Assembly (NCBI RefSeq): GCF_003030465.1 | Contig: NZ_CP028339.1 | Coordinates: 310,001 to 374,000, forward strand | Direction of reading: 5' to 3' | Source of the DNA: Thauera aromatica K172 | Lineage (GTDB): Bacteria; Pseudomonadota; Gammaproteobacteria; Burkholderiales; Rhodocyclaceae | Length of the DNA stretch: 64,000 nucleotides | Shown here: in pieces, positions 1 through 64,000 of the stretch | Numbering within the stretch: position 1 is the stretch's first letter | How the letters are laid out: the number at the start of each line of letters is the position of its first letter | Translations under genes and position numbers: made by a program | The notes under the pieces: model-generated | The model's input: the letters and a program-made list of their open reading frames with translations, nothing else | Told to the model about the DNA's origin: nothing | Database searches by the model: none

Positions 1-713
1 GGCTGATAGACGTGCGGCTGGGCGCGGCGGGTGACGATGTCGCCTGCGCGCTGCGCGACTACGGCGCCGCTCTTGTAGTCGTCGGTCTGGTGCAGGAAGC
101 CGCCGCGCGGATAGACGTTGCCCCACAGGTTCAGCGTCGTGCGGCCACCGATTTCACGCATGCCGGGGATCAACGCTTCCGGGTACACCATCTCGGGGAC
201 GTTGTAGCGCCAGGCCAACGTGTCGAGCGTGCTCAGCAGATACGGCATGAAGGCCGTGCCCGCGCCCCGGCAGGTATAGCCGGATGCGCTGGCGAACTGG
301 CTGAACACCGAGCCAGCGGGATGCCCGATCACGTCGGCGTTCTTGAACTTGGCGAGGTTGTTCTCGTTGTCGTGGTTCGTGGTGCCGTCGCCGCCAGCTT
401 TGGCCGTGGGGTTGGGCATGCTCATGGCGCGCACTTCCACCCATGGGTTCTCGCCGGTGTTGGAGTAGCTCGACACCACGGCGTCGGGGATGTAGTGCCG
501 CACCTTCACCGAGGTGCGCACCGAGCAGCCGAACATGGTGCAGAACAACCAGTAGCAGATGCCGACGACGCGGTACTCGAGGCAATTCGGCGACACGGCC
601 GAGGAAACGATGGTCGCTGTGTTCAGGGCGAAGGATGACGTTGCACCGCTCAACAGTAGCGAAGCAATAGTGATCCGCAGGCGCTGGGAAGGTGCGGTCA
701 ACAGGGGGTTCAT
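1..713 (-). CDS. ICE conjugation protein, TIGR03756 family (TraU-like), 3' end outside window
   Basis: This is a component of the type IV secretion (mating-pair) apparatus of ICEclc/PFGI-1-type elements, probably periplasmic and related to TraU of F-type systems. About 237 codons are visible and the frame stays open to the window edge, so the C-terminus is missing. The first 30 residues hold a basic start and a hydrophobic stretch, consistent with a signal peptide. Cysteines at 44, 53, 58 and 63 resemble the cysteine-rich front of TraU-type proteins. The ATG overlaps the stop of the upstream TIGR03757 gene by four bases (ATGA), which indicates translational coupling. The family call is by recognition of the sequence and its neighbour; the exact function is inferred. 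Confidence 0.85.
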   Translation of the reverse strand, partial: MNPLLTAPSQRLRITIASLLLSGATSSFALNTATIVSSAVSPNCLEYRVVGICYWLFCTMFGCSVRTSVKVRHYIPDAVVSSYSNTGENPWVEVRAMSMPNPTAKAGGDGTTNHDNENNLAKFKNADVIGHPAGSVFSQFASASGYTCRGAGTAFMPYLLSTLDTLAWRYNVPEMVYPEALIPGMREIGGRTTLNLWGNVYPRGGFLHQTDDYKSGAVVAQRAGDIVTRRAQPHVYQ

Positions 714-1141
714 GGCTGCGCCCTCCGGTACTGCTCGACTCGGGCGACGGCGCGGGCCACGTTCGTCTCGCCGTAGACCACGTAGCTGCGATCCACCACG
801 ACTGCCGGGATATTGGTGATGCCCAGGCGCCAGGCATCGGCCACGCCCTGATAGGCCGTTCCGAGGCGGCGCTGCAGGTCGGTACCGCCTTGCTTCAGGC
901 GTTGCTGCACGACGGCGGCGGCCCGGCCGGGGTCGGGTGGCAGTCCGGCGGCGAGTTCGGCTTCGATCTGTGCGGGGGCGTCGAGCAGGATGCGCCGGTC
1001 CGCATCACCCGCGACGGGATGTGCCTGGTCGGTGATGACCCAGATTTCTGCGGCCGAGACGCTCGCGGAGAAGATTGCCGCAGTGGCGGAAGTAGCAAGC
1101 AGAAGCTGCCGGGCGAAAACGAGGGAAGGAAGACAGTGCAC
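710..1141 (-). CDS. ICE conjugation protein, TIGR03757 family
   Basis: This 143-residue protein has a hydrophobic N-terminal segment (about residues 9-30) that fits a signal peptide, followed by a small domain of the TIGR03757 family of integrating conjugative elements. It resembles the thioredoxin-like TrbC/TraW parts of F-type systems and is expected in the periplasm. It normally lies just upstream of the TIGR03756 gene, as here, with a four-base overlap. In related elements the next genes upstream are the VirB4-type ATPase and a DsbA/C-like protein. Here those lie 17-21 kb away, so a cargo block separates two parts of one transfer operon. An upstream promoter is not obvious in 1142-1314. 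Confidence 0.85.
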   Translation of the reverse strand: MHCLPSLVFARQLLLATSATAAIFSASVSAAEIWVITDQAHPVAGDADRRILLDAPAQIEAELAAGLPPDPGRAAAVVQQRLKQGGTDLQRRLGTAYQGVADAWRLGITNIPAVVVDRSYVVYGETNVARAVARVEQYRRAQP

Positions 1142-1314
1142 GACGCGCCACCTCGGAGTTCATGACTCCGGTAGTGCAGCGCATGCGGTACACGGTTGCG
1201 ACAAGGAATCGGAAACGGGGGCTGTCCGGATTGGACGGCTACGCTGAACGATTCGTCAGTGCCTGACTTTCCCGCGCTATCCGGGCTTCCCCAAGCGCGG
1301 GACTTCGCAGGTAT

Positions 1315-2814
1315 TCACCGCGCCAATGCGCGAAGCACATCCGCGAGCTTCTTGACCGCGACCTCCAGTTCCGTCGGGGTATAGGCGGCAAAACCCATGA
1401 GGAAACCGGCCCGCTGTTCTTTCGACGCGTGTTCGTTCGACGCATGCAGCGCCGTCAGCCCCAGGAGATCAATGCCGGCGCGGCGCGCGGTATCGATGGC
1501 CTCGCGCTCGGGAATGTCGCGGATGAAGACGCAGGGCATCTGCATCCCGCCGACCGGCACCCTCGGTTCAACGAAATCGGCCAGGTGCTTGCGCACCAGC
1601 CGCACCAGGACGTCGAGCCGCTCGGCATAGACGCCGCGCATGGCACGCACGTGCGCGCCGAAATGTCCGCCTTCGATGAAGCGCGCCAGCGTCAGTTGCG
1701 GGATCGGCGCGCTGTGCCCGTCCAGCAGGGTTCGTGCCACCGTCATGGGCGCCACGAGTTGGGGCGGCAGCACCATGTAGCCGATGCGCAGCCCCGGAAA
1801 CAAGGACTTGGTGAAGGTGCCGATGTAGAGGGTCCGGTCATGCGCGTCGAGCCCCTGCACGCAGGCGGTCGGCTTGCCGGCATAGTGGAACTCGCTGTCG
1901 TAGTCGTCCTCGATGATCCAGGTTTGATGCTGCCGCGCCCACTCGATGACCGCGAGTCGCCGGTCCAGCGCCAATGTCGCCCCGGTCGGGAATTGATGCG
2001 AGGGGGTCAGGAAGACCGCTTTGGCCGGTTGCGCGGCATCGCGCAGGTGCTCCACCCGCATGCCATCGGCGTCCAACGGGATGGGCACGCATGCCAGACC
2101 CGCGGCGTCGAACGCTTTGCGCGCCCCGTGATACACCGGATCTTCGATGCATATCCTGTCACCGGTATCAAGCAGCACATTGGCGCACAGGGTCATGGCC
2201 TGCTGCGAACTAGTCAGCACCAGCACGCACTCGGGCGTCGCCCGCGCCCCACGTTCGAGATTGACGTAATCCGCAATGGCGCGCCGCAACGGCTCCATCC
2301 CTTGCGGGTGACTGTGCGCCAGGGCCTGGGTGCCGTACGCCTTCAACACCTGGCGCTCCAGACGCTCCCAGGTCTGTAGCGGAAAGCTGCGTGTTTCCGG
2401 CACGCCTGGGGCAAACGGGCGTGACGCCAGAAAGTCGCGCACGCCGCCCCCCTGGAACATGGCGGCGCCGCGCAGGCTCAGGCGCAGCGGCTCGCGCTGT
2501 GATCCGGGACGCTGTGCAGCGCCGCGTCTTGGCAAACGCTGCGCCCGCTCCGAGACAAAGCTGCCGCTGCCCACGCGCCGTTCGATGAAACCTTCCGCAT
2601 GCAACTGGCTGTACGCAGCCTCGACGGTGTCGCGCGACACGCCCAGCGACTGCGCCAGCGCGCGCGACGCGGGCAGGGGTTTACCGACGCCGAGGGCGCC
2701 ATCAAGGATCAATTGCCGGATCGCACGTTGAATACGCGCGTGCAGGGGCAAAGCCGCGTGCGCGGGGTTTACCAGCCAGGCTTTGACGGATTCGAGTTGG
2801 GCGTGCTTGAACAA
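1315..2814 (-). CDS. MocR/GntR-family regulator with aminotransferase-like domain
   Basis: This 499-residue transcription regulator has a GntR-type winged helix (about residues 25-88) and a fold-type I aminotransferase domain (about 120-490). Lys336, in the segment FTKSLFPGLR, is the expected PLP Schiff-base lysine, and the EDDYDSEF motif around 302-309 is typical of MocR proteins. Members such as PdxR, GabR and TauR sense PLP or a PLP-substrate adduct and control a neighbouring operon. It is divergent from the BenE-like permease operon, which contains three further PLP-binding proteins, so it probably controls that operon. The start is a TTG, because an in-frame stop lies just upstream without an ATG. 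The ligand cannot be told from the sequence. Confidence 0.9.
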   Translation of the reverse strand: MFKHAQLESVKAWLVNPAHAALPLHARIQRAIRQLILDGALGVGKPLPASRALAQSLGVSRDTVEAAYSQLHAEGFIERRVGSGSFVSERAQRLPRRGAAQRPGSQREPLRLSLRGAAMFQGGGVRDFLASRPFAPGVPETRSFPLQTWERLERQVLKAYGTQALAHSHPQGMEPLRRAIADYVNLERGARATPECVLVLTSSQQAMTLCANVLLDTGDRICIEDPVYHGARKAFDAAGLACVPIPLDADGMRVEHLRDAAQPAKAVFLTPSHQFPTGATLALDRRLAVIEWARQHQTWIIEDDYDSEFHYAGKPTACVQGLDAHDRTLYIGTFTKSLFPGLRIGYMVLPPQLVAPMTVARTLLDGHSAPIPQLTLARFIEGGHFGAHVRAMRGVYAERLDVLVRLVRKHLADFVEPRVPVGGMQMPCVFIRDIPEREAIDTARRAGIDLLGLTALHASNEHASKEQRAGFLMGFAAYTPTELEVAVKKLADVLRALAR

Positions 2815-2927
2815 ATGGCTGGCAGATCTTCAAAAAATTGGTGGGGAACAACATGCCAATACAAGCATATAAATCAGTATTCAAACGGGGTCAAGAACCC
2901 ATCACTCACAGGAACCACAAGCAAGCC

Positions 2928-4187
2928 ATGTCGTCACCCACCGCACCGTCGTCCGTTCGTTTGGGCGACCTCACCCATCCCATCGTGGCCGCCCTGATCT
3001 CGGTCATCGTCAACTATGGCGGCACCTTCGTCCTGGTCTTCCAGGCTACCAAGGTGGCCGGCCTCAGCCCGGAGCTGACGGCCTCGTGGGTTTGGTCGAT
3101 TTCGATTGGCGTGGGCGTGACGGGGCTTATCCTGAGTTGGATTGCCCGCGAGCCGATCATTACGGCTTGGTCGACGCCAGCGGCCGCGTTTCTGGTCACG
3201 GCGTTGGCGACCACGCCCTACGCGGAAGCGGTAGGTGCGTACCTGATCTCGGCGGCCGCCTTCGTGGCGCTCGGCCTGTCAGGCTACTTCGAGAAGGTCA
3301 TCCGGCTGATTCCGCCGGGCGTTGCCGCTGGGCTGTTGGCCGGCATCCTGCTGCAGTTCGGCATCGGCGCCTTTGGTGGCATGAGCATCGACCCAATGCT
3401 GGCGGGGTTGTTGATCGTCGCCTATGTGGTGCTCAAGCGCTTCACCGCACGCTATGCCGTGGTGGGCATCCTGGTGCTGGGGCTGGCCTTCCTGCTCATC
3501 CAGGATCGCGTCGATTTGTCGGGACTCGAGCTTAAGCTCGCCGCGCCGGTCTTCACCCTGCCGGTATTTTCGCTCAACGCCTTGCTGAGCGTCGCGCTGC
3601 CGCTGTTCCTGATCACGCTGACCGGTCAGTACATGCCCGGCATGCTGGTGCTGCGTAACGACGGCTTCAGGACCAGCGCCAACCCCATTGTAACCCTCAC
3701 GGGGCTTGGCTCATTGCTCATGGCGCCATTCGGCTCGCATGCGTTCAACATCGCCGCGATCACGGCTGCGATCTGCACCGGCAGGGAAGCGCACGAAGAC
3801 CCATCCAAACGCTGGATCGCGGGCATTGCCGCGGGCGTCTTCTACATCCTCGTCGGGGTGTTCGGGGTGACCCTCGCTGCCGTCTTCATGGCTTTTCCGG
3901 CGACCTTCATCACCACGCTGGCGGGCCTGGCCCTGCTGGGCACCATCGGCGGCAGCCTCGCCAGCGCCATGGCCGATGCGAAGGCCCGCGAAGCTTCGCT
4001 GATCACTTTTCTGGCCGCCGCCGCCAACATCACGATGCTCGGCATCGGCGGAGCGTTTTGGGGGTTGCTGATCGGCCTCGTGGCCTATGCGGTGCTCAAT
4101 GGCCGGCTACCGCAACGTGCACAGGCACCGCCGCAGGCCATTCAGGCCACACCCGAGTCTGCGGTCACCACGGGAGCGGCGAACTGA
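2928..4187 (+). CDS. BenE-family proton symporter
   Basis: This 419-residue inner-membrane protein has about ten to twelve hydrophobic segments and belongs to the benzoate/H+ symporter (BenE/YdcO) family. It is the first gene of a five-gene operon: the next start codon overlaps its stop (TGATG). Benzoate is only the founding substrate. No aromatic catabolic gene is nearby, and the operon context (aminotransferase, GlyA, YggS, amidotransferase) points to an amino-acid-like or amine-containing substrate; this is inference. An ATG at 2838 is also in frame. I prefer 2928 because the extra 30 residues are polar, lie outside the family alignment and would overlap the promoter region. Confidence 0.85.
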   Translation: MSSPTAPSSVRLGDLTHPIVAALISVIVNYGGTFVLVFQATKVAGLSPELTASWVWSISIGVGVTGLILSWIAREPIITAWSTPAAAFLVTALATTPYAEAVGAYLISAAAFVALGLSGYFEKVIRLIPPGVAAGLLAGILLQFGIGAFGGMSIDPMLAGLLIVAYVVLKRFTARYAVVGILVLGLAFLLIQDRVDLSGLELKLAAPVFTLPVFSLNALLSVALPLFLITLTGQYMPGMLVLRNDGFRTSANPIVTLTGLGSLLMAPFGSHAFNIAAITAAICTGREAHEDPSKRWIAGIAAGVFYILVGVFGVTLAAVFMAFPATFITTLAGLALLGTIGGSLASAMADAKAREASLITFLAAAANITMLGIGGAFWGLLIGLVAYAVLNGRLPQRAQAPPQAIQATPESAVTTGAAN

Positions 4188-5035
4188 TGCAAGGCCCATC
4201 CGACGAAACCAAGGCACCATCGGCCACTACAGCCGAGACACAGTCTTGGCACGAGCAGCACGGCCGCTATCCCCAGGCCGTCACGGTCGAGGATTTCCGG
4301 CGCAATCTGGCCGCCGTGCAGGCGCGCATCGACACCGCCTGCCGCCGCGTCGGGCGCGCCCCCGCGAGCGTGCGCCTGCTGCCGGTCAGCAAGACCATCG
4401 ACGCAGCGCGCATCCGTCTGGCCTATGCGGCCGGCTGCCGCGTGCTGGGTGAGAACAAGGTGCAGGAGGCGCACCGCAAATGGGAGGCCATGGCCGACCT
4501 GAGCGACCTCTCCTGGTCGGTCATCGGTCACCTGCAAACCAACAAGACCAAGCTCGTTGCGCGTTTCGCGGCCGAATTCCAGGCGCTCGACAGCCTGCGG
4601 GCCGCCGAGGCGCTGGATCGCCGCCTGCAGGCCGAGGGCCGGTCGCTGGACGTGTTCGTGCAGGTCAATACCTCGGGCGAAGTCAGCAAGTACGGCCTTT
4701 CGCCCGAGGACGTGCCGGCCTTCATCCAGGCACTGCCGGCGTTTACCACGCTGCGTGTGCGCGGCCTGATGACGCTTGCGCTGTTTTCCAGCGAGGCCGA
4801 GCGGGTGCGCCGGTGCTTCATCCTGTTGCGCACGCTGCGTGACCAGCTACGCCAGAACGCCCCCGCCGGTATTGGCCTGAATGAACTGTCCATGGGCATG
4901 TCCGGCGACTTCGAGATCGCCATCGAGGAAGGTGCCACCGTGGTGCGCGTGGGGCAGGCCATTTTTGGTGCACGTGCCTTGCCGGACAACTACTACTGGC
5001 CAAGCGAAACTACAACCGAGGAGTCCCATCCATGA
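4187..5035 (+). CDS. YggS/PLPBP-family PLP-binding protein
   Basis: This 282-residue protein is a member of the YggS/PROSC (PLPBP) family, single-domain TIM-barrel proteins that bind PLP and help balance cellular B6 vitamers. The PLP lysine is Lys69, in LLPVSKT. The SMGMSGDFEIAIEEG segment near the C-terminus binds the cofactor phosphate in this family. It has about 35 more residues at the N-terminus than Escherichia coli YggS. The start ATG overlaps the stop of the permease gene, and its stop overlaps the next start, so it lies within a tight operon. Family members are usually housekeeping genes; a copy inside mobile-element cargo is unusual and suggests the operon affects PLP enzymes. Confidence 0.88.
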   Translation: MQGPSDETKAPSATTAETQSWHEQHGRYPQAVTVEDFRRNLAAVQARIDTACRRVGRAPASVRLLPVSKTIDAARIRLAYAAGCRVLGENKVQEAHRKWEAMADLSDLSWSVIGHLQTNKTKLVARFAAEFQALDSLRAAEALDRRLQAEGRSLDVFVQVNTSGEVSKYGLSPEDVPAFIQALPAFTTLRVRGLMTLALFSSEAERVRRCFILLRTLRDQLRQNAPAGIGLNELSMGMSGDFEIAIEEGATVVRVGQAIFGARALPDNYYWPSETTTEESHP

Positions 5036-5751
5036 AAACCGTTCTGGCCATTCGGCACCTGCATTTTGAAGACCTGGGCACCCTGGCGCCGCTGCTTGAA
5101 GCCCGTGGTTATGGGGTGCGCTACATCGATGCCACGCAGGACGAGCTGGGCGGTCTGGAGGTGCGCAGCGCCGACCTGCTGGTCGTGCTGGGCGGCCCCA
5201 TTGGCGCCTTCGATGATGAGATCCATCCTTTCATCGTGGACGAACTGGCACTGGTGCGCCAGCGCCTGGAGAGCCGGCGCCCCATGCTCGGCGTCTGCCT
5301 GGGCGCACAACTGATAGCCCGCGCATTGGGCGCTAGGGTCTATGCCATGGGCGTCAAGGAAATCGGCTTTTCACCATTGACACTGACGCAGGAAGGCGAG
5401 GCATCGCCACTGGCGGCGCTGGGCGATGTGCCCGTCCTGCATTGGCACGGCGACCAGTTCGACATCCCGCCCGGCGCCGTGCGGCTGGCGGGGACGGAGG
5501 TGTGCGCCAACCAGGCCTTTGCTCTCGGGCGCCACGTGCTGGGGCTGCAATGCCATCTGGAGGCAGATCCACGCCAGATCGAGCGCTGGTTGGTCGGTCA
5601 TGCCTGCGAACTGGCCCAGGCGGGCATCGACCCGCGCCCATTGCGAACCCAGGCACGGGCCATGCAGACGCGCTTGCCGATGGCAGCGCAGGCGGCGTTC
5701 ACCCGTTGGCTCGATGGGTTCGACACGCCAGCGCAAGGAAGCCGGCCATGA
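5032..5751 (+). CDS. Class I glutamine amidotransferase-like protein
   Basis: This 239-residue protein has the GATase1 fold. The nucleophile is Cys89 in GVCLGAQ, and the catalytic pair is His175 and Glu177 in CHLEAD. It resembles stand-alone GMP-synthase-like amidotransferases (the type that includes gamma-glutamyl hydrolases such as PuuD relatives) and has no synthetase domain. Its partner or substrate is therefore unknown. It could release ammonia for an amidation, or cleave a gamma-glutamyl bond. It overlaps both neighbours by four bases, so it is probably made in step with the YggS-like and ArgD-like proteins. Confidence 0.85.
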   Translation: MKTVLAIRHLHFEDLGTLAPLLEARGYGVRYIDATQDELGGLEVRSADLLVVLGGPIGAFDDEIHPFIVDELALVRQRLESRRPMLGVCLGAQLIARALGARVYAMGVKEIGFSPLTLTQEGEASPLAALGDVPVLHWHGDQFDIPPGAVRLAGTEVCANQAFALGRHVLGLQCHLEADPRQIERWLVGHACELAQAGIDPRPLRTQARAMQTRLPMAAQAAFTRWLDGFDTPAQGSRP

Positions 5752-6962
5752 GCCACCTGATGCAGGCCTATGCGCGCCAGCCGGTTTCCTTTGTGCGCGG
5801 GAGCGGCGCGCGCCTGTGGGACGCGCAAGGCGTTGAGTACCTGGACGCCATCGCCGGGGTGGCGGTGGTCAACCTCGGCCATGCCCATCCCGAAATCGCC
5901 AGTACCATCGCGGAGCAGGCCGGGCTGCTGTTGCACACCTCCAATCTGTTCCGCATCGAATGGCAGGAGCGGCTGGGCCAGCGCTTGTGCGCTCTGGCGG
6001 AGATGGAGCGCGCCTTCTTCTGCAACTCGGGTGCCGAGGCCAACGAAACCGCGCTCAAGCTGGCACGCCTGCACGGCAACCGCAAACGGGTGGCGCAGCC
6101 ACGGGTGCTGGTGCTGGAAAACAGCTTCCACGGCCGCACCCTTGCCACTTTGGCCGCTACTGGCAATCCGGCCGTACAGCGCGGTTTCGAGCCGTTGGTA
6201 CCCGGCTTCCTGCGGGTGCCCTACGACGACATCGAGGCGGTTCGCCGGGCGGCCGAGAGCATGCCTGGCATCGTCGCCGTGCTGATCGAATCGGTACAAG
6301 GCGAAGGCGGCATCCGCGTGGCCTCCGCCGCCTATCTGCGCGCGCTACGGGTCTTGTGCGATCGACACGACTGGCTGCTGATGCTCGACGAAGTGCAGGC
6401 CGGCATGGGTCGCACCGGTACCTGGTTCAGCTACCAGCACGCGGGTATCGTGCCGGACGTCATCACCCTGGCCAAAGGGCTGGGCAACGGCTTTCCCATC
6501 GGCGCCTGCCTGGCACGCGGGCCGGCGGCCGAACTGTTCTCGCCCGGCCACCACGGTTCCACCTTCGGCGGCAATCCGCTGGCCTGCCGTGTCGGCTGCA
6601 CCGTGCTCGACGTCATGGCGCGCGAACAGCTCCCGCAGCGAGCCGCCGCGCTGGGCCAGCGCTTGCTGGCAGCACTTCGGGCGGCGCTGGACGGTCATCC
6701 CCATGTCACGGCGATCCGGGGCGTGGGGCTGATGATCGGCATCGAACTGGATCACCCCTGCATGGAGCTGGTGGGCCGTGCCCTCGAAGAACAGCGCCTG
6801 CTCATCACCGTGACCCGCGACAGCATCATCCGCCTGCTTCCGCCACTGGTGTGCGACGAGACGCAGATCGACGACATCGCGGCACGCATCGCTCGCCTGC
6901 TGTCGCCAAACCCGAACATTCCAGACCATAGGACGACACGCCCATGCATGACGCATCCCTGA
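5748..6962 (+). CDS. Class III aminotransferase, acetylornithine aminotransferase-like
   Basis: This 404-residue cytoplasmic PLP enzyme is of the ArgD/AstC/GabT class. Lys243 in TLAKGLGNG forms the Schiff base and Asp214 in LMLDEVQ contacts the pyridine nitrogen. The [11 protein letters not shown] and [10 protein letters not shown] motifs are those of acetylornithine-type aminotransferases. It is the fourth gene of the operon. Its start overlaps the amidotransferase stop, and its last 19 bases overlap the glyA start. No other arginine biosynthesis gene is nearby, so it may work on a different omega-amine or serve as a spare copy of ArgD. The family is certain, the substrate is not. Confidence 0.88.
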
Positions 6963-8209
6963 CCCTCGCCGATTTCGACCCCGAACTGGCTGCAGCCATC
7001 CGGAGCGAAGAACGCCGCCAGGAAGACCACGTTGAACTGATCGCCTCCGAGAACTATGCCAGCCCGCTGGTGATGGCCATCCAGGACTCGGTATTCACCA
7101 ACAAGTACGCCGAGGGCTATCCCGGCAAGCGCTACTACAGCGGCTGCGAGAACGTGGACGTGGCCGAGCGCCTGGCGATCGAGCGGGTCAAGGCGCTGTT
7201 CGACTGCGACTACGCCAATGTCCAGCCCCATGCCGGCGCCCAGGCCAATGCCGCGGTATTCCTGGCCCTGACCCACCCCGGCGACACCGTGATGGGCATG
7301 AACCTAGCCCAGGGCGGCCACCTGACCCACGGCAACCCATCCAACTTCTCCGGCCGGCACTACAGGATCGTTCCCTATGGCCTCGATCCCCAGACGGGGC
7401 TGATCGACTACGATGAGATGGAGCGCATCGCACTGGAAACCCGGCCCAGGATGCTCATCGGCGGCTTCTCCGCGTATTCCCGCTACAAGGACTGGGCGCG
7501 CATGCGCGCCATCGCCGACAAGGTGGGCGCCATCTTCTGGGTGGACATGGCGCATGTGGCCGGCCTGGTGGCGGCTGGCGAATACCCGGACCCGCTGCCG
7601 CACGCTCACGTGGTGACCAGCACCACCCACAAGACGCTGCGCGGCCCGCGCGGCGGCATCATCCTGGCCAAGGGCCAGGGCGAGGCGTTCTATAAGCAGC
7701 TCGATTCCGCCGTCTTCCCCGGCATCCAGGGCGGCCCGCTGATGCACCTGATCGCGGCCAAGGCGGTGGCTTTCAAGGAGGCCCTTGCGCCGGCGTTCAA
7801 GACCTACCAGAAACAGGTCGTGACCAACGCCCGCGCCATGGCCACCGTGCTCCAGCAGCGCGGCTACAAGATCGTGTCCGGTGGCACCGACAACCACATG
7901 ATGCTGATCGATCTGTCGGCCAAACCCTACACCGGCAAGGATGCGGATGCCGGCCTGAGCAATGCCTGCATCACGGCAAACAAGAACTCGGTGCCCAACG
8001 ATCGGCGCTCACCCTTTGTGACCTCGGGGCTGCGCATCGGCACGCCGGCCGTGACCACCCGCGGCTTCGGTGTGGCGGAATGCGAGCAACTGGCCGGCTG
8101 GCTGTGCGACGTGCTGGATGCGCTGGGAGCGGACAGCAACGAACAGGTGGTGAGCCGGGTTCGGGAACAGGTGGTGGCCCTGTGTCGTCGCCATCCTGTG
8201 TACCGATAG
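6944..8209 (+). CDS. glyA: Serine hydroxymethyltransferase
   Basis: This 421-residue enzyme interconverts serine plus tetrahydrofolate with glycine plus 5,10-methylene-tetrahydrofolate. The protein is full length for the family. Lys230 in [12 protein letters not shown] is the PLP lysine, and the tetrahydrofolate-site residues in [10 protein letters not shown] are present. It is the last gene of the permease-YggS-amidotransferase-aminotransferase operon. Bacteria carry a housekeeping glyA elsewhere, so this copy on an ICE is probably accessory. Possible roles are degradation of a beta-hydroxy amino acid or replacement of an inhibited chromosomal GlyA; both are inference. No terminator hairpin with a T run follows. 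Confidence 0.93.
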
Positions 8210-8368
8210 CCCCGCAAGTCGCGCATGGAACTGCGGCACCGGACTACGCGTTCGATCAGCGGATCGGGTGGTAACCGGGCACAAACCGACGAGCTCGCAC
8301 CGCCCGCCTGGAGGAACTACTGCGGGCTTCCGAACGGAAGATCTTCAGGACATGCGCTCATCCATTCG

Positions 8369-8390
8369 ACCATTGACCATGATCAATGGT
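8369..8390. repeat. 22-bp near-perfect palindrome between glyA and the ECF sigma gene
   Basis: The arms ACCATTGA and TCAATGGT flank a central CCATGA, and 20 of 22 positions are symmetrical. It lies in the 231-bp gap between convergent genes. There is no T-rich run on either side, so it does not look like a standard intrinsic terminator. It could be a protein-binding site or a transcript-end hairpin. Confidence 0.4.
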
Positions 8391-8440
8391 CCCAGAAACT
8401 CTCGGGAAATAGCATTGAAATTCCAATCCTTCCCCGAGCA

Positions 8441-9352
8441 TCAAGCCCCCACCCCCAGCAACTTCCTCGGGTTGCGCTGAAAGTACACGCCCAGCACTTG
8501 CCCGCTGGCGTTCAGGCGCAGGGCGCAGACGTCTTCCAGGGTGCCTTGGGCGTTCCACACCAGGGCGCCGGGTTCGCCGTTGACCCGGGCCGCCCGCAAT
8601 GCTTGTGCGCCGCCGGGGGTGCGCTGCCAAGTGCGGGCAAAGGTCAGCAGGGCCTGGGCCACGCGCAGTCTGCCGCCCAGGGGCGCGGGCACGGCGCAGA
8701 CCACGCCGCCGCCGTCGCTGTAGAGGTGCACGTCTTCGGCCAGCAGTGCGGCCAGGGCCTGCACGTCGCCGCTGGCCAGGGCTTGGGCGAAGGCGCCCAG
8801 CAAGGCCTGGGTGCGGGGGTCGTCGGCGCTCGGCGGGGCCGGTGCGTCGGGGCCGAAACCTTGCGCCTGCAGGCGCTTGCGCGCCCGGCTGGCGAGTTGG
8901 CGGCAGGCGGCGGCGCTGCGCCCCAGGGTTTGTGCGACTTCGTCAAAGCCCTGGTCGAACACGTCGTGCAGCAGGAAGGCGGCGCGCTCCAGCGGCCCCA
9001 GGTGCTGCAGGGCGAGCAAAAAGCCCAGGGACAGCTGCTGGCGCTGGCCCAACGCGGCTTCGGGGCCGGGGTCGCAGTAGTCCCACAGGGCGTCGTCCAC
9101 CAGCGGCTCGGGCAGCCATAGGCCCACGTACTGTTCGCGCCGCGCGCGGGCGCTTTGCAGTTGGTCCAGGCACAGGTGGGTGGCGGTGCGGCACAGGTAG
9201 GCCAGTGCGTCCTGCACCTGGGCGTGGTCCACCGCCTGCCAGCGCAGCCAGGCCTCTTGCACCACGTCTTCGGCCTCGCTGCGCGAGCCCAGCATGCGGT
9301 AGGCCAGGGCGCGCAGGCGGGGGCGGTGGGCTTCGAAGGTAGTGATGGGCAT
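8441..9352 (-). CDS. ECF sigma factor with C-terminal SnoaL-like domain (ECF41 type)
   Basis: This 303-residue protein has sigma region 2 at about residues 5-70 (AYRMLGSRSEAEDVVQEAWL) and region 4 at about 105-160 with a helix-turn-helix. The C-terminal extension of about 110 residues resembles a SnoaL/NTF2-like fold. This layout is that of ECF41-type sigma factors, in which the C-terminal domain modulates activity instead of a separate anti-sigma factor. ECF41 genes usually sit beside a carboxymuconolactone-decarboxylase or oxidoreductase gene. Here the neighbour on the same strand is a membrane protein 31 bp upstream. The target promoters are unknown. Confidence 0.85.
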   Translation of the reverse strand: MPITTFEAHRPRLRALAYRMLGSRSEAEDVVQEAWLRWQAVDHAQVQDALAYLCRTATHLCLDQLQSARARREQYVGLWLPEPLVDDALWDYCDPGPEAALGQRQQLSLGFLLALQHLGPLERAAFLLHDVFDQGFDEVAQTLGRSAAACRQLASRARKRLQAQGFGPDAPAPPSADDPRTQALLGAFAQALASGDVQALAALLAEDVHLYSDGGGVVCAVPAPLGGRLRVAQALLTFARTWQRTPGGAQALRAARVNGEPGALVWNAQGTLEDVCALRLNASGQVLGVYFQRNPRKLLGVGA

Positions 9353-9383
9353 CAGTGCCTGGGGAGTTCGAAGGGGTATCGGA

Positions 9384-10091
9384 CTACACCCCATAGGTGG
9401 CGAGATAGGCCGCAGGCACCTGCACCGGCACGATGGAACCCGCCAGCAGCAGGCACAGCAGTGCGCCCAGGCCCACCCCCAGCAACGCCAATGCCAGGAC
9501 GGCACGCCGGCGCCGCACCATGGGGCGCGCAGACAGCGCCCAGTAGGCCGCGCACCCCAGGTGCATGCCCAAGGCCGCCACGCCCGCAAAGTAGTAGGGC
9601 ACGAAGAACCACCCGTAGGGTGGCACATGCATGCCGGCGGCGGCAAAGTAAAAATCGGTGTCGAGCCGCAGCACCCAGCGGCCTGCCAGCACGGCGCAGG
9701 CGTGGATGAGCACAAAGCTGCCCAGCACCAGGCCCGAGAGCGCCTGCACGCGCGCCACCGGGTGCATGGGCCGCCCCCCGCGCAGCGCCTGCCACGCGCC
9801 CCATGCGCCGGACGCCACCTGGGTCAAGATAAACAAGAGCAAAAGCGGCTCCACCAGCGGGTGGCGGTAGAACAGGCGCAGCGCTTCCATCGCGTGCCGG
9901 TGGGCGGCCACACCCGCCAGCGCCACCAGATGGTTGCCCAGGTGGGCCGTGGCGTACAGCGCCAGCACGCAGCCCCCCACACTGTGCAGGCGCCGGCGCC
10001 AGGTGGGAGCCGCAGTGGCAGCGATCGGTGTGGAAGGTACCCCGGAACAGGCCGGGCGCGGATCGGTTACGAGAGAGTGTGCGGTGTTCAT
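9384..10091 (-). CDS. Multi-pass membrane protein, cytochrome b-like
   Basis: About 235 residues with five likely membrane segments. Several histidines lie in or near the helices (for example YATAHLGNHL and SFVLIHACAVL), and the organisation resembles the cytochrome b anchor of succinate dehydrogenase/fumarate reductase, but I cannot assign it to that family with certainty. An ATG at 10127 is also in frame. I list 10091, which has a GGAGG directly upstream although it is very close to the start codon. The gene ends 31 bp before the ECF41-type sigma factor on the same strand, so the two are probably co-transcribed. It might be the sigma factor's target or partner. Confidence 0.6.
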   Translation of the reverse strand: MNTAHSLVTDPRPACSGVPSTPIAATAAPTWRRRLHSVGGCVLALYATAHLGNHLVALAGVAAHRHAMEALRLFYRHPLVEPLLLLFILTQVASGAWGAWQALRGGRPMHPVARVQALSGLVLGSFVLIHACAVLAGRWVLRLDTDFYFAAAGMHVPPYGWFFVPYYFAGVAALGMHLGCAAYWALSARPMVRRRRAVLALALLGVGLGALLCLLLAGSIVPVQVPAAYLATYGV

Positions 10092-10226
10092 ACCTCCAGG
10101 ACGACGCAGCCCGCGCCGATGTGACATGGCGCTTGCGCCCTGTCAGCGGCAAGGCGTGGGGATGTTGCTCCGTTCCATGCGCCGCGCGTGACCCGGCGAT
10201 CAAATCGGCTCGATGCCGTTGCCCGC

Positions 10227-10571
10227 TCAACGAACCGACTTCGGCGTGCGCCCGAAATACCGCGTAAATGCCACGCTGAAATTGGCGGGATGCTCGTAAC
10301 CTACCGCGTAGGCGGCCTGTGCCACCCGCGATCCCGACTCCAGGAGCGTCCACGCGCGCCGCATGCGCAGCTCCTGTAGGAAGCGATGGGGTGGGGCGCC
10401 GAACAGCTCGCGGAAGCCTTGTTTGAACTTGCACTCGTTCATGCCCACGGCGGCGCTGAGATACGCGATCGTCAACGCACGGTCCATGTGGCTTTGCATC
10501 AGGTCGCGGGCGCGCTGGAGTTTGTCGATGTCGTCCGTACCCAGACGTGTGTATGTGAGGAGGAGGAACAC
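10227..10571 (-). pseudogene. AraC-family regulator fragment (DNA-binding domain only)
   Basis: The 114 codons cover only the two helix-turn-helix units of an AraC/XylS protein: MNECKFKQGFRELFG in the first and SVAFTRYFGRTPKSVR in the second. A normal member has a ligand domain of about 170 residues in front, and no such domain is encoded upstream. The only in-frame start is a GTG at 10571. It lies just downstream of a complete AraC gene of similar type (KLKQGFKQMFG at the same point), so it may be the end of a decayed paralogue. A stand-alone DNA-binding domain could still bind DNA, so activity is not excluded. Confidence 0.65.
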
Positions 10572-10621
10572 GAGTCGTCATGGGCGAATCGCCAACGAGG
10601 CGATTGAAAGCGAACACCGCC

Positions 10622-11539
10622 TCATCCTCTCCTGACCTCGCCCGGAGCCACCCCGAACTGCTTGCGGAACGCCACCGCGAAATGGCTGGCGTTGGTGTAC
10701 CCCAGCTCGGCGGCGACGGCGGCCACGGTGGCAGAGCCCTCCCGCAGGCGATGCCGGGCTTCGTGCATGCGCTCGCGCTGGAAGAGCCCATAGACGCCAG
10801 TGCCAAACATCTGCTTGAAGCCCTGTTTGAGCTTGAGCGCATTGAGCCCGCATTCCCGCGCAAGCTGGGCGATGGTGGGTGGATTGCCAAGATCGGCGAG
10901 CAGTCGGTCGCGAGCGAGCAGCAGGCGGCGGCGCTCGCCGGCCGGGATCGCCGCGGGCGCCTCCCGGCCTTCCAGGAACAGGGCGGCCAGTTCCATGCCC
11001 TTGGCTTGCATCCACAAGGGATGCCGGGGAGCGGCGTCGGGGCCCCGCAGGGCTGCGAAAAGGGCATGGGCAGTCGCACGTAGGTCGGCACTCCGGTGCC
11101 CGTTGCAGAACACGAAATCGCTTCCAAGCTCGCGCTGCAGCGCGCTGTCTGCCCTTTCCGCCCAGGGTGCGAAAACCTCGGGAGTCACCAGCAGCATGAG
11201 ATTGGCGAAATTCCCCTCCTGGACGAAGCGCAGCCGCCGCCCCGGCCCATAGCCGATGCAGCCGGTGCCTTCCCGCACTTCGGTCTCGCCCCCCTTCAAA
11301 CCCTCCAGCCAGCACCTCGCCCCACCCTCCAGCCAGTAAGAGAAGTGGATGCAGCCGCTGTCGTCGAAGACAGATTTTTCCACCGGTTGCGCAAGGTTCC
11401 CCGACCAGGAAAACAGGCACACACCTTCGTACACCGGTTGGCGCACCAGGTTTTGCTCCCCATTGCCGGTGACGGCGCCGCCGAAAAAGTCGGAGGCCGG
11501 CAGGCAGGAGGGTGAAGAGGCGTTCGACGACCGGCGCAT
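10622..11539 (-). CDS. AraC-family regulator, PchR-like
   Basis: This 305-residue regulator has an N-terminal ligand domain (about residues 1-190) and a C-terminal double helix-turn-helix (about 205-303) ending in HFAVAFRKQFGVAPGEVRRG. It resembles PchR-type activators that sense a ferric siderophore and switch on its uptake genes. It is divergent from the TonB-dependent receptor operon. A sigma-70-like promoter with a Fur box over its -10 lies between them, so it is probably iron-repressed. In-frame codons extend upstream to 11845 but would run through the promoter and receptor start. I chose the ATG at 11539 for that reason. Confidence 0.85.
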   Translation of the reverse strand: MRRSSNASSPSCLPASDFFGGAVTGNGEQNLVRQPVYEGVCLFSWSGNLAQPVEKSVFDDSGCIHFSYWLEGGARCWLEGLKGGETEVREGTGCIGYGPGRRLRFVQEGNFANLMLLVTPEVFAPWAERADSALQRELGSDFVFCNGHRSADLRATAHALFAALRGPDAAPRHPLWMQAKGMELAALFLEGREAPAAIPAGERRRLLLARDRLLADLGNPPTIAQLARECGLNALKLKQGFKQMFGTGVYGLFQRERMHEARHRLREGSATVAAVAAELGYTNASHFAVAFRKQFGVAPGEVRRG

Positions 11540-11596
11540 GTTCCGCAAAAAAGAATCCCGATGTGGGTGATTACGAACCCCATCCGGGCCACAGTT

Positions 11597-11615
11597 CGTA
11601 ATGAGAATGATTATC
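11597..11615. promoter_or_regulatory. Fur box
   Basis: The 19-mer CGTAATGAGAATGATTATC matches about 15 of 19 positions of the classical Fur consensus, with a perfect last hexamer (ATTATC). It lies between the divergent AraC and TonB-receptor genes, 36 bp before the receptor start. It overlaps the -10 element of the AraC-gene promoter. Iron-dependent repression of both directions is the likely role. Confidence 0.75.
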
Positions 11616-11639
11616 GTACAGCCTTTAAGCACTTGACAA
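11610..11639 (-). promoter_or_regulatory. Sigma-70-type promoter for the AraC gene
   Basis: Read on the minus strand, TTGTCA (11639-11634) and GATAAT (11615-11610) are separated by 18 bp; each differs from consensus at one position. The -10 is covered by the Fur box. Transcription would start near 11603 and run into the AraC-family gene. Confidence 0.5.
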
Positions 11640-11651
11640 CAGGCTAGGATC

Positions 11652-13733
11652 ATGAAAACAAACAAGCCACCCCGCTGTTTCCAACGTCGTTCCACGACCT
11701 TCCGCCCCGGATGCGTGCTGTTGCTGTGCGGTCTTGCCGGCGCGGCGTCTGCGGGCGAACCGGAAGTTACCCTGCCCGAGGTGACAGTCAGCGCCGGCAA
11801 GACCGACGGCAAGCTGTCGCGCACGCCGGCGAGCGTGACGGTCATCGCCGGAGAGGAAGCCGAGCGGCGCGGTATCGACAGCCATGGCGAACTCGCCCAG
11901 CAGGTGCCGAATGTCTATTTCACTCAGTGGGCGCCGCGGGGAGCTTCCCTGAATGTGCGTGGCCTGGGGTACTCCGATGACGAGAACGATACCCAGAGCG
12001 GCGGTTTCGTAATCGATGGCGTGCCGATGTTCGGCAATGCGGCGCAAAGCCTCTTCGACGTCGATCAGATCGAGGTGGTGCGAGGCCCCCAGAGCACCCT
12101 CTACGGCATGGGCGCCATGTCCGGTCTGGTGGTGGTGCGCACGCGGGAAGCGGAATCGCTGCCGGAGGGCCGCCTGAGCCTCGATCTGGGGGCGCCGCGC
12201 TTCGGCGCCATCGCCGCCACGGTGGGTGGAGCACTGGGGGACGACACCGCCGCCCGCCTGAGCCTGCGCGCCGGCTCCGACGACGGCACCCTGACCAATA
12301 CGCGCAGCGGCGCCAAGGATGGCACGAGCGATGACAACTTCGCCGGGCGCCTGCGGCTGAACCATCGCCTGGCGGGCGGCGGTACCCTCAAGTTCGGCCT
12401 GCACGGAGCCCGGGACCGGGGCCATCTGGACATGTGGGCCACCCCCGCGGAGGCGCGCCGGCACGAGACTTCGGGTAGCGACCAGGGCGCCACGGACGCC
12501 AGGTTCGGCGCCGCCGTGGCGGAATACGTCCAGCCCCTGGCGAACGGCATGACCCTGACCGACATCGCCGGTTACGTGGACAGCCAACTGCATATCCGCA
12601 TGCCGGTGTCGGCGCTGGGGGGCTTCCTCGGCGTATTCAACGAGGATCGCCGGCAATTCAGCAACGAATTTCGCCTGGCCCGGCAGGGGGAGAGCCTGGA
12701 CTGGCTCACCGGCCTGTGGCTCGCCCGCCACGACAAGGAGGGGCCTTTCAGCTTTTCGATGCGTCCCTTCTACGCTTCGGAGGTGGTCACCCGGATCAAG
12801 GCGGACACGGTGGCGTGGTTCGGCCAGACGCAGTGGCGCTTCGCGCCGGGCTGGGAACTGACCGCCGGCCTGCGGTTGGAGCGTACGGTGCGGAAATTCG
12901 ACTGGAGCGCACAGGAATCCGGCTACGCCGACACCGACGGCGACGGCATGCCCGACACCCCCTATTCGGCCAGTCCTGCCGTCCGGGGCGTGCGCGCTTC
13001 GTCGACTGTCGCCTTGCCCAAGTTGGCGCTGGGGTACGTCCCGGCACCGGGCCATTATCTTTATGCCAGCTACGCCCAGGGCTACAAGCCGGGCGGCTTC
13101 AACCACCATGCCAACAGCGAGACCGAGGCCCGTGCGCCGTACAAGGTGGAGCATGCCGACCAGTTTGAGCTTGGCTGGCGCGGCCGCTGGCAGGGGATGA
13201 GTGCCGGCGCCACCGTTTTCCACACCCGGCTGCGCGACCAGCAGGTGGTGGAGAACCGGCCTCAAGGCACGTTCACCGCCAACGCCGCCCGCTCCCACAG
13301 CCAGGGGGTCGAGCTCGAGGCGGCGCTGCAGGCCACCCCGACGCTCCAGGTCAAGGCCAGCGCCGGCTACGTGCGGGCGGTGTTCGACGAGTACCGCAAT
13401 GCCAGCATCGATTATGCCGGGCGCCAGTTCCCCAACACGCCCAAGGGCAGCGCGGGCGTCAGCCTGCACTATGCGCCGGGCGGCGCCTGGGAGGCGAACG
13501 CGTCGCTCACCCGCATCGGCAAGTCCACCCTCTTCCCCGGCACCGAAGTCGAGAATCCGGCCTATACCCTGCTCAACGCCTCCCTCGCCTACCGCTCCGG
13601 GCCGTGGGAATGGAGACTCTACGGCAAGAACCTGCTCGACGCCGGCTACTTCACCCGTGCCCTCACTTCCGGCCTGGTAGTCGCCAGCCCGGGTCGCACG
13701 GTGGGCATACGTCTCACCCGGGAGTTCTTCTGA
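11652..13733 (+). CDS. TonB-dependent siderophore-type receptor
   Basis: This 693-residue outer-membrane protein has a signal peptide (about residues 1-34, ending AGAASAG). A TonB-box-like segment (LPEVTVSAG) follows near residues 41-49, then a plug domain with VRGPQSTLYG near 143-152, and a beta-barrel that ends in phenylalanine (TREFF). The Fur box upstream and the FptX/RhtX-like permease downstream indicate iron-siderophore uptake; heme motifs were not seen. The permease start overlaps its stop (TGATG), so it leads a four-gene operon. The ligand is unknown. The product is full length. Confidence 0.9.
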   Translation: MKTNKPPRCFQRRSTTFRPGCVLLLCGLAGAASAGEPEVTLPEVTVSAGKTDGKLSRTPASVTVIAGEEAERRGIDSHGELAQQVPNVYFTQWAPRGASLNVRGLGYSDDENDTQSGGFVIDGVPMFGNAAQSLFDVDQIEVVRGPQSTLYGMGAMSGLVVVRTREAESLPEGRLSLDLGAPRFGAIAATVGGALGDDTAARLSLRAGSDDGTLTNTRSGAKDGTSDDNFAGRLRLNHRLAGGGTLKFGLHGARDRGHLDMWATPAEARRHETSGSDQGATDARFGAAVAEYVQPLANGMTLTDIAGYVDSQLHIRMPVSALGGFLGVFNEDRRQFSNEFRLARQGESLDWLTGLWLARHDKEGPFSFSMRPFYASEVVTRIKADTVAWFGQTQWRFAPGWELTAGLRLERTVRKFDWSAQESGYADTDGDGMPDTPYSASPAVRGVRASSTVALPKLALGYVPAPGHYLYASYAQGYKPGGFNHHANSETEARAPYKVEHADQFELGWRGRWQGMSAGATVFHTRLRDQQVVENRPQGTFTANAARSHSQGVELEAALQATPTLQVKASAGYVRAVFDEYRNASIDYAGRQFPNTPKGSAGVSLHYAPGGAWEANASLTRIGKSTLFPGTEVENPAYTLLNASLAYRSGPWEWRLYGKNLLDAGYFTRALTSGLVVASPGRTVGIRLTREFF

Positions 13734-15031
13734 TGCGCACGATCTCCTTCTCCGCTGGCGCGCCCTGGCGGGACGACGCCATGCTCGCCGCCCTGTATGT
13801 CTCTCAGGCGCTGCCGATGGGGCTCGCCTGGTTCGGCCTGCCGCCCTGGCTGCGCGCCCAGGACGTCGGGCTGGAAGTGATCGGCGCCATGATGCTGGCG
13901 GTGCTGCCCTGGGCGCTGAAATTCCTCTGGGCCGCGCCGGTGGAACGTTACTGCATGCGGCGGGGCTGCCGCCCGGCGATCTCGGCGGCGCAACTGGCGG
14001 CGGCGCTCGCCTACGGGCTGCTGGCCTTCGTCGATGTCGCCGCCGCACCGTTCCTGGGAATCGCCCTGCTCGTGTTGCTCAACGGCCTGTGCGCGACCCA
14101 GGACGTGGCCACCGACCGCTACGCCATCCTGCGCCGGGGTGCGGCCGGGGCGGCTCGCGTCAACACCTCGCGCTTCGCCGGTTTCACCATCGGCATGTTG
14201 GCCGGGGGCAGCGGCCTTCTGGTGACGGCGCCGCATTTCGGCTGGGCCGTTTTCATGCTGGCGTGCGCCGCCTGGATGCTGGGGATGGCGGTGGCGGCAC
14301 GGCGGCTGCGCGAGCCGGCGGCATTGTCGCGCGGCGACGCCCCGGCGCCGTCGCGCGCCAGTCTGCGGGCCTTCCTCGCCGGGCGGCCTCTGGCTCTGCG
14401 GCTGCTCGGCATCGCTGTCGTCTTTCGTTGCGCCCACGCCATCGGCGACGGGATGCTGAAAGCCTTCTGGGTCGACCACGGCGTCACGCTCGATCAGGTC
14501 GCGGCGCTCACCACCCTCAATTTCACGCTGTTCGGCCTCGTCGGCGCGCCGCTGGGCGCCTGGCTGGTGGCGCGCCGCCAAGCCTCGGCGGGCAGCGTCG
14601 CGGTGATTTGCGGGGGAGTGACCGCGCTGCTGCTGGGGGCGCTGGGGCTGGTGGCCCATCTGGGCATCGGCATTCGCACGCTGCCCAGCTGGGACTGGCT
14701 CTATGTCGCCCTTCCTGCCGTGCAGGCCATCGTTGACGGCGCCTCCTCGCTGGCCTTCTTCACGCTCTTCATGCGCTGGTCGGTGGGCACACAGCCAGGC
14801 ACCGACTTCTCGCTCTTTCTCTGCGCCGAAAGCCTGGGCGGCATCGTCATTGCCTCTCTCGCCGGGCTTGTGGCGGCGAACCTGGGCTACGGGCTGCACT
14901 TCATTTCCGGCGCCGGTCTGACCTTGCTGGCCATGCTCTACGTCTGGCGCACGTTGCGCCTCATCCCCACCATTCCCGCCGGTGCGAGTTCCGGCCAACC
15001 CAGTGCGGAGGCATCCCATGCAGTGGCTTGA
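13733..15031 (+). CDS. MFS transporter, RhtX/FptX siderophore-permease type
   Basis: This 432-residue inner-membrane protein has about twelve hydrophobic segments. Its LYVSQALPMGLAWFGLPPWLR start and NGLCATQDVATDRYAI segment resemble the RhtX/FptX/AmpG branch of the major facilitator family. RhtX and FptX import ferric rhizobactin 1021 and ferric pyochelin alone, without an ABC transporter. The position directly after a TonB receptor supports the same role. Its start overlaps the receptor stop, and its last 14 bases overlap the methyltransferase gene. AmpG-like muropeptide transport is an alternative, but context makes it less likely. Confidence 0.8.
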   Translation: MRTISFSAGAPWRDDAMLAALYVSQALPMGLAWFGLPPWLRAQDVGLEVIGAMMLAVLPWALKFLWAAPVERYCMRRGCRPAISAAQLAAALAYGLLAFVDVAAAPFLGIALLVLLNGLCATQDVATDRYAILRRGAAGAARVNTSRFAGFTIGMLAGGSGLLVTAPHFGWAVFMLACAAWMLGMAVAARRLREPAALSRGDAPAPSRASLRAFLAGRPLALRLLGIAVVFRCAHAIGDGMLKAFWVDHGVTLDQVAALTTLNFTLFGLVGAPLGAWLVARRQASAGSVAVICGGVTALLLGALGLVAHLGIGIRTLPSWDWLYVALPAVQAIVDGASSLAFFTLFMRWSVGTQPGTDFSLFLCAESLGGIVIASLAGLVAANLGYGLHFISGAGLTLLAMLYVWRTLRLIPTIPAGASSGQPSAEASHAVA

Positions 15032-15635
15032 ACGTTTCGTCGACCGCACCGCCCGCCGGCCCGATGGCTGGCTCGGCCGCGCCCTCTACCGCGAGGCGCG
15101 CGCACACCGCCCCGGCTTCGAGCGGATCAAGGCCGAACTCGCGCTTTGTCCGCACGAGCGCGTGCTCGAAGTCGGCTGCGGCGCCGGCGTGCTGCTCGCC
15201 GAGATGCTGGCGCAAGCGGCCAGCGGTTACGCGATCGATCACAGCGCCGACATGGTGGCGCTCGCCACCGAACGCAACGCCGCGGCCGTGCGCGAGGGCC
15301 GCCTGGAGCTGCGCCAGGGCGACGCCCATTGCCTGCCCTGGCCCGACGCGAGCTGCGATGCCGCCGCCAGCGCCCACATGTTCTTCTTCGTCGAACGGCC
15401 ACGGGACCTGCTGCGGGAGATCGCCCGGGTCCTCAAGCCGGGTGGGCGGGTGGTCATCGCCACCAGTCCCCGCTCGACCCTGAGCAGCCTCTTCCTCTTC
15501 CCTTATGCGCACGCCATGCGCTGCTACGGCGACGACGAACTGGCCGCGATGATGGAGGAGGCCGGCTTCGCCGAGGTGCGGGTGCGCACGGAAAAGCGCC
15601 TGCTGCAACTGGCCGTCGGGCGCACATCGGCATGA
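15018..15635 (+). CDS. Class I SAM-dependent methyltransferase
   Basis: This 205-residue protein has a Rossmann methyltransferase fold of the Methyltransf_11 kind. Motif I is VLEVGCGAGVLLAEM (about residues 49-63). An acidic motif (YAIDHS) and the post-II region DAAASAHMFFFVERP follow, then LKPGGRVVIAT. It overlaps the permease gene by 14 bp and its stop overlaps the next start. A GGAGG lies 7 bp before the chosen ATG at 15018, which decides it over upstream in-frame starts. Methyltransferases are not standard members of siderophore import operons. It could modify the incoming siderophore or a membrane component; the substrate is unknown. Confidence 0.8.
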   Translation: MQWLERFVDRTARRPDGWLGRALYREARAHRPGFERIKAELALCPHERVLEVGCGAGVLLAEMLAQAASGYAIDHSADMVALATERNAAAVREGRLELRQGDAHCLPWPDASCDAAASAHMFFFVERPRDLLREIARVLKPGGRVVIATSPRSTLSSLFLFPYAHAMRCYGDDELAAMMEEAGFAEVRVRTEKRLLQLAVGRTSA

Positions 15636-16018
15636 CCGACCCTGCCCTGCTGCTGGCCCATTGCTGGGGCGTCCAGCTGCCGTTGATGCTAGCGATGGCC
15701 GTGGTCTGGGTGCTCCACGGCACCCGCGACGGCGTTCTTCGTCAGTGGCTCGACGCCGACCACCACACCCTCTGGCATTGGGCCCTGGGCTTCGCCTTGC
15801 CAGCGGCCATGCCGGTCGTGCTCGGCTTCGACCTGCCGACTTGGGGCCGCATGGCGGTCGCTGCCGTCAGCGCCTTGTGGGCGGCAGCGGCCTTGGGCGA
15901 ACTGGCTGCCGAATGGCGCCGCGTCCCGGGGCCCCAGTACCGTGTGCTGATGGCGCTGCAGGCCCTGATTGCCGGAATCGGGGCCTGGGCCGGCGTGGCC
16001 TATGCCGCCCCGGTCTGA
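15632..16018 (+). CDS. Small membrane protein, unknown function
   Basis: The 128 residues form about four hydrophobic segments, with a charged stretch RQWLDADHHTLWHWALG after the first. The two histidine clusters could bind metal or heme, but no family was recognised. It overlaps the methyltransferase stop by four bases (ATGA) and ends the Fur-box operon, so it is probably made together with the receptor and permease. A role in siderophore reduction or release at the inner membrane is possible but unsupported. Confidence 0.65.
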   Translation: MTDPALLLAHCWGVQLPLMLAMAVVWVLHGTRDGVLRQWLDADHHTLWHWALGFALPAAMPVVLGFDLPTWGRMAVAAVSALWAAAALGELAAEWRRVPGPQYRVLMALQALIAGIGAWAGVAYAAPV

Positions 16019-16233
16019 GGGAGTGGAAGCCGTGCCGAGGCACGACCTTCGCAGCTGGCAGCACGACCACCATTTCGCGGCCGGATCCGCTATGCCGAGC
16101 GCCGCGTTCGCTGGGTGGCGAGGCTGACCTTTGATGCAATGGTGGTCGAAATTGGGCATGCAAGCCGGTCAGCGTGATCGTTGTTTGGCCGGCTCGCGTT
16201 GCCACCGGGCGATGGCATAGGGACGGAGGCGCC

Positions 16234-17112
16234 ATGGAACTGCGGCACCTGCGTTGCTTCCTCGCCGTTGCCGAAGAACTCCATTTCGCGCGTGCGGCCG
16301 AGAAGCTGCACATCGAACAATCGCCGCTGTCGCGCACCATCCGGCAGTTGGAGGACGACCTGGGCGTGCGGCTGTTCGAACGCAACAGCCACGGAACCCG
16401 CCTGACCTGGCCGGGCCAGGTGTTCCTTGGGGAGGCCCGGCGTGTCCTGGCGACCGCCGAGCAGGCCCGCGCCAGCGTGCGTGCGGCCGCCAGTGGCTAT
16501 CGTGGCCTGCTGCGCATCGCGCTCTCCGACGGCATCTCGCAGCCGCGCCTGAGCGCGTTGCTGGCCCGATGCCGCGAGGAGGCACCGGAAGTGGAACTGC
16601 GCCTGACCGAGATACCGCTGGCGAGCCAATTGAAGGGGCTGCGCGATGATCTGTACGATGCAGGCCTCGCCAAGTCCGACGATCCAGGCAAGGGTCTGGT
16701 CGCCATGCCTGCCTGGTGCGAATCCCTGGTTGTTGCTGTGCCGGCGCGGCATCCGCTGCTGGCATTCCGGGAGTTGCCGCTATCGGAGGTGCTGCGCTAC
16801 CCGCTGGTACTGTGCGATCCGCACGCCTGCGAGGGCTGCAGCCGGCAGGTGGGCAAGGTGCTGCGCGCGGTCGATCGTGAACCGGAGGTCGTAGAAATGG
16901 TGGCGACGCATGACCTCATGATGGCACTGGTGGCCGCGGGCTACGGGCTGGGGCTGGCAACGAAGGCACAGTTCGCGGTGTGCCGGTGCCCGGAAGTCGT
17001 GGCCAGACCGCTGGCCGGTGAGCCTCCAACGCTGGTCACCTACCTGCTGCGCCGGGATGAAGAACCTTCGGCGCAACTTGCAGGTTTCATTGGTCGGCTG
17101 AACTCAGCATGA
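16234..17112 (+). CDS. LysR-family transcriptional regulator
   Basis: This 292-residue regulator begins with a LysR winged helix (MELRHLRCFLAVAEELHFAR, about residues 1-62) and has a periplasmic-binding-fold effector domain after about residue 90. The ATG at 16234 has GGACGGAGG a few bases upstream. It is transcribed away from the siderophore operon towards the convergent radC-like gene. LysR regulators usually control a divergent neighbour, and none is present here. The target is unknown. Similar regulators are common in the cargo of ICEclc-type elements. Confidence 0.88.
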   Translation: MELRHLRCFLAVAEELHFARAAEKLHIEQSPLSRTIRQLEDDLGVRLFERNSHGTRLTWPGQVFLGEARRVLATAEQARASVRAAASGYRGLLRIALSDGISQPRLSALLARCREEAPEVELRLTEIPLASQLKGLRDDLYDAGLAKSDDPGKGLVAMPAWCESLVVAVPARHPLLAFRELPLSEVLRYPLVLCDPHACEGCSRQVGKVLRAVDREPEVVEMVATHDLMMALVAAGYGLGLATKAQFAVCRCPEVVARPLAGEPPTLVTYLLRRDEEPSAQLAGFIGRLNSA

Positions 17113-17148
17113 TCTGTCAGAGGATGACGAGGGTTTCTCTGTGAAGGA

Positions 17149-17183
17149 ATCCTGTACGGGCCTGCATGCAGGCCGTACAGGAT
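17149..17183. repeat. Long hairpin between convergent lysR and radC-like genes
   Basis: The outer arms ATCCTGTACG and CGTACAGGAT match perfectly. They enclose a 14-bp perfect palindrome (GCCTGCATGCAGGC) with one unpaired G. It begins 36 bp after the LysR stop and ends 36 bp before the RadC-family stop. No T run follows on either strand. A bidirectional transcription end or a cargo boundary mark are both possible. Confidence 0.5.
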
Positions 17184-17219
17184 GATGGGCCGAGCAAAGT
17201 GCACCTCGGTAGATGAAAA

Positions 17220-17714
17220 CTACAACAAGCCGGCTTCGGCGAACGAGTACGGCGTGCCCTTGCCGACGATGAAGTGATCCACCACCCGGACATCGACGGT
17301 GGCCAAGGCGGCTTTCAGCCGGTCCGTGAGCGCGCGATCGGCGGCCGAGGGCTCGGTCACACCGGACGGATGCTGGTGCGCCAGGATCAGCGCCGAGGCG
17401 TTGAGAGCCAAGGCGCGCTGAACGATCACCCGTGGATACACCGAAGTCTGGTCGATCGTGCCCTTGAACAGTGGCTCGTAGGTGAGTACCTGGTGCTGGC
17501 TGTCGAGGAACACGACGGCGAAGACTTCGTTGGGCTCCGCGACCAGCTTCAGGCGCAGGTAGTCACGCACGGCGGCGGGACTGGACAGCGCTGGGCCGGC
17601 CTTGAAGACGCGCTTCTCCAGCAGGGTGATGGCCTGCTGGATGATCCAGTCCTCGTGCTGGGCGGCGATCAGGGTGAGTGACTCCGGGTGGGAGTCGGCG
17701 ATGACAAAAGACAT
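17220..17714 (-). CDS. RadC-family JAB-domain protein
   Basis: This 164-residue protein is the short mobile-element form of the RadC/JAB (MPN+) family, without the N-terminal helix-hairpin-helix of chromosomal RadC. The metal-binding signature [14 protein letters not shown] gives His113, His115 and Asp126. Such genes are common on ICEs and plasmids and their function is not settled; a link to DNA repair has been disputed. The ATG at 17714 follows GGAGG (CATTGGAGGTTCGTC). The in-frame codons further upstream run through a hairpin leader and are probably not translated. Confidence 0.88.
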
Positions 17715-17750
17715 GACGAACCTCCAATGGATGAGATCGGAGGGCGCCTG

Positions 17751-17776
17751 CCCCAGGAGGGCAAACCCTCCAGGGG
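17751..17776 (-). promoter_or_regulatory. Hairpin in the radC-like gene leader
   Basis: Two 11-base arms, CCCCAGGAGGG and CCCTCCAGGGG, pair with one mismatch around a four-base loop. The hairpin lies 36 bp upstream of the radC-like start and would be in its 5' leader. It sequesters no start codon. A role as attenuator or as a transcript-end structure after the DsbA-like gene is possible. Confidence 0.4.
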
Positions 17777-17909
17777 ACGATGGGGATGGAACAGGTGACG
17801 AGCGGGCATCCACCACCGCGGATGCAGTGGCTGTTCGCGTCAAGGGATGCGATGCGAACTGGTTTCGATCAACGCGGACAAGCCGCGCCGTAGCCTTGAA
17901 GATCGATGG

Positions 17910-18650
17910 CTACCTGGGCATGTCACCAGCAACGCTGGCGGGCATGTCTGGGGGATGTGAGGTCTCGGCGCTCGTCGTGTCGCCGGCAGCCAGCAGGTCG
18001 AGCGCCGAGAGCAAGGCGTCGCCGTCCATGGGGCCGTGCAGCAGGATGGTTTTGCCAGTGTCGCGATCGCGCAGTAGCAGGGTCGGCGTGGCGGCAATGC
18101 TCTGTCGTGCCGCCTCCGCGGCCTGGGCGCGGATCACGGCGTCGGGCCGCTCGCTGTCGAGGCACTGCTGCAGGGTTGGCGTGAGGTCGGGATAGCGCAG
18201 GCCCTCCGGCAGGCCCTGGCCGTCGCCACGGGTGTGCGCGTAGAGCCAGGCCACCGCCTGCCAGAACGCGGCATGCCCGCCCACCTCGCCCGCACACTCG
18301 GCCAGGCGTGCCCCGGCGGTCGCGGCTGGCTCGTGCATGGACAGCGGCAGGTGATGCCACTGCCAGTTCACCTCGGGGTGGGTGTCGATCCAGCGCTGGA
18401 GCGTCGGGAAGTACGCCCGGCAGTACGGGCACTCCAGGTCGGCGTAACCGACCACCGTGAAGCGGGCATCGCTGCGGCCGTACAGCCACGGCGGTCCGGT
18501 CGGTTTCGGTGGTTCGGGCACGGTCGTGATCGGATGCGTGAACTCCGGGGCCGCATCGGGCGTGCGCAGGAGCAGCCACCCGGCGGCGCCGACCGCCGCG
18601 ACCAGCAGCGCGATCAGGGCATGGCGTCGAGTGAACGAAGGCAGGCGCAT
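17910..18650 (-). CDS. DsbA/DsbG-like thioredoxin-fold protein of the ICE
   Basis: This 246-residue protein has one N-terminal membrane anchor or signal (about residues 9-28) and a periplasmic thioredoxin fold. The active site is Cys74-Pro-Tyr-Cys77, in ADLECPYCRAY, and ATPTLLL supplies the cis-proline loop. It probably forms or corrects disulfides in cysteine-rich mating proteins such as the TIGR03756 product. In related ICEs an oxidoreductase lies directly after the VirB4-type ATPase, as here with a gap of only 12 bp. It is the last transfer gene of this block; the next expected one, TIGR03757, is at 1141. Confidence 0.88.
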   Translation of the reverse strand: MRLPSFTRRHALIALLVAAVGAAGWLLLRTPDAAPEFTHPITTVPEPPKPTGPPWLYGRSDARFTVVGYADLECPYCRAYFPTLQRWIDTHPEVNWQWHHLPLSMHEPAATAGARLAECAGEVGGHAAFWQAVAWLYAHTRGDGQGLPEGLRYPDLTPTLQQCLDSERPDAVIRAQAAEAARQSIAATPTLLLRDRDTGKTILLHGPMDGDALLSALDLLAAGDTTSAETSHPPDMPASVAGDMPR

Positions 18651-18662
18651 GGTGTTCCTCCT

Positions 18663-21551
18663 TCAGGCCAATGCATCCAGCGCCAGCGGCTCGATGCCCC
18701 GCGCACGATCGATCTTCTCGGCCACGCGGAAGGCAGCATCCAGTTCGTTGATGCCATGCTGTTGCATGAGCTGGTGGCGCTCGGCCTTCTCCTCCGGTTC
18801 GGTCATCGCCATCGCCAGGTAGAGGCTGGGCGGCACGGCGCGGAACAGCACTTCCATGCTCTTGGAGAGGATGACGCCCTCCGAGAAGGCGCCAGCCTGC
18901 TTGCGCGCCGACAGCATCAGCGCCTTCTGCGAAGCGTTGAGTTCGCGGAAGCGCGCGACCTTCTCCACCTCGTCCGGCGGCATCGACAGGCAGATCCACC
19001 ACTCGATCATGTTGAGCATGGGCTCGGCCGCCTTGGGCAAGTCGTCGAGGTTTTGCGTGGCCAGCCAGAACCAGGCACCGAGCTTGCGCCACATCTTGGT
19101 GATCTTGACGATGTACGGCGAGAGCAGCGGGTTCTTGGTGATGATGTGGCCTTCGTCCGTCACGTTGACGATGGGTCGGCCGAGATACTGGTCCCGCTCG
19201 GCGATGTTGTTCACCGTGTTGATCAGCGAGATGTAGGCAATGGAGAGCTGCGCGTTGTAGCCCTCACGGGCGAAGGTCGCCAGATCCACGATCGTGATGT
19301 CCGCCTCGGGCCACGGCGTTCCCGGACGGTCGAACATCTCACCGTCCACGCCCTGGCAGAACATATCCATCGCGTCCGCCATCTCCTGCAGCCTCGCCCG
19401 CCGCGTCTCCGGCAGCGTGGCATCGCGGCTGCGCTCGCGCAGCGCGTCGCGCACGTCGCGCGTGAGCGCCGTGCGTTGCTCGGCCACGCAGCGCCGCGCC
19501 GCGTCGAGGATGCACTGGCGGATCAGGCTGCGGTCGGCGCGCGTCATGCGCGCTTCCTCGCGCTCTTCACCGCCCGTGATCATCAGCCGCGCCGTGATCT
19601 CCAACTCGCCGAGCACGTCGCGCTGCTCGTCGCCTTCCATCGCCGCAGCAGTTTCGGCGCGGTCCTCGTCGAGCGCGTCGGCGTCGAGCGTCTGCACTTG
19701 GCCCGGCGTATCGACCAAGCGCCAGGCATCGGCAAACGGGGCCAGGCTGACGCCCGAGCCTGGTGCGAGCTTCACGCGGTTGACGCTGAGCCCAAGGCGC
19801 GCGGCGAAGTCGCCGAACAGCCCGAACGAGTTGCCCGCTTCGACGATGAACAGCCGCGGCCGGTAGATGGCGGTGACCTGGTTGAGCAGGTTGTTGAGGG
19901 TCGCGGATTTGCCGGAACCCGTGGGACCGAACAAGAACAGATGCGCATTCATCTGCCGGTCGAGCCGGTTCAGTGGGTCGAAGCTGATCGTGCCGCCGCC
20001 GCGGTTGAAGAAGGTGATGCCGGGGTGGCCTGTGCCCTGGCTGCGGCCCCAGACCGGCGCCAGGTTCGCGGCGTGCTGCGCGAACATGAGCTGCGTGTAC
20101 CACCCGCGCTTGTCGGCGGCCGGGTCGTAGACGCAGGGCAGCCAGCGCAGGTAGCTGTTCAGCGGCGCCACCTCGTCTTCCTCGCGCACCGGCTGCAGGC
20201 CCGCGTTGAGCATCACATTGACGAGTTGCAGGCCGCGCGCGTCGAGCTGGGCCTGATCTCGACCACGCAGGTAGAACGCCAGCGCGCCGCGGTAGAGCTT
20301 GTGCGCGCTGCCGATCAGGCCGCGGGCCTGCTGCACGTCCGCGCGCGTCTGTTCGGAGGCCAGGGTTTCGCCGACGGCCTTCTTGGCGAGGTGATTGAGA
20401 TGGCTTTCCAGCACGTCCTGCGGTGTCGCCACCACGGTCAGGCACATCACCGTGTCTTCCGGCATCTGGTCGAACAGCGCGTTCATGGCGTCGCCGCCCT
20501 TGCGCGTCTCGCCCGTCAGGTGTCCGGTCGCCGGCGGCGTGCGCAGGCGATCCATCACGATGACGCGATGCGGGAGCCCATCGAAGAACCACAGGCCCTG
20601 CTCGACATCCGAGCGCGGCGGGCCGAAGAACAGTCGCTGCGCGAAGTCGGTGCCGCTGGCGAGTTCGACTTCGCCCTCCTCGGGCTCGTCGGGGTAGCGG
20701 GTCAGCGCATAGAAGCGCTCGCGGTCTTCGGCGCTCGGGCCGAGCAGGGTCGGATGTGGATTGAACCAGCGCAGCAGCCAGGCGTGGATGTCCGCCGCGC
20801 CGAGGCGCCGGGCCTTCACGCCGGCATTCGCCAGCCCGCCCACCAGGCGGTCGCAGATCGTGGTCAGCGCCTGCTCGGGCGACTGGCCGCGCCGCGTGGC
20901 CGCGGCCGTAGGCGTGCGGCGGTAGACCACCATGCGCACGCGCCGCACCTGGCCGCGCCACGGCAGGCGGGTAACGGTGGTGTCCTCGAACAGCCCGCCC
21001 GGCTTGGCGATGGCGCGCAGGTGGTGGGCAAAGAAGCGCTGGTAGAACTCGCTGAACGCGCTGCCCCGCGCACGCGGCTGCACGTAGCCCGCCAAGTTGC
21101 TCAGGTAGGGGTTCCAATCGACTTCATCCTGGGCGTAGAGCTGCACCACCCAGGGGTTCTCATCGAGTTCGTCGAAGGAGTCCTGCAGGGCGTTCTCCAG
21201 CGCATCGCGGGCCTGCCACAGCCAGGCCAGCTCACGGCCTTCAGTGCCCACCGGCAGCAGCTCGAAGAACGCGGCCACCGACTGCCCGTCTTCGAGCAGC
21301 ATGGCCTTCGAGCCCGGCAGGTACTCGGCCCACGGCAGCATGTCCGCGAACGACGGCGCGACGGTGTAGAGCGCATCGTGGTCGGCCTGGGTCGCGGGCC
21401 GGCGCTGGCCGGCGAGCGCGCCGCCGGGCTCGGGTATGCCCTGCGCGGCCAGCGTCGCGACATGCTGCGCCCAGGCGTCGTCCGCCGCCTGCGCACCACC
21501 CGCCGGAGGAGCGACCCCCTTGCGCGGCCACGGCAGCGACCAGGCCATCAA
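18663..21551 (-). CDS. Conjugative transfer ATPase, TIGR03744 family (VirB4/TraC-type)
   Basis: This 962-residue cytoplasmic ATPase powers assembly of the mating pilus and substrate transfer. The Walker A motif FGPTGSGKSATLNNLL lies near residues 540-555. A Walker B-type region (RPIVNVTDEGHIITKNP) lies near residue 795, and WFWLATQNLDDLPKA follows it. The length is normal for the PFL_4706/TIGR03744 family. Its start overlaps the stop of the lipoprotein gene upstream by four bases. A very long open frame on the opposite strand is an artefact of the high GC content. The gene looks intact, so this part of the machinery is not decayed. Confidence 0.95.
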   Translation of the reverse strand: MMAWSLPWPRKGVAPPAGGAQAADDAWAQHVATLAAQGIPEPGGALAGQRRPATQADHDALYTVAPSFADMLPWAEYLPGSKAMLLEDGQSVAAFFELLPVGTEGRELAWLWQARDALENALQDSFDELDENPWVVQLYAQDEVDWNPYLSNLAGYVQPRARGSAFSEFYQRFFAHHLRAIAKPGGLFEDTTVTRLPWRGQVRRVRMVVYRRTPTAAATRRGQSPEQALTTICDRLVGGLANAGVKARRLGAADIHAWLLRWFNPHPTLLGPSAEDRERFYALTRYPDEPEEGEVELASGTDFAQRLFFGPPRSDVEQGLWFFDGLPHRVIVMDRLRTPPATGHLTGETRKGGDAMNALFDQMPEDTVMCLTVVATPQDVLESHLNHLAKKAVGETLASEQTRADVQQARGLIGSAHKLYRGALAFYLRGRDQAQLDARGLQLVNVMLNAGLQPVREEDEVAPLNSYLRWLPCVYDPAADKRGWYTQLMFAQHAANLAPVWGRSQGTGHPGITFFNRGGGTISFDPLNRLDRQMNAHLFLFGPTGSGKSATLNNLLNQVTAIYRPRLFIVEAGNSFGLFGDFAARLGLSVNRVKLAPGSGVSLAPFADAWRLVDTPGQVQTLDADALDEDRAETAAAMEGDEQRDVLGELEITARLMITGGEEREEARMTRADRSLIRQCILDAARRCVAEQRTALTRDVRDALRERSRDATLPETRRARLQEMADAMDMFCQGVDGEMFDRPGTPWPEADITIVDLATFAREGYNAQLSIAYISLINTVNNIAERDQYLGRPIVNVTDEGHIITKNPLLSPYIVKITKMWRKLGAWFWLATQNLDDLPKAAEPMLNMIEWWICLSMPPDEVEKVARFRELNASQKALMLSARKQAGAFSEGVILSKSMEVLFRAVPPSLYLAMAMTEPEEKAERHQLMQQHGINELDAAFRVAEKIDRARGIEPLALDALA

Positions 21552-21982
21552 TAGTCCTCCACCCGTTCGCCGGGCATTGCGTACTGCACGCGCTGGTACA
21601 ACGGGAACACCGTGCTGTAGCCAGGCACCGGCACCGGGTCGGTGCCGGCCAGATGCGGGAACACGTACATCACCAAGTCGGGATTCGGCAGGCGATGAAA
21701 CTGCCGGTAGATTTCGTTGCTCGCGGTGCGCGTGTAGCGCTCTTGCACGGCGGGTGTGGCCTGCACGTCGGCTTCGGTCAGCGGCCGGCGCAGGCCCTGG
21801 CGTGCGTCGAGCAGTTGCCGTGCGGTGGGACCGCCGCCTTCGCCGCCGCCGGTCTCCTGCTGCCAGATGTCGAGCATGGTGTTGTGGCCGTGGGGCAGCA
21901 GCTTCTCCTTGCTGGTCGCGCAGCCGCCAAGCAAGACGGCCGCCAGCAGGATGGCGGCCGCGTCAATCCAGGTCCGAGGCAT
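21548..21982 (-). CDS. ICE conjugal transfer lipoprotein, TIGR03751 family
   Basis: This 144-residue protein has a signal peptide with the lipobox LLGGC (lipidated Cys at about residue 21), so it is expected at the outer membrane. It plays the part of VirB7/TraV, stabilising the core complex with the VirB10-like protein encoded just upstream. It overlaps that gene by 20 bp and the ATPase gene by four bases. The C-terminal half carries no recognised domain. Confidence 0.88.
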   Translation of the reverse strand: MPRTWIDAAAILLAAVLLGGCATSKEKLLPHGHNTMLDIWQQETGGGEGGGPTARQLLDARQGLRRPLTEADVQATPAVQERYTRTASNEIYRQFHRLPNPDLVMYVFPHLAGTDPVPVPGYSTVFPLYQRVQYAMPGERVEDY

Positions 21983-23420
21983 GGGCTTCTCCGATGCGGT
22001 GGTTCACCCGACGCCCCTGGGCGTCGCGGTCGATATGGAGCGGCTGCTCCAGATGCACGGCGACCCTGGCGCCGGGCTGCACGTAGACGGCCGCGAAGGC
22101 CTGGCCATACAACTTGTTGACCCAGTCGGCCATGTCGCGCACGCCACCGGCCAGGATGCGGCCCATCGCTTCGTTGCCGCCGATGCCGACCGTGCCGAGC
22201 GAGCCGTTGCTGTTGGCGACCACGGCGACGCTGCCGTTGTCGGATTTGATGAGCGAGGCCGCGCCCGCGCCGGCCGCGGTGATCAGCGCCTGGCTGCCGA
22301 GGTACTGCTGCGCATTGCTGCGCCGCTCGCCGCTGACGCAGGGAATGCCGTAGGGATCGCTGATCCAGCCCAGGCCGCCTTGCGTGGCACTCGTCGTGCC
22401 GTTGGCTTGCTCGCCGCGCTGGTCCCGGTTGCCGTCCTCGGGCACGGTGCGGATGGTGCCGTCGCGGAACACGAAAGTGACCGAACGGATTTGCCCGCGC
22501 ACGCACGAAAGCGTCCAGTCCCCCGATGCCGTGCCGCTGACCACGGCGCCGGCCACGTCGGGGATGTCGATGCCGTTTGCCGTCAGGTTGTCCGGGCCGA
22601 TCAGCACCTTGAAGGGGTACGGGTCATTGACCGTGCCGTCGATGGGCACGCGGCCGATCAGCGCCGTCATCGCCACCGAACCCATCAGCGTCGCATTGCG
22701 CGGCACCGTGTAGAACGGCGTCGTGGTCGCGCCCACGGCGCCGACCACCGCACGGCCGCCGGCATCGGCGACGGACTCCACGGCGGCCGACAGGGTTTTC
22801 TGCGCCGGGCCGAAGCTCAGTGGAAAGCTCGGTTCCTTGCTGCTGTTGCGGGCTTCGGCCTTGGCATCGCCCGGTTCGACCCACTGTGTGCCGTTGCCCG
22901 CGCCGCTGCCGTCATTGTTGCCGAAGCGCTTGCCGTCGCCTTCTTCCAGACCCAGCCCGACGGGCAGGTCGACCTGGCCGCCTTTGCCGGAGAGGCCATC
23001 GAGCCGCTGCTGCAGATCCTGCAGCAGCCCCTGCGTCTGCTGCTTCTCGCTCGCCACCTGCTCGCGTTCCTGCTGCGAGCGGCTGCGTTCGCTTTCGAGC
23101 GCCGTCTGGATGCGCTGGTCGATCGCGCTCTCGCGGGTGCGCAGGCGCTCGTTCTCGGCCTTCTGCTGCCGGTTGTCGCCCAGCGCGGTCTGCAGCTCGG
23201 TGCGCAACTGTTTCACCTGCGCGACCAGCGTGGCCACCGTGTCGCGCGGCGTGTCGCCCTCGATGCCCAGAGCCTTCATCTCCTCGGGCGTGAGCGGGTT
23301 GGCCGTGCCCGACAGTGCGGGCCGCTGGCCGGCGGGGCCGGAGAACAGCTTGATGCCGACGAACACCAGCAGCAGGATCACGGGGATCAGCAGCCACTTG
23401 AGCAGCGGGTTACTTTTCAT
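21963..23420 (-). CDS. ICE conjugation protein, TIGR03752 family (TraB/VirB10-like)
   Basis: This 485-residue protein has one N-terminal membrane helix (about residues 7-24). A predicted coiled coil rich in Glu, Gln and Arg follows (about 60-145), then a C-terminal TrbI/VirB10-like domain. This is the topology of the channel scaffold that spans both membranes. The ATG at 23420 (MKSNPLLKW) begins right before the membrane helix; ten further in-frame codons upstream are unlikely. It overlaps both neighbours in the operon. Confidence 0.9.
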   Translation of the reverse strand: MKSNPLLKWLLIPVILLLVFVGIKLFSGPAGQRPALSGTANPLTPEEMKALGIEGDTPRDTVATLVAQVKQLRTELQTALGDNRQQKAENERLRTRESAIDQRIQTALESERSRSQQEREQVASEKQQTQGLLQDLQQRLDGLSGKGGQVDLPVGLGLEEGDGKRFGNNDGSGAGNGTQWVEPGDAKAEARNSSKEPSFPLSFGPAQKTLSAAVESVADAGGRAVVGAVGATTTPFYTVPRNATLMGSVAMTALIGRVPIDGTVNDPYPFKVLIGPDNLTANGIDIPDVAGAVVSGTASGDWTLSCVRGQIRSVTFVFRDGTIRTVPEDGNRDQRGEQANGTTSATQGGLGWISDPYGIPCVSGERRSNAQQYLGSQALITAAGAGAASLIKSDNGSVAVVANSNGSLGTVGIGGNEAMGRILAGGVRDMADWVNKLYGQAFAAVYVQPGARVAVHLEQPLHIDRDAQGRRVNHRIGEAHASDLD

Positions 23421-24315
23421 CGGACGCTCCTCCAACCGTGCCGGCGGCACCGGGCGGCGGCAGATTCACGCTGGCGTCGATGGGGCTCAGCCTGGGCAGC
23501 AGCGCCTCGGCCAGACCGCGGCCGCGCGTGACCAGGTAGACCACGGTGGTGTCGGACGCCTGGCCGGCCGGCCCCAGGTTCGGGTGCTGGAAGGTGGCCG
23601 CCACGAAATTGCCCTGCAGCGCACGCGGATCGAGGTCCAGCCAGCGCGCCGCCGTGTTGGTGAGCCGCACCGCCGTCACCCACTGGTCTTCGAGCCGCCA
23701 GGCGGCCAAGGCCCGCGCCTGCACCGGCAGCGTCGGCAGCAGGGTGTCCAGCGGGAGGTCGCGGCGCAGGTTCACGCGGCCGATCCCGGCGACCGGCTCG
23801 ACGGTACGCAACGGCGCGTACAGGTTCTGCGCGGCGTAACGTGTCAGCACGACCGGGACGGGTGTTTCGCGCTTGCGCACTTGCCGATCCGGTGCGGCGG
23901 CTTCCGTGGCGCCGGCCGTCTCGCCGCCGTAGCGCGTGGCGGGCGACTGCTGCGCGTCCACGATGCGCACCGGCTCCAGCGGGGGCTGTCCGACCTGCAC
24001 TGGTTCGGCGGCGATGTCGAGCAGGATCAGCGCGCCGGACTCCACGTCCTGCAACTGCAGCCGCGTCGGCGGCAACGGTTCGCCCGCCCGCAGGTAGATC
24101 GCGCCGCCCGCGCTCTGCACCCGCAGGTGCGCGGCCGCGCTGTCCGGTACGCCGACACGCACGTTGCGGTCGATGAAGATCACCCGCTCCTGGCCGACCA
24201 CCAGCTGCACCGCCAGCGGCAGGCGTTCCCAGCGCAGGATTTCCACAGCCTGAGCCGGCGCGAGCGCGAGCCACAGCAAGACGCCGGCAAAGGCCGACAG
24301 GGCATGGCGTTTCAT
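23410..24315 (-). CDS. ICE conjugation protein, TIGR03749 family (TraK/VirB9-like)
   Basis: This 301-residue protein starts with a cleavable signal (MKRHALSAFAGVLLWLALAPAQA). A beta-rich N-terminal domain of the TraK/secretin-partner type follows, with EILRWERLPLAVQL and RVIFIDRNVRVGVP. It probably belongs to the outer-membrane core together with the TIGR03752 and TIGR03751 proteins. Its ATG lies within the end of the TIGR03746 gene, and it overlaps the next gene by 11 bp. The reading frame stays open far upstream, but the signal peptide fixes the start at 24315. Confidence 0.88.
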   Translation of the reverse strand: MKRHALSAFAGVLLWLALAPAQAVEILRWERLPLAVQLVVGQERVIFIDRNVRVGVPDSAAAHLRVQSAGGAIYLRAGEPLPPTRLQLQDVESGALILLDIAAEPVQVGQPPLEPVRIVDAQQSPATRYGGETAGATEAAAPDRQVRKRETPVPVVLTRYAAQNLYAPLRTVEPVAGIGRVNLRRDLPLDTLLPTLPVQARALAAWRLEDQWVTAVRLTNTAARWLDLDPRALQGNFVAATFQHPNLGPAGQASDTTVVYLVTRGRGLAEALLPRLSPIDASVNLPPPGAAGTVGGASDEK

Positions 24316-24986
24316 GGGGAGTCTCCCTGCGAGTGGCCGGATGCGGCGCCGGGCGTCGGCGACGTCTCGATGCGCTGAGGCGCGCTGGCATGGCAGTCCA
24401 GCGCCAGGCCGAAGGGGTTGCGCTCGGGATCGACGTCCATGCGCACGACCTTGAGGGCGTAGCGCACCAGGGCACGCTTGACCTGCTCGGAGCCGTGGTA
24501 CTCGTCGGCGCTCACGTCCAGCGTGACGATCCAATCGCGGTCGGAGACGGCCTTGACGCGCGTGCTGGGGCTGTCGCCATAGCCGCGGCCGGGAATCTCG
24601 TAGATGCCGCGCACGCGCTGCCGCAGCTCGCCGCTTGAGCGACGGTACTCGTAGTCCTGTTGCAGGAAGGCCCGGCAGCTCGGCGTGAAGTAGGCCGACA
24701 GCGCGTGCAGGTTGCGCGGGTAGTCGGTCTCGCCGTTGGTGGGCCAGCGCTGCGCCTGCTGCCAGATATAGAAGCTGAACGCGTACACGCTCTCGGGCGG
24801 CACGTCCCACCACTTGCGCACGCTGCCCGAGCGCAGGTCGGGCGGCACGTGGATCGTCAGATCGCGCGGTGCGCTCCACCAGCCGAAACCGAGCAGCAGC
24901 GCCACCACGAACAGCGCCGCGCCGCCCAGGCGCAGCGTCTTCACATGTGCCTGCAGGTGCGCGACCTCGTTCCTGAAACGGCTCAT
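24312..24986 (-). CDS. ICE conjugation protein, TIGR03746 family (TraE/VirB8-like)
   Basis: This 224-residue protein has one membrane helix at about residues 19-38 (LRLGGAALFVVALLLGFGW) and a soluble periplasmic domain. This matches inner-membrane assembly proteins of the TraE/VirB8 kind. The segment FSFYIWQQAQRWPTNGETDY is typical of the family. It overlaps the TIGR03750 gene upstream and the TIGR03749 gene downstream by four bases each, which indicates tight translational coupling. Confidence 0.88.
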   Translation of the reverse strand: MSRFRNEVAHLQAHVKTLRLGGAALFVVALLLGFGWWSAPRDLTIHVPPDLRSGSVRKWWDVPPESVYAFSFYIWQQAQRWPTNGETDYPRNLHALSAYFTPSCRAFLQQDYEYRRSSGELRQRVRGIYEIPGRGYGDSPSTRVKAVSDRDWIVTLDVSADEYHGSEQVKRALVRYALKVVRMDVDPERNPFGLALDCHASAPQRIETSPTPGAASGHSQGDSP

Positions 24987-25393
24987 GCCGCACCTCGGTC
25001 GGCCGTGCGCCGTGTGCTCCACCGGCCCGTGCGGGTGATCAGACGGCACCCGCCCAGGTGAGCGGCGAGCACTGGATAGCGCAAGGTCAACCGCCACTGA
25101 AGCTGCCGGTACAGCCAGGTGTCAGGACGGCCGCGCTTCTGGCTGCGCAGGAAGCCACCGCCGACGAAGACGCCGAGCGCGATGCCCGCGACGATCAGCG
25201 TGGGCACCATGGCAATGCTGCGCGTCAGCCAGGCCAGGGGCACACCGAGCACCAGCCCGGCGGCCGCCGACAGGCCGGCGCAGATCCACAGTTCATCGGC
25301 GGTCAGTCCGCGCACGACCACCGGCTGGCGATTCAGCCGGTGCGGCAGGAACGTCACCAGCGCGTCGCGCGCTGTCTCCGCGGGGGTGGCCAT
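24983..25393 (-). CDS. ICE conjugation membrane protein, TIGR03750 family (TraL/VirB3-like)
   Basis: This 136-residue protein has two adjacent membrane segments (about residues 33-80) followed by a basic tail. This is the VirB3/TraL plan for a protein that links pilin to the VirB4 ATPase. The N-terminal stretch LPHRLNRQPVVVRGLTADEL is characteristic of this family in ICEclc-like elements. It follows the pilin-like gene by 12 bp and overlaps the next gene. Confidence 0.87.
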   Translation of the reverse strand: MATPAETARDALVTFLPHRLNRQPVVVRGLTADELWICAGLSAAAGLVLGVPLAWLTRSIAMVPTLIVAGIALGVFVGGGFLRSQKRGRPDTWLYRQLQWRLTLRYPVLAAHLGGCRLITRTGRWSTRRTADRGAA

Positions 25394-25405
25394 CGCGCGC
25401 AGCCC

Positions 25406-25774
25406 TTACAGCACGCCGGTGGCTTTGGTCAGCAGCCAGATGCCGACGACCAACAGGATCGCACCCACGGCGACGGTCAGCCCGAACTGGCCCCAGGTGG
25501 CGCGACCCGTGTGAATCTCGGAGTAGCGGGTGTAGGCGTGGTAGCAGACGCCGACGAACATCGAGGCGACCACGAGCAACGCGATCAGCATCACGATGTC
25601 GTAGCCGTAGTTCTGCAGCGTCTGCATAAGGCCGCTGCCCTGGCCGCGGGAGGGGTCTTCCATTGTCGGCAGGCCCTGCGCGAACACGGATGGCGGCAGC
25701 CCCAGGAGCGCCAGCGGCGCCAGCAGCGTGGCGATGCGCGAGGGAACGCGAGAAGTAGTCGGAGGCGTGTGCAT
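25406..25774 (-). CDS. ICE conjugation membrane protein, TIGR03745 family (pilin-like)
   Basis: This 122-residue protein has a signal-like N-terminus (about residues 10-33) and two further hydrophobic segments near residues 50-75 and 95-118. The small size and two-helix body fit a VirB2/TraA-type prepilin, though that function is inferred from position and topology. It lies between the TIGR03758 and TIGR03750 genes, as in other elements of this type. Confidence 0.85.
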   Translation of the reverse strand: MHTPPTTSRVPSRIATLLAPLALLGLPPSVFAQGLPTMEDPSRGQGSGLMQTLQNYGYDIVMLIALLVVASMFVGVCYHAYTRYSEIHTGRATWGQFGLTVAVGAILLVVGIWLLTKATGVL

Positions 25775-25796
25775 GATCGATGGCCCTTCGTGATGG

Positions 25797-26030
25797 TCAG
25801 GAGAGGAGGAAGAAGGTCAGCACCAGGTACATCGCGACGAAGCGGATGCAGACGCCCAGGAACTGACGTTGATTGATGCGGTTCTCGGCCCAGCCCACGT
25901 AGGCCGTGCGCATGGCCCACACGCCCCACAGCAGCAGCACGGCGAACACGAAGCCGAGCACCACGACGGACACCGCCGAGGGCGCAAAGCCACCGTTGGC
26001 CTGGAAGGCGGCGATCTGCTCGGCGGTCAT
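25797..26030 (-). CDS. ICE conjugation membrane protein, TIGR03758 family
   Basis: This 77-residue protein has two membrane segments (about residues 18-42 and 58-76) and begins MTAEQIAAFQANGGFAP, which is typical of the family. It is a small inner-membrane component of the mating apparatus, possibly pilin-related. It overlaps the RAQPRD gene stop by four bases. Confidence 0.85.
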   Translation of the reverse strand: MTAEQIAAFQANGGFAPSAVSVVVLGFVFAVLLLWGVWAMRTAYVGWAENRINQRQFLGVCIRFVAMYLVLTFFLLS

Positions 26031-26380
26031 GGCGAGTGCTCCGCCTGTTCGTCGCGGCGCAGGTAGTCGCCGGCCAGCGGAACGGGATCGCGCGGCTGGG
26101 CGCGCTGGGGCACGAGGAAGTCCTGCAAACCGGTGCGCACGCGCTTCAGGTCGGCGCGCAGCCGGGCGTAGTCGAAGTGATGGCGGGCGCGCGCCTGCGG
26201 CGCGGTAGTGGCGGCGTGCTCGGCCAGTCGGTCGATCAGGTCGAGCTGGCGCGCGAGCGCGGCGAGCTGCTCACGCTCCGGGGTGTCGTCGGCACTGGCG
26301 GGTTGCGGGGCCGAGAGCGACACGGCCAGCAGCACGGCCAGCGAAGGCCATGCGGACGCGCGGCGGTTGGTCTGTCCCAT
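26027..26380 (-). CDS. RAQPRD family ICE protein
   Basis: This 117-residue exported protein has a signal peptide (about residues 1-30, ending PASADD). It contains the literal signature RAQPRD near residues 92-97, which names the family (TIGR01690). Its role in conjugation is not known. In related elements it follows the TIGR03747 gene and TraD. Here neither is present upstream, and the next gene is the CBASS nucleotidyltransferase on the same strand. It is therefore the first surviving gene of the transfer operon, with no clear promoter of its own. Confidence 0.88.
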   Translation of the reverse strand: MGQTNRRASAWPSLAVLLAVSLSAPQPASADDTPEREQLAALARQLDLIDRLAEHAATTAPQARARHHFDYARLRADLKRVRTGLQDFLVPQRAQPRDPVPLAGDYLRRDEQAEHSP

Positions 26381-26574
26381 CGTGCCATTCCCAAGTGAAG
26401 CGAATGGCCTTGATGCTGTATCCCTTGCTCGGCTCGCGCCGCAATCAAACGGAACCGGTGGTCAACCGTATTTCAGATGTGTTGGTTGATCTGCTAATCG
26501 GTTTCGTCGGCCGGCTCGCCGTCTGCCCGCAGATCGACCACGTCCACGCAGCGCCATCCTTTATGGGGCACGCC
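26381..26574. other. Junction between transfer operon and defence island
   Basis: These 194 bp hold no complete gene. Directly after the nucleotidyltransferase stop the same frame stays open for another 26 codons (26574-26497), beginning GVPHKGWRCVDVVDL. This could be read from a GTG at 26571 as a 25-residue peptide, or be the remnant of a lost gene. No terminator hairpin with a T run is visible, so transcripts from the CBASS genes may continue into the transfer genes. Confidence 0.45.
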
Positions 26575-27468
26575 CTACCATTCGTTCCAGAGCTTTACCG
26601 CCGCTTCGATGAATTCATCACAGGCTGCCTGCCGCCAACACGTGTGGGAACTATCTCGCAGCAGGTAATACTGCTCGTTGGCGCACACGAGGTCGGTTTT
26701 CGAGGCATCCTGCCGATACCAATTCAAGGCGTTGACCACGCAGTCCTGATAGCTGGTGGTGAGCTTCTCGTTCGGTACGTTGTACAGCAGGCCTTCTATG
26801 TAGTACGAAGGCGCGATACCAGCCTTGATCAAGCCATCTTCGAACATCCGGCTGCGCATGTTCTTGAACACTCGGGCCATAGGTTTTAGCCACTTCGATG
26901 ATGCCTGATGCTTCGCTGTCAGGTTTGCCGAGTGCTGCTTTGGGTAGTTCGCGATTCGCTCGCCGGCAGCGTTGAAGAAGCAGATGCCTTCGACGTACTC
27001 AGAGTCGCTCGCTGACCGGAACTTGAAGTAGCGCCGGAATTGCGTCGCGACAATCACGTCTGACTTGCGCCGTGAACCGTTCGCGTCGATGGCAATCGCC
27101 TTGTCGCCGGCTTTCACGGCCGAGCCATATTGGCGATCAAGCACTGACAGCACGTCCCGCTTGAAGTCGGCATGGGTGTACGTCGCGTCGCTGAATGCCT
27201 GCTTGTAGGCTGACTTTTCGTCATCTGACAGAGATTCGAGATCGCTGTGAAAGCAGTCGTCGAGTCGGATGACGATGTCAACATCGCTCTCGGCGTAGAT
27301 ATTCGTGTCGTTGCCGTACGAGCCTTGAAGGAACACCTTGAAGTTCTTGCTGGCATACGGCGTGGTGCTGGCCTCCAGGACGCTCTTGATCGTGTTGTAG
27401 GTGTTGCTCGATTGGGTGATCGATCCCTGGTGAGACCACGTTTCGAGCTGCGATTCTGAAATTGGCAT
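26575..27468 (-). CDS. CBASS cyclic-oligonucleotide synthase (CD-NTase)
   Basis: This 297-residue nucleotidyltransferase is of the DncV/cGAS-like superfamily. The catalytic signature is Gly49-Ser50 in [10 protein letters not shown], Asp62 and Asp64 in [11 protein letters not shown], and a third acidic residue, Asp137, in [10 protein letters not shown]. In CBASS such enzymes sense infection and make a cyclic di- or trinucleotide that activates an effector. The effector gene is the patatin-like gene 14 bp upstream, with AGGGGAAAGAAG as ribosome binding site. There are no Cap2/Cap3 or HORMA/TRIP13 genes, so this is a two-gene type I system. The clade and nucleotide product cannot be told from sequence alone. 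Its GC content looks lower than that of the neighbouring transfer genes. Confidence 0.88.
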
Positions 27469-27482
27469 CTTCTTTCCCCTGG

Positions 27483-28430
27483 CTATATCAAATACTCGCG
27501 AAGTTGCTTCTCCCGCGACGCGAACGACTCCCGTCCTCGCTGGAACAAGATGCCCAGCTTCTTGATGTCGTGCTCCAGCAGATCGGTCGCCATTTCAGGC
27601 GTGACGTAGGAGTCGTTGATCCGGATGGTCAGTAAGTCAGGGAACAGAATCTGCCGCAGCTGGTCCATCGACTGCGTGTTGATCTCCAGGGTCTTCTGCA
27701 GCAACTGGACGCTGACGAGATATTTCTTCGCCAGCCACATCAGCAGGCTCGGCTTCGGGTCGGGGTAGATGCCCACGCCGACGCTCACCAGCCGGATGTC
27801 CTTGCGATCACTCCGAAGCGCTTGGACCGCATCGGCGATCGCGTACAGCGTCGGGTTGTTTGCGCAGTACCCGCCGTCGATCAGCTCGATGTCCTCGCCC
27901 ATTGAGGTCCTGACGATCGTTCGCTCGAAGAACGGGTAGGCCGAGCACGATGCCTTGACGGCGTCCGCGATGCTCACGCCAAAGCCCGGGGCGAACGTGC
28001 CGACTTGGCCATGCGCCTGCGCGACGCTGCCCTTGAAGATCATCGGGCGCTCGGTCAGCCACTTGGCCGTGACGATCCCGATGCCGGTCTTGACATCACT
28101 GAACGTTGCATCGCCGAAGACCTCGCTCGCCAGCTTCTTCAAGGCCTGCGACCTGGCCGGAGCGGTCTTCTGCGACATCACGGTAGGCACGTGCTTGCGG
28201 TACAGCTCCAGGATGGAGTCGACGCTGTGACCGAGCGCGATCAGTGACGCGATGATCGCGCCCGTACTGGTGCCGAAAACCAGATCGAACTTCTGGTGCA
28301 GTGGGCACCCGATCATCGCCTCGATTTCCTTGAGTACGCCCAGCGTGTAAAAGCCCTTGGCGCCGCCGCCGTCCAGCGTAAGGACGCGCAGTAAGGCAGA
28401 CGATCCAGATTCTTCTTGCGACTCCATCAT
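27483..28430 (-). CDS. capV: CBASS patatin-like phospholipase effector
   Basis: This 315-residue patatin-fold lipase has the oxyanion loop GGGAKG at residues 21-26, the nucleophile elbow GTSTG with Ser55, and the catalytic Asp185 in DGGYCANNP. In CapV-type effectors, cyclic nucleotide binding turns on phospholipase activity, which degrades the inner membrane and stops phage growth. It is the first gene of the pair with the CD-NTase. I chose the ATG at 28430 because GGGGAGG lies 9 bp before it; an ATG at 28463 is in frame but has no such site. All catalytic residues are present, so it is probably functional. Confidence 0.9.
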
Positions 28431-28588
28431 CTTCACTGTCCTCCCCGCCGCTGAAGAACGCACGCACCGCCGACGACCATCAGCTCAACCCTGAGCATGA
28501 AGCCGTGCCGCTCCAGTGTCCCCGGTTTCATGTGTAGCTCGGCCAAATTCTGCATGGTGTCCGCACGGTCCTCTCGTCACTGCGGCGC

Positions 28589-28603
28589 TTGTGATTATCA
28601 CAA
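28589..28603. promoter_or_regulatory. Perfect 7-1-7 palindrome, candidate WYL-regulator operator
   Basis: The sequence TTGTGATTATCACAA is perfectly symmetrical around one base and sits in the 283-bp gap between the divergent capV and WYL-regulator genes. It overlaps the -35 of a rightward promoter (TTGTGA 28589-28594, TATACA 28611-28616, 16-bp spacing). It also overlaps the -10 of a leftward promoter (TTGATT 28624-28619, GATAAT 28599-28594, 19-bp spacing). One bound dimer could therefore silence both directions. It is not a standard CRP site, because the half-sites are three bases apart instead of six. Confidence 0.55.
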
Positions 28604-28713
28604 AGCGACGTATACACAAATCAAAATAGACTCATGGACAGATTCTAGGGAAGACCATATACTTTCCGCAATAACCCGTACAAGCATTCGCTAACCCGAA
28701 CGAGCCAGCCAGG

Positions 28714-29628
28714 ATGTCGAACGAACAGCTTGCAGATCTAACCCAGCCACAACGCGACCGGCTCGCGTTCGTGGAGTTGCGCGTGCGCTTCATCGGGGAG
28801 ATACGCCGCCAGGACTTGGTCACGCGGTTCGGCATCCAGTCCGCCGCCGCATCCAGGGACCTGGCGCTGTACAAGGAGTTGGCACCGGGCAACATCGACT
28901 ACGACCCCAAGGGCAAGTCTTACGTCCTTGGGGCCAACTTCCAGCCCGTCTTCGACTTTCCCCCGGAGCGGGTTCTGTCGTGGCTGACCCAAGGCTTCGG
29001 CGATGGCGAGCCGATGCGGCTCAAGGCGTGGGTGGCCAGCGAGAGCCCGTCACGGCTCACGCACCCAGATCTCGATGTGCTGGCGAGCGTTACCCGAGCA
29101 ATCCACCAGGAATGCCCGCTGGGCATCGAGTACCACTCCATCTCCAGCGGCCGCACTGAGCGGGAGATCGTGCCCTTTGCCTTGATCGACAACGGCCTGC
29201 GCTGGCACGTCCGCGCCTTTGACCGTAAGTCGCAGGAGTTCCGGGATTTCGTCATCACCCGGATTAGGCGCCCCGTCGTGCTCAAGGGCCAGCCAGTGGC
29301 ATCCCATGAAGCGAGCGATCAAGACATTCAGTGGACCCGGATCGTCGAACTGGAGCTGGTGCCACATCCAGACCAGCCCCGGCCAGAGATCACCGAAATG
29401 GACTACAGCATGCAGGGTGGCGTGCTGCGGATGAAGCTGCGTGCCGCCACAGCCGGCTACATCCTTCGCCAATGGAGTGTGGACTGCACGCCCGACCACA
29501 GCCTGCGCGGGCACGAGTATCGGTTGTGGCTGAAGGACCACCTGGCCATCTACGGCGTGCGCAATGCCGTGCTGGCGCCGGGCTACCGCTCTCCTGATCA
29601 ACAACGGCTCGAAGCCGAGGCGGACTGA
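28714..29628 (+). CDS. brxR: WYL-domain transcriptional regulator (BrxR/CapW type)
   Basis: This 304-residue protein has an N-terminal winged helix (about residues 10-70, with RFGIQSAAASRDLALYK). A WYL domain follows (about 120-195, with RWHVRAFDRKSQEFRDFVI), then a WCX-like C-terminal region. BrxR and CapW proteins of this layout are homodimeric repressors of BREX and CBASS operons, respectively. Here one such gene lies between the two systems, divergent from capV and 3 bp ahead of brxF. It may therefore control both. The family is clear; the dual role is inference from position and the shared palindrome. Confidence 0.88.
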   Translation: MSNEQLADLTQPQRDRLAFVELRVRFIGEIRRQDLVTRFGIQSAAASRDLALYKELAPGNIDYDPKGKSYVLGANFQPVFDFPPERVLSWLTQGFGDGEPMRLKAWVASESPSRLTHPDLDVLASVTRAIHQECPLGIEYHSISSGRTEREIVPFALIDNGLRWHVRAFDRKSQEFRDFVITRIRRPVVLKGQPVASHEASDQDIQWTRIVELELVPHPDQPRPEITEMDYSMQGGVLRMKLRAATAGYILRQWSVDCTPDHSLRGHEYRLWLKDHLAIYGVRNAVLAPGYRSPDQQRLEAEAD

Positions 29629-29631
29629 GGG

Positions 29632-30093
29632 ATGAGCATGCTGGCAAAACTCGAACGACTCATCGGCGAAATCGGCGACCTCAACAGCAAGTTGATCCTG
29701 CTGGTCGGACCCAGCCGCAGCGGCAAGACCCAGCTGCTGCGCCAGCTGGGCGACAAGCTCAGCATCGAGCCGCTCAACGTCGGCATGGAGCTGGGGCGTC
29801 GACTGGCGGCCACGCCAAACAACAAGCGCGGTTTCTCGGCGGGCGAACTGCTGCGGGAGATCGCGGACAGGGAACGGACTGAAGATCCGCTGTTGCTCGA
29901 CAACCTCGAGTTGTTGTTCGAGCCCAGCCTGCAGGTCAACCCGCTTGACCTCGTCAGGCGGCTGGCTCATTCCAAACGCGTCGTGGCCGTCTGGCCGGGC
30001 GAGCTGCGCGGCGACCGCTTGGTGTACGCGGACATGAGCCACCCAGAACATCGTGACTACAGCCGCGACGGCGTGGTCGTACTCGAAATTTGA
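29632..30093 (+). CDS. brxF: BREX type 3 P-loop protein BrxF
   Basis: This 153-residue ATP-binding protein has a Walker A motif at residues 26-33 (GPSRSGKT) and a Walker B-like LLLDNLELLF near 85-94. BrxF is the first structural gene of type 3 BREX, followed by brxC, a PglX-type methyltransferase, brxHII, pglZ and brxA. Here it directly follows the regulator, and brxC was originally 23 bp downstream. An IS66 element now separates the two. The brxF frame itself is intact, but a BREX system without the methyltransferase and PglZ is not expected to work. Confidence 0.88.
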   Translation: MSMLAKLERLIGEIGDLNSKLILLVGPSRSGKTQLLRQLGDKLSIEPLNVGMELGRRLAATPNNKRGFSAGELLREIADRERTEDPLLLDNLELLFEPSLQVNPLDLVRRLAHSKRVVAVWPGELRGDRLVYADMSHPEHRDYSRDGVVVLEI

Positions 30094-30109
30094 AGCTACG
30101 GGGAAGAGA

Positions 30110-30117
30110 GAACCATA
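30110..30117 (+). repeat. Target-site duplication of the first IS66 element, left copy
   Basis: The octamer GAACCATA is directly repeated at 32559-32566 on the other side of the element. Eight base pairs is the normal IS66-family duplication, so this is a clean simple insertion. The right copy ends with the A of the brxC start codon. Confidence 0.93.
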
Positions 30118-30144
30118 GTAAGCGTCCGCCGCTCCCACAGTCTC

Positions 30145-31722
30145 TTAGGCTTGCGCAGGCTGTTGTTTTCTGATTGGCAGCAATTCGTCGATGCGGCTAT
30201 TGGGCCAGGCCGGCAGCTTCTCGAGGGTGTCGGAGAGCCAGGTCAGGGGCTCGAAGCCATTGGCGCGCGCGGTGGCGAGCAGCGACTGAATCACCGCGGC
30301 ACGGTTGCCGGCGGCTTCGGAGCCCGCAAACATCCAATTTTTCTTGCCCAGAGCGATCGGGCGGATGGCGTTCTCGACGGGGTTGTTGTCGATCGGCCAG
30401 TCGCCCCGGCTCGCGTAGCGCGCGAGCGCCGGCCAGCGCTTCAAACTGTAGTCGATGGCGCGGGCGAGTGCCGCGCCATCGGCCACGGTCTTGCGGGTCT
30501 GCACCAGCCACAGATACATCGCCTCGAGGCGCGGGCGGGCATACTGCGCGCGCAGTTCGGCGCGCGCCTCGATCGAGAGCTCGCGCGCCTGCTCTTCGAG
30601 CGCATACAGCTCGCCGATGCGCCGCAAAGCCTCGGCCGCCACCGGGCTCTTGCTGGCCTGGTGGAGATCGAAGTACTTGCGACGTGCGTGCGCGAGACAG
30701 GCCAGCTCGCCGATGTCGCCCCCGAGCAACGCCTTGTACCCCGCGTAGTCGTCGACCATGAGCATGCCCTTCCAGCCCTTCAGGAAGGCCTGGGGATATT
30801 GCCCGCCGCGCCCGGGCTGGTAATCGAAGATGATGATGGGCGGGTCGGCCCCGAGCGTGTTGCTGCGGTAGGCCCACAGGTACGCCCGCTTCGTCTTGCC
30901 GCGCCCCGGATCGAGCTGCGCAACGGGGGTTTCATCGGCGTGCAGGACGGTGCCTTCAAGCAAGAGTTCGATCAGGCGATCGCACAGCGGCGCGAGCGCC
31001 ACCCCGATGCGTCCGACCCACTCGGCCAGCGTCGAGCGCGCCAGCGGCACGCCGCTGCGCGCGGCGATGCTCTCGAGCCGGTAGAGGGGCAGATGATCGA
31101 CGAACTTGCTCACCGTCACCCACGCCAGCAGCCGCGCGGCCGCCACCCCGCCGTCGATGATCGCCGCCGGCACCGGGGCGGCCGAGACCGTCTCGCAGCG
31201 CCGGCAGGCGTACTGCGGGCGGATGTGACGATGCACGAAGAACTTGGCCGGGATGATGTCGAGCTGCTCGCAGACGTCCTCGCCGATCTTGACCAGATCC
31301 TGCCCGCAGGTGCCACAGGTGCAGGACTCGGGCTCGTGGCGGTGTTCGACGCGCTCGAGGTGGGCCGGCAGCGGCGGGCGGCCCGCGCGGGCGCGCTTGG
31401 GCGGGGCCGCCGGGGGCGCTTCGGCTTCGGATGCCTGGGCCTCGCGCAGCGCCTCGAGCCGGGCTTCGCAGGCGGCAAGGTCGGCCGCGAGCGTCTCGTC
31501 GAACAGATCCTGCATGTCCGCCGGCAGCGTTTCGCTGCTCGTCCCGAAGCGCAGACGCTTGAGGGTGGCGATCTCGAAGACCAGGGCCTCGATCTTGAGC
31601 TTGCTCGCCTTGAGTTCCGCTTCCAGACGGGCCACATCGGCCGCCTGCGCGACCCACTTCTGAACCTGCTGCGCGAGCTCGGGCGGCAGGTCGAAAGCGG
31701 TCAGTTCGGCGGCGAAATCCAT
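30145..31722 (-). CDS. tnpC: IS66 transposase TnpC
   Basis: This 525-residue DDE transposase has a leucine-zipper-like coiled coil near residues 30-60 and a zinc-finger region with CTCGTCG near 135-140 and CRRC at 173-176. The catalytic domain has Asp263 (LHADETPV), Asp324 or Asp325 (MVDDYAGYK) and Glu450 (NNPVENAIRP). The C-terminal DDE_5-like tail follows. The ATG at 31722 is used because the family alignment begins at MDFAAELTAF. It is full length. Confidence 0.93.
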   Translation of the reverse strand: MDFAAELTAFDLPPELAQQVQKWVAQAADVARLEAELKASKLKIEALVFEIATLKRLRFGTSSETLPADMQDLFDETLAADLAACEARLEALREAQASEAEAPPAAPPKRARAGRPPLPAHLERVEHRHEPESCTCGTCGQDLVKIGEDVCEQLDIIPAKFFVHRHIRPQYACRRCETVSAAPVPAAIIDGGVAAARLLAWVTVSKFVDHLPLYRLESIAARSGVPLARSTLAEWVGRIGVALAPLCDRLIELLLEGTVLHADETPVAQLDPGRGKTKRAYLWAYRSNTLGADPPIIIFDYQPGRGGQYPQAFLKGWKGMLMVDDYAGYKALLGGDIGELACLAHARRKYFDLHQASKSPVAAEALRRIGELYALEEQARELSIEARAELRAQYARPRLEAMYLWLVQTRKTVADGAALARAIDYSLKRWPALARYASRGDWPIDNNPVENAIRPIALGKKNWMFAGSEAAGNRAAVIQSLLATARANGFEPLTWLSDTLEKLPAWPNSRIDELLPIRKQQPAQA

Positions 31723-31818
31723 GCCGGAATTATACCCGATGAACGCGCTACATCCCAGCATCTACAAGGGTTTCAGGCATTTTTACGCAGCGCGTCGTGA
31801 ACCGTGTCGGCGCACCGA

Positions 31819-32157
31819 TCACACCCGCCAGTGCGTCGGCGCGGCGGCACTCAGACGCTGCCATTCGACCCCCGCCACGAGCCACTGCCACTGCTCGGCC
31901 GACAGCGCGAACACCGCCGTGTCGGCGGCGGGCCAGCTGAAGCTGCCCCGATGCAGCCGCCGCTGACTCAGCCACACCCCGGTGCCATCCCACAGCAGTA
32001 CCTTCAGGCGTGTGCCAGCCCGGTTGATGAAAGCGTAGGCACTGCCGTCGCACGGCGCACGGCCCAGGCTGTTCTGCAGTCGTGCCGACAGACCGTGGAT
32101 GCCCAGGCGCATGTCGATCGGCTCGACCGCCAGCCAGATCTGCTCCGGGGAAATCAT
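31819..32157 (-). CDS. tnpB: IS66 accessory protein TnpB
   Basis: This is a 112-residue protein of the IS66 Orf2 family, required with TnpC for transposition. It starts MISPEQIWLAVEPIDMRLGI and contains the usual FINRAGTRLKVLLWDGTGVW segment. Its ATG overlaps the tnpA stop, so the two are coupled. The same frame stays open upstream through tnpA, but that region is the shadow of tnpA. Confidence 0.92.
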   Translation of the reverse strand: MISPEQIWLAVEPIDMRLGIHGLSARLQNSLGRAPCDGSAYAFINRAGTRLKVLLWDGTGVWLSQRRLHRGSFSWPAADTAVFALSAEQWQWLVAGVEWQRLSAAAPTHWRV

Positions 32158-32486
32158 CACGCCGCCCCGTGCGCGAGCACCTCGGCGAGCCAGGACGCCG
32201 GCGGCAGCGCCCCGAACTGCAGACACCACCCCGACGGGCTGCGCAGCGACAGCACCTCCCCCGCTTGCCGTGGCGGCGCAACGCCGACAGGACGGGCCGC
32301 CACCAAGGTCAGGGGCGAATCCGGCTTGCACGCTGACTCGTGGCGCGACTGGCGCACCCAGTACCCCAGTGACTTCTTGCTCACGCCATGCTCGGCGCTG
32401 TAGGCCGCCTGCGTCTGACCACTGCGGCGCCACCGCTCCACGTGCTCGCGCCAGCGCGCGGCACGCTCCGATTGTGTGCTCATCAT
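32157..32486 (-). CDS. tnpA: IS66 accessory protein TnpA
   Basis: This 109-residue protein is of the IS66 Orf1 type, with an N-terminal helix-turn-helix ([20 protein letters not shown] and following residues). It is the first gene of the element, 72 bp inside the terminal repeat, with AGGAGG-like sequence (ACCAGGAGGTC) before its start. Confidence 0.92.
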   Translation of the reverse strand: MMSTQSERAARWREHVERWRRSGQTQAAYSAEHGVSKKSLGYWVRQSRHESACKPDSPLTLVAARPVGVAPPRQAGEVLSLRSPSGWCLQFGALPPASWLAEVLAHGAA

Positions 32487-32558
32487 GACCTCCTGGTGAA
32501 AACCAGGAGTGTCAACAAACCCGGTGTGCAGTCACAGGTGGGAGCGGCGGACGCTTAC

Positions 32559-32566
32559 GAACCATA
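32559..32566 (+). repeat. Target-site duplication of the first IS66 element, right copy
   Basis: This is the second copy of GAACCATA, identical to 30110-30117. Its last base is the first base of the brxC ATG (32566-32568). The original ribosome binding site (GGGGAAGAGAG) stayed on the other side of the element. Confidence 0.93.
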
Positions 32567-34465
32567 TGGCCAAGAACATGAAATACGGAGATCTGATTCA
32601 GTTCGAGCAGATCGAGTCAGTCATTCAACTGCTCGATGCCGGGCGCCCAGACGAGGCCAAAAAGCTCGTCGCGACCTACGTCATCTCCGACGACATGGCC
32701 GAGCGGATCTCCAAGCTCATGGTTCCCCAGCTCAGCTTCGACGAGTCGGTCGATCACAAGGGTGTGCTAATCGTCGGCAACTACGGCACAGGTAAGTCGC
32801 ACTTGATGTCGGTGCTGTCGCTGGTGGCCGAAGACGCTGCTTACGCGCCGATGATCCGCCACCCCAAGGTGGCCGAGGCGGTTGCCCCTATCGCTGGCCG
32901 CTTCAAGGTGCTGCGCATCGAGGTGGGCGGACTGCAAATGCCCCTGCGCCAGATCATCACCCTGCAGCTTGAGCGTTTCCTCGAAAAGTTCGGTGTCGAC
33001 TACACCTTCCCGACCGCCGACAAGGAGCTCAACAACAAAGACTCCTTCGAGGAGATGATGGCCGCTTTCGGCGAGAAATTCCCGGACCAGGGCGTGCTGC
33101 TGGTTGTCGACGAGTTCCTGGAGTACCTGCAGTCCCGCCGCGATCACGAACTGGTGCAGGACCTGGCCATCCTCCGTCAGATCGGTGAAGTCACCAAGCA
33201 CCTGAAGTTCCGCTTCGTGGCTGGTGTGCAGGAAGCCATCTTCGACAGCGTGCGCTTCCAGCACGTCGCCGACAGCATGCGCCGCGTCAACGAGCGCTTC
33301 ACCCAGATCCTGATCGACCGTCAGGACGTCAGCTTCGTCGTCTCTGCGCGCCTGCTCAAGAAGACGGCTGACCAGCAGAACAAGATCCGCGAGTACCTGA
33401 CGCCGTTCGCCAAGTTCTATGGCTCCATGAACGAGCGCATGGACGAGTACGTGCGGCTGTTCCCGGTTCACCCCGACTACCTGAAGACCTTCGAGCAGAT
33501 CCACTTCACCGAGAAGCGAGGCGCGCTCAAGACCATCGAGTCCGCCATGCTGGCCATCCTCGACCAGGAAGTACCCGCCGACAAACCGCTGTTCATCAGC
33601 TACGAGAGCTTCTGGAACACCATCAAGACCAATTCGGTTTTGCGTGCCGACCCTAACATCAAGGAGGTGATGCGCGTCTCCGAGGTACTGGAGTCGCGGG
33701 TCCAGCAAGCCTTCACGCGTCCAGCCTACAAGCCGATGGCGCTGCGCGTCATCAACGCGCTGGCCGTCCATCGCTTGACCACGGGCGGCGACATCCATGT
33801 GCCCATTGGCCCCACGGCTGCCGAGTTGCGCGACGCCTTGTGCCTGTTCCAGCCAGGCGTGGAGGACATGCCGGGCGATCCGGCCGAGAACTTGTTGTCG
33901 ATGGTCCAGACCGTCATGCGGGAAGTGCTGAAGACCGTCAACGGCCAGTTCATCTCCAAGGCGCCGGACACCGAACAGTACTACCTCGACCTCAAGAAGG
34001 ACATCGACTACGACGCGCAGATCGAAAAACGCGCCGAGGCCCTGTCAGACGACGCACTGGACCGCGCCTATTACAGCGCCGTCAAAGCGCTGATGGAGTG
34101 CAGCGACGACCTGCGTTATCCCGGTTTCCAGATCTGGCAGTACCAGCTCGAGTGGCAGGAGCGCCGCGTCGAGCGCATGGGCTACCTGTTCTTTGGCGCG
34201 CCGAATGACCGACCCACGGCCCAGCCCGAGCGCGACTTCTACATCTACTTCATCCAGCCCTTCGACAAACCGAAGTTCAGCGACAACAACCTGGCAGACG
34301 AGGTGTTCTTCCGTCTGAAGTCGCCGGACGAGGACTACAAGCGCTACCTGTCGCAATACGCGGCGGCACTGGATCTGGCATCCACCGCCAGCGGTGGCGC
34401 GAAGGCCATCTACCTGTCCAAGGCGCAGGACTCACTGCGGTCCATGAGCAAGTGGCTGCAGGAAA
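32566..34465 (+). pseudogene. brxC: BREX type 3 BrxC, truncated by IS66
   Basis: The surviving 633 codons encode the front half of a large AAA-type P-loop protein of the BREX BrxC/PglY family (type 3), normally about 1200 residues. Walker A is GNYGTGKS at residues 71-78 and Walker B is LLVVDEF near 178-184. At 34466 the frame enters the second IS66 element and ends at 34626 after about 53 foreign codons. The start codon is preserved, but the first IS66 element has removed its ribosome binding site. With both ends damaged and no other BREX gene downstream, it is very unlikely to support BREX. Confidence 0.9.
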
Positions 34466-34540
34466 GTAAGCGTCCGGCGCGCCCACCTGTGATTGCGGAG
34501 GTGGTTTGCGGACACTCCTGGTTTTTTGCAGGAGGTCGTG

Positions 34541-34867
34541 ATGAGCCATCATTCCGAGCGCGCTGCGCGCTGGCGTGCGCATGTGGAGCAGTGGCGGCGC
34601 AGCGGTCAGACGCAGGCGGCGTATAGCGCCGAGCATGGGTTGAACAAGAAGTCGCTGGGGTACTGGGTGCGCCAGGGACGGGCGGTGGCCGCGCGCAAAT
34701 CGGACGCGTTCCTGACCTTGGTGGCGGCCCGCCCTGTCGGCGTCACCTCGCCGCTGCAGGCGGCGGGGGTCCTGTCGCTGCGTAGCCCGTCTGGCTGGTG
34801 CCTGGAGTTCGCTACGCTGCCGTCGGCGTCGTGGCTGTCCGAAGTGCTCGCGCACCAGGCGCCGTGA
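34541..34867 (+). CDS. tnpA: IS66 accessory protein TnpA (copy 2)
   Basis: This 108-residue IS66 Orf1 protein begins [18 protein letters not shown] and closely resembles the copy 1 protein in its N-terminal helix-turn-helix, with more change in the C-terminal half. GGAGG lies 5 bp before the ATG. Its stop overlaps the tnpB start. Confidence 0.92.
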
Positions 34868-35205
34868 TGATCTCGCCCGATCAGATCTGGCTGGCGGTCG
34901 AGCCGATCGACATGCGTCTGGGCATCGACGGCCTGTCGGCACGGTTGCAGAACAGCCTGGGGCGCGCCCCGTGCGACGGCAGTGCCTACGCCTTCATCAA
35001 CCGGGCGCGCACGCGCCTGAAGGTGCTGGTGTGGGACGGCACCGGGGTGTGGTTGAGTCAGCGTCGCCTGCATCGGGGCAGCTTCAGCTGGCCCCGTGCC
35101 GACAACGCGGTGTTTGCGCTGTCGGCCGAGCAATGGCAGTGGCTCGTGGCGGGGGTCGAGTGGCAGCGCCTGAGCGCCGCGGCACCGGCCCACTGGCAGG
35201 TGTGA
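34867..35205 (+). CDS. tnpB: IS66 accessory protein TnpB (copy 2)
   Basis: This 112-residue IS66 Orf2 protein begins [20 protein letters not shown] and is nearly the same as the copy 1 protein. The ATG overlaps the tnpA stop (GTGATGA). It is intact. Confidence 0.92.
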   Translation: MISPDQIWLAVEPIDMRLGIDGLSARLQNSLGRAPCDGSAYAFINRARTRLKVLVWDGTGVWLSQRRLHRGSFSWPRADNAVFALSAEQWQWLVAGVEWQRLSAAAPAHWQV

Positions 35206-35301
35206 TCGGTGCGCCGAAACCATCCACGATCCGCTGCGCAAAAGAGCCTGAAACCCTTGTAGATGCTGGGATGTAGCGCGTTATTCGGGTATAATTCCGG
35301 C

Positions 35302-36867
35302 ATGGATTCCGCTGCGCAACTGACTGCTTTCGACCTGCCGCCCGAGCTCGTGCAGCAGGTTCAGAGGTGGGTCGCGCAGGCGGCTGATGTGACCCGCCTC
35401 GAAGCCGAACTCAAGCTGAGCAAGATCAAGATCGAAGCGCTGGTCCATGAGATCGCCGTGCTCAAGCGCCTGCGTTTCGGCGCCAGCAGTGAGGCCCGGG
35501 CGGCGGATATGAAGGATCTGTTCGACGAGACGCTCGCGGCCGATCTGGCCGCCTGCGAAGCCCGCCTCGAAGCGCTGCGCGAGACTCCGCCCGAGGCGCC
35601 GCCGGCGAGCCCGAGGCGCCCGCGTGCCGGACGGCCTGCGCTGCCGGCACACCTCGAGCGCATCGAACATCGCCACGAACCTGAATCGTGCACCTGTGGT
35701 CAGTGCGGGCAGGATCTGGTCAAGATCGGCGAGGACGTCTCCGAGCAGCTCGACATCATCCCGGCCAAATTCTTCGTCCATCGCCACATCCGCCCGCAGT
35801 ACGCGTGCCGGCGCTGCGAGACGGTGTCGGCCGCGCCCGTGCCGGCGGCGATCATCGACGGCGGGATGGCTGCGCCGCGGCTGCTGGCGTGGGTGACGGT
35901 GAGCAAGTTCGTCGATCATTTGCCCCTGTACCGGATCGAGCAGATCGCCGCGCGCAGCGAGGTGCCGCTACCGCGCTCGACGCAGGCCGAGTGGGTCGGG
36001 CGGATCGGGGTGGCGCTCGCGCCGCTGTGCGATCGCCTGATCGAGCGCCTGCGCGAAGGCAACGTGTTGCATGCCGACGAAACCCCGGTCGAACAACTTG
36101 ATCCGGGGCGCGGCAAGACCAAGCGGGCGTATCTGTGGGCCTACCGCAGCAACACACTCGATGCCGACCCGCCCATCGTCATCTTCGATTACCAGCCCGG
36201 TCGCGGCGGGCAATACCCCCAGGCCTTCCTGAAAGGCTGGAAGGGCATGCTCATGGTCGATGACTACGGGGGCTATAAGGCCCTGTTCGGTGGCGACATC
36301 GGAGAGCTTGCCTGTCTGGCGCACGCACGACGCAAGTACTTCGAGCTTCACCAGGCGAACAAGAGCCCGGTCGCGGCCGAGGCACTCGCGCGCATCGGCG
36401 AGTTGTACGCGCTCGAAGAGCAGGCCCGCGACGTTTCGGTCAAGGTGCGCGCCGAACTGCGACTGCAGTACGCGCAGCCGCGCCTGGAGGCGATGTACCT
36501 GTGGCTGGTGCAGACCCGCAAGACCGTGGCCGACGGTGCGGCGCTCGCCCGCGCCATCGACTACAGCTTGAAGCGCTGGCCGGCGCTCGCGCGCTATGCG
36601 AGTCGCGGCGATTGGCCGATCGACAATAACCCGATCGAGAACGCCATCCGGCCGATCGCCCTGGGCAAGAAGAATTGGATGTTTGCGGGCTCCGAAGCCG
36701 CCGGCAAGCGTGCCGCCGTGGTTCAATCCCTGCTCGCCACGGCGCGCGCCAATGGCTTCGAACCGCTGACCTGGCTTGCCGATACGCTCGAGAAGCTACC
36801 GACCTGGCCCAATAGCCGCATCGACGAACTGCTGCCGATCAGAAAGCAAGCGGCTGCGCAAGCGTAA
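35302..36867 (+). CDS. tnpC: IS66 transposase TnpC (copy 2)
   Basis: This 521-residue DDE transposase has the same layout as copy 1: coiled coil, cysteine pairs, LHADETPV, MVDDYGGYK and NNPIENAIRP catalytic segments. The region after residue 90 is shorter by four residues and has several substitutions. The two copies are therefore related elements, not fresh duplicates. A good -10 (TATAAT) lies 12 bp before the ATG. It is intact. Confidence 0.93.
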   Translation: MDSAAQLTAFDLPPELVQQVQRWVAQAADVTRLEAELKLSKIKIEALVHEIAVLKRLRFGASSEARAADMKDLFDETLAADLAACEARLEALRETPPEAPPASPRRPRAGRPALPAHLERIEHRHEPESCTCGQCGQDLVKIGEDVSEQLDIIPAKFFVHRHIRPQYACRRCETVSAAPVPAAIIDGGMAAPRLLAWVTVSKFVDHLPLYRIEQIAARSEVPLPRSTQAEWVGRIGVALAPLCDRLIERLREGNVLHADETPVEQLDPGRGKTKRAYLWAYRSNTLDADPPIVIFDYQPGRGGQYPQAFLKGWKGMLMVDDYGGYKALFGGDIGELACLAHARRKYFELHQANKSPVAAEALARIGELYALEEQARDVSVKVRAELRLQYAQPRLEAMYLWLVQTRKTVADGAALARAIDYSLKRWPALARYASRGDWPIDNNPIENAIRPIALGKKNWMFAGSEAAGKRAAVVQSLLATARANGFEPLTWLADTLEKLPTWPNSRIDELLPIRKQAAAQA

Positions 36868-38164
36868 GAGGCCGTGGGTGCGGCGGACGCTTACGGTGAA
36901 TCGTCAGGTGCATGCTGGCGACCTGTACCTGGCCTTGCTCGAACAAGTCGAGGCGGTCGGCCCAGTCCTGCATCATCACCCGCCGCTGTTCAACGTACTC
37001 GGCATGGTTGTAGGTGGCGCTGATGCGATTGGGGTCAGCGTGGGACAGTTGCGAGTCCACCCATACCTTCGGATACCCCAGCTCATTGAGCGCCGTGGAA
37101 AGAGTGGCCCGGATGCCGTGACCGGTCAGCCTGCCGTCGTAGCCCAGACCCTTGATCGCAAAGTTCACAGTGTTCTCGCTCATGCGGTCGGTGACACGCT
37201 TGACGCCAGAGAACAGATATTTCTGGGCAGGCTTGAAGTCGTCCAGCATGTGCCGAACGATCTCCATCGCCTGCACGGAGAGCGGGACGATGTACGGCGG
37301 GATGTCGGTGACGCGCTTGCGCTTCTTGCGGGTGAGCATCTTGCGCTGCTTCAGCGACAGCACCGGGATGATCCACAGCCCCCGATCCAGATCGAACTGA
37401 TCCGGCGTGGCCAAGCGCAGCTCGCCGGTGCGGACGCCGGTCAGCAACAGCAGCCGGATCGCCAGTTGCGTCTTCAGCATCCCCCGGTATTTGCGCAGCC
37501 CCTGCAGGAACAGCGGCAGCTCGGCCATGCGCAAAAAAGGGTTGTGCTCGACCGGCGGCAGCGGGATGGCCACCACATGCAGGTCGGTGGCCGGGTGGGT
37601 TTCCATGGACGGAATCACGACCATGGCGTAGTCGAACAACTGCTTGAGCCAGGTGCGCATTTTTTCCGCGACAGACAGCGAGCCACGCTTTTCGATGCGG
37701 GCGATGACTTCCAGCAGCAGCGGGCGGGTGACCTCGTAGATGGTCGACCGCTTCAAGTGCGGGAAGACATCGTTCTTGAAGGCGCGGCGGATCTGATCGA
37801 GCGAGCTTTGACGGCCCTCTTCAAGGGTGAGCTGCCGATGCTCCAGCCACTTCTCATAGACCGCGATGAAGGTGTTGTCGCCTGCCAGTTTGATGGCTTG
37901 GCGCTTTTGCTTGCGATCGATACGGGGGTTGATACCTTTGGCAAGCAGGGCTCGCGCTTCGTCCCGCAGATCACGGGCTTCACGCAGCGACAGCTCGGGA
38001 TAGCTACCCAAAGAGATGCGAGCGCGCTGGCCAACCCACGTGTACCGAAAGTGCCAGAGTTTGGCACCGTTGGCCGATACGAAGAGTGAGAGGCCGTTGA
38101 AGTCGGCGATGGTGTAGGGCTTGCCGGTGGCCTTGGCCTGCCGAGCCATCATGTCGGTGAGCAT
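36839..38164 (-). CDS. ICE tyrosine integrase, C-terminus replaced by IS66 sequence
   Basis: This is a site-specific recombinase of the P4/DUF4102 type. The N-terminal arm-binding domain covers about residues 1-95, the core-binding domain about 95-200, and the catalytic domain has Arg245 (TGVRTGEL), His349 and Arg352 (GHGIRATL), His375 (LSHADP) and Tyr385 (ISATYNHAEY). All catalytic residues are present. Native sequence ends at residue 423; the last 18 codons (36894-36839) read into the IS66 end. The gene points away from tRNA-Gly, as usual for elements inserted in a tRNA 3' end. Whether the altered tail permits excision cannot be judged from sequence. Confidence 0.9.
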   Translation of the reverse strand: MLTDMMARQAKATGKPYTIADFNGLSLFVSANGAKLWHFRYTWVGQRARISLGSYPELSLREARDLRDEARALLAKGINPRIDRKQKRQAIKLAGDNTFIAVYEKWLEHRQLTLEEGRQSSLDQIRRAFKNDVFPHLKRSTIYEVTRPLLLEVIARIEKRGSLSVAEKMRTWLKQLFDYAMVVIPSMETHPATDLHVVAIPLPPVEHNPFLRMAELPLFLQGLRKYRGMLKTQLAIRLLLLTGVRTGELRLATPDQFDLDRGLWIIPVLSLKQRKMLTRKKRKRVTDIPPYIVPLSVQAMEIVRHMLDDFKPAQKYLFSGVKRVTDRMSENTVNFAIKGLGYDGRLTGHGIRATLSTALNELGYPKVWVDSQLSHADPNRISATYNHAEYVEQRRVMMQDWADRLDLFEQGQVQVASMHLTIHRKRPPHPRPLTLAQPLAF

Positions 38165-38402
38165 GTTTCCAACTCCTCAGAGATGAGTTGGACCCAATGT
38201 TCGATACCGTCGCCCTGCTCCTCCAGCAACAATGCGGCACGGGGGCTGGCCGCATTGGATGTACCACTTTATGTACCGAAATGTACCGGCAGTCAGTGGA
38301 TTTTGCTGGATGTCACTGGATCGAGATTCTGGAAAATCCTCAATCGTGACAACAACTTATGACGCTCTCTGGATTTTCTTGGAAGTCCCTGGAAAGTCAT
38401 CG
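38165..38402. promoter_or_regulatory. Integrase promoter and arm-site region
   Basis: The gap between the integrase start and the tRNA holds several repeats. Three copies of ATGTACC start at 38259, 38271 and 38281. An inverted repeat AATGCGGC/GCCGCATT lies at 38231-38238 and 38249-38256. A 26-bp direct repeat, 20 of 26 identical and rich in TGGAT/TGGAA, lies at 38296-38321 and 38369-38394, the latter ending 8 bp before the tRNA. This pattern fits binding sites for the integrase N-terminal domain and for host or excision factors. The assignment is inference. Confidence 0.55.
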
Positions 38403-38420
38403 TGGAGCGGGTGAAGGGAA
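38403..38420. other. Presumed ICE attachment site in the tRNA 3' end
   Basis: The tRNA-Gly 3' end (TGGAGCGGGTGAAGGGAA on the plus strand) lies directly beside the integrase region. Elements of the ICEclc type integrate at such a site and leave a short copy at their far end. The far copy would be left of this window and was not seen, so the exact core length is unknown. Confidence 0.6.
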
Positions 38421-38477
38421 TCGAACCCTCGTCATCAGCTTGGGAAGCTGAGGTAATAGCCATTATACGACACCCGC
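38403..38477 (-). tRNA. glyU: tRNA-Gly (anticodon CCC)
   Basis: Read on the minus strand, the acceptor arms GCGGGTG and CACCCGC pair perfectly. The anticodon arm is TCAGC-TTCCCAA-GCTGA with anticodon CCC. The T-arm is GAGGG-TTCGATT-CCCTT, with one G-T pair, and the encoded 3' end is TCCA. It decodes GGG. The 3' half is the presumed integration target of the ICE, and the tRNA is still complete. Confidence 0.95.
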
Positions 38478-38562
38478 GAGGGCGGCCAGCGCTGCCGGCC
38501 GCCGTGCGACAGGGCGCCATTCTACTGGTGCAGCGGGTTGGAGCGCAACGCTGTCGGTAGCT

Positions 38563-40293
38563 TCAGGTAGCGAGGCGCTCCACGGCTTCGCGGATGCGCG
38601 CGGGTTCGTCCATTTTGAGGATGCGCTGGACGCGGGGAGCGAGCTCGCCGAGGTTGCTGCGCAGCACCTGCTGCTTGATCTCCAGGATGTTGCCCGGATG
38701 CATCGAGAAGTTGCGCAGCCCCATGCCGAGCAGCAACGCGGTGTAGTTGGGGTCGCCCGCCATTTCGCCGCACACCGCGACCGGCAGGCCGTAACGGGCG
38801 CCGGTGGCGATGGTGCCGGCGATGAGCTTGAGCACGGCCGGATGGAGCGGGTCGTAGAGGTGGACGACGGCTTCATCCGAGCGGTCGATCGCCAGGGTGT
38901 ACTGGATCAGGTCGTTGGTGCCGATCGACAGGAAGGACAGGCGGCGGGTGAACATGCCCAGCGACAGCGCAGCGGCGGGGACTTCGATCATGCCGCCGAT
39001 GCGGATGCCTTCGTCGAATTTGATCTTTTCCGCGCGCAACTCGGCCTTGGCCTTTTCCACCAGGGCCAGGCTCTGGTCGATTTCCTGCGCGTGCGACAGC
39101 ATCGGGATCATGATCTGCAGCCGGCCGTGCGCCGAAGCGCGGAGCAGGGCGCGCAGCTGGGTGAGGAACATCTTCGGTTCGGCGAGCGAGTAGCGCACCG
39201 CGCGCAGGCCGAGTGCGGGGTTCGGTTCGATGCGGCTGTGGCTGCCGTTGAGCGCCTTGTCGGCGCCGACATCGAAGCTGCGGATGGTGACGGGCTTGTT
39301 CGGCATCGCCTTCACCACGGCGCGATAGGCTTCGTACTGCTCTTCTTCGCCGGGCAGGGTGTCGCGGCCGAGGAAGAGGAACTCGGTGCGGTACAGGCCG
39401 ATGCCGTCGGCGTTGGCGGCCCTGGCTGCGGGCAGGTCCTTGGGGCCTTCGATGTTGGCGAGCAGGTGAATGGTTTCGCCGTCGAGGGTGGCAGCGTGCG
39501 CGTCGCGCAGGCGGTTGAGCTTGGAGCGCTCGATCTCGAGTTCGCTGCGGCGCAGGTGATATTCCTCGACGATGCGTTCGTCGGGGGCGACGATGATCAG
39601 GCCGCGGGTGCCGTCGACGATGACCAGCTCGTCGTCCTCGAGCAGATCGCGCACGTGGTGCAGGCCGACCACGGCGGGGATCTTCAGGTTGCGGGCGACG
39701 ATCGCGGTATGGCTGGTGGGGCCGCCGACATCGGTGACGAAGCCGGCGATGTTGTGGTCGCGAAAGCCGATGGTGTCGGCCGGCGACAGATCGTGGGCGA
39801 CGATGATGGTGCCCAGGCCGTCGCGGCGCTTGGGCGGCAGATGGCCGGGATGGCCGAGGAGCACCTTCACCAGGCGTTCGACCACTTGCACGACGTCGGC
39901 CTGGCGCTCGCGCAGGTAGGGGTCTTCGATCTGGCGGAACTGGTCGACGAGGAGCTCCATCTGCTGCACCAGCGCCCATTCGGCGTTGCAGCGGCGCGAC
40001 TCGACGAGCTCGCGGGCGGCGTCGATCAGCAGCGGGTCGGTCAGCATCATCAGCTGCAGGTCGACGAAGGCGCCGACTTCGCTGTGGGTGTGGCCGGAGG
40101 TGGCGGCGGCCTTCAGCCCCATCAGCTCGCCCTGGACGGTGGCGACGGCCTCGTCGAGGCGGACAAGCTCTTCGGCGAGGTATTTCTGCGCGACGTGGTA
40201 GTGATTGACTTCGAGCAGGGCGCGCGAGACCAGATGCACGTGCCCGATTGCGATGCCCTGGGAGACGGCGAGGCCATGGACGGTAAACGGCAT
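38563..40293 (-). CDS. ptsI: PTS enzyme I (phosphoenolpyruvate-protein phosphotransferase)
   Basis: This 576-residue cytoplasmic enzyme passes phosphate from phosphoenolpyruvate to HPr. The phosphorylated His195 lies in GGPTSHTAIVARNL, and the C-terminal PEP-binding barrel contains the LSIGTNDLIQYTLAIDR and VCGEMAGD motifs. It is full length. It follows ptsH by one base and the EIIA gene by a short gap. There is no sugar-specific permease in view, so in this lineage the set probably acts in regulation (for example carbon storage) more than transport; that is inference. The gene ends 85 bp before the tRNA-Gly. Confidence 0.96.
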   Translation of the reverse strand: MPFTVHGLAVSQGIAIGHVHLVSRALLEVNHYHVAQKYLAEELVRLDEAVATVQGELMGLKAAATSGHTHSEVGAFVDLQLMMLTDPLLIDAARELVESRRCNAEWALVQQMELLVDQFRQIEDPYLRERQADVVQVVERLVKVLLGHPGHLPPKRRDGLGTIIVAHDLSPADTIGFRDHNIAGFVTDVGGPTSHTAIVARNLKIPAVVGLHHVRDLLEDDELVIVDGTRGLIIVAPDERIVEEYHLRRSELEIERSKLNRLRDAHAATLDGETIHLLANIEGPKDLPAARAANADGIGLYRTEFLFLGRDTLPGEEEQYEAYRAVVKAMPNKPVTIRSFDVGADKALNGSHSRIEPNPALGLRAVRYSLAEPKMFLTQLRALLRASAHGRLQIMIPMLSHAQEIDQSLALVEKAKAELRAEKIKFDEGIRIGGMIEVPAAALSLGMFTRRLSFLSIGTNDLIQYTLAIDRSDEAVVHLYDPLHPAVLKLIAGTIATGARYGLPVAVCGEMAGDPNYTALLLGMGLRNFSMHPGNILEIKQQVLRSNLGELAPRVQRILKMDEPARIREAVERLAT

Positions 40294-40294
40294 C

Positions 40295-40564
40295 TCATTC
40301 CTCCTCGCCGAAGCGTTCAGCGATCAGCTGCTGCAAAGCCTGCAAGGCTTCTTCGGCGTGCTCGCCGTGGGTGTCGATGGTGATCGAGCTGCCCTTGGCG
40401 GCAGCCAGCATCATCACTCCCATGATGCTCTTCGCGTTGACGCGGCGACCGTTGCGCTCCAGCCAGACTTCGCACGGGAAGCTGCTCGCGAGCTGGGTGA
40501 GCTTGGCCGATGCGCGGGCGTGCAGTCCGAGCTTGTTGATGATCGGGGCTTCTGCGGTGGGCAT
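40295..40564 (-). CDS. ptsH: PTS phosphocarrier HPr
   Basis: This 89-residue HPr has the active His15 in LGLHARAS and the regulatory Ser46 in AKSIMGVMML. It carries phosphate from enzyme I to the EIIA protein encoded upstream. Its stop lies one base before the ptsI start, with GAGGAGGAATGAG at the junction serving as ribosome binding site for ptsI. Confidence 0.96.
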   Translation of the reverse strand: MPTAEAPIINKLGLHARASAKLTQLASSFPCEVWLERNGRRVNAKSIMGVMMLAAAKGSSITIDTHGEHAEEALQALQQLIAERFGEEE

Positions 40565-40609
40565 CCGGGTGTCCTTTTTCCGGTCGGGTGGGGCGGCGCT
40601 TCGTGGCTA

Positions 40610-40999
40610 CTAGTTGGTGCGAACCTGCATCACCCCGTCGCAGCCCCCGGTGATGGCGCGCGCGAGCAGGGTGGGCAGGGCATGCTCGCGGTAGGTGAGC
40701 GCGCGCAGCAGCATCGGCAGGTTCACTCCCGCGATCAGCTCGATGCGCCCGGGTTCGCGCAGCTTGGCCGCGACGTTGCAGGGCGTGGCGCCGTAGATGT
40801 CGGTGAGCATCAATACGCCATCGCCGTCGTTCACCCAGCCGAGCATCGTGCGCGCGGCGGGAAGGATGTCGAGCGGGTCGTCCTGCGCCGACAGGCCGAG
40901 CTGGGCGATCTGCGGTGGACGCTGGTTCAGCACGTGGCAGGCGCACTGGATCAGGGATTCGCCGAGGGTGCCGTGGGTTATCAGGAAAATGCCGATCAT
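40610..40999 (-). CDS. PTS EIIA component, mannose family
   Basis: This 129-residue protein of the EIIA-Man fold has the phosphorylated His9 in LITHGTLGES and the family motif MLTDIYGATPCNVA. In betaproteobacteria this protein, HPr and enzyme I often form a short phosphorelay without sugar permeases. It is the first gene of the operon. A GGAGAG lies 6 bp before the ATG and a TAAAAT element (41026-41021) could be its -10. Confidence 0.93.
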   Translation of the reverse strand: MIGIFLITHGTLGESLIQCACHVLNQRPPQIAQLGLSAQDDPLDILPAARTMLGWVNDGDGVLMLTDIYGATPCNVAAKLREPGRIELIAGVNLPMLLRALTYREHALPTLLARAITGGCDGVMQVRTN

Positions 41000-41300
41000 G
41001 TCGTCTCTCCGCCGGGCATGATTTTAGCCGAGTCACCGAGAGCCGTGCCGAAGTGAGGAGAGCGGCGCGTTCAGCGGCCCGGCGCAAGTCTGCGTTCGAT
41101 GACGCCGGGTTTGAAGTGGCGGCCCTCGCCGGTCGCATCGTCGTGCACTGCCGCGCGACCGCGCCCATCATGCGCTCATCGACGCACTGGCCTGCACCGC
41201 ATCGCTGCCGGCGCAGTTCCCCATCACTTCGGGGCGGAAGCCGTGGTGCGGACGTTATGGCGGTGAGGATGCGGGCGGGCCGTCGCCCGGGGCGGAGGGT
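41000..41300. other. Gap between EIIA gene and flgN
   Basis: These 301 bp contain no gene I can support. The right part follows the flgN stop; the left part is the leader of the EIIA gene with a TAAAAT element at 41026-41021 on the minus strand. No convincing -35 and no terminator with a T run were seen. Confidence 0.5.
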
Positions 41301-41750
41301 TCAGGCCGAAACGTCGACCCGCCCTGGGCGCCGGCCGGGTTGGCCGTCGGGGCTGTAAGGCGTCTTTTCGGCCAGTTCGCGGATGAAATCGAGAATGCGC
41401 TGGTTGCCGCGCATGCGGATCTGCAACAGCTGTCCGCCCAGAGCGTTGAGGTGGGCGGCGTGTCCGGCCCGCTCCTGGAGGGCGAGCCAGTCGGACTCGC
41501 AGCCCGCTTCCCGCGCCGCCTCGAGGGCGCCGTCGAGGCCGGCGCCATAGCCCAGATGCTGCTGCACGGCCTGGCGCCGCGTCTCGGTCTGGCTGAGGGG
41601 CTCGAGCACCGCCTGCTTGGCGCGGGCGAGCTCCAGGATCCGTTCGCCGTCGACCTGCTCGGCGGCGAGCGCGCGCTGCTCTTCTTCGAGCAGGGCGATC
41701 AGGGCGTCGACGCGCTGGCGCTGTTCGACGAGAAGGCGCTGCAGGCTCAC
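41301..41750 (-). CDS. flgN: Flagellar export chaperone FlgN
   Basis: This 149-residue, largely helical protein starts MSLQRLLVEQRQRVDALIAL and has the FlgN domain across about residues 1-145. It keeps the hook-filament junction proteins FlgK and FlgL soluble and export-ready. Its ATG overlaps the flgM stop by four bases, the usual flgM-flgN pairing. Confidence 0.88.
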   Translation of the reverse strand: MSLQRLLVEQRQRVDALIALLEEEQRALAAEQVDGERILELARAKQAVLEPLSQTETRRQAVQQHLGYGAGLDGALEAAREAGCESDWLALQERAGHAAHLNALGGQLLQIRMRGNQRILDFIRELAEKTPYSPDGQPGRRPGRVDVSA

Positions 41751-42043
41751 GCCCCGCTCTTGCCCTGAAGAAGTTCGCTGACGCTCTCGAGCAGGCGGTC
41801 GGCGATGCGCGCGGGGTCGATCGCGAGGCGGCCTTCGCGGATCGCTGCGCGCAGTTCGGCGACCCGGACGGGGTCGATGTCCTGGCGGCCGTCGGTGGCG
41901 CGCTGGCCGAGGTGGGAGATCGCGGCAGGCGTGCCGGCTTCGCGCGACGGCGCGGCCGCGGTACCGCGCGTGCGCGCCGCATCGTCGGCCGGCTGTACGC
42001 CCTGGCCGCCGCGGACGAGTGGACTTTGAGAGTTGATCTTCAA
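41747..42043 (-). CDS. flgM: Anti-sigma-28 factor FlgM
   Basis: This 98-residue protein has a disordered N-terminal half and a C-terminal helical FlgM domain (VAELRAAIREGRLAIDPARI) that binds sigma-28. It holds late flagellar genes off until the hook is complete and FlgM is exported. The start is a TTG (protein MKINSQSP); no ATG fits. A sigma-28-type promoter lies 38 bp upstream, giving the known feedback loop. Confidence 0.9.
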   Translation of the reverse strand: MKINSQSPLVRGGQGVQPADDAARTRGTAAAPSREAGTPAAISHLGQRATDGRQDIDPVRVAELRAAIREGRLAIDPARIADRLLESVSELLQGKSGA

Positions 42044-42080
42044 GATGAAGCCCCGTAATTCGCAGTGTTGTCGATCTCGT

Positions 42081-42107
42081 TCATCGGCAAGGTGCCCCCG
42101 AACTTTA
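42081..42107 (-). promoter_or_regulatory. Sigma-28 (FliA) promoter of flgMN
   Basis: On the minus strand TAAA, then 15 bp, then GCCGATGA. The consensus is TAAA-N15-GCCGATAA, so 11 of 12 positions match and the spacing is exact. It is placed properly for flgM. Confidence 0.85.
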
Positions 42108-42160
42108 GGCGATCGCTGCGGCTCGTGCCAGGTGTATCCACCGGCGCAGCCGCCGCGGGC

Positions 42161-42877
42161 TCAAAATGGAATCGCCAGCAAGCCGGCATCGACGACTTCG
42201 GCGTGCACGATTTCATCCTTGCCGAACCGCACCCGCACCCGCTCGCCGCGTCCGCCCGGTTCGAGCGCGGTGCCTTCGCGGCGGACGTGAAAGCGCTCGC
42301 CGCGGGCTTCCACGATGACGCGCTGGCCGCGTTCGACCAAGGGCACGGCGCGGAACTGGTGGGTCTGCAGCGGGGTGTCGGCGGCGAGCTGGCGCTGGGC
42401 CTGACGGCCGACGACTTCTTCCGCGGTGCGGACGATGTCGCGCGGCAGCGCCGACAGCTCGCCGCGCCGCTCGTGGACGGCGTCAGCGGTCACGATCTCG
42501 CCCGCGGCGAGGTTGCGGGCGGCGACCCAGTAGCGGCCGTTGATCCGCACTTCGGCCTGCAGGTAGCGCACATGGCGCGACTCGCCGGCGCAGTGCACGC
42601 CCACCGCTACCCGTCCGTGCGCGCGCTGTCCGGGAGTCGGCAAAAACGGCTCGGGGGCGGTGCACGGGGGCAGGCTGGCAGCGGACGGAAAGACTTCGAC
42701 TTCGACTTCGTCGCCCTCACCCGCTGCGCGCTCGATCAGAAACGCCTGCACGCGGGCGGCGAGAGCGTGCTCCGCCCCCGGATCCTGGGCCACCGCGCCG
42801 GTGCACAGCGCGAGCGCGGCGATCGGCCACGCGAGCCACCGCGCCGGGCGGAGGGCGGGAAGGGCGCGGGCGGACAT
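42161..42877 (-). CDS. flgA: Flagellar P-ring assembly chaperone FlgA
   Basis: This 238-residue periplasmic protein has a signal peptide (about residues 1-31, ending GAVAQ) and a C-terminal SAF domain (VWVAARNLAAGEIVTADAV region and onward). It helps FlgI assemble into the P ring. The start at 42877 places the signal peptide at the very N-terminus; an in-frame ATG at 42916 would add 13 residues. It is divergent from the flgB operon. Confidence 0.88.
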   Translation of the reverse strand: MSARALPALRPARWLAWPIAALALCTGAVAQDPGAEHALAARVQAFLIERAAGEGDEVEVEVFPSAASLPPCTAPEPFLPTPGQRAHGRVAVGVHCAGESRHVRYLQAEVRINGRYWVAARNLAAGEIVTADAVHERRGELSALPRDIVRTAEEVVGRQAQRQLAADTPLQTHQFRAVPLVERGQRVIVEARGERFHVRREGTALEPGGRGERVRVRFGKDEIVHAEVVDAGLLAIPF

Positions 42878-43139
42878 CGGCGGTTCGGGCGAACGGAAGG
42901 CGGGCGGGTGGGGCATCGAAGGGATGTGCAGGTGGTGCGGGAGCGCCCGGACGAGACGTGTGCACGGACCGCTCGGCGCGGAGCGCGCGGGAAAAACAGA
43001 CCGCCATTGTGCCAGTGGCGGCAGCGGATGCAAAAGCGCCGAACTGCTCCTGCAAACCGGGGCTGTTCCCGTCTTTGGCTTGGCCCTGCGGCGGCTATTC
43101 TGGTTGAACTGAAACTTTGTGCAACACGAGGGGCTCGTC

Positions 43140-43544
43140 GTGACCGACCGCCTGGAAGAAGCGCTCAATCACCATCGACAAGCCCTGTCGCTGCGCCACG
43201 AGCGGCAGAAGATCCTCGCCGCCAACATCGCCAACGCCGACACGCCCGGCTTCAAAGCGCGCGATATCGACTTCCGTGCCGAATTCGCCTCCGCCCTCGG
43301 GCGGCGCGGCGAACGTCTCGAACTCGCCGCCACCGCGCCCGGCCACCTTGCCCGCCGCGGCGCGCCGGCGGCGGTGAGCGAAGTGCTGTACCGGGTGCCC
43401 GACCAGCCCAGCCTCGATGGCAACACCGTCGATATCGACCGCGAACGCAGCGCGTTCGTCGATAACTCGGTGCGCTACCAGGCTGCGCTGACGCTGCTCA
43501 ATCAACGCATCCAGGGCCTCAAGGGCGCGATGGCGCCCGAATGA
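43140..43544 (+). CDS. flgB: Flagellar proximal rod protein FlgB
   Basis: This 134-residue rod protein begins MTDRLEEALNHHRQALSLRH and contains the conserved ILAANIANADTPGFKARDIDF motif. The GTG at 43140 has GAGGGG seven bases upstream. A GTG at 43119 is also in frame, but the family starts at the later one. It is the first gene of the operon flgBCDEFGHIJ. Confidence 0.95.
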   Translation: MTDRLEEALNHHRQALSLRHERQKILAANIANADTPGFKARDIDFRAEFASALGRRGERLELAATAPGHLARRGAPAAVSEVLYRVPDQPSLDGNTVDIDRERSAFVDNSVRYQAALTLLNQRIQGLKGAMAPE

Positions 43545-43570
43545 GACCGACCTAGAGGGGGATCGTCGCC

Positions 43571-43975
43571 ATGACGATGTTTTCGATATTCGACATTTCC
43601 GCTTCGGCGCTGTCGGCCCAGGCGAAGCGCATGAACGTGTCGGCGAGCAATCTCGCCAACGCCGACAGCGTCACCGGCCCCGACGGCCAGCCCTACCGCG
43701 CCCGCCAGGTCGTGTTCGAGACCGTCGCGGCGCAGGACGGGGTCGGCGGCGTGCGCGTCAAGGAAGTCATCGACGACCCCTCGCCGATGCGCATGGAGTA
43801 CCGTCCGGAGCACCCGCTGGCCAATGGCGAAGGCTACGTGACCATGCCCAACGTCGATCCGGTGCATGAAATGGTCAACATGATCTCCGCTTCGCGCGCC
43901 TATCAGGCGAATGTCGAAATCATGAACACGAGCAAGCAGCTGATGCTCAAAACCCTGACTCTCGGCGAGGGCTGA
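43571..43975 (+). CDS. flgC: Flagellar proximal rod protein FlgC
   Basis: This 134-residue rod protein has the N-terminal motif [14 protein letters not shown] and the C-terminal motif [20 protein letters not shown] typical of rod and hook proteins, which form the coiled-coil ends. It follows flgB by 26 bp. Confidence 0.95.
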
Positions 43976-43980
43976 TTCCC

Positions 43981-44667
43981 ATGAGCACCACCATCGACAC
44001 TTCCGTCCTCAACACGCTCAACCAGAGCGCAACGGCCTCCGCCCGTCAGTCCGCCGAGCTGCGCGACAGCTTCATGACGATGCTGACCACCCAGCTGAAG
44101 AACCAGAACCCGCTCGATCCGATGGACAACGCGGAGATGACTTCGCAGCTCGCGCAGATCAACACCGTCAGCGGCATCGAGGAGCTCAATCGCACCCTGG
44201 AGCTGATCTCCACCCAGATCGAGGCCAGCGGCATGCTCGAAGCGGCCTCCCTGATCGGCAAGGGCGTGCTCGTGCCGGGCGACCGCGTGCTGCTCGATCA
44301 CGACGCCGATGGCGTCCCGGCGTCCACGCCGTTCGGCATCGAGCTGGCCGGGCCGGCCGACAATCTCGCCGTTTCGATCATCGATGCGGGGGGGCAGGTG
44401 GTCAATCGCTACGAACTGGGCGCCGTCGATGCCGGGATGGAAACCTTCACCTGGGACGGCCTCAACAGCCAGGGAGCGGCTGCGGCGCCGGGCGCCTACC
44501 GGGTGCAGGTCGAAGCCCTGCAGGGCGACAAGGCGGTCGAGGTCAGCACCTTCAACTACGCCCTGGTCGGCGGCGTGGTGCCGGTGGGCGACCAGGGCGG
44601 TTTCCTGCTCGATCTGGGCGCCATCTACGGCCAGGTCGAATTCGGTGCGGTCAAGCAGATTCTCTGA
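43981..44667 (+). CDS. flgD: Flagellar hook cap protein FlgD
   Basis: This 228-residue protein has an N-terminal FlgD domain with FMTMLTTQLKNQNPLDPMDN and a C-terminal region with FlgD Ig-like and tudor-like domains (FTWDGLNSQGAAAAPGAYRV). It caps the growing hook and guides FlgE subunits. The gap to flgC is five bases. Confidence 0.95.
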   Translation: MSTTIDTSVLNTLNQSATASARQSAELRDSFMTMLTTQLKNQNPLDPMDNAEMTSQLAQINTVSGIEELNRTLELISTQIEASGMLEAASLIGKGVLVPGDRVLLDHDADGVPASTPFGIELAGPADNLAVSIIDAGGQVVNRYELGAVDAGMETFTWDGLNSQGAAAAPGAYRVQVEALQGDKAVEVSTFNYALVGGVVPVGDQGGFLLDLGAIYGQVEFGAVKQIL

Positions 44668-44751
44668 ATCCGGTCTTTTTCATCAATGCAGTCGGGGACG
44701 GATCGGCGGCCAATGGATGGCCGGCCGGTTCTCCGCATCGAGGAGCGATAA

Positions 44752-46041
44752 ATGGGATTTTCGCAGGCTCTCAGCGGCTTGAATGCCGCATCGGCCAAGC
44801 TGGACGTGCTCGGCAACAACATCGCCAACACCCAGACGGTGGGCTTCAAGTCGAGCTCGATCACCTTCGCCGACATTTTCGCCGGCGCCGGCAGCAAGAT
44901 CGGCCTGGGGACCCAGGTCGGAACGACGGTGCAGGATTTCAAGACCGGCAACCTCGAAACCACCGGCCGCGGGCTGGACGTCGCCATCGCCGGTGACGGC
45001 TTCTTCCGCTTCCAGCTCTCCAGCGGTGAAATTGGTTACTCGCGCAACGGCCAGCTGCAGATGACCGCCGACGGCTACCTGGTCAATTCGCAGGGTGCGA
45101 AGATCATGGGCTACGGGCTCAACGACCCGAACGACGCGTTTTCCGAGCCGGCCACCGGCGGCTCGCCGGTAGCGCTCCAGATCTATCCGGACGACATGCC
45201 GGCGGCGGCGACGACGAATGTCAGTGCAACCTACAACCTCGACGCGCGCATCGATGAAAGCAATGCCGATCTGCTGAGCCAGGCGCGGGTGTTCGACGAT
45301 GCGGCGGACCCGGCAGGCTCGCCGGTCGACATCAATTACCACTATTCGAACAGCTTCACCGTATTCGATTCGCTCGGCACGGCACGCAACGTCACCGTCT
45401 ATTATGAAAAAACGGGAGCCAATGCATGGTCGGCCAAGGTGGCGATCGACGGTTTCTATAAAGCAGCTAACGACTTCACCCTCGCGTTCGACAGCAGCGG
45501 CAAGCTTGTAGATATCACCCATGCCTCCGCCGCAGGCACTGCCGACGACAGGGTCACGATCGACTTCAGCACTGCCGAACTGGGTGGTGAACCCAGCCCG
45601 CTGAGCTTCGAGTTCGTCCTCGACGGCTCCACCCAGTTCTCCAACACCTCGACGCAGAATGCGCTGACCCAGGACGGTTACACTTCAGGTACGCTGGTCG
45701 GCCTTTCGATCGAGGCCGACGGCACGGTGATGCGCAAATACTCGAACGAACGCTCGGCCTCCGCCGGGCAGATCGTGCTGGCGAGTTTCCGCAACGCCGA
45801 AGGCCTGTCGCCGATCGGCGACAATATGTGGCAGCCCACGGTGAGTGCCGGCAGCGAGCTCGTCGGCATCGCCGGTTCCGGCTCGCTCGGCGCCCTCCAG
45901 GCCGGTGCGGTGGAGACGTCCAACGTCGATCTCGCCAAGCAGCTCGTCGACATGATCGTCACCCAGCGCGCCTACCAGGCCAACTCGCAGACGATCAAGA
46001 CGCAGGACGAACTCCTGCAGACTTCGATCAACCTGCGCTGA
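44752..46041 (+). CDS. flgE: Flagellar hook protein FlgE
   Basis: This 429-residue hook subunit has the N-terminal motif ALSGLNAASAKLDVLGNNIA and the C-terminal motif MIVTQRAYQANSQTIKTQDE. The middle holds the surface domains. A GAGGAGCGA site precedes the ATG. It is full length. Confidence 0.95.
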   Translation: MGFSQALSGLNAASAKLDVLGNNIANTQTVGFKSSSITFADIFAGAGSKIGLGTQVGTTVQDFKTGNLETTGRGLDVAIAGDGFFRFQLSSGEIGYSRNGQLQMTADGYLVNSQGAKIMGYGLNDPNDAFSEPATGGSPVALQIYPDDMPAAATTNVSATYNLDARIDESNADLLSQARVFDDAADPAGSPVDINYHYSNSFTVFDSLGTARNVTVYYEKTGANAWSAKVAIDGFYKAANDFTLAFDSSGKLVDITHASAAGTADDRVTIDFSTAELGGEPSPLSFEFVLDGSTQFSNTSTQNALTQDGYTSGTLVGLSIEADGTVMRKYSNERSASAGQIVLASFRNAEGLSPIGDNMWQPTVSAGSELVGIAGSGSLGALQAGAVETSNVDLAKQLVDMIVTQRAYQANSQTIKTQDELLQTSINLR

Positions 46042-46070
46042 CGCGCACGCGACGGGGCCGGGCGCACGCC

Positions 46071-46829
46071 ATGGACAGAATCCTCTACACCGCGATGAGC
46101 GGCGCCAGCCAGACGATGGCGCAGCAGGAAGTGGTCAGCCACAACCTCGCCAACGTGTCGACCAGCGGTTTCCGCGCCCAGCTCCACGCCGCCCGCGCGG
46201 TGCCGGTCGAAGGCGTCGGCACGCTGCCGACGCGGGTGTCCACGGTGGCGTCGACGCCGGGCGCGGACTTCCGCGCCGGGCCGATCACCCGCACCGGGCG
46301 CGCCCTCGACATCGCCCTCGAAGGCGAAGGCTGGATCGCGGTGCAGGCCGCCGACGGCGGCGAGGCCTACACCCGCCGCGGCGACCTCCAGCTCGACGGC
46401 GCGGGCATGCTGACCAGCAACGGCCGCCCGGTGGCCGGCGAAGGCGGGCCGCTGATGGTGCCGCCGGGGGCCGACACCTTCATCGGCAGCGACGGCACGG
46501 TGAGCGTGATCGGGGTTGGCGAAAACGCCAAGGCGCTGGTCGCGGTCGGGCGCATCAAGCTCGTCGATGGCCGCGCCGCCGGCCTGCAGCGCGGCGACGA
46601 CGGCCTGTTCCGCCCGCCACCGGGGGCCGAGGGCAACATCGTCCCGCTGCCCGCGAGCGAGACGATGCGGGTCACCAGCGGCGCGCTCGAAGGCAGCAAC
46701 GTCTCCGCGGTCGAAACCATGGTGTCGATGATCGATCTCGCCCGCCGCTACGAGATGCAGATGAAAGTCATCGGCACCGCCGACGAAAACGCCCAACGCG
46801 CGAACAGCCTGCTGTCCCTGCAGGGCTGA
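46071..46829 (+). CDS. flgF: Flagellar proximal rod protein FlgF
   Basis: This 252-residue rod protein begins [20 protein letters not shown] and carries the [15 protein letters not shown] and [20 protein letters not shown] motifs. The frame is open far upstream into flgE, but the family start is at 46071. It lies between flgE and flgG as usual. Confidence 0.95.
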
Positions 46830-46851
46830 GGACAGAACAGGAGCACTCACC

Positions 46852-47634
46852 ATGATCAAATCCTTGTGGACGGCCAAGACCGGCCTCGAATCGCAGCAGG
46901 TCAAGCTCGACGTCATCGCCAACAACCTCGCCAACGTCAGCACCAACGGCTTCAAGCGCTCGCGCGCGGTGTTCGAAGACCTGCTTTACCAGAACCTGCG
47001 CCAGCCCGGCGCCCAGAACGACGTCCAGAACCGCCTGCCTTCGGGGATGCAGGTTGGCACCGGGGTGCGCCCGGTGGCCACCGAGCGCCTGCACACCCAG
47101 GGCGGCCTGCAGCACACCGGCAGCTCGCGCGACCTGGCGATCAACGGCCAGGGCTTCTTCCAGGTCCGTCTGGTTGACGGTTCGGCCGCGTTCACCCGCG
47201 ACGGCAGCTTCCAGCTCGATGAAAACGGCCAGATGGTCACGGCCAACGGCTATCCGCTCGAACCTGCGATCTTCATCCCGGAAAACGCCTTGACGGTGTC
47301 GATCGGCGAGGACGGCATCGTCTCGGTGACCCAGCCCGGCATCATCGAGGCCAACCAGGTCGGCCAGATCACCGTCTCCACCTTCGTCAATCCGAGCGGG
47401 CTGGAGAGCGTCGGCGGCAACCTGTACCGCGAAACCGCGACTTCGGGCGCGCGCAACGACACCATTCCCGGGCTGAACGGCGCCGGCCGCCTGTTCCAGG
47501 AATACGTCGAAGTCTCCAACGTCAATGTGGTCGAGGAAATGGTCAACATGATCGAGACCCAGCGTGCCTACGAGATCAACAGCCGTGCGGTGAAGACGAG
47601 CGACGAGATGCTGGCCCGCCTCGCCCAGCTGTGA
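46852..47634 (+). CDS. flgG: Flagellar distal rod protein FlgG
   Basis: This 260-residue rod protein has the N-terminal [20 protein letters not shown] motif and the C-terminal [20 protein letters not shown] motif. It has the normal length. Its stop overlaps the flgH start. AGGAG precedes its ATG. Confidence 0.96.
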
Positions 47635-48326
47635 TGCCGCTGCCGTTGCTCCGCGCCCGGCCCCGGCGCACCGTTCTGCCGGCGCTCCTGGCCGCCCTCG
47701 CGCTCGGCGCCTGTGCCCAGCTGCCGCGCCCTTCGGTGGTCGGCGATCTCCAGCGCACCCCCGCCACGCCGGTCGTGGCGGCGCCCGCCAACGGCGCCAT
47801 CTTCCAGTCCGCGCACGCCTTGCAGCCGCTGTTCGAGGATCGCCGTCCGCGCCGTCCGGGGGACATCCTCACCATCGTCCTCGACGAGGAAGTCAGCGCG
47901 AGCAAGAGCTCCAGCGCCAGCGCCAACCGCAAGGGCGGTGCCGATTTCGTCCCGACGCAGGTTCCCGACAAGCTGAAAAAACTCTCCGATTTCGGTCTCG
48001 AGCTGTCGGGCAGCAATGACTTCGAAGGCAAGGGGGGCGCGAAGGCGAACAACACCTTCGAAGGCAAGATCACGGTCTGGGTCGCCGAGGTCGAACCCAA
48101 CGGCAACCTGCGCGTGCAAGGGGAAAAGCGCATCGCGATCAACCAGGGCGTCGAGTTCATCCGCTTCTCCGGCATCGTCAACCCGCGCACCATCACCGCC
48201 CAGAACACCGTGGCATCGACCCAGGTCGCCGACGCCCGCATCGAGTACACCGGTGATGGCTACATCAACGAAGCCCAGACGATGGGCTGGCTGCAGCGGT
48301 TTTTCCTGAATGTCACTCCTTTCTGA
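47634..48326 (+). CDS. flgH: Flagellar L-ring lipoprotein FlgH
   Basis: This 230-residue lipoprotein has the lipobox LALGAC near residues 20-25 and the family signature [20 protein letters not shown]. It forms the L ring in the outer membrane. A GTG three bases earlier is also possible. It overlaps flgI by 17 bp. Confidence 0.95.
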
Positions 48327-49458
48327 ACGGCCCGGGTACCGGCTGATGCGCCGATTGTGCCGCGCCGCGGCGGTCCTGCTGTGCCTGTCCGCATCGATCG
48401 GGGCGCTGCCGGCGCAGGCCGAAACCATCCGCGAACTGGCCAGCTTCGCCGGCGTGCGCGACAACCAGCTCGTCGGCTACGGCCTCGTCGTCGGCCTCGA
48501 CAGCACCGGCGACCAGACCACCCAGGCCCCGTTCACCACCCAGAGCCTGGCCAACATGCTGTCGCAGCTTGGCGTCACCGTACCGTCGGGGACCAACATG
48601 CAGCTGCGCAACGTCGCCGCGGTGATGGTCACCGCCGATCTGCCGCCGTTCGCCCGCCCCGGCCAGCGCATCGACGTCGTCGTGTCCTCGATCGGCAATG
48701 CCCGCAGCCTGCGCAACGGCACCTTGCTGATGACGCCGCTGAAGGGCGTCGATGGTGAGATCTACGCCATTGCCCAAGGCAACCTGCTGGTCGGCGGGGC
48801 CGCCGCCGCCGCCGGCGGCAGCAGCGTGCAGGTCAATCACCAGGCGAGCGGGCGCATCGCCCGCGGCGCGACGGTCGAGCGCGAGGTCGCGCTCGCGCTC
48901 GGCGGCGACGACGGCCGCCTCGAGCTCGAACTGCGCGAGGCCGACTTCGGCACCGCGCAGCGCGTGGTCAACGCCATCAACATCGAATTCCGGCGGGTGG
49001 TCGCTTCCGCCCGCAACAGCCGCGTCATCGCCCTCGACGGCCCGCTCGAGGACGACGAGCGGGTGCGCTTCATCGCCCGCATCGAAAGCCTGCGGGTGAC
49101 GCCGGGCGATGCGCCGGCGCGGGTGGTGATCAACTCGCGCACCGGCTCGGTGGTGATGAACCGCGCCGTGACCCTCGGCCGTGCCGCAGTGGCCCACGGC
49201 AACCTGTCGATCGTCATCGACACCGAAAACCGGGTGTCGCAGCCGCCCCCGCTGAGCGGCGGGCAGACCGTGGTCGTGCCCGACAGCAAGATCAGTATCG
49301 AACAGCAGCCCGGCACCCTGCGCCTGGTCGAAGGCGCGGAGCTGGGCGAAGTGGTGCGTGCGCTCAATGCCCTCGGCGTCAATGCGCAGGACCTGATGTC
49401 GATTCTCGAGGCGCTGAAGGCGGCCGGCGCGCTGCGTGCCGAGCTCGAGGTGATCTGA
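48310..49458 (+). CDS. flgI: Flagellar P-ring protein FlgI
   Basis: This 382-residue exported protein has a signal peptide ending ALPAQA, followed by [20 protein letters not shown], the usual mature start. It forms the periplasmic P ring with help from FlgA. The ATG at 48346 would also give a complete signal peptide. The stop overlaps the flgJ start. Confidence 0.95.
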
Positions 49459-50684
49459 TGAGCCTGCCCGCCGATCGCGCCTCGCTCGCCCTCGACGTCC
49501 ACGGCCTGCAGCGCCTGAAGCGGGCCGCACGCGAGGATTCGGCCGCGGCCGTCGACGAGGCCGCGCGCCAGTTCGAGGCCTTGTTCGTGCAGAAGATGCT
49601 CGAAGGCATGCGGGCGACGATTCCCGAATCCGGTCTCTACGACGAGCGCAACGGCCAGTTCTATACCGCCCTGCTCGACCAGCAGCAGGCGCAGAACATT
49701 GCCGGGCGCGGCATCGGCCTCGCCCGCATGCTGAGCGCCCAGCTCCAGGCTCAGCTTCAGGCCCAGCGCCCGTCCGGCGCGCAGCCCGCGGCCAGCGCCA
49801 GCCCCGACGGCGCCAGCCCCGACGGCGCCTCCGGCGCCGCGCCTCCGGCCACGCCGCGGCGGCTCGACGCCCGCCTCCAGGCACCGCTTCCGGCTCCCGT
49901 GCAAGCGCCGGTCCCGGGCGCGACCCGGGCGCCGCTCCAGGCACCGGCGCCCGCCTCCGGCGCGGAGCCGGGCGCCGGTGCCACCCCCGGGATCAGCGGT
50001 GATCGCGCGCGCTGGCGCGGCGGCGAACGCCTCGTTCCCGCCATCGACCCGGCGCCCGCGCAGCCGCCGCGCTATCGGGCGCCGCCGCAGGCGGCTCTTG
50101 CGCCGTGGGGCCGCGACTCCATGCCGCCCGCCGCCGCGCCCGCCGCTTCCTTCGCCGCGCTGCCTGAGCATGCGCGCGAGTTCGTCAGCCGCATCGCCGC
50201 GCCGGCCCGCGCCGCCGCCCGCGCCAGCGGCGTCCCCGCCGAGCTGATCATCGCCCAGGCAGCGCTCGAAACCGGCTGGGGGCAGCGCCGTATTTCTGCC
50301 GCCGACGGTCGCGACAGCCACAACCTGTTCGGGATCAAGGCCGGGGCGGAGTGGAAGGGGGCGGTCAGCGAAGTTCGGACTCACGAATACATCGACGGCA
50401 AGCGCCAGGTGCAGACCGCCCGTTTCCGCGTTTACCCGTCCTACGAGCAGGCCTTCACCGACTACGCCCGCCTGATCGCACGCAGTCCGCGCTACGCCGA
50501 GGTGCGCAGCGCACCCGACGCCCATGCCGCGGCGCGCGCGCTGCAGCAGGGCGGCTATGCCACTGATCCCGCCTACGCCGACAAGCTCGGCGCGATCCTC
50601 GACCGTATCGGCGGCGGCCGCGGCCTGGCCGCGCTCCGCCCGCCGCTGGCCGCACTCCGCCCGGGAACGCTCCCGGACGGTTGA
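49458..50684 (+). CDS. flgJ: Flagellar rod cap and peptidoglycan hydrolase FlgJ
   Basis: This 408-residue protein combines an N-terminal rod-binding domain (about residues 30-92, AARQFEALFVQKMLEGMRAT) with a C-terminal glucosaminidase domain (about 240-395). The expected catalytic Glu271 is in AALETGWGQR. It opens the peptidoglycan layer for the rod. The linker between the domains, about residues 95-235, is rich in Pro and Ala with small internal repeats (SPDGA twice, QAPxPAP-like). That makes the protein nearly 100 residues longer than the enterobacterial one. Confidence 0.94.
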   Translation: MSLPADRASLALDVHGLQRLKRAAREDSAAAVDEAARQFEALFVQKMLEGMRATIPESGLYDERNGQFYTALLDQQQAQNIAGRGIGLARMLSAQLQAQLQAQRPSGAQPAASASPDGASPDGASGAAPPATPRRLDARLQAPLPAPVQAPVPGATRAPLQAPAPASGAEPGAGATPGISGDRARWRGGERLVPAIDPAPAQPPRYRAPPQAALAPWGRDSMPPAAAPAASFAALPEHAREFVSRIAAPARAAARASGVPAELIIAQAALETGWGQRRISAADGRDSHNLFGIKAGAEWKGAVSEVRTHEYIDGKRQVQTARFRVYPSYEQAFTDYARLIARSPRYAEVRSAPDAHAAARALQQGGYATDPAYADKLGAILDRIGGGRGLAALRPPLAALRPGTLPDG

Positions 50685-50744
50685 GCGCGCGGGCACGGCG
50701 GGCGCGATCCCGGCGGCGCCGCTGCGGCCGGAGCCGCGAAGGGC

Positions 50745-50771
50745 TCAAGAACCCCGGCGCACGGCCGATAG
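50745..50771 (+). promoter_or_regulatory. Sigma-28-type promoter of flgKL
   Basis: TCAA, then exactly 15 bp, then GCCGATAG. Ten of twelve positions match the consensus TAAA-N15-GCCGATAA. It lies 27 bp before the flgK start, in the 114-bp gap after flgJ, which would separate the late genes flgK and flgL from the earlier operon. Confidence 0.75.
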
Positions 50772-50798
50772 CTTCAACCAAGACTTCGGGACACAGCG

Positions 50799-52439
50799 AT
50801 GGACATTCAATCGATCGGCATCACCGGCCTGCGTACGGCGCAAATCGCCCTCGTCGCCACCAGCAACAACGTCAGCAACGTCTATACCCCGGGCTACAAC
50901 CGTGAAGTGGTCAGCTTCGCCGAGACCGGCAGCGGCGGCGTCAAGGTCGGCGACGTCGAGCGTCAGTTCGACCAGTTCGTCGCCACCCAGCTCAACGGCA
51001 CGGTGTCCTCGGTCAACGCGCTGCAGGCCTATCAGACCCAGATCGCGCAGATCGACAACCTGCTCGCCGACCGCGACGCCGGCCTCGCGCCGCTGATGCA
51101 GAGCTTTTTTTCCGCACTCCAGGATCTGGCTGCCGCGCCCTCCGATCCCGCCGCGCGCCAGGGCGTGCTCGGCACGGCCAATACCCTGACTGCGCAGTTG
51201 CGCGGCTTCGACGGCTACCTCCAGGACATGCAGGAAGGCGTCGACGGCATGGTCCGCGACGAAGTGTTCCAGATCAACAACCTCGCCGAACAGCTCGCCA
51301 CGCTCAACCGCGAGATCGCGCTGGCGCGCGCGCGCAACGGCGAGGCGCCCAACAGCCTGCTCAACCAGCGCGACCACATGGTGGCGCAGCTCGCCGAGCG
51401 CATCGACCTGCGCCTGGAGGTCCAGGACGGCACCACCTACAACGTCAGCCTCGCCAACGGCCAGCCGCTGGTGGCCGGCACCCGTTCTTACGGGCTCGAG
51501 GCGGTGGCCTCGCCGGTCGACCCGCAGCGCCTCACGGTCGCTTACCGCGATGGCGGTGGGGGCCTGTCGGTACTCGCCGATGACGTCATCACCGGCGGCA
51601 GTCTCGGCGGCGTGCTCACTTTCCGCAGCGAGACCCTCGACCGCACCCAGAACCAGCTCGGCCAGCTCGCCGTGACCCTGGGGCTCGCCTTCAACGAGCA
51701 GCATGTCGCGGGGGTCGATCTCAACAGCGCTGCGGGGGGCGATTTCTTCACCCTCGGCGCCCCGCAAGCCTATGCCGATGCGCGCAACAAGGGCACGGCC
51801 GAGATTGTCGGCACCGCCTATGTCGAAGGCGATTACACGGCGCTGCGTGCGACCGACTACACGATCCGGGTCACCAACGCCGCGACGCCCGATTTCACCG
51901 TGGTGCGCCGCGATACCGGAGCATCGCTCGACACTGCCGAAGTGCAGTACGACGCGGCCGCCAAGACGCTGAGCTTCGGCGGCATCACCTTGACTTTCGA
52001 CGATCCCACCCTCCTGCAGACCGGCGACCGTTTCGAGATCCAGCCGGTGCGCCGCGGCGCCGGCAACATCGAAGTCGCGATCGCGGACATCGACCAGATC
52101 GCAGCCGGCGAGGCCGCTGGCAGTGGCGACAACCGCAACGCCCTGAAGCTGCAGGATCTGCAGAGTGCCAGCATCGTCGGCGGTCGCGCCAGCGTCACCC
52201 AGGCCTATGCCGCGATGGTGGGTGACGTCGGCAACCGCGCCAATGTGGTCGAGGTCAACCTCCAGGCCATGAGCGGTCTCAGGGAACAGCTCCAGGGCCT
52301 GCAGCAGGCCGAGTCGGGAGTGAACCTCGACGAGGAGGCGGCCAACCTGATCCGCTATCAGCAGTATTACCAGGCCAACGCCAAAGTCATCGAAACCGGC
52401 ACCACGGTGCTCGACATCGTCCTCGGCCTCAAGGCCTGA
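50799..52439 (+). CDS. flgK: Flagellar hook-filament junction protein FlgK (HAP1)
   Basis: This 546-residue protein has the rod-hook N-terminal motif LRTAQIALVATSNNVSNVYT, the EQLATLNREIALARARNGEA segment, and the C-terminal IRYQQYYQANAKVIETGTTV helix. It connects hook and filament. It is followed by flgL after 20 bp. Confidence 0.95.
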   Translation: MDIQSIGITGLRTAQIALVATSNNVSNVYTPGYNREVVSFAETGSGGVKVGDVERQFDQFVATQLNGTVSSVNALQAYQTQIAQIDNLLADRDAGLAPLMQSFFSALQDLAAAPSDPAARQGVLGTANTLTAQLRGFDGYLQDMQEGVDGMVRDEVFQINNLAEQLATLNREIALARARNGEAPNSLLNQRDHMVAQLAERIDLRLEVQDGTTYNVSLANGQPLVAGTRSYGLEAVASPVDPQRLTVAYRDGGGGLSVLADDVITGGSLGGVLTFRSETLDRTQNQLGQLAVTLGLAFNEQHVAGVDLNSAAGGDFFTLGAPQAYADARNKGTAEIVGTAYVEGDYTALRATDYTIRVTNAATPDFTVVRRDTGASLDTAEVQYDAAAKTLSFGGITLTFDDPTLLQTGDRFEIQPVRRGAGNIEVAIADIDQIAAGEAAGSGDNRNALKLQDLQSASIVGGRASVTQAYAAMVGDVGNRANVVEVNLQAMSGLREQLQGLQQAESGVNLDEEAANLIRYQQYYQANAKVIETGTTVLDIVLGLKA

Positions 52440-52459
52440 TTCCCCACCGGAGCGCCGCC

Positions 52460-53680
52460 ATGCGCATCAGCACCGTCACCGTCTACGAACAGAGCGTCTC
52501 GTCCATGAACCGGCAGCAGGCCGGCTTCCTCAAGACCGGCCAGCAGATCGCCAGCGGGCGCCGCGTGGTCAATCCGTCGGACGATCCGCAGGCGGCTTCG
52601 CGCGCGGTCGGTGTGTCGCAGGCGAAGGCAGTCACCGAGCAGTACGCCGATGCCCGCGTCAGCGCCCGCAATGCCCTGGCCCAGACCGAAAGCGTGCTCG
52701 ACAGTGCCAGCAGCGTGCTCGAACGCGCCCGCACCCTGCTGGTGCAGGCTTCGAGCGACACGTTGGGCGATGCCGACCGCCAGTCGGTGGCGAGCGAGCT
52801 GCGCGGCCTCTACGAAGTGATGATCGGCCAGGCCAACGCCACCGACGGCAACGGCCGCTACCTGTTCGGCGGCTACAAGGACGGCAGCCCGCCGTTCCAG
52901 AAGGACGGCGACGGCAACATCGAATACAACGGCGACAGCAACGCGCGCGCGCTGCGCATCGACGCCTCGCGCCTGATGCAGGTTGCGGAAAACGGCGAGA
53001 ACGTGTTCCTCAGCGTGCCGGCTACCGCCGGCCATCTCGCACGCGCCGGCGAGGCTAATGCCGGCAGCGTCACCTTCACCGGGCCGAGCGTGGTCGATGC
53101 CGCTGAAAGCGGGCACCGCGATAAATATACGATCACGTTTGGTCAAGACGCTGGTGGTGCACCGATCTATACGGTGTCCGGTCCCGGCGGGCCCCTCGCC
53201 GATCACACAAATATCGCCTTCGAAAGCGGCAAGCCGGTCACCTTCGCCGGGCTGAGCATGGTCTTCGCAGGCGAACCTGTGGACGGCGATGTTTTCGAAG
53301 TCGGCCCTGCAGAGGATATGGATCCCGATATCTTCCGCAGCTTCGAGCAGGTCCTCGCCGCGCTCGAAACGCCCGCCGACACCCCGGCGGCCAAGGCTGC
53401 GCTGCGCAACACCCTGAACACGGCGATGCGCGAGTTCGCCAACGCCCAGGACAATGTCCTCACCGTGCGCGCCTCGGCTGGTGCGCGCCTGAACGAGCTC
53501 GACATCGTCGATTCGGTCGGCGCCAACCGCATGCTCAACTACGAGCAGACCCTGTCCGACCTGGTCGATCTCGACTACGTGCAGGCCACTGCCGACTACA
53601 GCCTGCGCCAGGTCGGCCTGCAGGCGTCGTACGAAGTGTTCACCACGATGAAGGAGATGTCCCTGTTCAGCCGCATGTAA
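52460..53680 (+). CDS. flgL: Flagellar hook-filament junction protein FlgL (HAP3)
   Basis: This 406-residue flagellin-like protein starts MRISTVTVYEQSVSSMNRQQ, has the GRRVVNPSDDPQAASRAV motif and ends with a flagellin-type C-terminal helix. It is the last gene of the rightward flg cluster. The next genes, fliR onwards, are convergent. Confidence 0.95.
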   Translation: MRISTVTVYEQSVSSMNRQQAGFLKTGQQIASGRRVVNPSDDPQAASRAVGVSQAKAVTEQYADARVSARNALAQTESVLDSASSVLERARTLLVQASSDTLGDADRQSVASELRGLYEVMIGQANATDGNGRYLFGGYKDGSPPFQKDGDGNIEYNGDSNARALRIDASRLMQVAENGENVFLSVPATAGHLARAGEANAGSVTFTGPSVVDAAESGHRDKYTITFGQDAGGAPIYTVSGPGGPLADHTNIAFESGKPVTFAGLSMVFAGEPVDGDVFEVGPAEDMDPDIFRSFEQVLAALETPADTPAAKAALRNTLNTAMREFANAQDNVLTVRASAGARLNELDIVDSVGANRMLNYEQTLSDLVDLDYVQATADYSLRQVGLQASYEVFTTMKEMSLFSRM

Positions 53681-53705
53681 GGGGGCTGAACGGGGTGGCA
53701 TCCTT

Positions 53706-53723
53706 CCCGCCCCGCGGGCGGGG
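53706..53723. terminator. GC-rich hairpin between flgL and fliR
   Basis: The segment CCGCCC-CGC-GGGCGG (53707-53721) can form a six-pair stem with a three-base loop in the 48-bp gap between convergent flgL and fliR. It may end transcription from both sides. There is no clear T run, so confidence is low. Confidence 0.35.
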
Positions 53724-53728
53724 ACGCT

Positions 53729-54523
53729 TCATCCCGCCAGCGGGGCGAGCAGGTCGAGCAGTTCGCGCAGGAAGCCGAGCACGGCGCTGAAGTGCGACTG
53801 CAGGAAGCGGCCGAGGTCCATCATCAGCACCGCCAGCAGCACCAGGCCGACGCTGAGCGAGGCCGGCAGGCCGATGTTGAACACGGTGAGCTGGGGCGCG
53901 GAGCGGTTCAGGATGCCCAGCGTCAGATTCATGATCAGCAGCGGTGCCACCAGCGGCAGCGCCAGCAGCAGGCCGCTGGCGAAGATCGTCGCGCCGTAGC
54001 GCGCCAGCATGGCGAAGGCGCCCGGTTCGAGTCCGCCGAACCCCACCGGCAGGGTGGTGAAGCTGGCGGCGAGGATTTCCAGCACCACCAGGTGGCCGTC
54101 GAAGGCGAGAAACAGCAGCAGCGTCACCATGTGCAGCAGGCGCGACAGGATCATCGTGTTGGTGCCGGTGTCGGGCGAGAAGAAGGTGGCGAAGGCCAGG
54201 CCCATCTGCAGGCCGATGAACTCGCCCGCCGCCTGCACCGTGGCGAAGGCGACCTGCATCACGAGGCCGATCGCCACCCCGATCAGGATCTGCTCGAGCA
54301 CGATGCCGGCGCCCATCCAGGTAAACGGCCCGCCTGCGGGCAGGGGCGGCAGGGTGGGGGCAACCAGCACCGATACCAGGGCGGCGAGTCCGATTTTGGC
54401 CTGCGTCGGCACGCTGCTGTGGCCCCACAGCGGCGATGCGGCGAGAAACCCGGTGATGCGCGCGAACGGCCACAGGAAGGCGGTGATCCAGAGCTCGAGC
54501 TGGGCCGCGTCGACGGTGAACAT
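53729..54523 (-). CDS. fliR: Flagellar export gate protein FliR
   Basis: This 264-residue inner-membrane protein of the type III export gate has about six hydrophobic segments and the FliR signature AALVSVLVAPTLPPLP and LGILNRSAPQLTVFNIGLPA. It forms the export pore with FliP and FliQ. It is the last gene of the leftward fli operon in this window. Confidence 0.95.
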   Translation of the reverse strand: MFTVDAAQLELWITAFLWPFARITGFLAASPLWGHSSVPTQAKIGLAALVSVLVAPTLPPLPAGGPFTWMGAGIVLEQILIGVAIGLVMQVAFATVQAAGEFIGLQMGLAFATFFSPDTGTNTMILSRLLHMVTLLLFLAFDGHLVVLEILAASFTTLPVGFGGLEPGAFAMLARYGATIFASGLLLALPLVAPLLIMNLTLGILNRSAPQLTVFNIGLPASLSVGLVLLAVLMMDLGRFLQSHFSAVLGFLRELLDLLAPLAG

Positions 54524-54533
54524 CGGCGGGCGC

Positions 54534-54803
54534 TCAGCGCACCAGGGTCGGCAGGCTGGTGAACAGCTCGCGGGTGTAGGTGGTGATCAGTTCGAGCAGC
54601 CAGGGCCCGGCCAGCACCAGCACCGCGAACACCGCGAGGATCTTCGGGATGAACGACAGGGTCATCTCGTTGATCTGCGTCGCGGCCTGGAACAGGCTGA
54701 TCAGCAAGCCGGTGAGCAGGGCCATCAGGAGCATCGGCGCCGCCAGCAGGACCGCGGTCTGCATCGCCTTGTACGCCAGGGTCATCACCATTTCCGGGTT
54801 CAC
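54534..54803 (-). CDS. fliQ: Flagellar export gate protein FliQ
   Basis: This 89-residue protein has two membrane helices and the standard FliQ sequence from VNPEMVMTLAYKAMQT onward. The start is a GTG at 54803 with AGGAGA ahead; an ATG-started longer frame would add 24 non-family residues. It lies between fliP and fliR. Confidence 0.94.
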   Translation of the reverse strand: MNPEMVMTLAYKAMQTAVLLAAPMLLMALLTGLLISLFQAATQINEMTLSFIPKILAVFAVLVLAGPWLLELITTYTRELFTSLPTLVR

Positions 54804-54825
54804 GGGCGTGTCTCCTGGGAGCGTT

Positions 54826-55569
54826 TCAGACCTGGAAGCTCGCCGCCAGCGAGCCGATGATGAGCTGCCAGCCATCGACCAGCACGAACAGCATGAGCTT
54901 GAACGGCAGCGAGATCGTCGCCGGCGGCACCATCATCATGCCCAGCGACATCAGCACGCTCGCCACCACCAGGTCGATGATCAGGAACGGCAGGAAGATC
55001 GTGAACCCGATCTGGAATGCGGTCTTCAGCTCGCTGGTCACAAACGCCGGCACCATCACCTGCAGCGGCACGTCCTCCGGCCCCTGCATCGGGCCAGCGC
55101 CGGCGAGGCGGGCGAACAGCGCGAGGTCGGGCTCGCGCGTCTGCGCCATCATGAACTCGCGGAACGGCCCCTGGGCGATGCGCAGGAATTCGCCGAAATC
55201 GATCGTGCCCGCGGCCAGCGGCTGCCAGGCGCTGTCGTAGACCTGGGCCAGTACCGGCGACATCACGAACAGGGTCAGGAACAGCGCCAGCCCGAGCAGG
55301 ACCTGGTTCGGCGGCGCCGACTGGGTGCCGATCGCCATGCGCAGCAGGCTGAGCACGATGACGATGCGGGTGAAGCCGGTCATCATCAGCACCAGCGCGG
55401 GGAGGAAGGCCAGGCTCGACAGCAGCAGCAGGGTCTGCAGCGGAATCGACCACTGCTGGGCGCCGCCGCTCAGCGGCTGGCTGACGAGGCCGGGTAGCTG
55501 CTGGGCGAACAGCGGCAGGGGCAGGAGCAGGGTCAGCGCCAGCAGCCCGCCGGCGGCGAAGCGCTTCAC
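54826..55569 (-). CDS. fliP: Flagellar export gate protein FliP
   Basis: This 247-residue membrane protein has a cleavable signal (ending PLPLFA) and the FliP motifs [30 protein letters not shown] and [20 protein letters not shown]. It forms the core of the export gate. Its ATG overlaps the fliO stop. Confidence 0.95.
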
Positions 55570-55961
55570 GGCGCCTCCGGCGGGTTGCCGGCGCCGGTGC
55601 GCGCGCGCAACTCGGTGGCGAAGCTCCGGGCCGGTGCCGCCGCTGCCGCCGGCGCGGGCTCGATGCGCTCGAGCAGGCGCACGCCGCCCGCGCCCACGCC
55701 GAGCACCAGCCAGCGCCCTTCCACCTCCACCACTTCGACGCGCTCGCGCCCGCCCAGCGCCAGCGTACCGACGCGGCGCAGCCGGCAGCCGGCGCCGGCG
55801 ACCCGCGCCGGGCCGAAGCGGCGCAGCAGCGCGGCGCAGGCGAAGATCAGCACGAGCACGAGGGCCAGCGCCGCGGCACTGCGACCGAACAGCGCCAGGC
55901 CAAACAGCGAGTCGGCGGCGCCGGCCTCGAGCGCGGCGGACGCGGCGGGGCTGGCGCTCAT
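55566..55961 (-). CDS. fliO: Flagellar biosynthesis protein FliO
   Basis: This 131-residue protein has one membrane helix (about residues 25-48) and a small cytoplasmic FliO domain. It assists FliP assembly. The alanine-rich ends carry no further motif. It overlaps fliN and fliP by four bases each. Confidence 0.85.
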
Positions 55962-56455
55962 CGCTGGTTGAGTTTCTGCACGCGCTCGGAAGGAGTGATG
56001 ATCTCGGTGATGCGGATGCCGTAGCGGTCCTCGATCACCACCACTTCACCCTGGGCGATCAGGTAGCCGTTGATCAGGATGTCCATTGGCTCGCCGGCGA
56101 GGCCCTCGAGCTCGACCACCGATCCCTGGGCGAGCTCGAGCAGCTGCTTGATCGTGATCCGGGCGCGGCCCAGCTCGACCGTCAGATGGACCGGAATGTC
56201 GAGGATCATCTCGAGGTCGCGCGCCTGCGCGGTGCCGGCGCTGCCCTGGGCGAGCGGGCGGAACACGTCCTCGCCGGCGCTGCGTGCGCTCGCTGCCGGC
56301 GCGGGCGCGGCAGGGGGCTCCACCGTGGCCTGCTGCTCGGCGAGCGCCGCCGCCCACGGATCGTCGTCGGCACCGGCCGCCGCCGCGCCCTGGTCCTGCT
56401 CGGCGAACGCCGCGGCCCAGTCGTCGTTGATGTCCGGTTGGGAGGGATCAGTCAT
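55958..56455 (-). CDS. fliN: Flagellar motor switch protein FliN
   Basis: This 165-residue protein has an acidic, low-complexity N-terminal half and a C-terminal SpoA domain (about residues 85-160) with [20 protein letters not shown]. It forms the lower C ring with FliM and FliG. It overlaps fliM by four bases. Confidence 0.94.
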
Positions 56456-57486
56456 GCTTGGCTTTCCTTCGGTTTCGATGCGGCAAGGCCGGCCAGGGTG
56501 CCGGCCTGCGGGCCGTCGGGCACATGGTCGATGAGGCGGCGCACGCGCAGTGCGCGCTGGTCGCGCTGGCGACCGTACTCACATTCCATCACCGGCACGC
56601 CGTCGACCTTGGCGAGGATGGTTTCGGGCAGTTCGAGCGGCAGCACGTCGCCGGCTTTGAGCCCCAGCACCTGGGCGATGTGGCTCGGCAGGGTGGCGAA
56701 TTCGGCCACCAGCTCGACCTGCGAATGGCGCAGCTCCCCGGCCAGGCGCTGACGCCAGTTGCCGTCGCCGGTGCGGGCGTCGTTGAGCGGGTTGGTCAGC
56801 AGGTCGCGCAGCGGTGCGATCATCGTGTACGGCATGCAGATGTTGAAGCTGCTGGAGAGGTTGCCGACCTCGATGTTGAATACGGTGTTGACGACGATCT
56901 CGTTGGGCGAGTTGGTGATGTTGGCGAAGCGCGACTGCATCTCCGAGCGCAGATAGCTGATCTCGAGCGGATAGACCGCCTTCCAGGCTTCGCCGTAGGC
57001 CTCGATGGCGAGCGTCAGGATGCGCTGGATGATGCGCTGCTCGGTGTTGGTGAATTCCCGCCCTTCGGATTTCGCCAGGAAGCGTCCGTCGCCGCCGAAC
57101 AGGTTGTCGACCACCATGAACACCAGGCTGGGCGGGAACACTACCAGGGCCGAGCCGCGCAGGGGCTTGAGCGCGACCATGTTGATGTTCGCCGGCACCG
57201 GCACGTTGCGCGAGAACTCGCTGTAGCTCAGGTAGCGTACGCCATCGACGGTGATGTCGACGGTGCGCCGCATGAGGTTGAACAGCCCCATGCGGAACTG
57301 CCGCGCGAAACGCTCGTTGATGATGTCGAGCGTGTGCAGGCGATCGCGCACCACACGGTGCTGGGTGGCCGGATCGTAGCGGCGCAGGCGGGCCGCGGCG
57401 GGGCTGGGGGTGGCTTCGTTGTCGCCGCTGACACCCTTGAGCAGGGCATCGATCTCTTCCTGCGACAGCAGATCGTCCTGTGACAT
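56452..57486 (-). CDS. fliM: Flagellar motor switch protein FliM
   Basis: This 344-residue protein has an N-terminal CheY-binding segment (LLSQEEIDALLKGV, about residues 5-18), a central CheC-like domain and a C-terminal SpoA domain. It reverses motor rotation in response to CheY-P. It is full length. Confidence 0.95.
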   Translation of the reverse strand: MSQDDLLSQEEIDALLKGVSGDNEATPSPAAARLRRYDPATQHRVVRDRLHTLDIINERFARQFRMGLFNLMRRTVDITVDGVRYLSYSEFSRNVPVPANINMVALKPLRGSALVVFPPSLVFMVVDNLFGGDGRFLAKSEGREFTNTEQRIIQRILTLAIEAYGEAWKAVYPLEISYLRSEMQSRFANITNSPNEIVVNTVFNIEVGNLSSSFNICMPYTMIAPLRDLLTNPLNDARTGDGNWRQRLAGELRHSQVELVAEFATLPSHIAQVLGLKAGDVLPLELPETILAKVDGVPVMECEYGRQRDQRALRVRRLIDHVPDGPQAGTLAGLAASKPKESQA

Positions 57487-57501
57487 GGCGGGCGGCCGGG
57501 C

Positions 57502-57972
57502 TTACTGCACGATGAATTCGGTAAACAGCACGTCTTCGATGGCCGGGGCGGCGTGGACGCTCGAGAACGGCGCCTGCAGCACTGCGCGCATTTCGGCGAG
57601 CAAGGCCTCCTTGCCGCCGGGCGCGGTCAGCTCCGCGGCCTTGCGCCCCGGGAACAGCATCAGCAGGCGGCTGCGCACCTGCGGCATATGCTCGACCAGG
57701 GCCTGGCGGCTGCGCTCGTCGGCGACTTTCAGGCTGAGGCCGGTGTAGAGCAGGCGCGGCCCGTAATTGTCTTCGGGAAGATTGACCGTGAACGGTTCGA
57801 TGCGCACGAAGATCGGTGGCGGCGGCGCCTCGGGCGCGGCCGCGGTGGCGGCTTCGCTGCTGCGCGCGCCCATCAGGACGTACAAGGCCATGCCGGCGCC
57901 GGCCAGCGCCAGTGTCGCCAAGGCCAGCACGAGCATCAGCATTTTGCTCGAGCCGAACTTCGTTGCACTCAT
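57502..57972 (-). CDS. fliL: Flagellar basal body protein FliL
   Basis: This 156-residue protein has one membrane helix (about residues 12-32) and a periplasmic FliL domain with IEPFTVNLPE. It supports stator function. It follows the fliK gene after 126 bp and precedes fliM by 15 bp. Confidence 0.93.
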   Translation of the reverse strand: MSATKFGSSKMLMLVLALATLALAGAGMALYVLMGARSSEAATAAAPEAPPPPIFVRIEPFTVNLPEDNYGPRLLYTGLSLKVADERSRQALVEHMPQVRSRLLMLFPGRKAAELTAPGGKEALLAEMRAVLQAPFSSVHAAPAIEDVLFTEFIVQ

Positions 57973-58098
57973 CGGGTTCCCTTGATCATATCTGGATCAA
58001 CTCGGCAGTATCGCCTGCCGGAGGGCGTGGCGATGCCCCGAACAGGGGCACTGCAGCCGCCGTTCTTCCCGGTTTGCCCGGCCGCGGCGGGCGAACGC

Positions 58099-59592
58099 TC
58101 ATACATGGATGTCGACCCGTCCGGCGGCGAGCAGTGCCGCGGCGGCGGCTTGCACCGCGATGCCGGCTTCGCCGCCGTCATCCGGCGCCGCTTCACCGCC
58201 GCTGCGGCCGCCGGCGGTGAAGCCGGCGCTGCCCTGCGAGTCGCCGCGGCGGTCGCTGACTCCGGCTTCACCGAGCGTGATGCCCTGGCTGGCGAGCGCT
58301 TCGCGCAGCTGCGGGAGGGCCTGTTCGAGCGCGTCGCGCACCTGCACGTGGTGGGCGACGAACTGCAACTGGGCGCTGCGCTCGGTCATCGACAGCGTGA
58401 CCGACAGCGGGCCGAGTTCGGGCGGGCTCAGGCGCAGTTCGATCTGGCGCGCGCCGTCACGCCCGTGCACCAGCAGCTGCTGGCCGAGTTCGACCGGCCA
58501 CTGTGCGCTGCCGGGCAGATGGTGGAGGGTGGCGCTGGCTGGTGCCGCGGACGGGCCTGCAGGGGCCGCGCCAGCCACGGAGGCACCCGGGGCGGCGGTC
58601 GGCGGGGAAGCCGATACCGCTTCGGCTGCGATCGAGCCGAACGGAGCGGGGGCCGGGGAAGGCGCGTCGGTGGCCGGCAGTGCCATCGTTGCTGGGGCTG
58701 CGATGGTGGGTGCGCCGCCGTCCGCAGGCGTGGTGGCGCGGGAGGCGGATTCGTCGGCCGCTGCGGTCGCAAGGGCAGCGGCCGGCAGGACGGTTCCGGC
58801 CGGGGCGCTGCCGGTGGAGGCCGCTGTGCGGGCTGGCGCCGTTTCGCCGACGACGGGGGCCGTGCCGGGCAGTCCCGGCGGTGCGCTGTCGGCGCCGGCA
58901 GCGGCGAGGTTCGTGGTGATGCGGGTTGCGGGAGTCGTGCCGGGCAGCGCCGCGGCGATGGCGGCGCCGGCTGCACCGCGGTCGGTCGGCGCGACCGCCG
59001 CTGCAGGATCGCCAGGGAGTCCCGGTGCGGCCGCCGCCGCTGCCAGCGCTTCCGCCGCGTCCAGCCGAAGGCTGTCGCCTGCCGCCGTGGCGGGGGGAGT
59101 GGCTTGCGGGGGCAGGGAGACGTGCCCGGACGGGAGGGGCAGGGCTGTCGGGAGGGAGGGGGCTGCCGGGAGGGCGGCGGCAAGCTGCGACAGATCGGTT
59201 GCCGTGTCGTCGCTGCTTTCGTCTACGGGCGGTTCCGGAAGGAGGGAAGCGGCCGCCAGCGGATCTTCCGCCGCGGGCAGGGGAGGGACCTCCCCGGTTC
59301 CGGGCGCGACTGCGCCGAGCGCGGCCTGCAAGGCGGCGGCGAGTGCCGTCCGGCCGTCCTGGGGGGCGCTGCCCGGCGCGAAAGGCGCCGGGGGAATGGA
59401 TGGCGCTGTGGCCGGTGGCGCGCTTGGCGGCGTCGGGCTGCGGCCGGCGAGCGCTGCGCTCATTGCGCTGGCGAAAGTCGCGGGCGTTGCGCTGTCGCTG
59501 CTGCCGGCGCCAGGAAGCAGGGAAGCAGGGGCTCCGTTGGCGCCCTGAGTGGGGGCCATGCCGAGCAGAGTGTGAAGATCGATCATCGCCAT
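58099..59592 (-). CDS. fliK: Flagellar hook-length control protein FliK
   Basis: This protein of about 497 residues has a long Ala/Pro-rich flexible part (about residues 20-360) and a conserved C-terminal domain (about 370-460) with RQIELRLSPPELGPLSVTLS. It acts as a ruler and switches export from hook to filament proteins. The start MAMIDLHTLLGM at 59592 is chosen over upstream in-frame codons because it matches FliK beginnings. Long open frames on the other strand come from base composition. Confidence 0.9.
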   Translation of the reverse strand: MAMIDLHTLLGMAPTQGANGAPASLLPGAGSSDSATPATFASAMSAALAGRSPTPPSAPPATAPSIPPAPFAPGSAPQDGRTALAAALQAALGAVAPGTGEVPPLPAAEDPLAAASLLPEPPVDESSDDTATDLSQLAAALPAAPSLPTALPLPSGHVSLPPQATPPATAAGDSLRLDAAEALAAAAAAPGLPGDPAAAVAPTDRGAAGAAIAAALPGTTPATRITTNLAAAGADSAPPGLPGTAPVVGETAPARTAASTGSAPAGTVLPAAALATAAADESASRATTPADGGAPTIAAPATMALPATDAPSPAPAPFGSIAAEAVSASPPTAAPGASVAGAAPAGPSAAPASATLHHLPGSAQWPVELGQQLLVHGRDGARQIELRLSPPELGPLSVTLSMTERSAQLQFVAHHVQVRDALEQALPQLREALASQGITLGEAGVSDRRGDSQGSAGFTAGGRSGGEAAPDDGGEAGIAVQAAAAALLAAGRVDIHV

Positions 59593-59691
59593 GGTTGTCC
59601 TGCTCCGTGCTCGCGGGCATTCGGCCCGCATCGAAATCCGAAAGTGGCGCCGGAAGGGGTGCCGAAAGGGGCGCGCATGCCGTGCATCGGG

Positions 59692-60150
59692 TCAGCGTCC
59701 GCGCTGCGCCTGGCGCCGGGCCAGGCGTCCGGTCACCAACTCGTCGCTGGCGCGGAGTTCGGCGCGCTGTTCCAGCACCGCCTGCTGGAGCACGCGCCGG
59801 CTCGCCAGGGTGTCGTAGGACGCGACCCGGCGGCGGGCATTGTGCCAGTGTCGGATGCCGCCCTCCACTTTTTCATGCTGGGCGGCGAGTGCGTTGCGGG
59901 CGCTGTCGAGCGCGCTGTCGAGCGAGGCGAGGAAGCGCCGGTAATTGTCCACCAGCACCGGGTCGATGCCGCGCGCCATCGCCTGCTGCAGGCGCTCGAG
60001 GTATTCCTGGCGGTACTGCTCGAGCGCGCCGATGCGCGCCTCGATCTGCTGGGCGTCGCGGCGCTCCTGGCGCAGGGTGTCGCCGGCGCGGTCGCAGGCG
60101 CTGCGGGCGAGCTCGAGCAGGGTGTCGAGGGTATTGGGCGGCTTGCTCAT
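59692..60150 (-). CDS. fliJ: Flagellar export protein FliJ
   Basis: This 152-residue, almost entirely helical coiled-coil protein is the stalk of the FliI ATPase ring and an escort for chaperones. It overlaps the fliI stop by four bases. The arrangement fliH-fliI-fliJ is typical. Confidence 0.9.
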
Positions 60151-61565
60151 CCGGCCGATTCTCCGAATAGTGCGGCGAGCGCCTGGTGCGAGCCTTCGAG
60201 CGCGGCGCAGTCGTCGATGCCTTGCTGGAGGAAGGCTTCGAGCGCGGGAAAGCGCGTCACCGCCTCGTCGAGCTGGGGGTCGTGGCCGGGCGTGTAGGCG
60301 CCGACCCCGATCAGGTCCTGGTTGCGCCGGTAGCGCGAGAACAGCTGCTTGAAGCGGCGCGCGCGGGCGAGATGGGCGGGGGGCACGATCTCGGTCATCA
60401 CCCGGCTGATCGAGGCTTCGATGTCGATCGCCGGGTAATGGCCGGCTTCGGCGAGCGAGCGCGCGAGCACGATGTGGCCGTCGAGGATCGCGCGCGCCGA
60501 GTCGGCGATCGGATCCTGCTGGTCGTCGCCCTCGGTGAGCACGGTGTAGAACGCGGTGATCGAGCCGGCGCCGCGGCGGCCGTTGCCGGCGCGCTCGACC
60601 AGCGCCGGCAGCTTCGCGAACACCGACGGCGGGTAACCCTTGGTCGCCGGCGGCTCGCCGATGGCGAGGGCGATCTCGCGCTGGGCCATCGCGTAGCGTG
60701 TCAGCGAGTCCATGATCAGGAGCACGTCGCGCCCTTCGTCGCGAAAATGCTCGGCGATGCGGGTCGCATAGGCCGCGCCCTGCAGGCGCTGCAGCGGCGA
60801 AGTGTCGGCCGGCGCGGCCACGACCACGGCGCGGCGCCGGCCCTCTTCGCCGAGGATGTTGTCGATGAAGTCCTGCACTTCGCGGCCGCGTTCGCCGATC
60901 AGGCCGACGACGATGACATCGGCGCGGGTGTAGCGCGCCATCATCCCGAGCAGGACCGACTTGCCGACCCCGGAACCGGCGAACAGGCCCATGCGCTGGC
61001 CGCGGCCGACGCTGAGCAAGGCGTTGATGGCGCGGATGCCGACGTCGATCGGTTCTTCGATCGGCGCACGTGCGAGCGGGTTCAGCGGCGGCGCCGCGAG
61101 CGGCGCGCGGGCGATGCCGTCGAAGGCGGGGCCGTCGTCGAGTGCTTCGCCGTTGCCGTCGACGACCCGCCCGAGGAGCGCCTCGCCGACCGGAAAGCGG
61201 CGCGCATCGTGCGCGGCGCTGCCGTCTTCGAGCGGAAACACGCGGGAGCCGGGCATCAGGCCGACGGTGTCGGCAAGCGGCATCAGGAACAGGCGCTCGC
61301 CGGCAAAGCCGACCACTTCGGCGGCGGCGGTGCGCGCTTTGCCGTCGGCGCCGGGCGGGAGTTCGATGCGGCAGGCGTTGCCGAGCGCGATGCGCAGGCC
61401 GATGACTTCGATCACCAGCCCGGTGGCGCGCACCACACGCCCGCTGCGATGCACCTGCGGGCAGTGCTCGACGCGGGCGCGCACGCGGCGCAGGGTGTCG
61501 CGCCAGCGCGCGCCGTGGGCGGCGGCGGCGGGCGAGGGCGGCGGCGCAACGGGCGATTCAGTCAT
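60147..61565 (-). CDS. fliI: Flagellum-specific ATPase FliI
   Basis: This 472-residue ATPase, related to F1-beta, drives flagellar export. Walker A is AGSGVGKS at residues 196-203, and [20 protein letters not shown] holds Walker B and the following helix. It overlaps fliH and fliJ. It is full length. Confidence 0.96.
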
Positions 61566-62307
61566 GGCCGTCGTGCTCGCTGTCGCCCTCGACGGGGCGG
61601 CGGCGGCGCAGCTGCGCCTTCACCGCCTTCCAGCGCGTCGCCCAGGTGGCGTCGAGTTCGCCGCCCGGGCTGACCAGGCGGCAATCGCCGCGTTGCAGGG
61701 CGTCGTCGGGCTGCAGCGTCCACCCCGCGGCCTGCAGCTCGCTGCCGAGATGGCGCTCGACCAGGCGGCAGTCCTGCGGATTAAGCCACAGGCGCGGCTG
61801 TCCCGCGGGTGCGGGGTCGCTGTGGAGCAGCAGGCGGACGATTTCCAGCACCTGCTGGGGGCGGGTGCGCAGGGCGTCGAAGGCGAGCTGGCGGCCGGTG
61901 GCGAGGGCGAGTTCGGCAAGCTCGTCGGCGACCATGTGGTCGAGTTCGCCGAGCGCTTCGCCGAATGCGCAGGCGAGGGTGCGCAAGGGTTCGAGCGTTT
62001 CCCGGCAGCGCCGCTCGAGTTCGGCCTCGGCCTCGGCGCGGCCTTCGGCGAGACCCCGGGCCAGCCCCTGGGCGCGGCCTTCGGCCAGTCCCTGCTCGAA
62101 GCCGGCGCTGCGTCCGGCCTCGAATCCGGCGCGGCGCTCGGCTTCGGCGGCATCGCGCCGGACCCGCTCGCGCCGCGCCGCGAGCACGGCCTCGTGCCCC
62201 GAAGGGGGTGCGCTGCGTCCGCCCGGCGCGGCCGTGGCGGGCGCGACGAACTCGTCGAGCTGCCAGCGATGCCAGGCCGCCGAGCCGGCGCCGCGCTTGT
62301 CAGACAT
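61558..62307 (-). CDS. fliH: Flagellar export regulator FliH
   Basis: This 249-residue protein has an N-terminal disordered part and a helical stretch with GxxxG-type repeats ([20 protein letters not shown], about residues 70-89). A C-terminal FliH/V-type ATPase E-subunit-like domain follows. It binds and restrains FliI. It overlaps both neighbours. Confidence 0.93.
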
Positions 62308-63313
62308 AGGCGTCGTCTCCGCCGCCGAGCACGATCTCGCCGCTCTCGGCGAGGCGGCGCACGACCTGCAGGATCGTCTTCTGCTCGGCCTCGACCTGCG
62401 ACAGCCGCACCGGGCCGCGGGCGTCGATGTCCTCGCGCAGGAGGTCGGCGGCGCGCTGCGACATGTTGCGCATGAACTTGTCGAGCAGCTCCGACGGCGC
62501 GCCCTTGAGCGCGACCGACAGCGCGTTCGGGTCGATGTCCTTGAGGATCAGCTGGATTGCGCGGTCGTCGAGTTCGAGCAGGTTCTCGAACAGGAACATC
62601 TCGTCGATGATCTTCTGCGCCAGGCCTTCGTTGTAGGCGCGCACGGTCTCGATCACCGATTCCTCGGTGGCCGAGTTCATCAGGTTCAGGATCTCGGCCG
62701 CGGTGCGCACGCCGCCCATCTTGCTGCGCTTGATGTTCTGGCCGTCGAGCAGGCCCGACAGCACCTCGGTGAGCTCCTGCAGCGCGCTCGGCTGCACCCC
62801 GCTGAAAGTCGCCACGCGCAGCATGACGTCGTTGCGCTGCTTTTCCGGGAAGTGCTCGAGCACCTGCGCCGCCTGGCGGCGTTCGAGGTGGATCAGCACG
62901 GTGGCGATCACCTGCGGGTGCTCCTCCCGGATCAGGTCGGCCACCACCGAAGCTTCCATCAGGTTCAGCGCATCGATGCCCGAGGACGATTCGGACTGTT
63001 CGAAAATGTCCTCGATCAGGCTGGTGGCGCGCTCGGTGCCGAGCGCCTTCATCAACACCGAGCGGATGCGGTCGCTGGAGTTCAGGTTGAGCGCGGTGAA
63101 TTCCTCGGTCTCGGCGTGGAAGCTGGCGAGCACGGCGCGCATTTCCTCGTGCGAGACCTGCTCGAGCGTGGCCATTTCCTTGGTCACGCGCTGGATTTCG
63201 GTGGCGGACAGGAACTTGAAGACTTCGGCGGCGACATCCTCGTCGAGCGCCAGCAGCAGGATCGCGCTGCGGCGCAGGCCGGGGATCGACTGTCCGGGCG
63301 GCGGGTTACTCAC
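62300..63313 (-). CDS. fliG: Flagellar motor switch protein FliG
   Basis: This 337-residue C-ring protein has the three FliG domains. The central segment contains EHPQVIATVLIHLERRQAAQ. The C-terminal charged residues that meet the stator are in RAIQLILKDIDPNALSVALK. It overlaps fliF and fliH. Confidence 0.96.
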   Translation of the reverse strand: MSNPPPGQSIPGLRRSAILLLALDEDVAAEVFKFLSATEIQRVTKEMATLEQVSHEEMRAVLASFHAETEEFTALNLNSSDRIRSVLMKALGTERATSLIEDIFEQSESSSGIDALNLMEASVVADLIREEHPQVIATVLIHLERRQAAQVLEHFPEKQRNDVMLRVATFSGVQPSALQELTEVLSGLLDGQNIKRSKMGGVRTAAEILNLMNSATEESVIETVRAYNEGLAQKIIDEMFLFENLLELDDRAIQLILKDIDPNALSVALKGAPSELLDKFMRNMSQRAADLLREDIDARGPVRLSQVEAEQKTILQVVRRLAESGEIVLGGGDDAYV

Positions 63314-64000
63314 TTGAATTCATCCAGTTGCGCACGATCATCGCGATCAGGCGGGGGTCGTCCTGGGCCATTTCCTGCAGGCTGCTGAGGTGGGCTTCGT
63401 AGGCCGAAGTCCGGCGCTTGCGCTTGGACGGCTCGTAGACCACCTCTTCCTCCTCTTCTTCCGCTTTCGCCGCTGCCGCGGCGGCCTGGCTTTCCGCCGC
63501 GGCCGCCGCCGGGGCGGGCGCGGCGGGCGGCGCCGCCCGCCGCAGCAGCGGGCGCAGGATCAGCAGGTAGAGCAGCAGGGCGGCGAGCGCGACGAGGCCG
63601 TAGCGGACCAGCGGCAGGATCAGGCTGTCGAAGGACGGCGACTGCCACCAGTCGAGGGCGAGGGGTTCATCCTCGGCGCGCATGAAGGGGCTGTTGACCA
63701 CTTCGACCTGGTCGCCGCGCGCCGCCGAAAAGCCGATCGCCTGGCGCACCAGGCGGTCCACCTGGGCGAGCTCTTCGGCGCTCAGCGCGACGCTGCGCAG
63801 GGCCCCGTTCTCGTCCGTCTCGGCGCGGTGATTGACCACCACCGCGGCCGATAGCCGGCGCAGCTGGCCGCGCGGGTACTGGATGTGGGCGATGGCGCGG
63901 TCGACTTCGAAATTGACCACCTCGTCGCGCCGCAGCCGTTCGGGGTCGCGGGCGAGCCCGGCTTCGGCGGCGGCTTCGGCCGGGGCGTCGATCGGTGACG
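63306..64000 (-). CDS. fliF: Flagellar MS-ring protein FliF, 5' part outside window
   Basis: The C-terminal 231 or so codons of the MS-ring protein are visible and the frame stays open to the window edge. The motif DEVVNFEVDRAIAHIQYPRG, a C-terminal membrane helix (LVRYGLVALAALLLYLLIL) and a Glu-rich tail that binds FliG (QEMAQDDPRLIAMIVRNWMN) identify it. Its stop overlaps the fliG start by eight bases. Confidence 0.95.
   Translation of the reverse strand, partial: SPIDAPAEAAAEAGLARDPERLRRDEVVNFEVDRAIAHIQYPRGQLRRLSAAVVVNHRAETDENGALRSVALSAEELAQVDRLVRQAIGFSAARGDQVEVVNSPFMRAEDEPLALDWWQSPSFDSLILPLVRYGLVALAALLLYLLILRPLLRRAAPPAAPAPAAAAAESQAAAAAAKAEEEEEEVVYEPSKRKRRTSAYEAHLSSLQEMAQDDPRLIAMIVRNWMNSSE

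Follow-up and report, generated by a model that had tools for sequence, protein, structure and literature searches.

In Thauera aromatica K172, the second of two IS66 elements in a type 3 BREX remnant (IS66 no. 2) marks the joint of a rearrangement and not a simple insertion, with the first half of brxC on one side and the interior of an integrase gene on the other. A BREX system lost and an integrase truncated are both recorded at this joint, with transfer genes missing as well, and it offers a readable case of IS elements and stacked ICEs breaking defence islands. The window, which is the whole stretch of DNA analysed (64,000 nucleotides, G000:C1:310001-374000), belongs to a two-contig genome (3,711,792 bases, 99.95% complete); positions below are those of the window (Table 1), negative ones lying before its first base. 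With a confidence just short of even, we propose that this IS66 copy is a rearrangement scar in ICEs stacked at tRNA-Gly(CCC), where an inversion carried by IS66 would have been followed by a deletion at the far end. The event is of an ordinary kind of mobile-element damage, and the literature searched, in titles and abstract openings, gave no account of such a brxC-IS66-integrase joint.

Table 1. Features around the joint, in window positions
Feature	Position	Strand	Basis
ICE T4SS block: TIGR03744, 03752, 03746, 03750, 03745, RAQPRD	18663-26380	-	NCBIfam
CBASS-type pair: CD-NTase 26575-27468, phospholipase effector 27483-28463	26575-28463	-	PADLOC
WYL-domain regulator, upstream of brxF	28714-29628	+	PF13280
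brxF	29632-30093	+	PADLOC PDLC02497
IS66 no. 1, 86% to no. 2, between brxF and brxC start codon	30118-32558	-	BLAST, flank comparison
brxC 5' part, 633 codons	32566-34465	+	DUF6079 positions 1-631 of 1238; PADLOC BrxC
Left flank octamer GCAGGAAA, within brxC	34458-34465	+	direct flank comparison
IS66 no. 2, complete, 2429 bp	34466-36894	+	end comparison, Pfam
tnpB of IS66 no. 2	34867-35205	+	PF05717 (TnpB_IS66), E 7.3e-37
tnpC (transposase) of IS66 no. 2	35263-36867	+	PF03050 (DDE_Tnp_IS66; E 1.4e-94), PF13005, PF13007, PF13817
Right flank octamer GGTGAATC, within integrase gene, not at gene end	36895-36902	+	direct flank comparison
Tyrosine integrase body, 423 native codons, C-terminal extension lost	36896-38164	-	Pfam, alignment to G277
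tRNA-Gly(CCC), presumed integration site, adjoins integrase	38403-38477	-	14-bp repeat match

IS66 no. 2 carries both proteins by which the family was recognised in Pfam, the DDE_Tnp_IS66 transposase and TnpB, and its two ends share 19 of their first 21 bases; in Pfam, the ORF placed where tnpA would lie (34541-34867) is without a match. In a published table, two Paracoccus IS66 elements are entered with an 8-bp duplication (PMC3281130). A reading of this DNA made earlier from its letters alone (the sequence-only reading) had stated that no such duplication surrounds IS66 no. 2, and this is borne out, as the octamers GCAGGAAA and GGTGAATC differ. A perfect 8-bp duplication, GCTCCTTC, stands at both ends of L002 (G000:C1:249121), a full-length copy with 0 mismatches in 2429 bp, and GAACCATA is found at both ends of IS66 no. 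1. Since these two elements do have 8-bp duplications, IS66 no. 2 is a rearranged copy and not a member of another family. The flanks of IS66 no. 2 are carried by none of the other genome copies found. A sister octamer at L002 was entertained where BLAST seemed to run 9 bases into the left flank, and was dismissed when direct comparison showed alignment extension only. The remaining matches in the genome are a 2092-bp fragment, L003 (G000:C1:2872433-2874524; IS positions 338-2429, 100% identical), a fragment of IS positions 1-391 with 1 mismatch, L005 (G000:C1:1920025-1920415), and one BLAST match of 69 bp at 79%. The two truncated copies lie at distant sites, and their IS positions overlap by 54. 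A promoter and terminator scan of the joint gave no signal above shuffles.

The left flank is brxC, as had been said, and is cut about halfway, brxC of the relative G277 having 1246 aa. On the right, the sequence-only reading saw the 3' end of an integrase; the gene was rightly named, but the flank is not its end, the G277 homologue (635 aa) running about 212 codons further. The window copy lacks these codons and has gained 18 read from the IS. The integrases of G048, G169, G250 and G158 have about 615-641 aa, counted from the start of the match. Within its 423 codons the body retains the arm-binding, central and catalytic Pfam domains, with 97.6% amino acid identity to the G277 integrase over 423 aa, and the C-terminal extension of the latter has no Pfam match. 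As the catalytic domain is kept, the truncated integrase may still excise the island.

When relatives were aligned, which had been put forward as the check, brxC and the integrase gene each proved to be unbroken across the breakpoints in G277 and G158. The landing of IS66 in an already fused brxC/integrase was rejected, because a simple insertion would leave a duplication. In a survey of brxC loci (80 kept of 244 relatives found; E 1e-15; flanks of up to 10 kb), brxC is complete to its end in 77 and is followed by pglX in 74. Neither arrangement that would have spoken against the sequence-only reading, the same IS with matching duplications or brxC beside the integrase without it, came to light at these loci: no integrase homologue lies downstream of brxC and no IS66 transposase homologue occurs in any of the 80 (E 1e-15; flanks of up to 10 kb), and the integrase homologues near brxC in 3 of 80 loci are always upstream on the same strand. 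Two of the three remaining brxC matches end 2 bases from the edge of the fetched stretch, and the third is L138, where brxC stops at about residue 540 (around L138:11626) and is followed by other ORFs, unlike the case of IS66 no. 2; this loss is apparently independent.

The core of type 3 BREX has been described as brxF, brxC, pglXI, brxHII, pglZ and brxA (PMC12839542), of which the window shares brxF and brxC; relatives have pglXI, a BrxH helicase, pglZ and brxA as well, all within a single operon. In contrast to that system, the window keeps only brxF and brxC positions 1-631, and another IS66 stands before brxC. Two scores speak against a clean type 3 label: the window's brxC reaches 48 bits on the NCBIfam BrxC model, against a cut-off of 400, and among PADLOC models the G277 helicase fits BrxHI best (1463 bits), with a lower score for BrxHII (291 bits). 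In G277 the order is WYL, brxF (identified by alignment to the window brxF), brxC, pglXI, a 432-aa ORF, BrxH helicase, pglZ and brxA. The methyltransferase, helicase, pglZ and brxA genes, named as losses by the sequence-only reading, thus follow brxC in just that order. Their removal, together with the 3' half of brxC, agrees with genome-wide searches: PglZ has no match in the window's genome (control: positive in 2 of 14 genomes), brxC is present only as its first half, DUF6079 occurring at one place only and ending at position 631, and 10.1 kb of the G277 pglXI-to-brxA block returned only one weak match of 125 bp at 72%. Relocation of the BREX 3' genes by the rearrangement was considered and rejected on these three results; judged by the searches the genes are lost, not moved, and the BREX system is predicted to be dead. 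It has been struck twice, by IS66 no. 1 directly before the brxC start codon and by the loss of the remainder at IS66 no. 2. The 432-aa ORF of G277 (L032:15530-16828), which lies between pglXI and brxH, has no Pfam or PADLOC match, and a 60% homologue adjoins brxH in L162.

IS66 is repeated in this genome (one full identical copy, one identical fragment of 2092 bp), and reads collapsed at a 2.4-kb repeat might have joined unrelated flanks in the assembly. Such an artefact is highly improbable in a genome of two contigs and this completeness, where the full copy has its own perfect duplication; moreover, there is no partner for a swap, because the 3' half of brxC is found nowhere else in the genome.

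The gene order of relatives places a further constraint on the joint. Starting at the tRNA, G277 and G158 have the integrase, X, a short gene, BREX, the MobH relaxase TraI and the T4SS genes, where integrase and BREX read away from the tRNA and TraI and the T4SS genes towards it. From the integrase on, the backbone of G048, G169 and G250 is ordered likewise, beside the same neighbouring chromosome. In the window's genome, leftward from the tRNA, there follow the integrase body, IS66, the brxC 5' part, IS66 no. 1, brxF, WYL and CBASS, and then the T4SS genes, cargo, TraI, the short gene, X, an integrase tail and a repeat, which is a 14-bp copy of the tRNA-Gly end at -8432 (G000:C1:301568). Relative to the integrase body, the block from the T4SS to the tail is oriented opposite to that of all six relatives compared (G277, G158, G048, G169, G250 and G100), of which G100 has its integrase in two pieces and none is a strain of the host's own species. 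The sequence-only reading had supposed an IS insertion into brxC followed by an adjacent deletion. The rearrangement joint and the gene loss hold, but a simple deletion does not suffice, because the rest would then be collinear with relatives and deletion alone cannot yield an opposite orientation; an inversion is needed, of which the IS66 joint may be one end. The direction of BREX itself is no evidence of inversion, since in G277 and G158 BREX is at another site, between TraI and the short gene after X. That short gene looks HTH-like by eye, and the ORF on its opposite strand has no NCBIfam match. The backbone is only 65-80% identical to that of G277, so the element is not G277's own ICE. 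Where a target duplication is missing, the gene order of relatives should be checked before a plain deletion is read.

The loss also extends further than BREX: besides the BREX 3' genes, the TraD block of G277 is missing, and the integrase is cut internally. After the RAQPRD site, G277 has TIGR03747, TraD, TIGR03765 and TIGR03759, a stretch for which there is no DNA match in the 170 kb of the genome's own sequence compared. Relaxase, T4SS genes, integrase body, tRNA and the 14-bp repeat of a PFGI-1/clc-type ICE are present, and the stretch with TraD is unmatched at the DNA level. ICEs of this type have TIGR037xx transfer genes and a MobH relaxase. The element resembles this type in TraI (TIGR03760), TraC (TIGR03744), TIGR03745/03746/03750/03752/03755/03756 and an integrase beside tRNA-Gly, and differs from it in the reversed orientation of the block with respect to the integrase, the TraD block of G277 not found in the region and the truncated integrase. 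Without the TraD block this ICE has probably lost self-transfer, unless a further ICE in its chromosome provides help. The presence of one is suggested by sequence at G000:C1:671570-720361 that matches ICE backbone DNA.

The integrase tail at the far end is foreign to the body. It begins at -8300 (G000:C1 ~301.7 kb), 132 bp from the repeat at -8432, and has 92-93% identity to G048/G100 over 61 aa and 54% to G277 over 74 aa. The 115 bp that precede it are 91% identical to the far end of G277, and the junction between the two has no IS and about 17 bases that match neither side. A body of G277 type with a tail of G048 type occurs in none of the 19 loci that have both parts, which comprise 2 of G277 type (L020 being G277 itself), 15 of G048 type and 2 of a third lineage; some of the G048-type loci, several in number, are near-identical, seven loci were found via tail DNA, and L063 shows only 99 aa of the body. 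Three more of the 22 loci compared (the window's own, L138 and L073) have no tail match. A single hybrid integrase gene as the source of body and tail is therefore less likely. Because body and tail are of two types, two or more ICEs have probably left remains here. A genome search for the G277-type tail gave three matches (64%, 70% and 72%), all outside the tail part of the query; as it omitted the diverged tail at -8300, which local BLAST shows, it excludes a close copy only. A further ICE remnant, 95% identical to G169/G250, is seen at and just outside the -8432 repeat (L049, G000:C1:300001-320000; about -10498 to -8414), where an apparent TraI fragment is joined to the upstream flank of an integrase beside the repeat.

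In the history proposed here, a first ICE would have carried a cassette of CBASS and type 3 BREX at the cargo site after the RAQPRD gene, and a second ICE would have been the source of the integrase body next to the tRNA. IS66 would then have formed a joint between brxC and the tRNA-side integrase with all DNA between them flipped, either because an IS residing in one of these genes transposed intramolecularly into the other, or because two copies in inverted orientation recombined. Afterwards, a far-end deletion would have removed the sister IS joint, the 3' half of brxC, pglXI, brxH, pglZ and brxA, as well as the TraD block and the body of the other integrase. The sequence comparisons establish the joint, the gene losses, the reversed orientation and the presence of two integrase types; the stacking of the ICEs, the succession of events and their mechanism are deduced. 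As no sister joint is left, and neither the 3' half of brxC nor a close copy of the G277-type tail was found, we infer the passage of the inversion through the IS. A narrower version, which seems rather improbable as a whole, is that a single intramolecular IS66 transposition inverted nearly the whole ICE against the tRNA-side integrase and cut the latter between its catalytic core and a conserved C-terminal extension, so that the shortened integrase might still excise the island and a self-transmissible ICE would have become helper-dependent.

The ICE may instead have been inverted earlier by another event, with endpoints near the repeat at -8432 and inside the tail of the second integrase, after which IS66 entered brxC and an adjacent deletion ran from the right end of the IS to codon 423 of the integrase. 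This covers the unequal octamers and all losses, and adjacent deletion, like recombination between copies, has been named by Ngan et al. as a frequent cause of missing duplications, insertion at breaks having been proposed as well (PMC11708052). Inversion first and IS-adjacent deletion second lead to the same present sequence as the IS66-borne inversion with far-end deletion, and by an equal number of events, two in each history. This alternative is nevertheless less likely in our estimation: it needs a separate inversion, and inversions that lack inverted repeats arise, in general, less often than deletions, though repeats may have lain at its endpoints, one of its two joints being lost. Because of this rarity we slightly favour the IS66-borne inversion with far-end deletion, the data being indecisive between them.

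Recombination might also have taken place between an IS66 copy in brxC and an identical, directly oriented copy in the integrase gene, with deletion of the interval and a hybrid copy bearing one octamer of each. The observed octamers would follow directly, and two such copies could have existed, as identical ones do in this genome; however, two insertions in the element and a separate inversion besides would be required, and a recombined copy cannot be told by sequence from a single one, so that we consider this course quite improbable. Either of the two histories above may also have proceeded by way of recombination between two copies of IS66. The preferred history, inversion through IS66 and then far-end deletion, resembles the IS-associated rearrangements without duplications reported in PMC11708052 in that an intact IS accompanies a large rearrangement and no target duplication surrounds it. 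It differs in that the retained block appears inverted and lies inside an ICE; in the main text of that paper, neither IS66 nor "inversion" occurs.

The defence genes next to the joint have counterparts elsewhere. The CBASS pair adjoins WYL also in the BREX loci L092 and L095, and an 80-bp element (26495-26575), at the end of which the CBASS pair starts, is common to the BREX loci L099, L107, L108 and L109 and may mark the left edge of a defence cassette that can be swapped. With the CBASS pair next to WYL or the 80-bp element present in other BREX loci, CBASS and BREX seem to form one cassette as a unit, which in the window occupies the site following the RAQPRD gene (26030-26380). In G169, about 17 kb that lack any long match to G277 or G158 come after the RAQPRD site, and then the backbone resumes.
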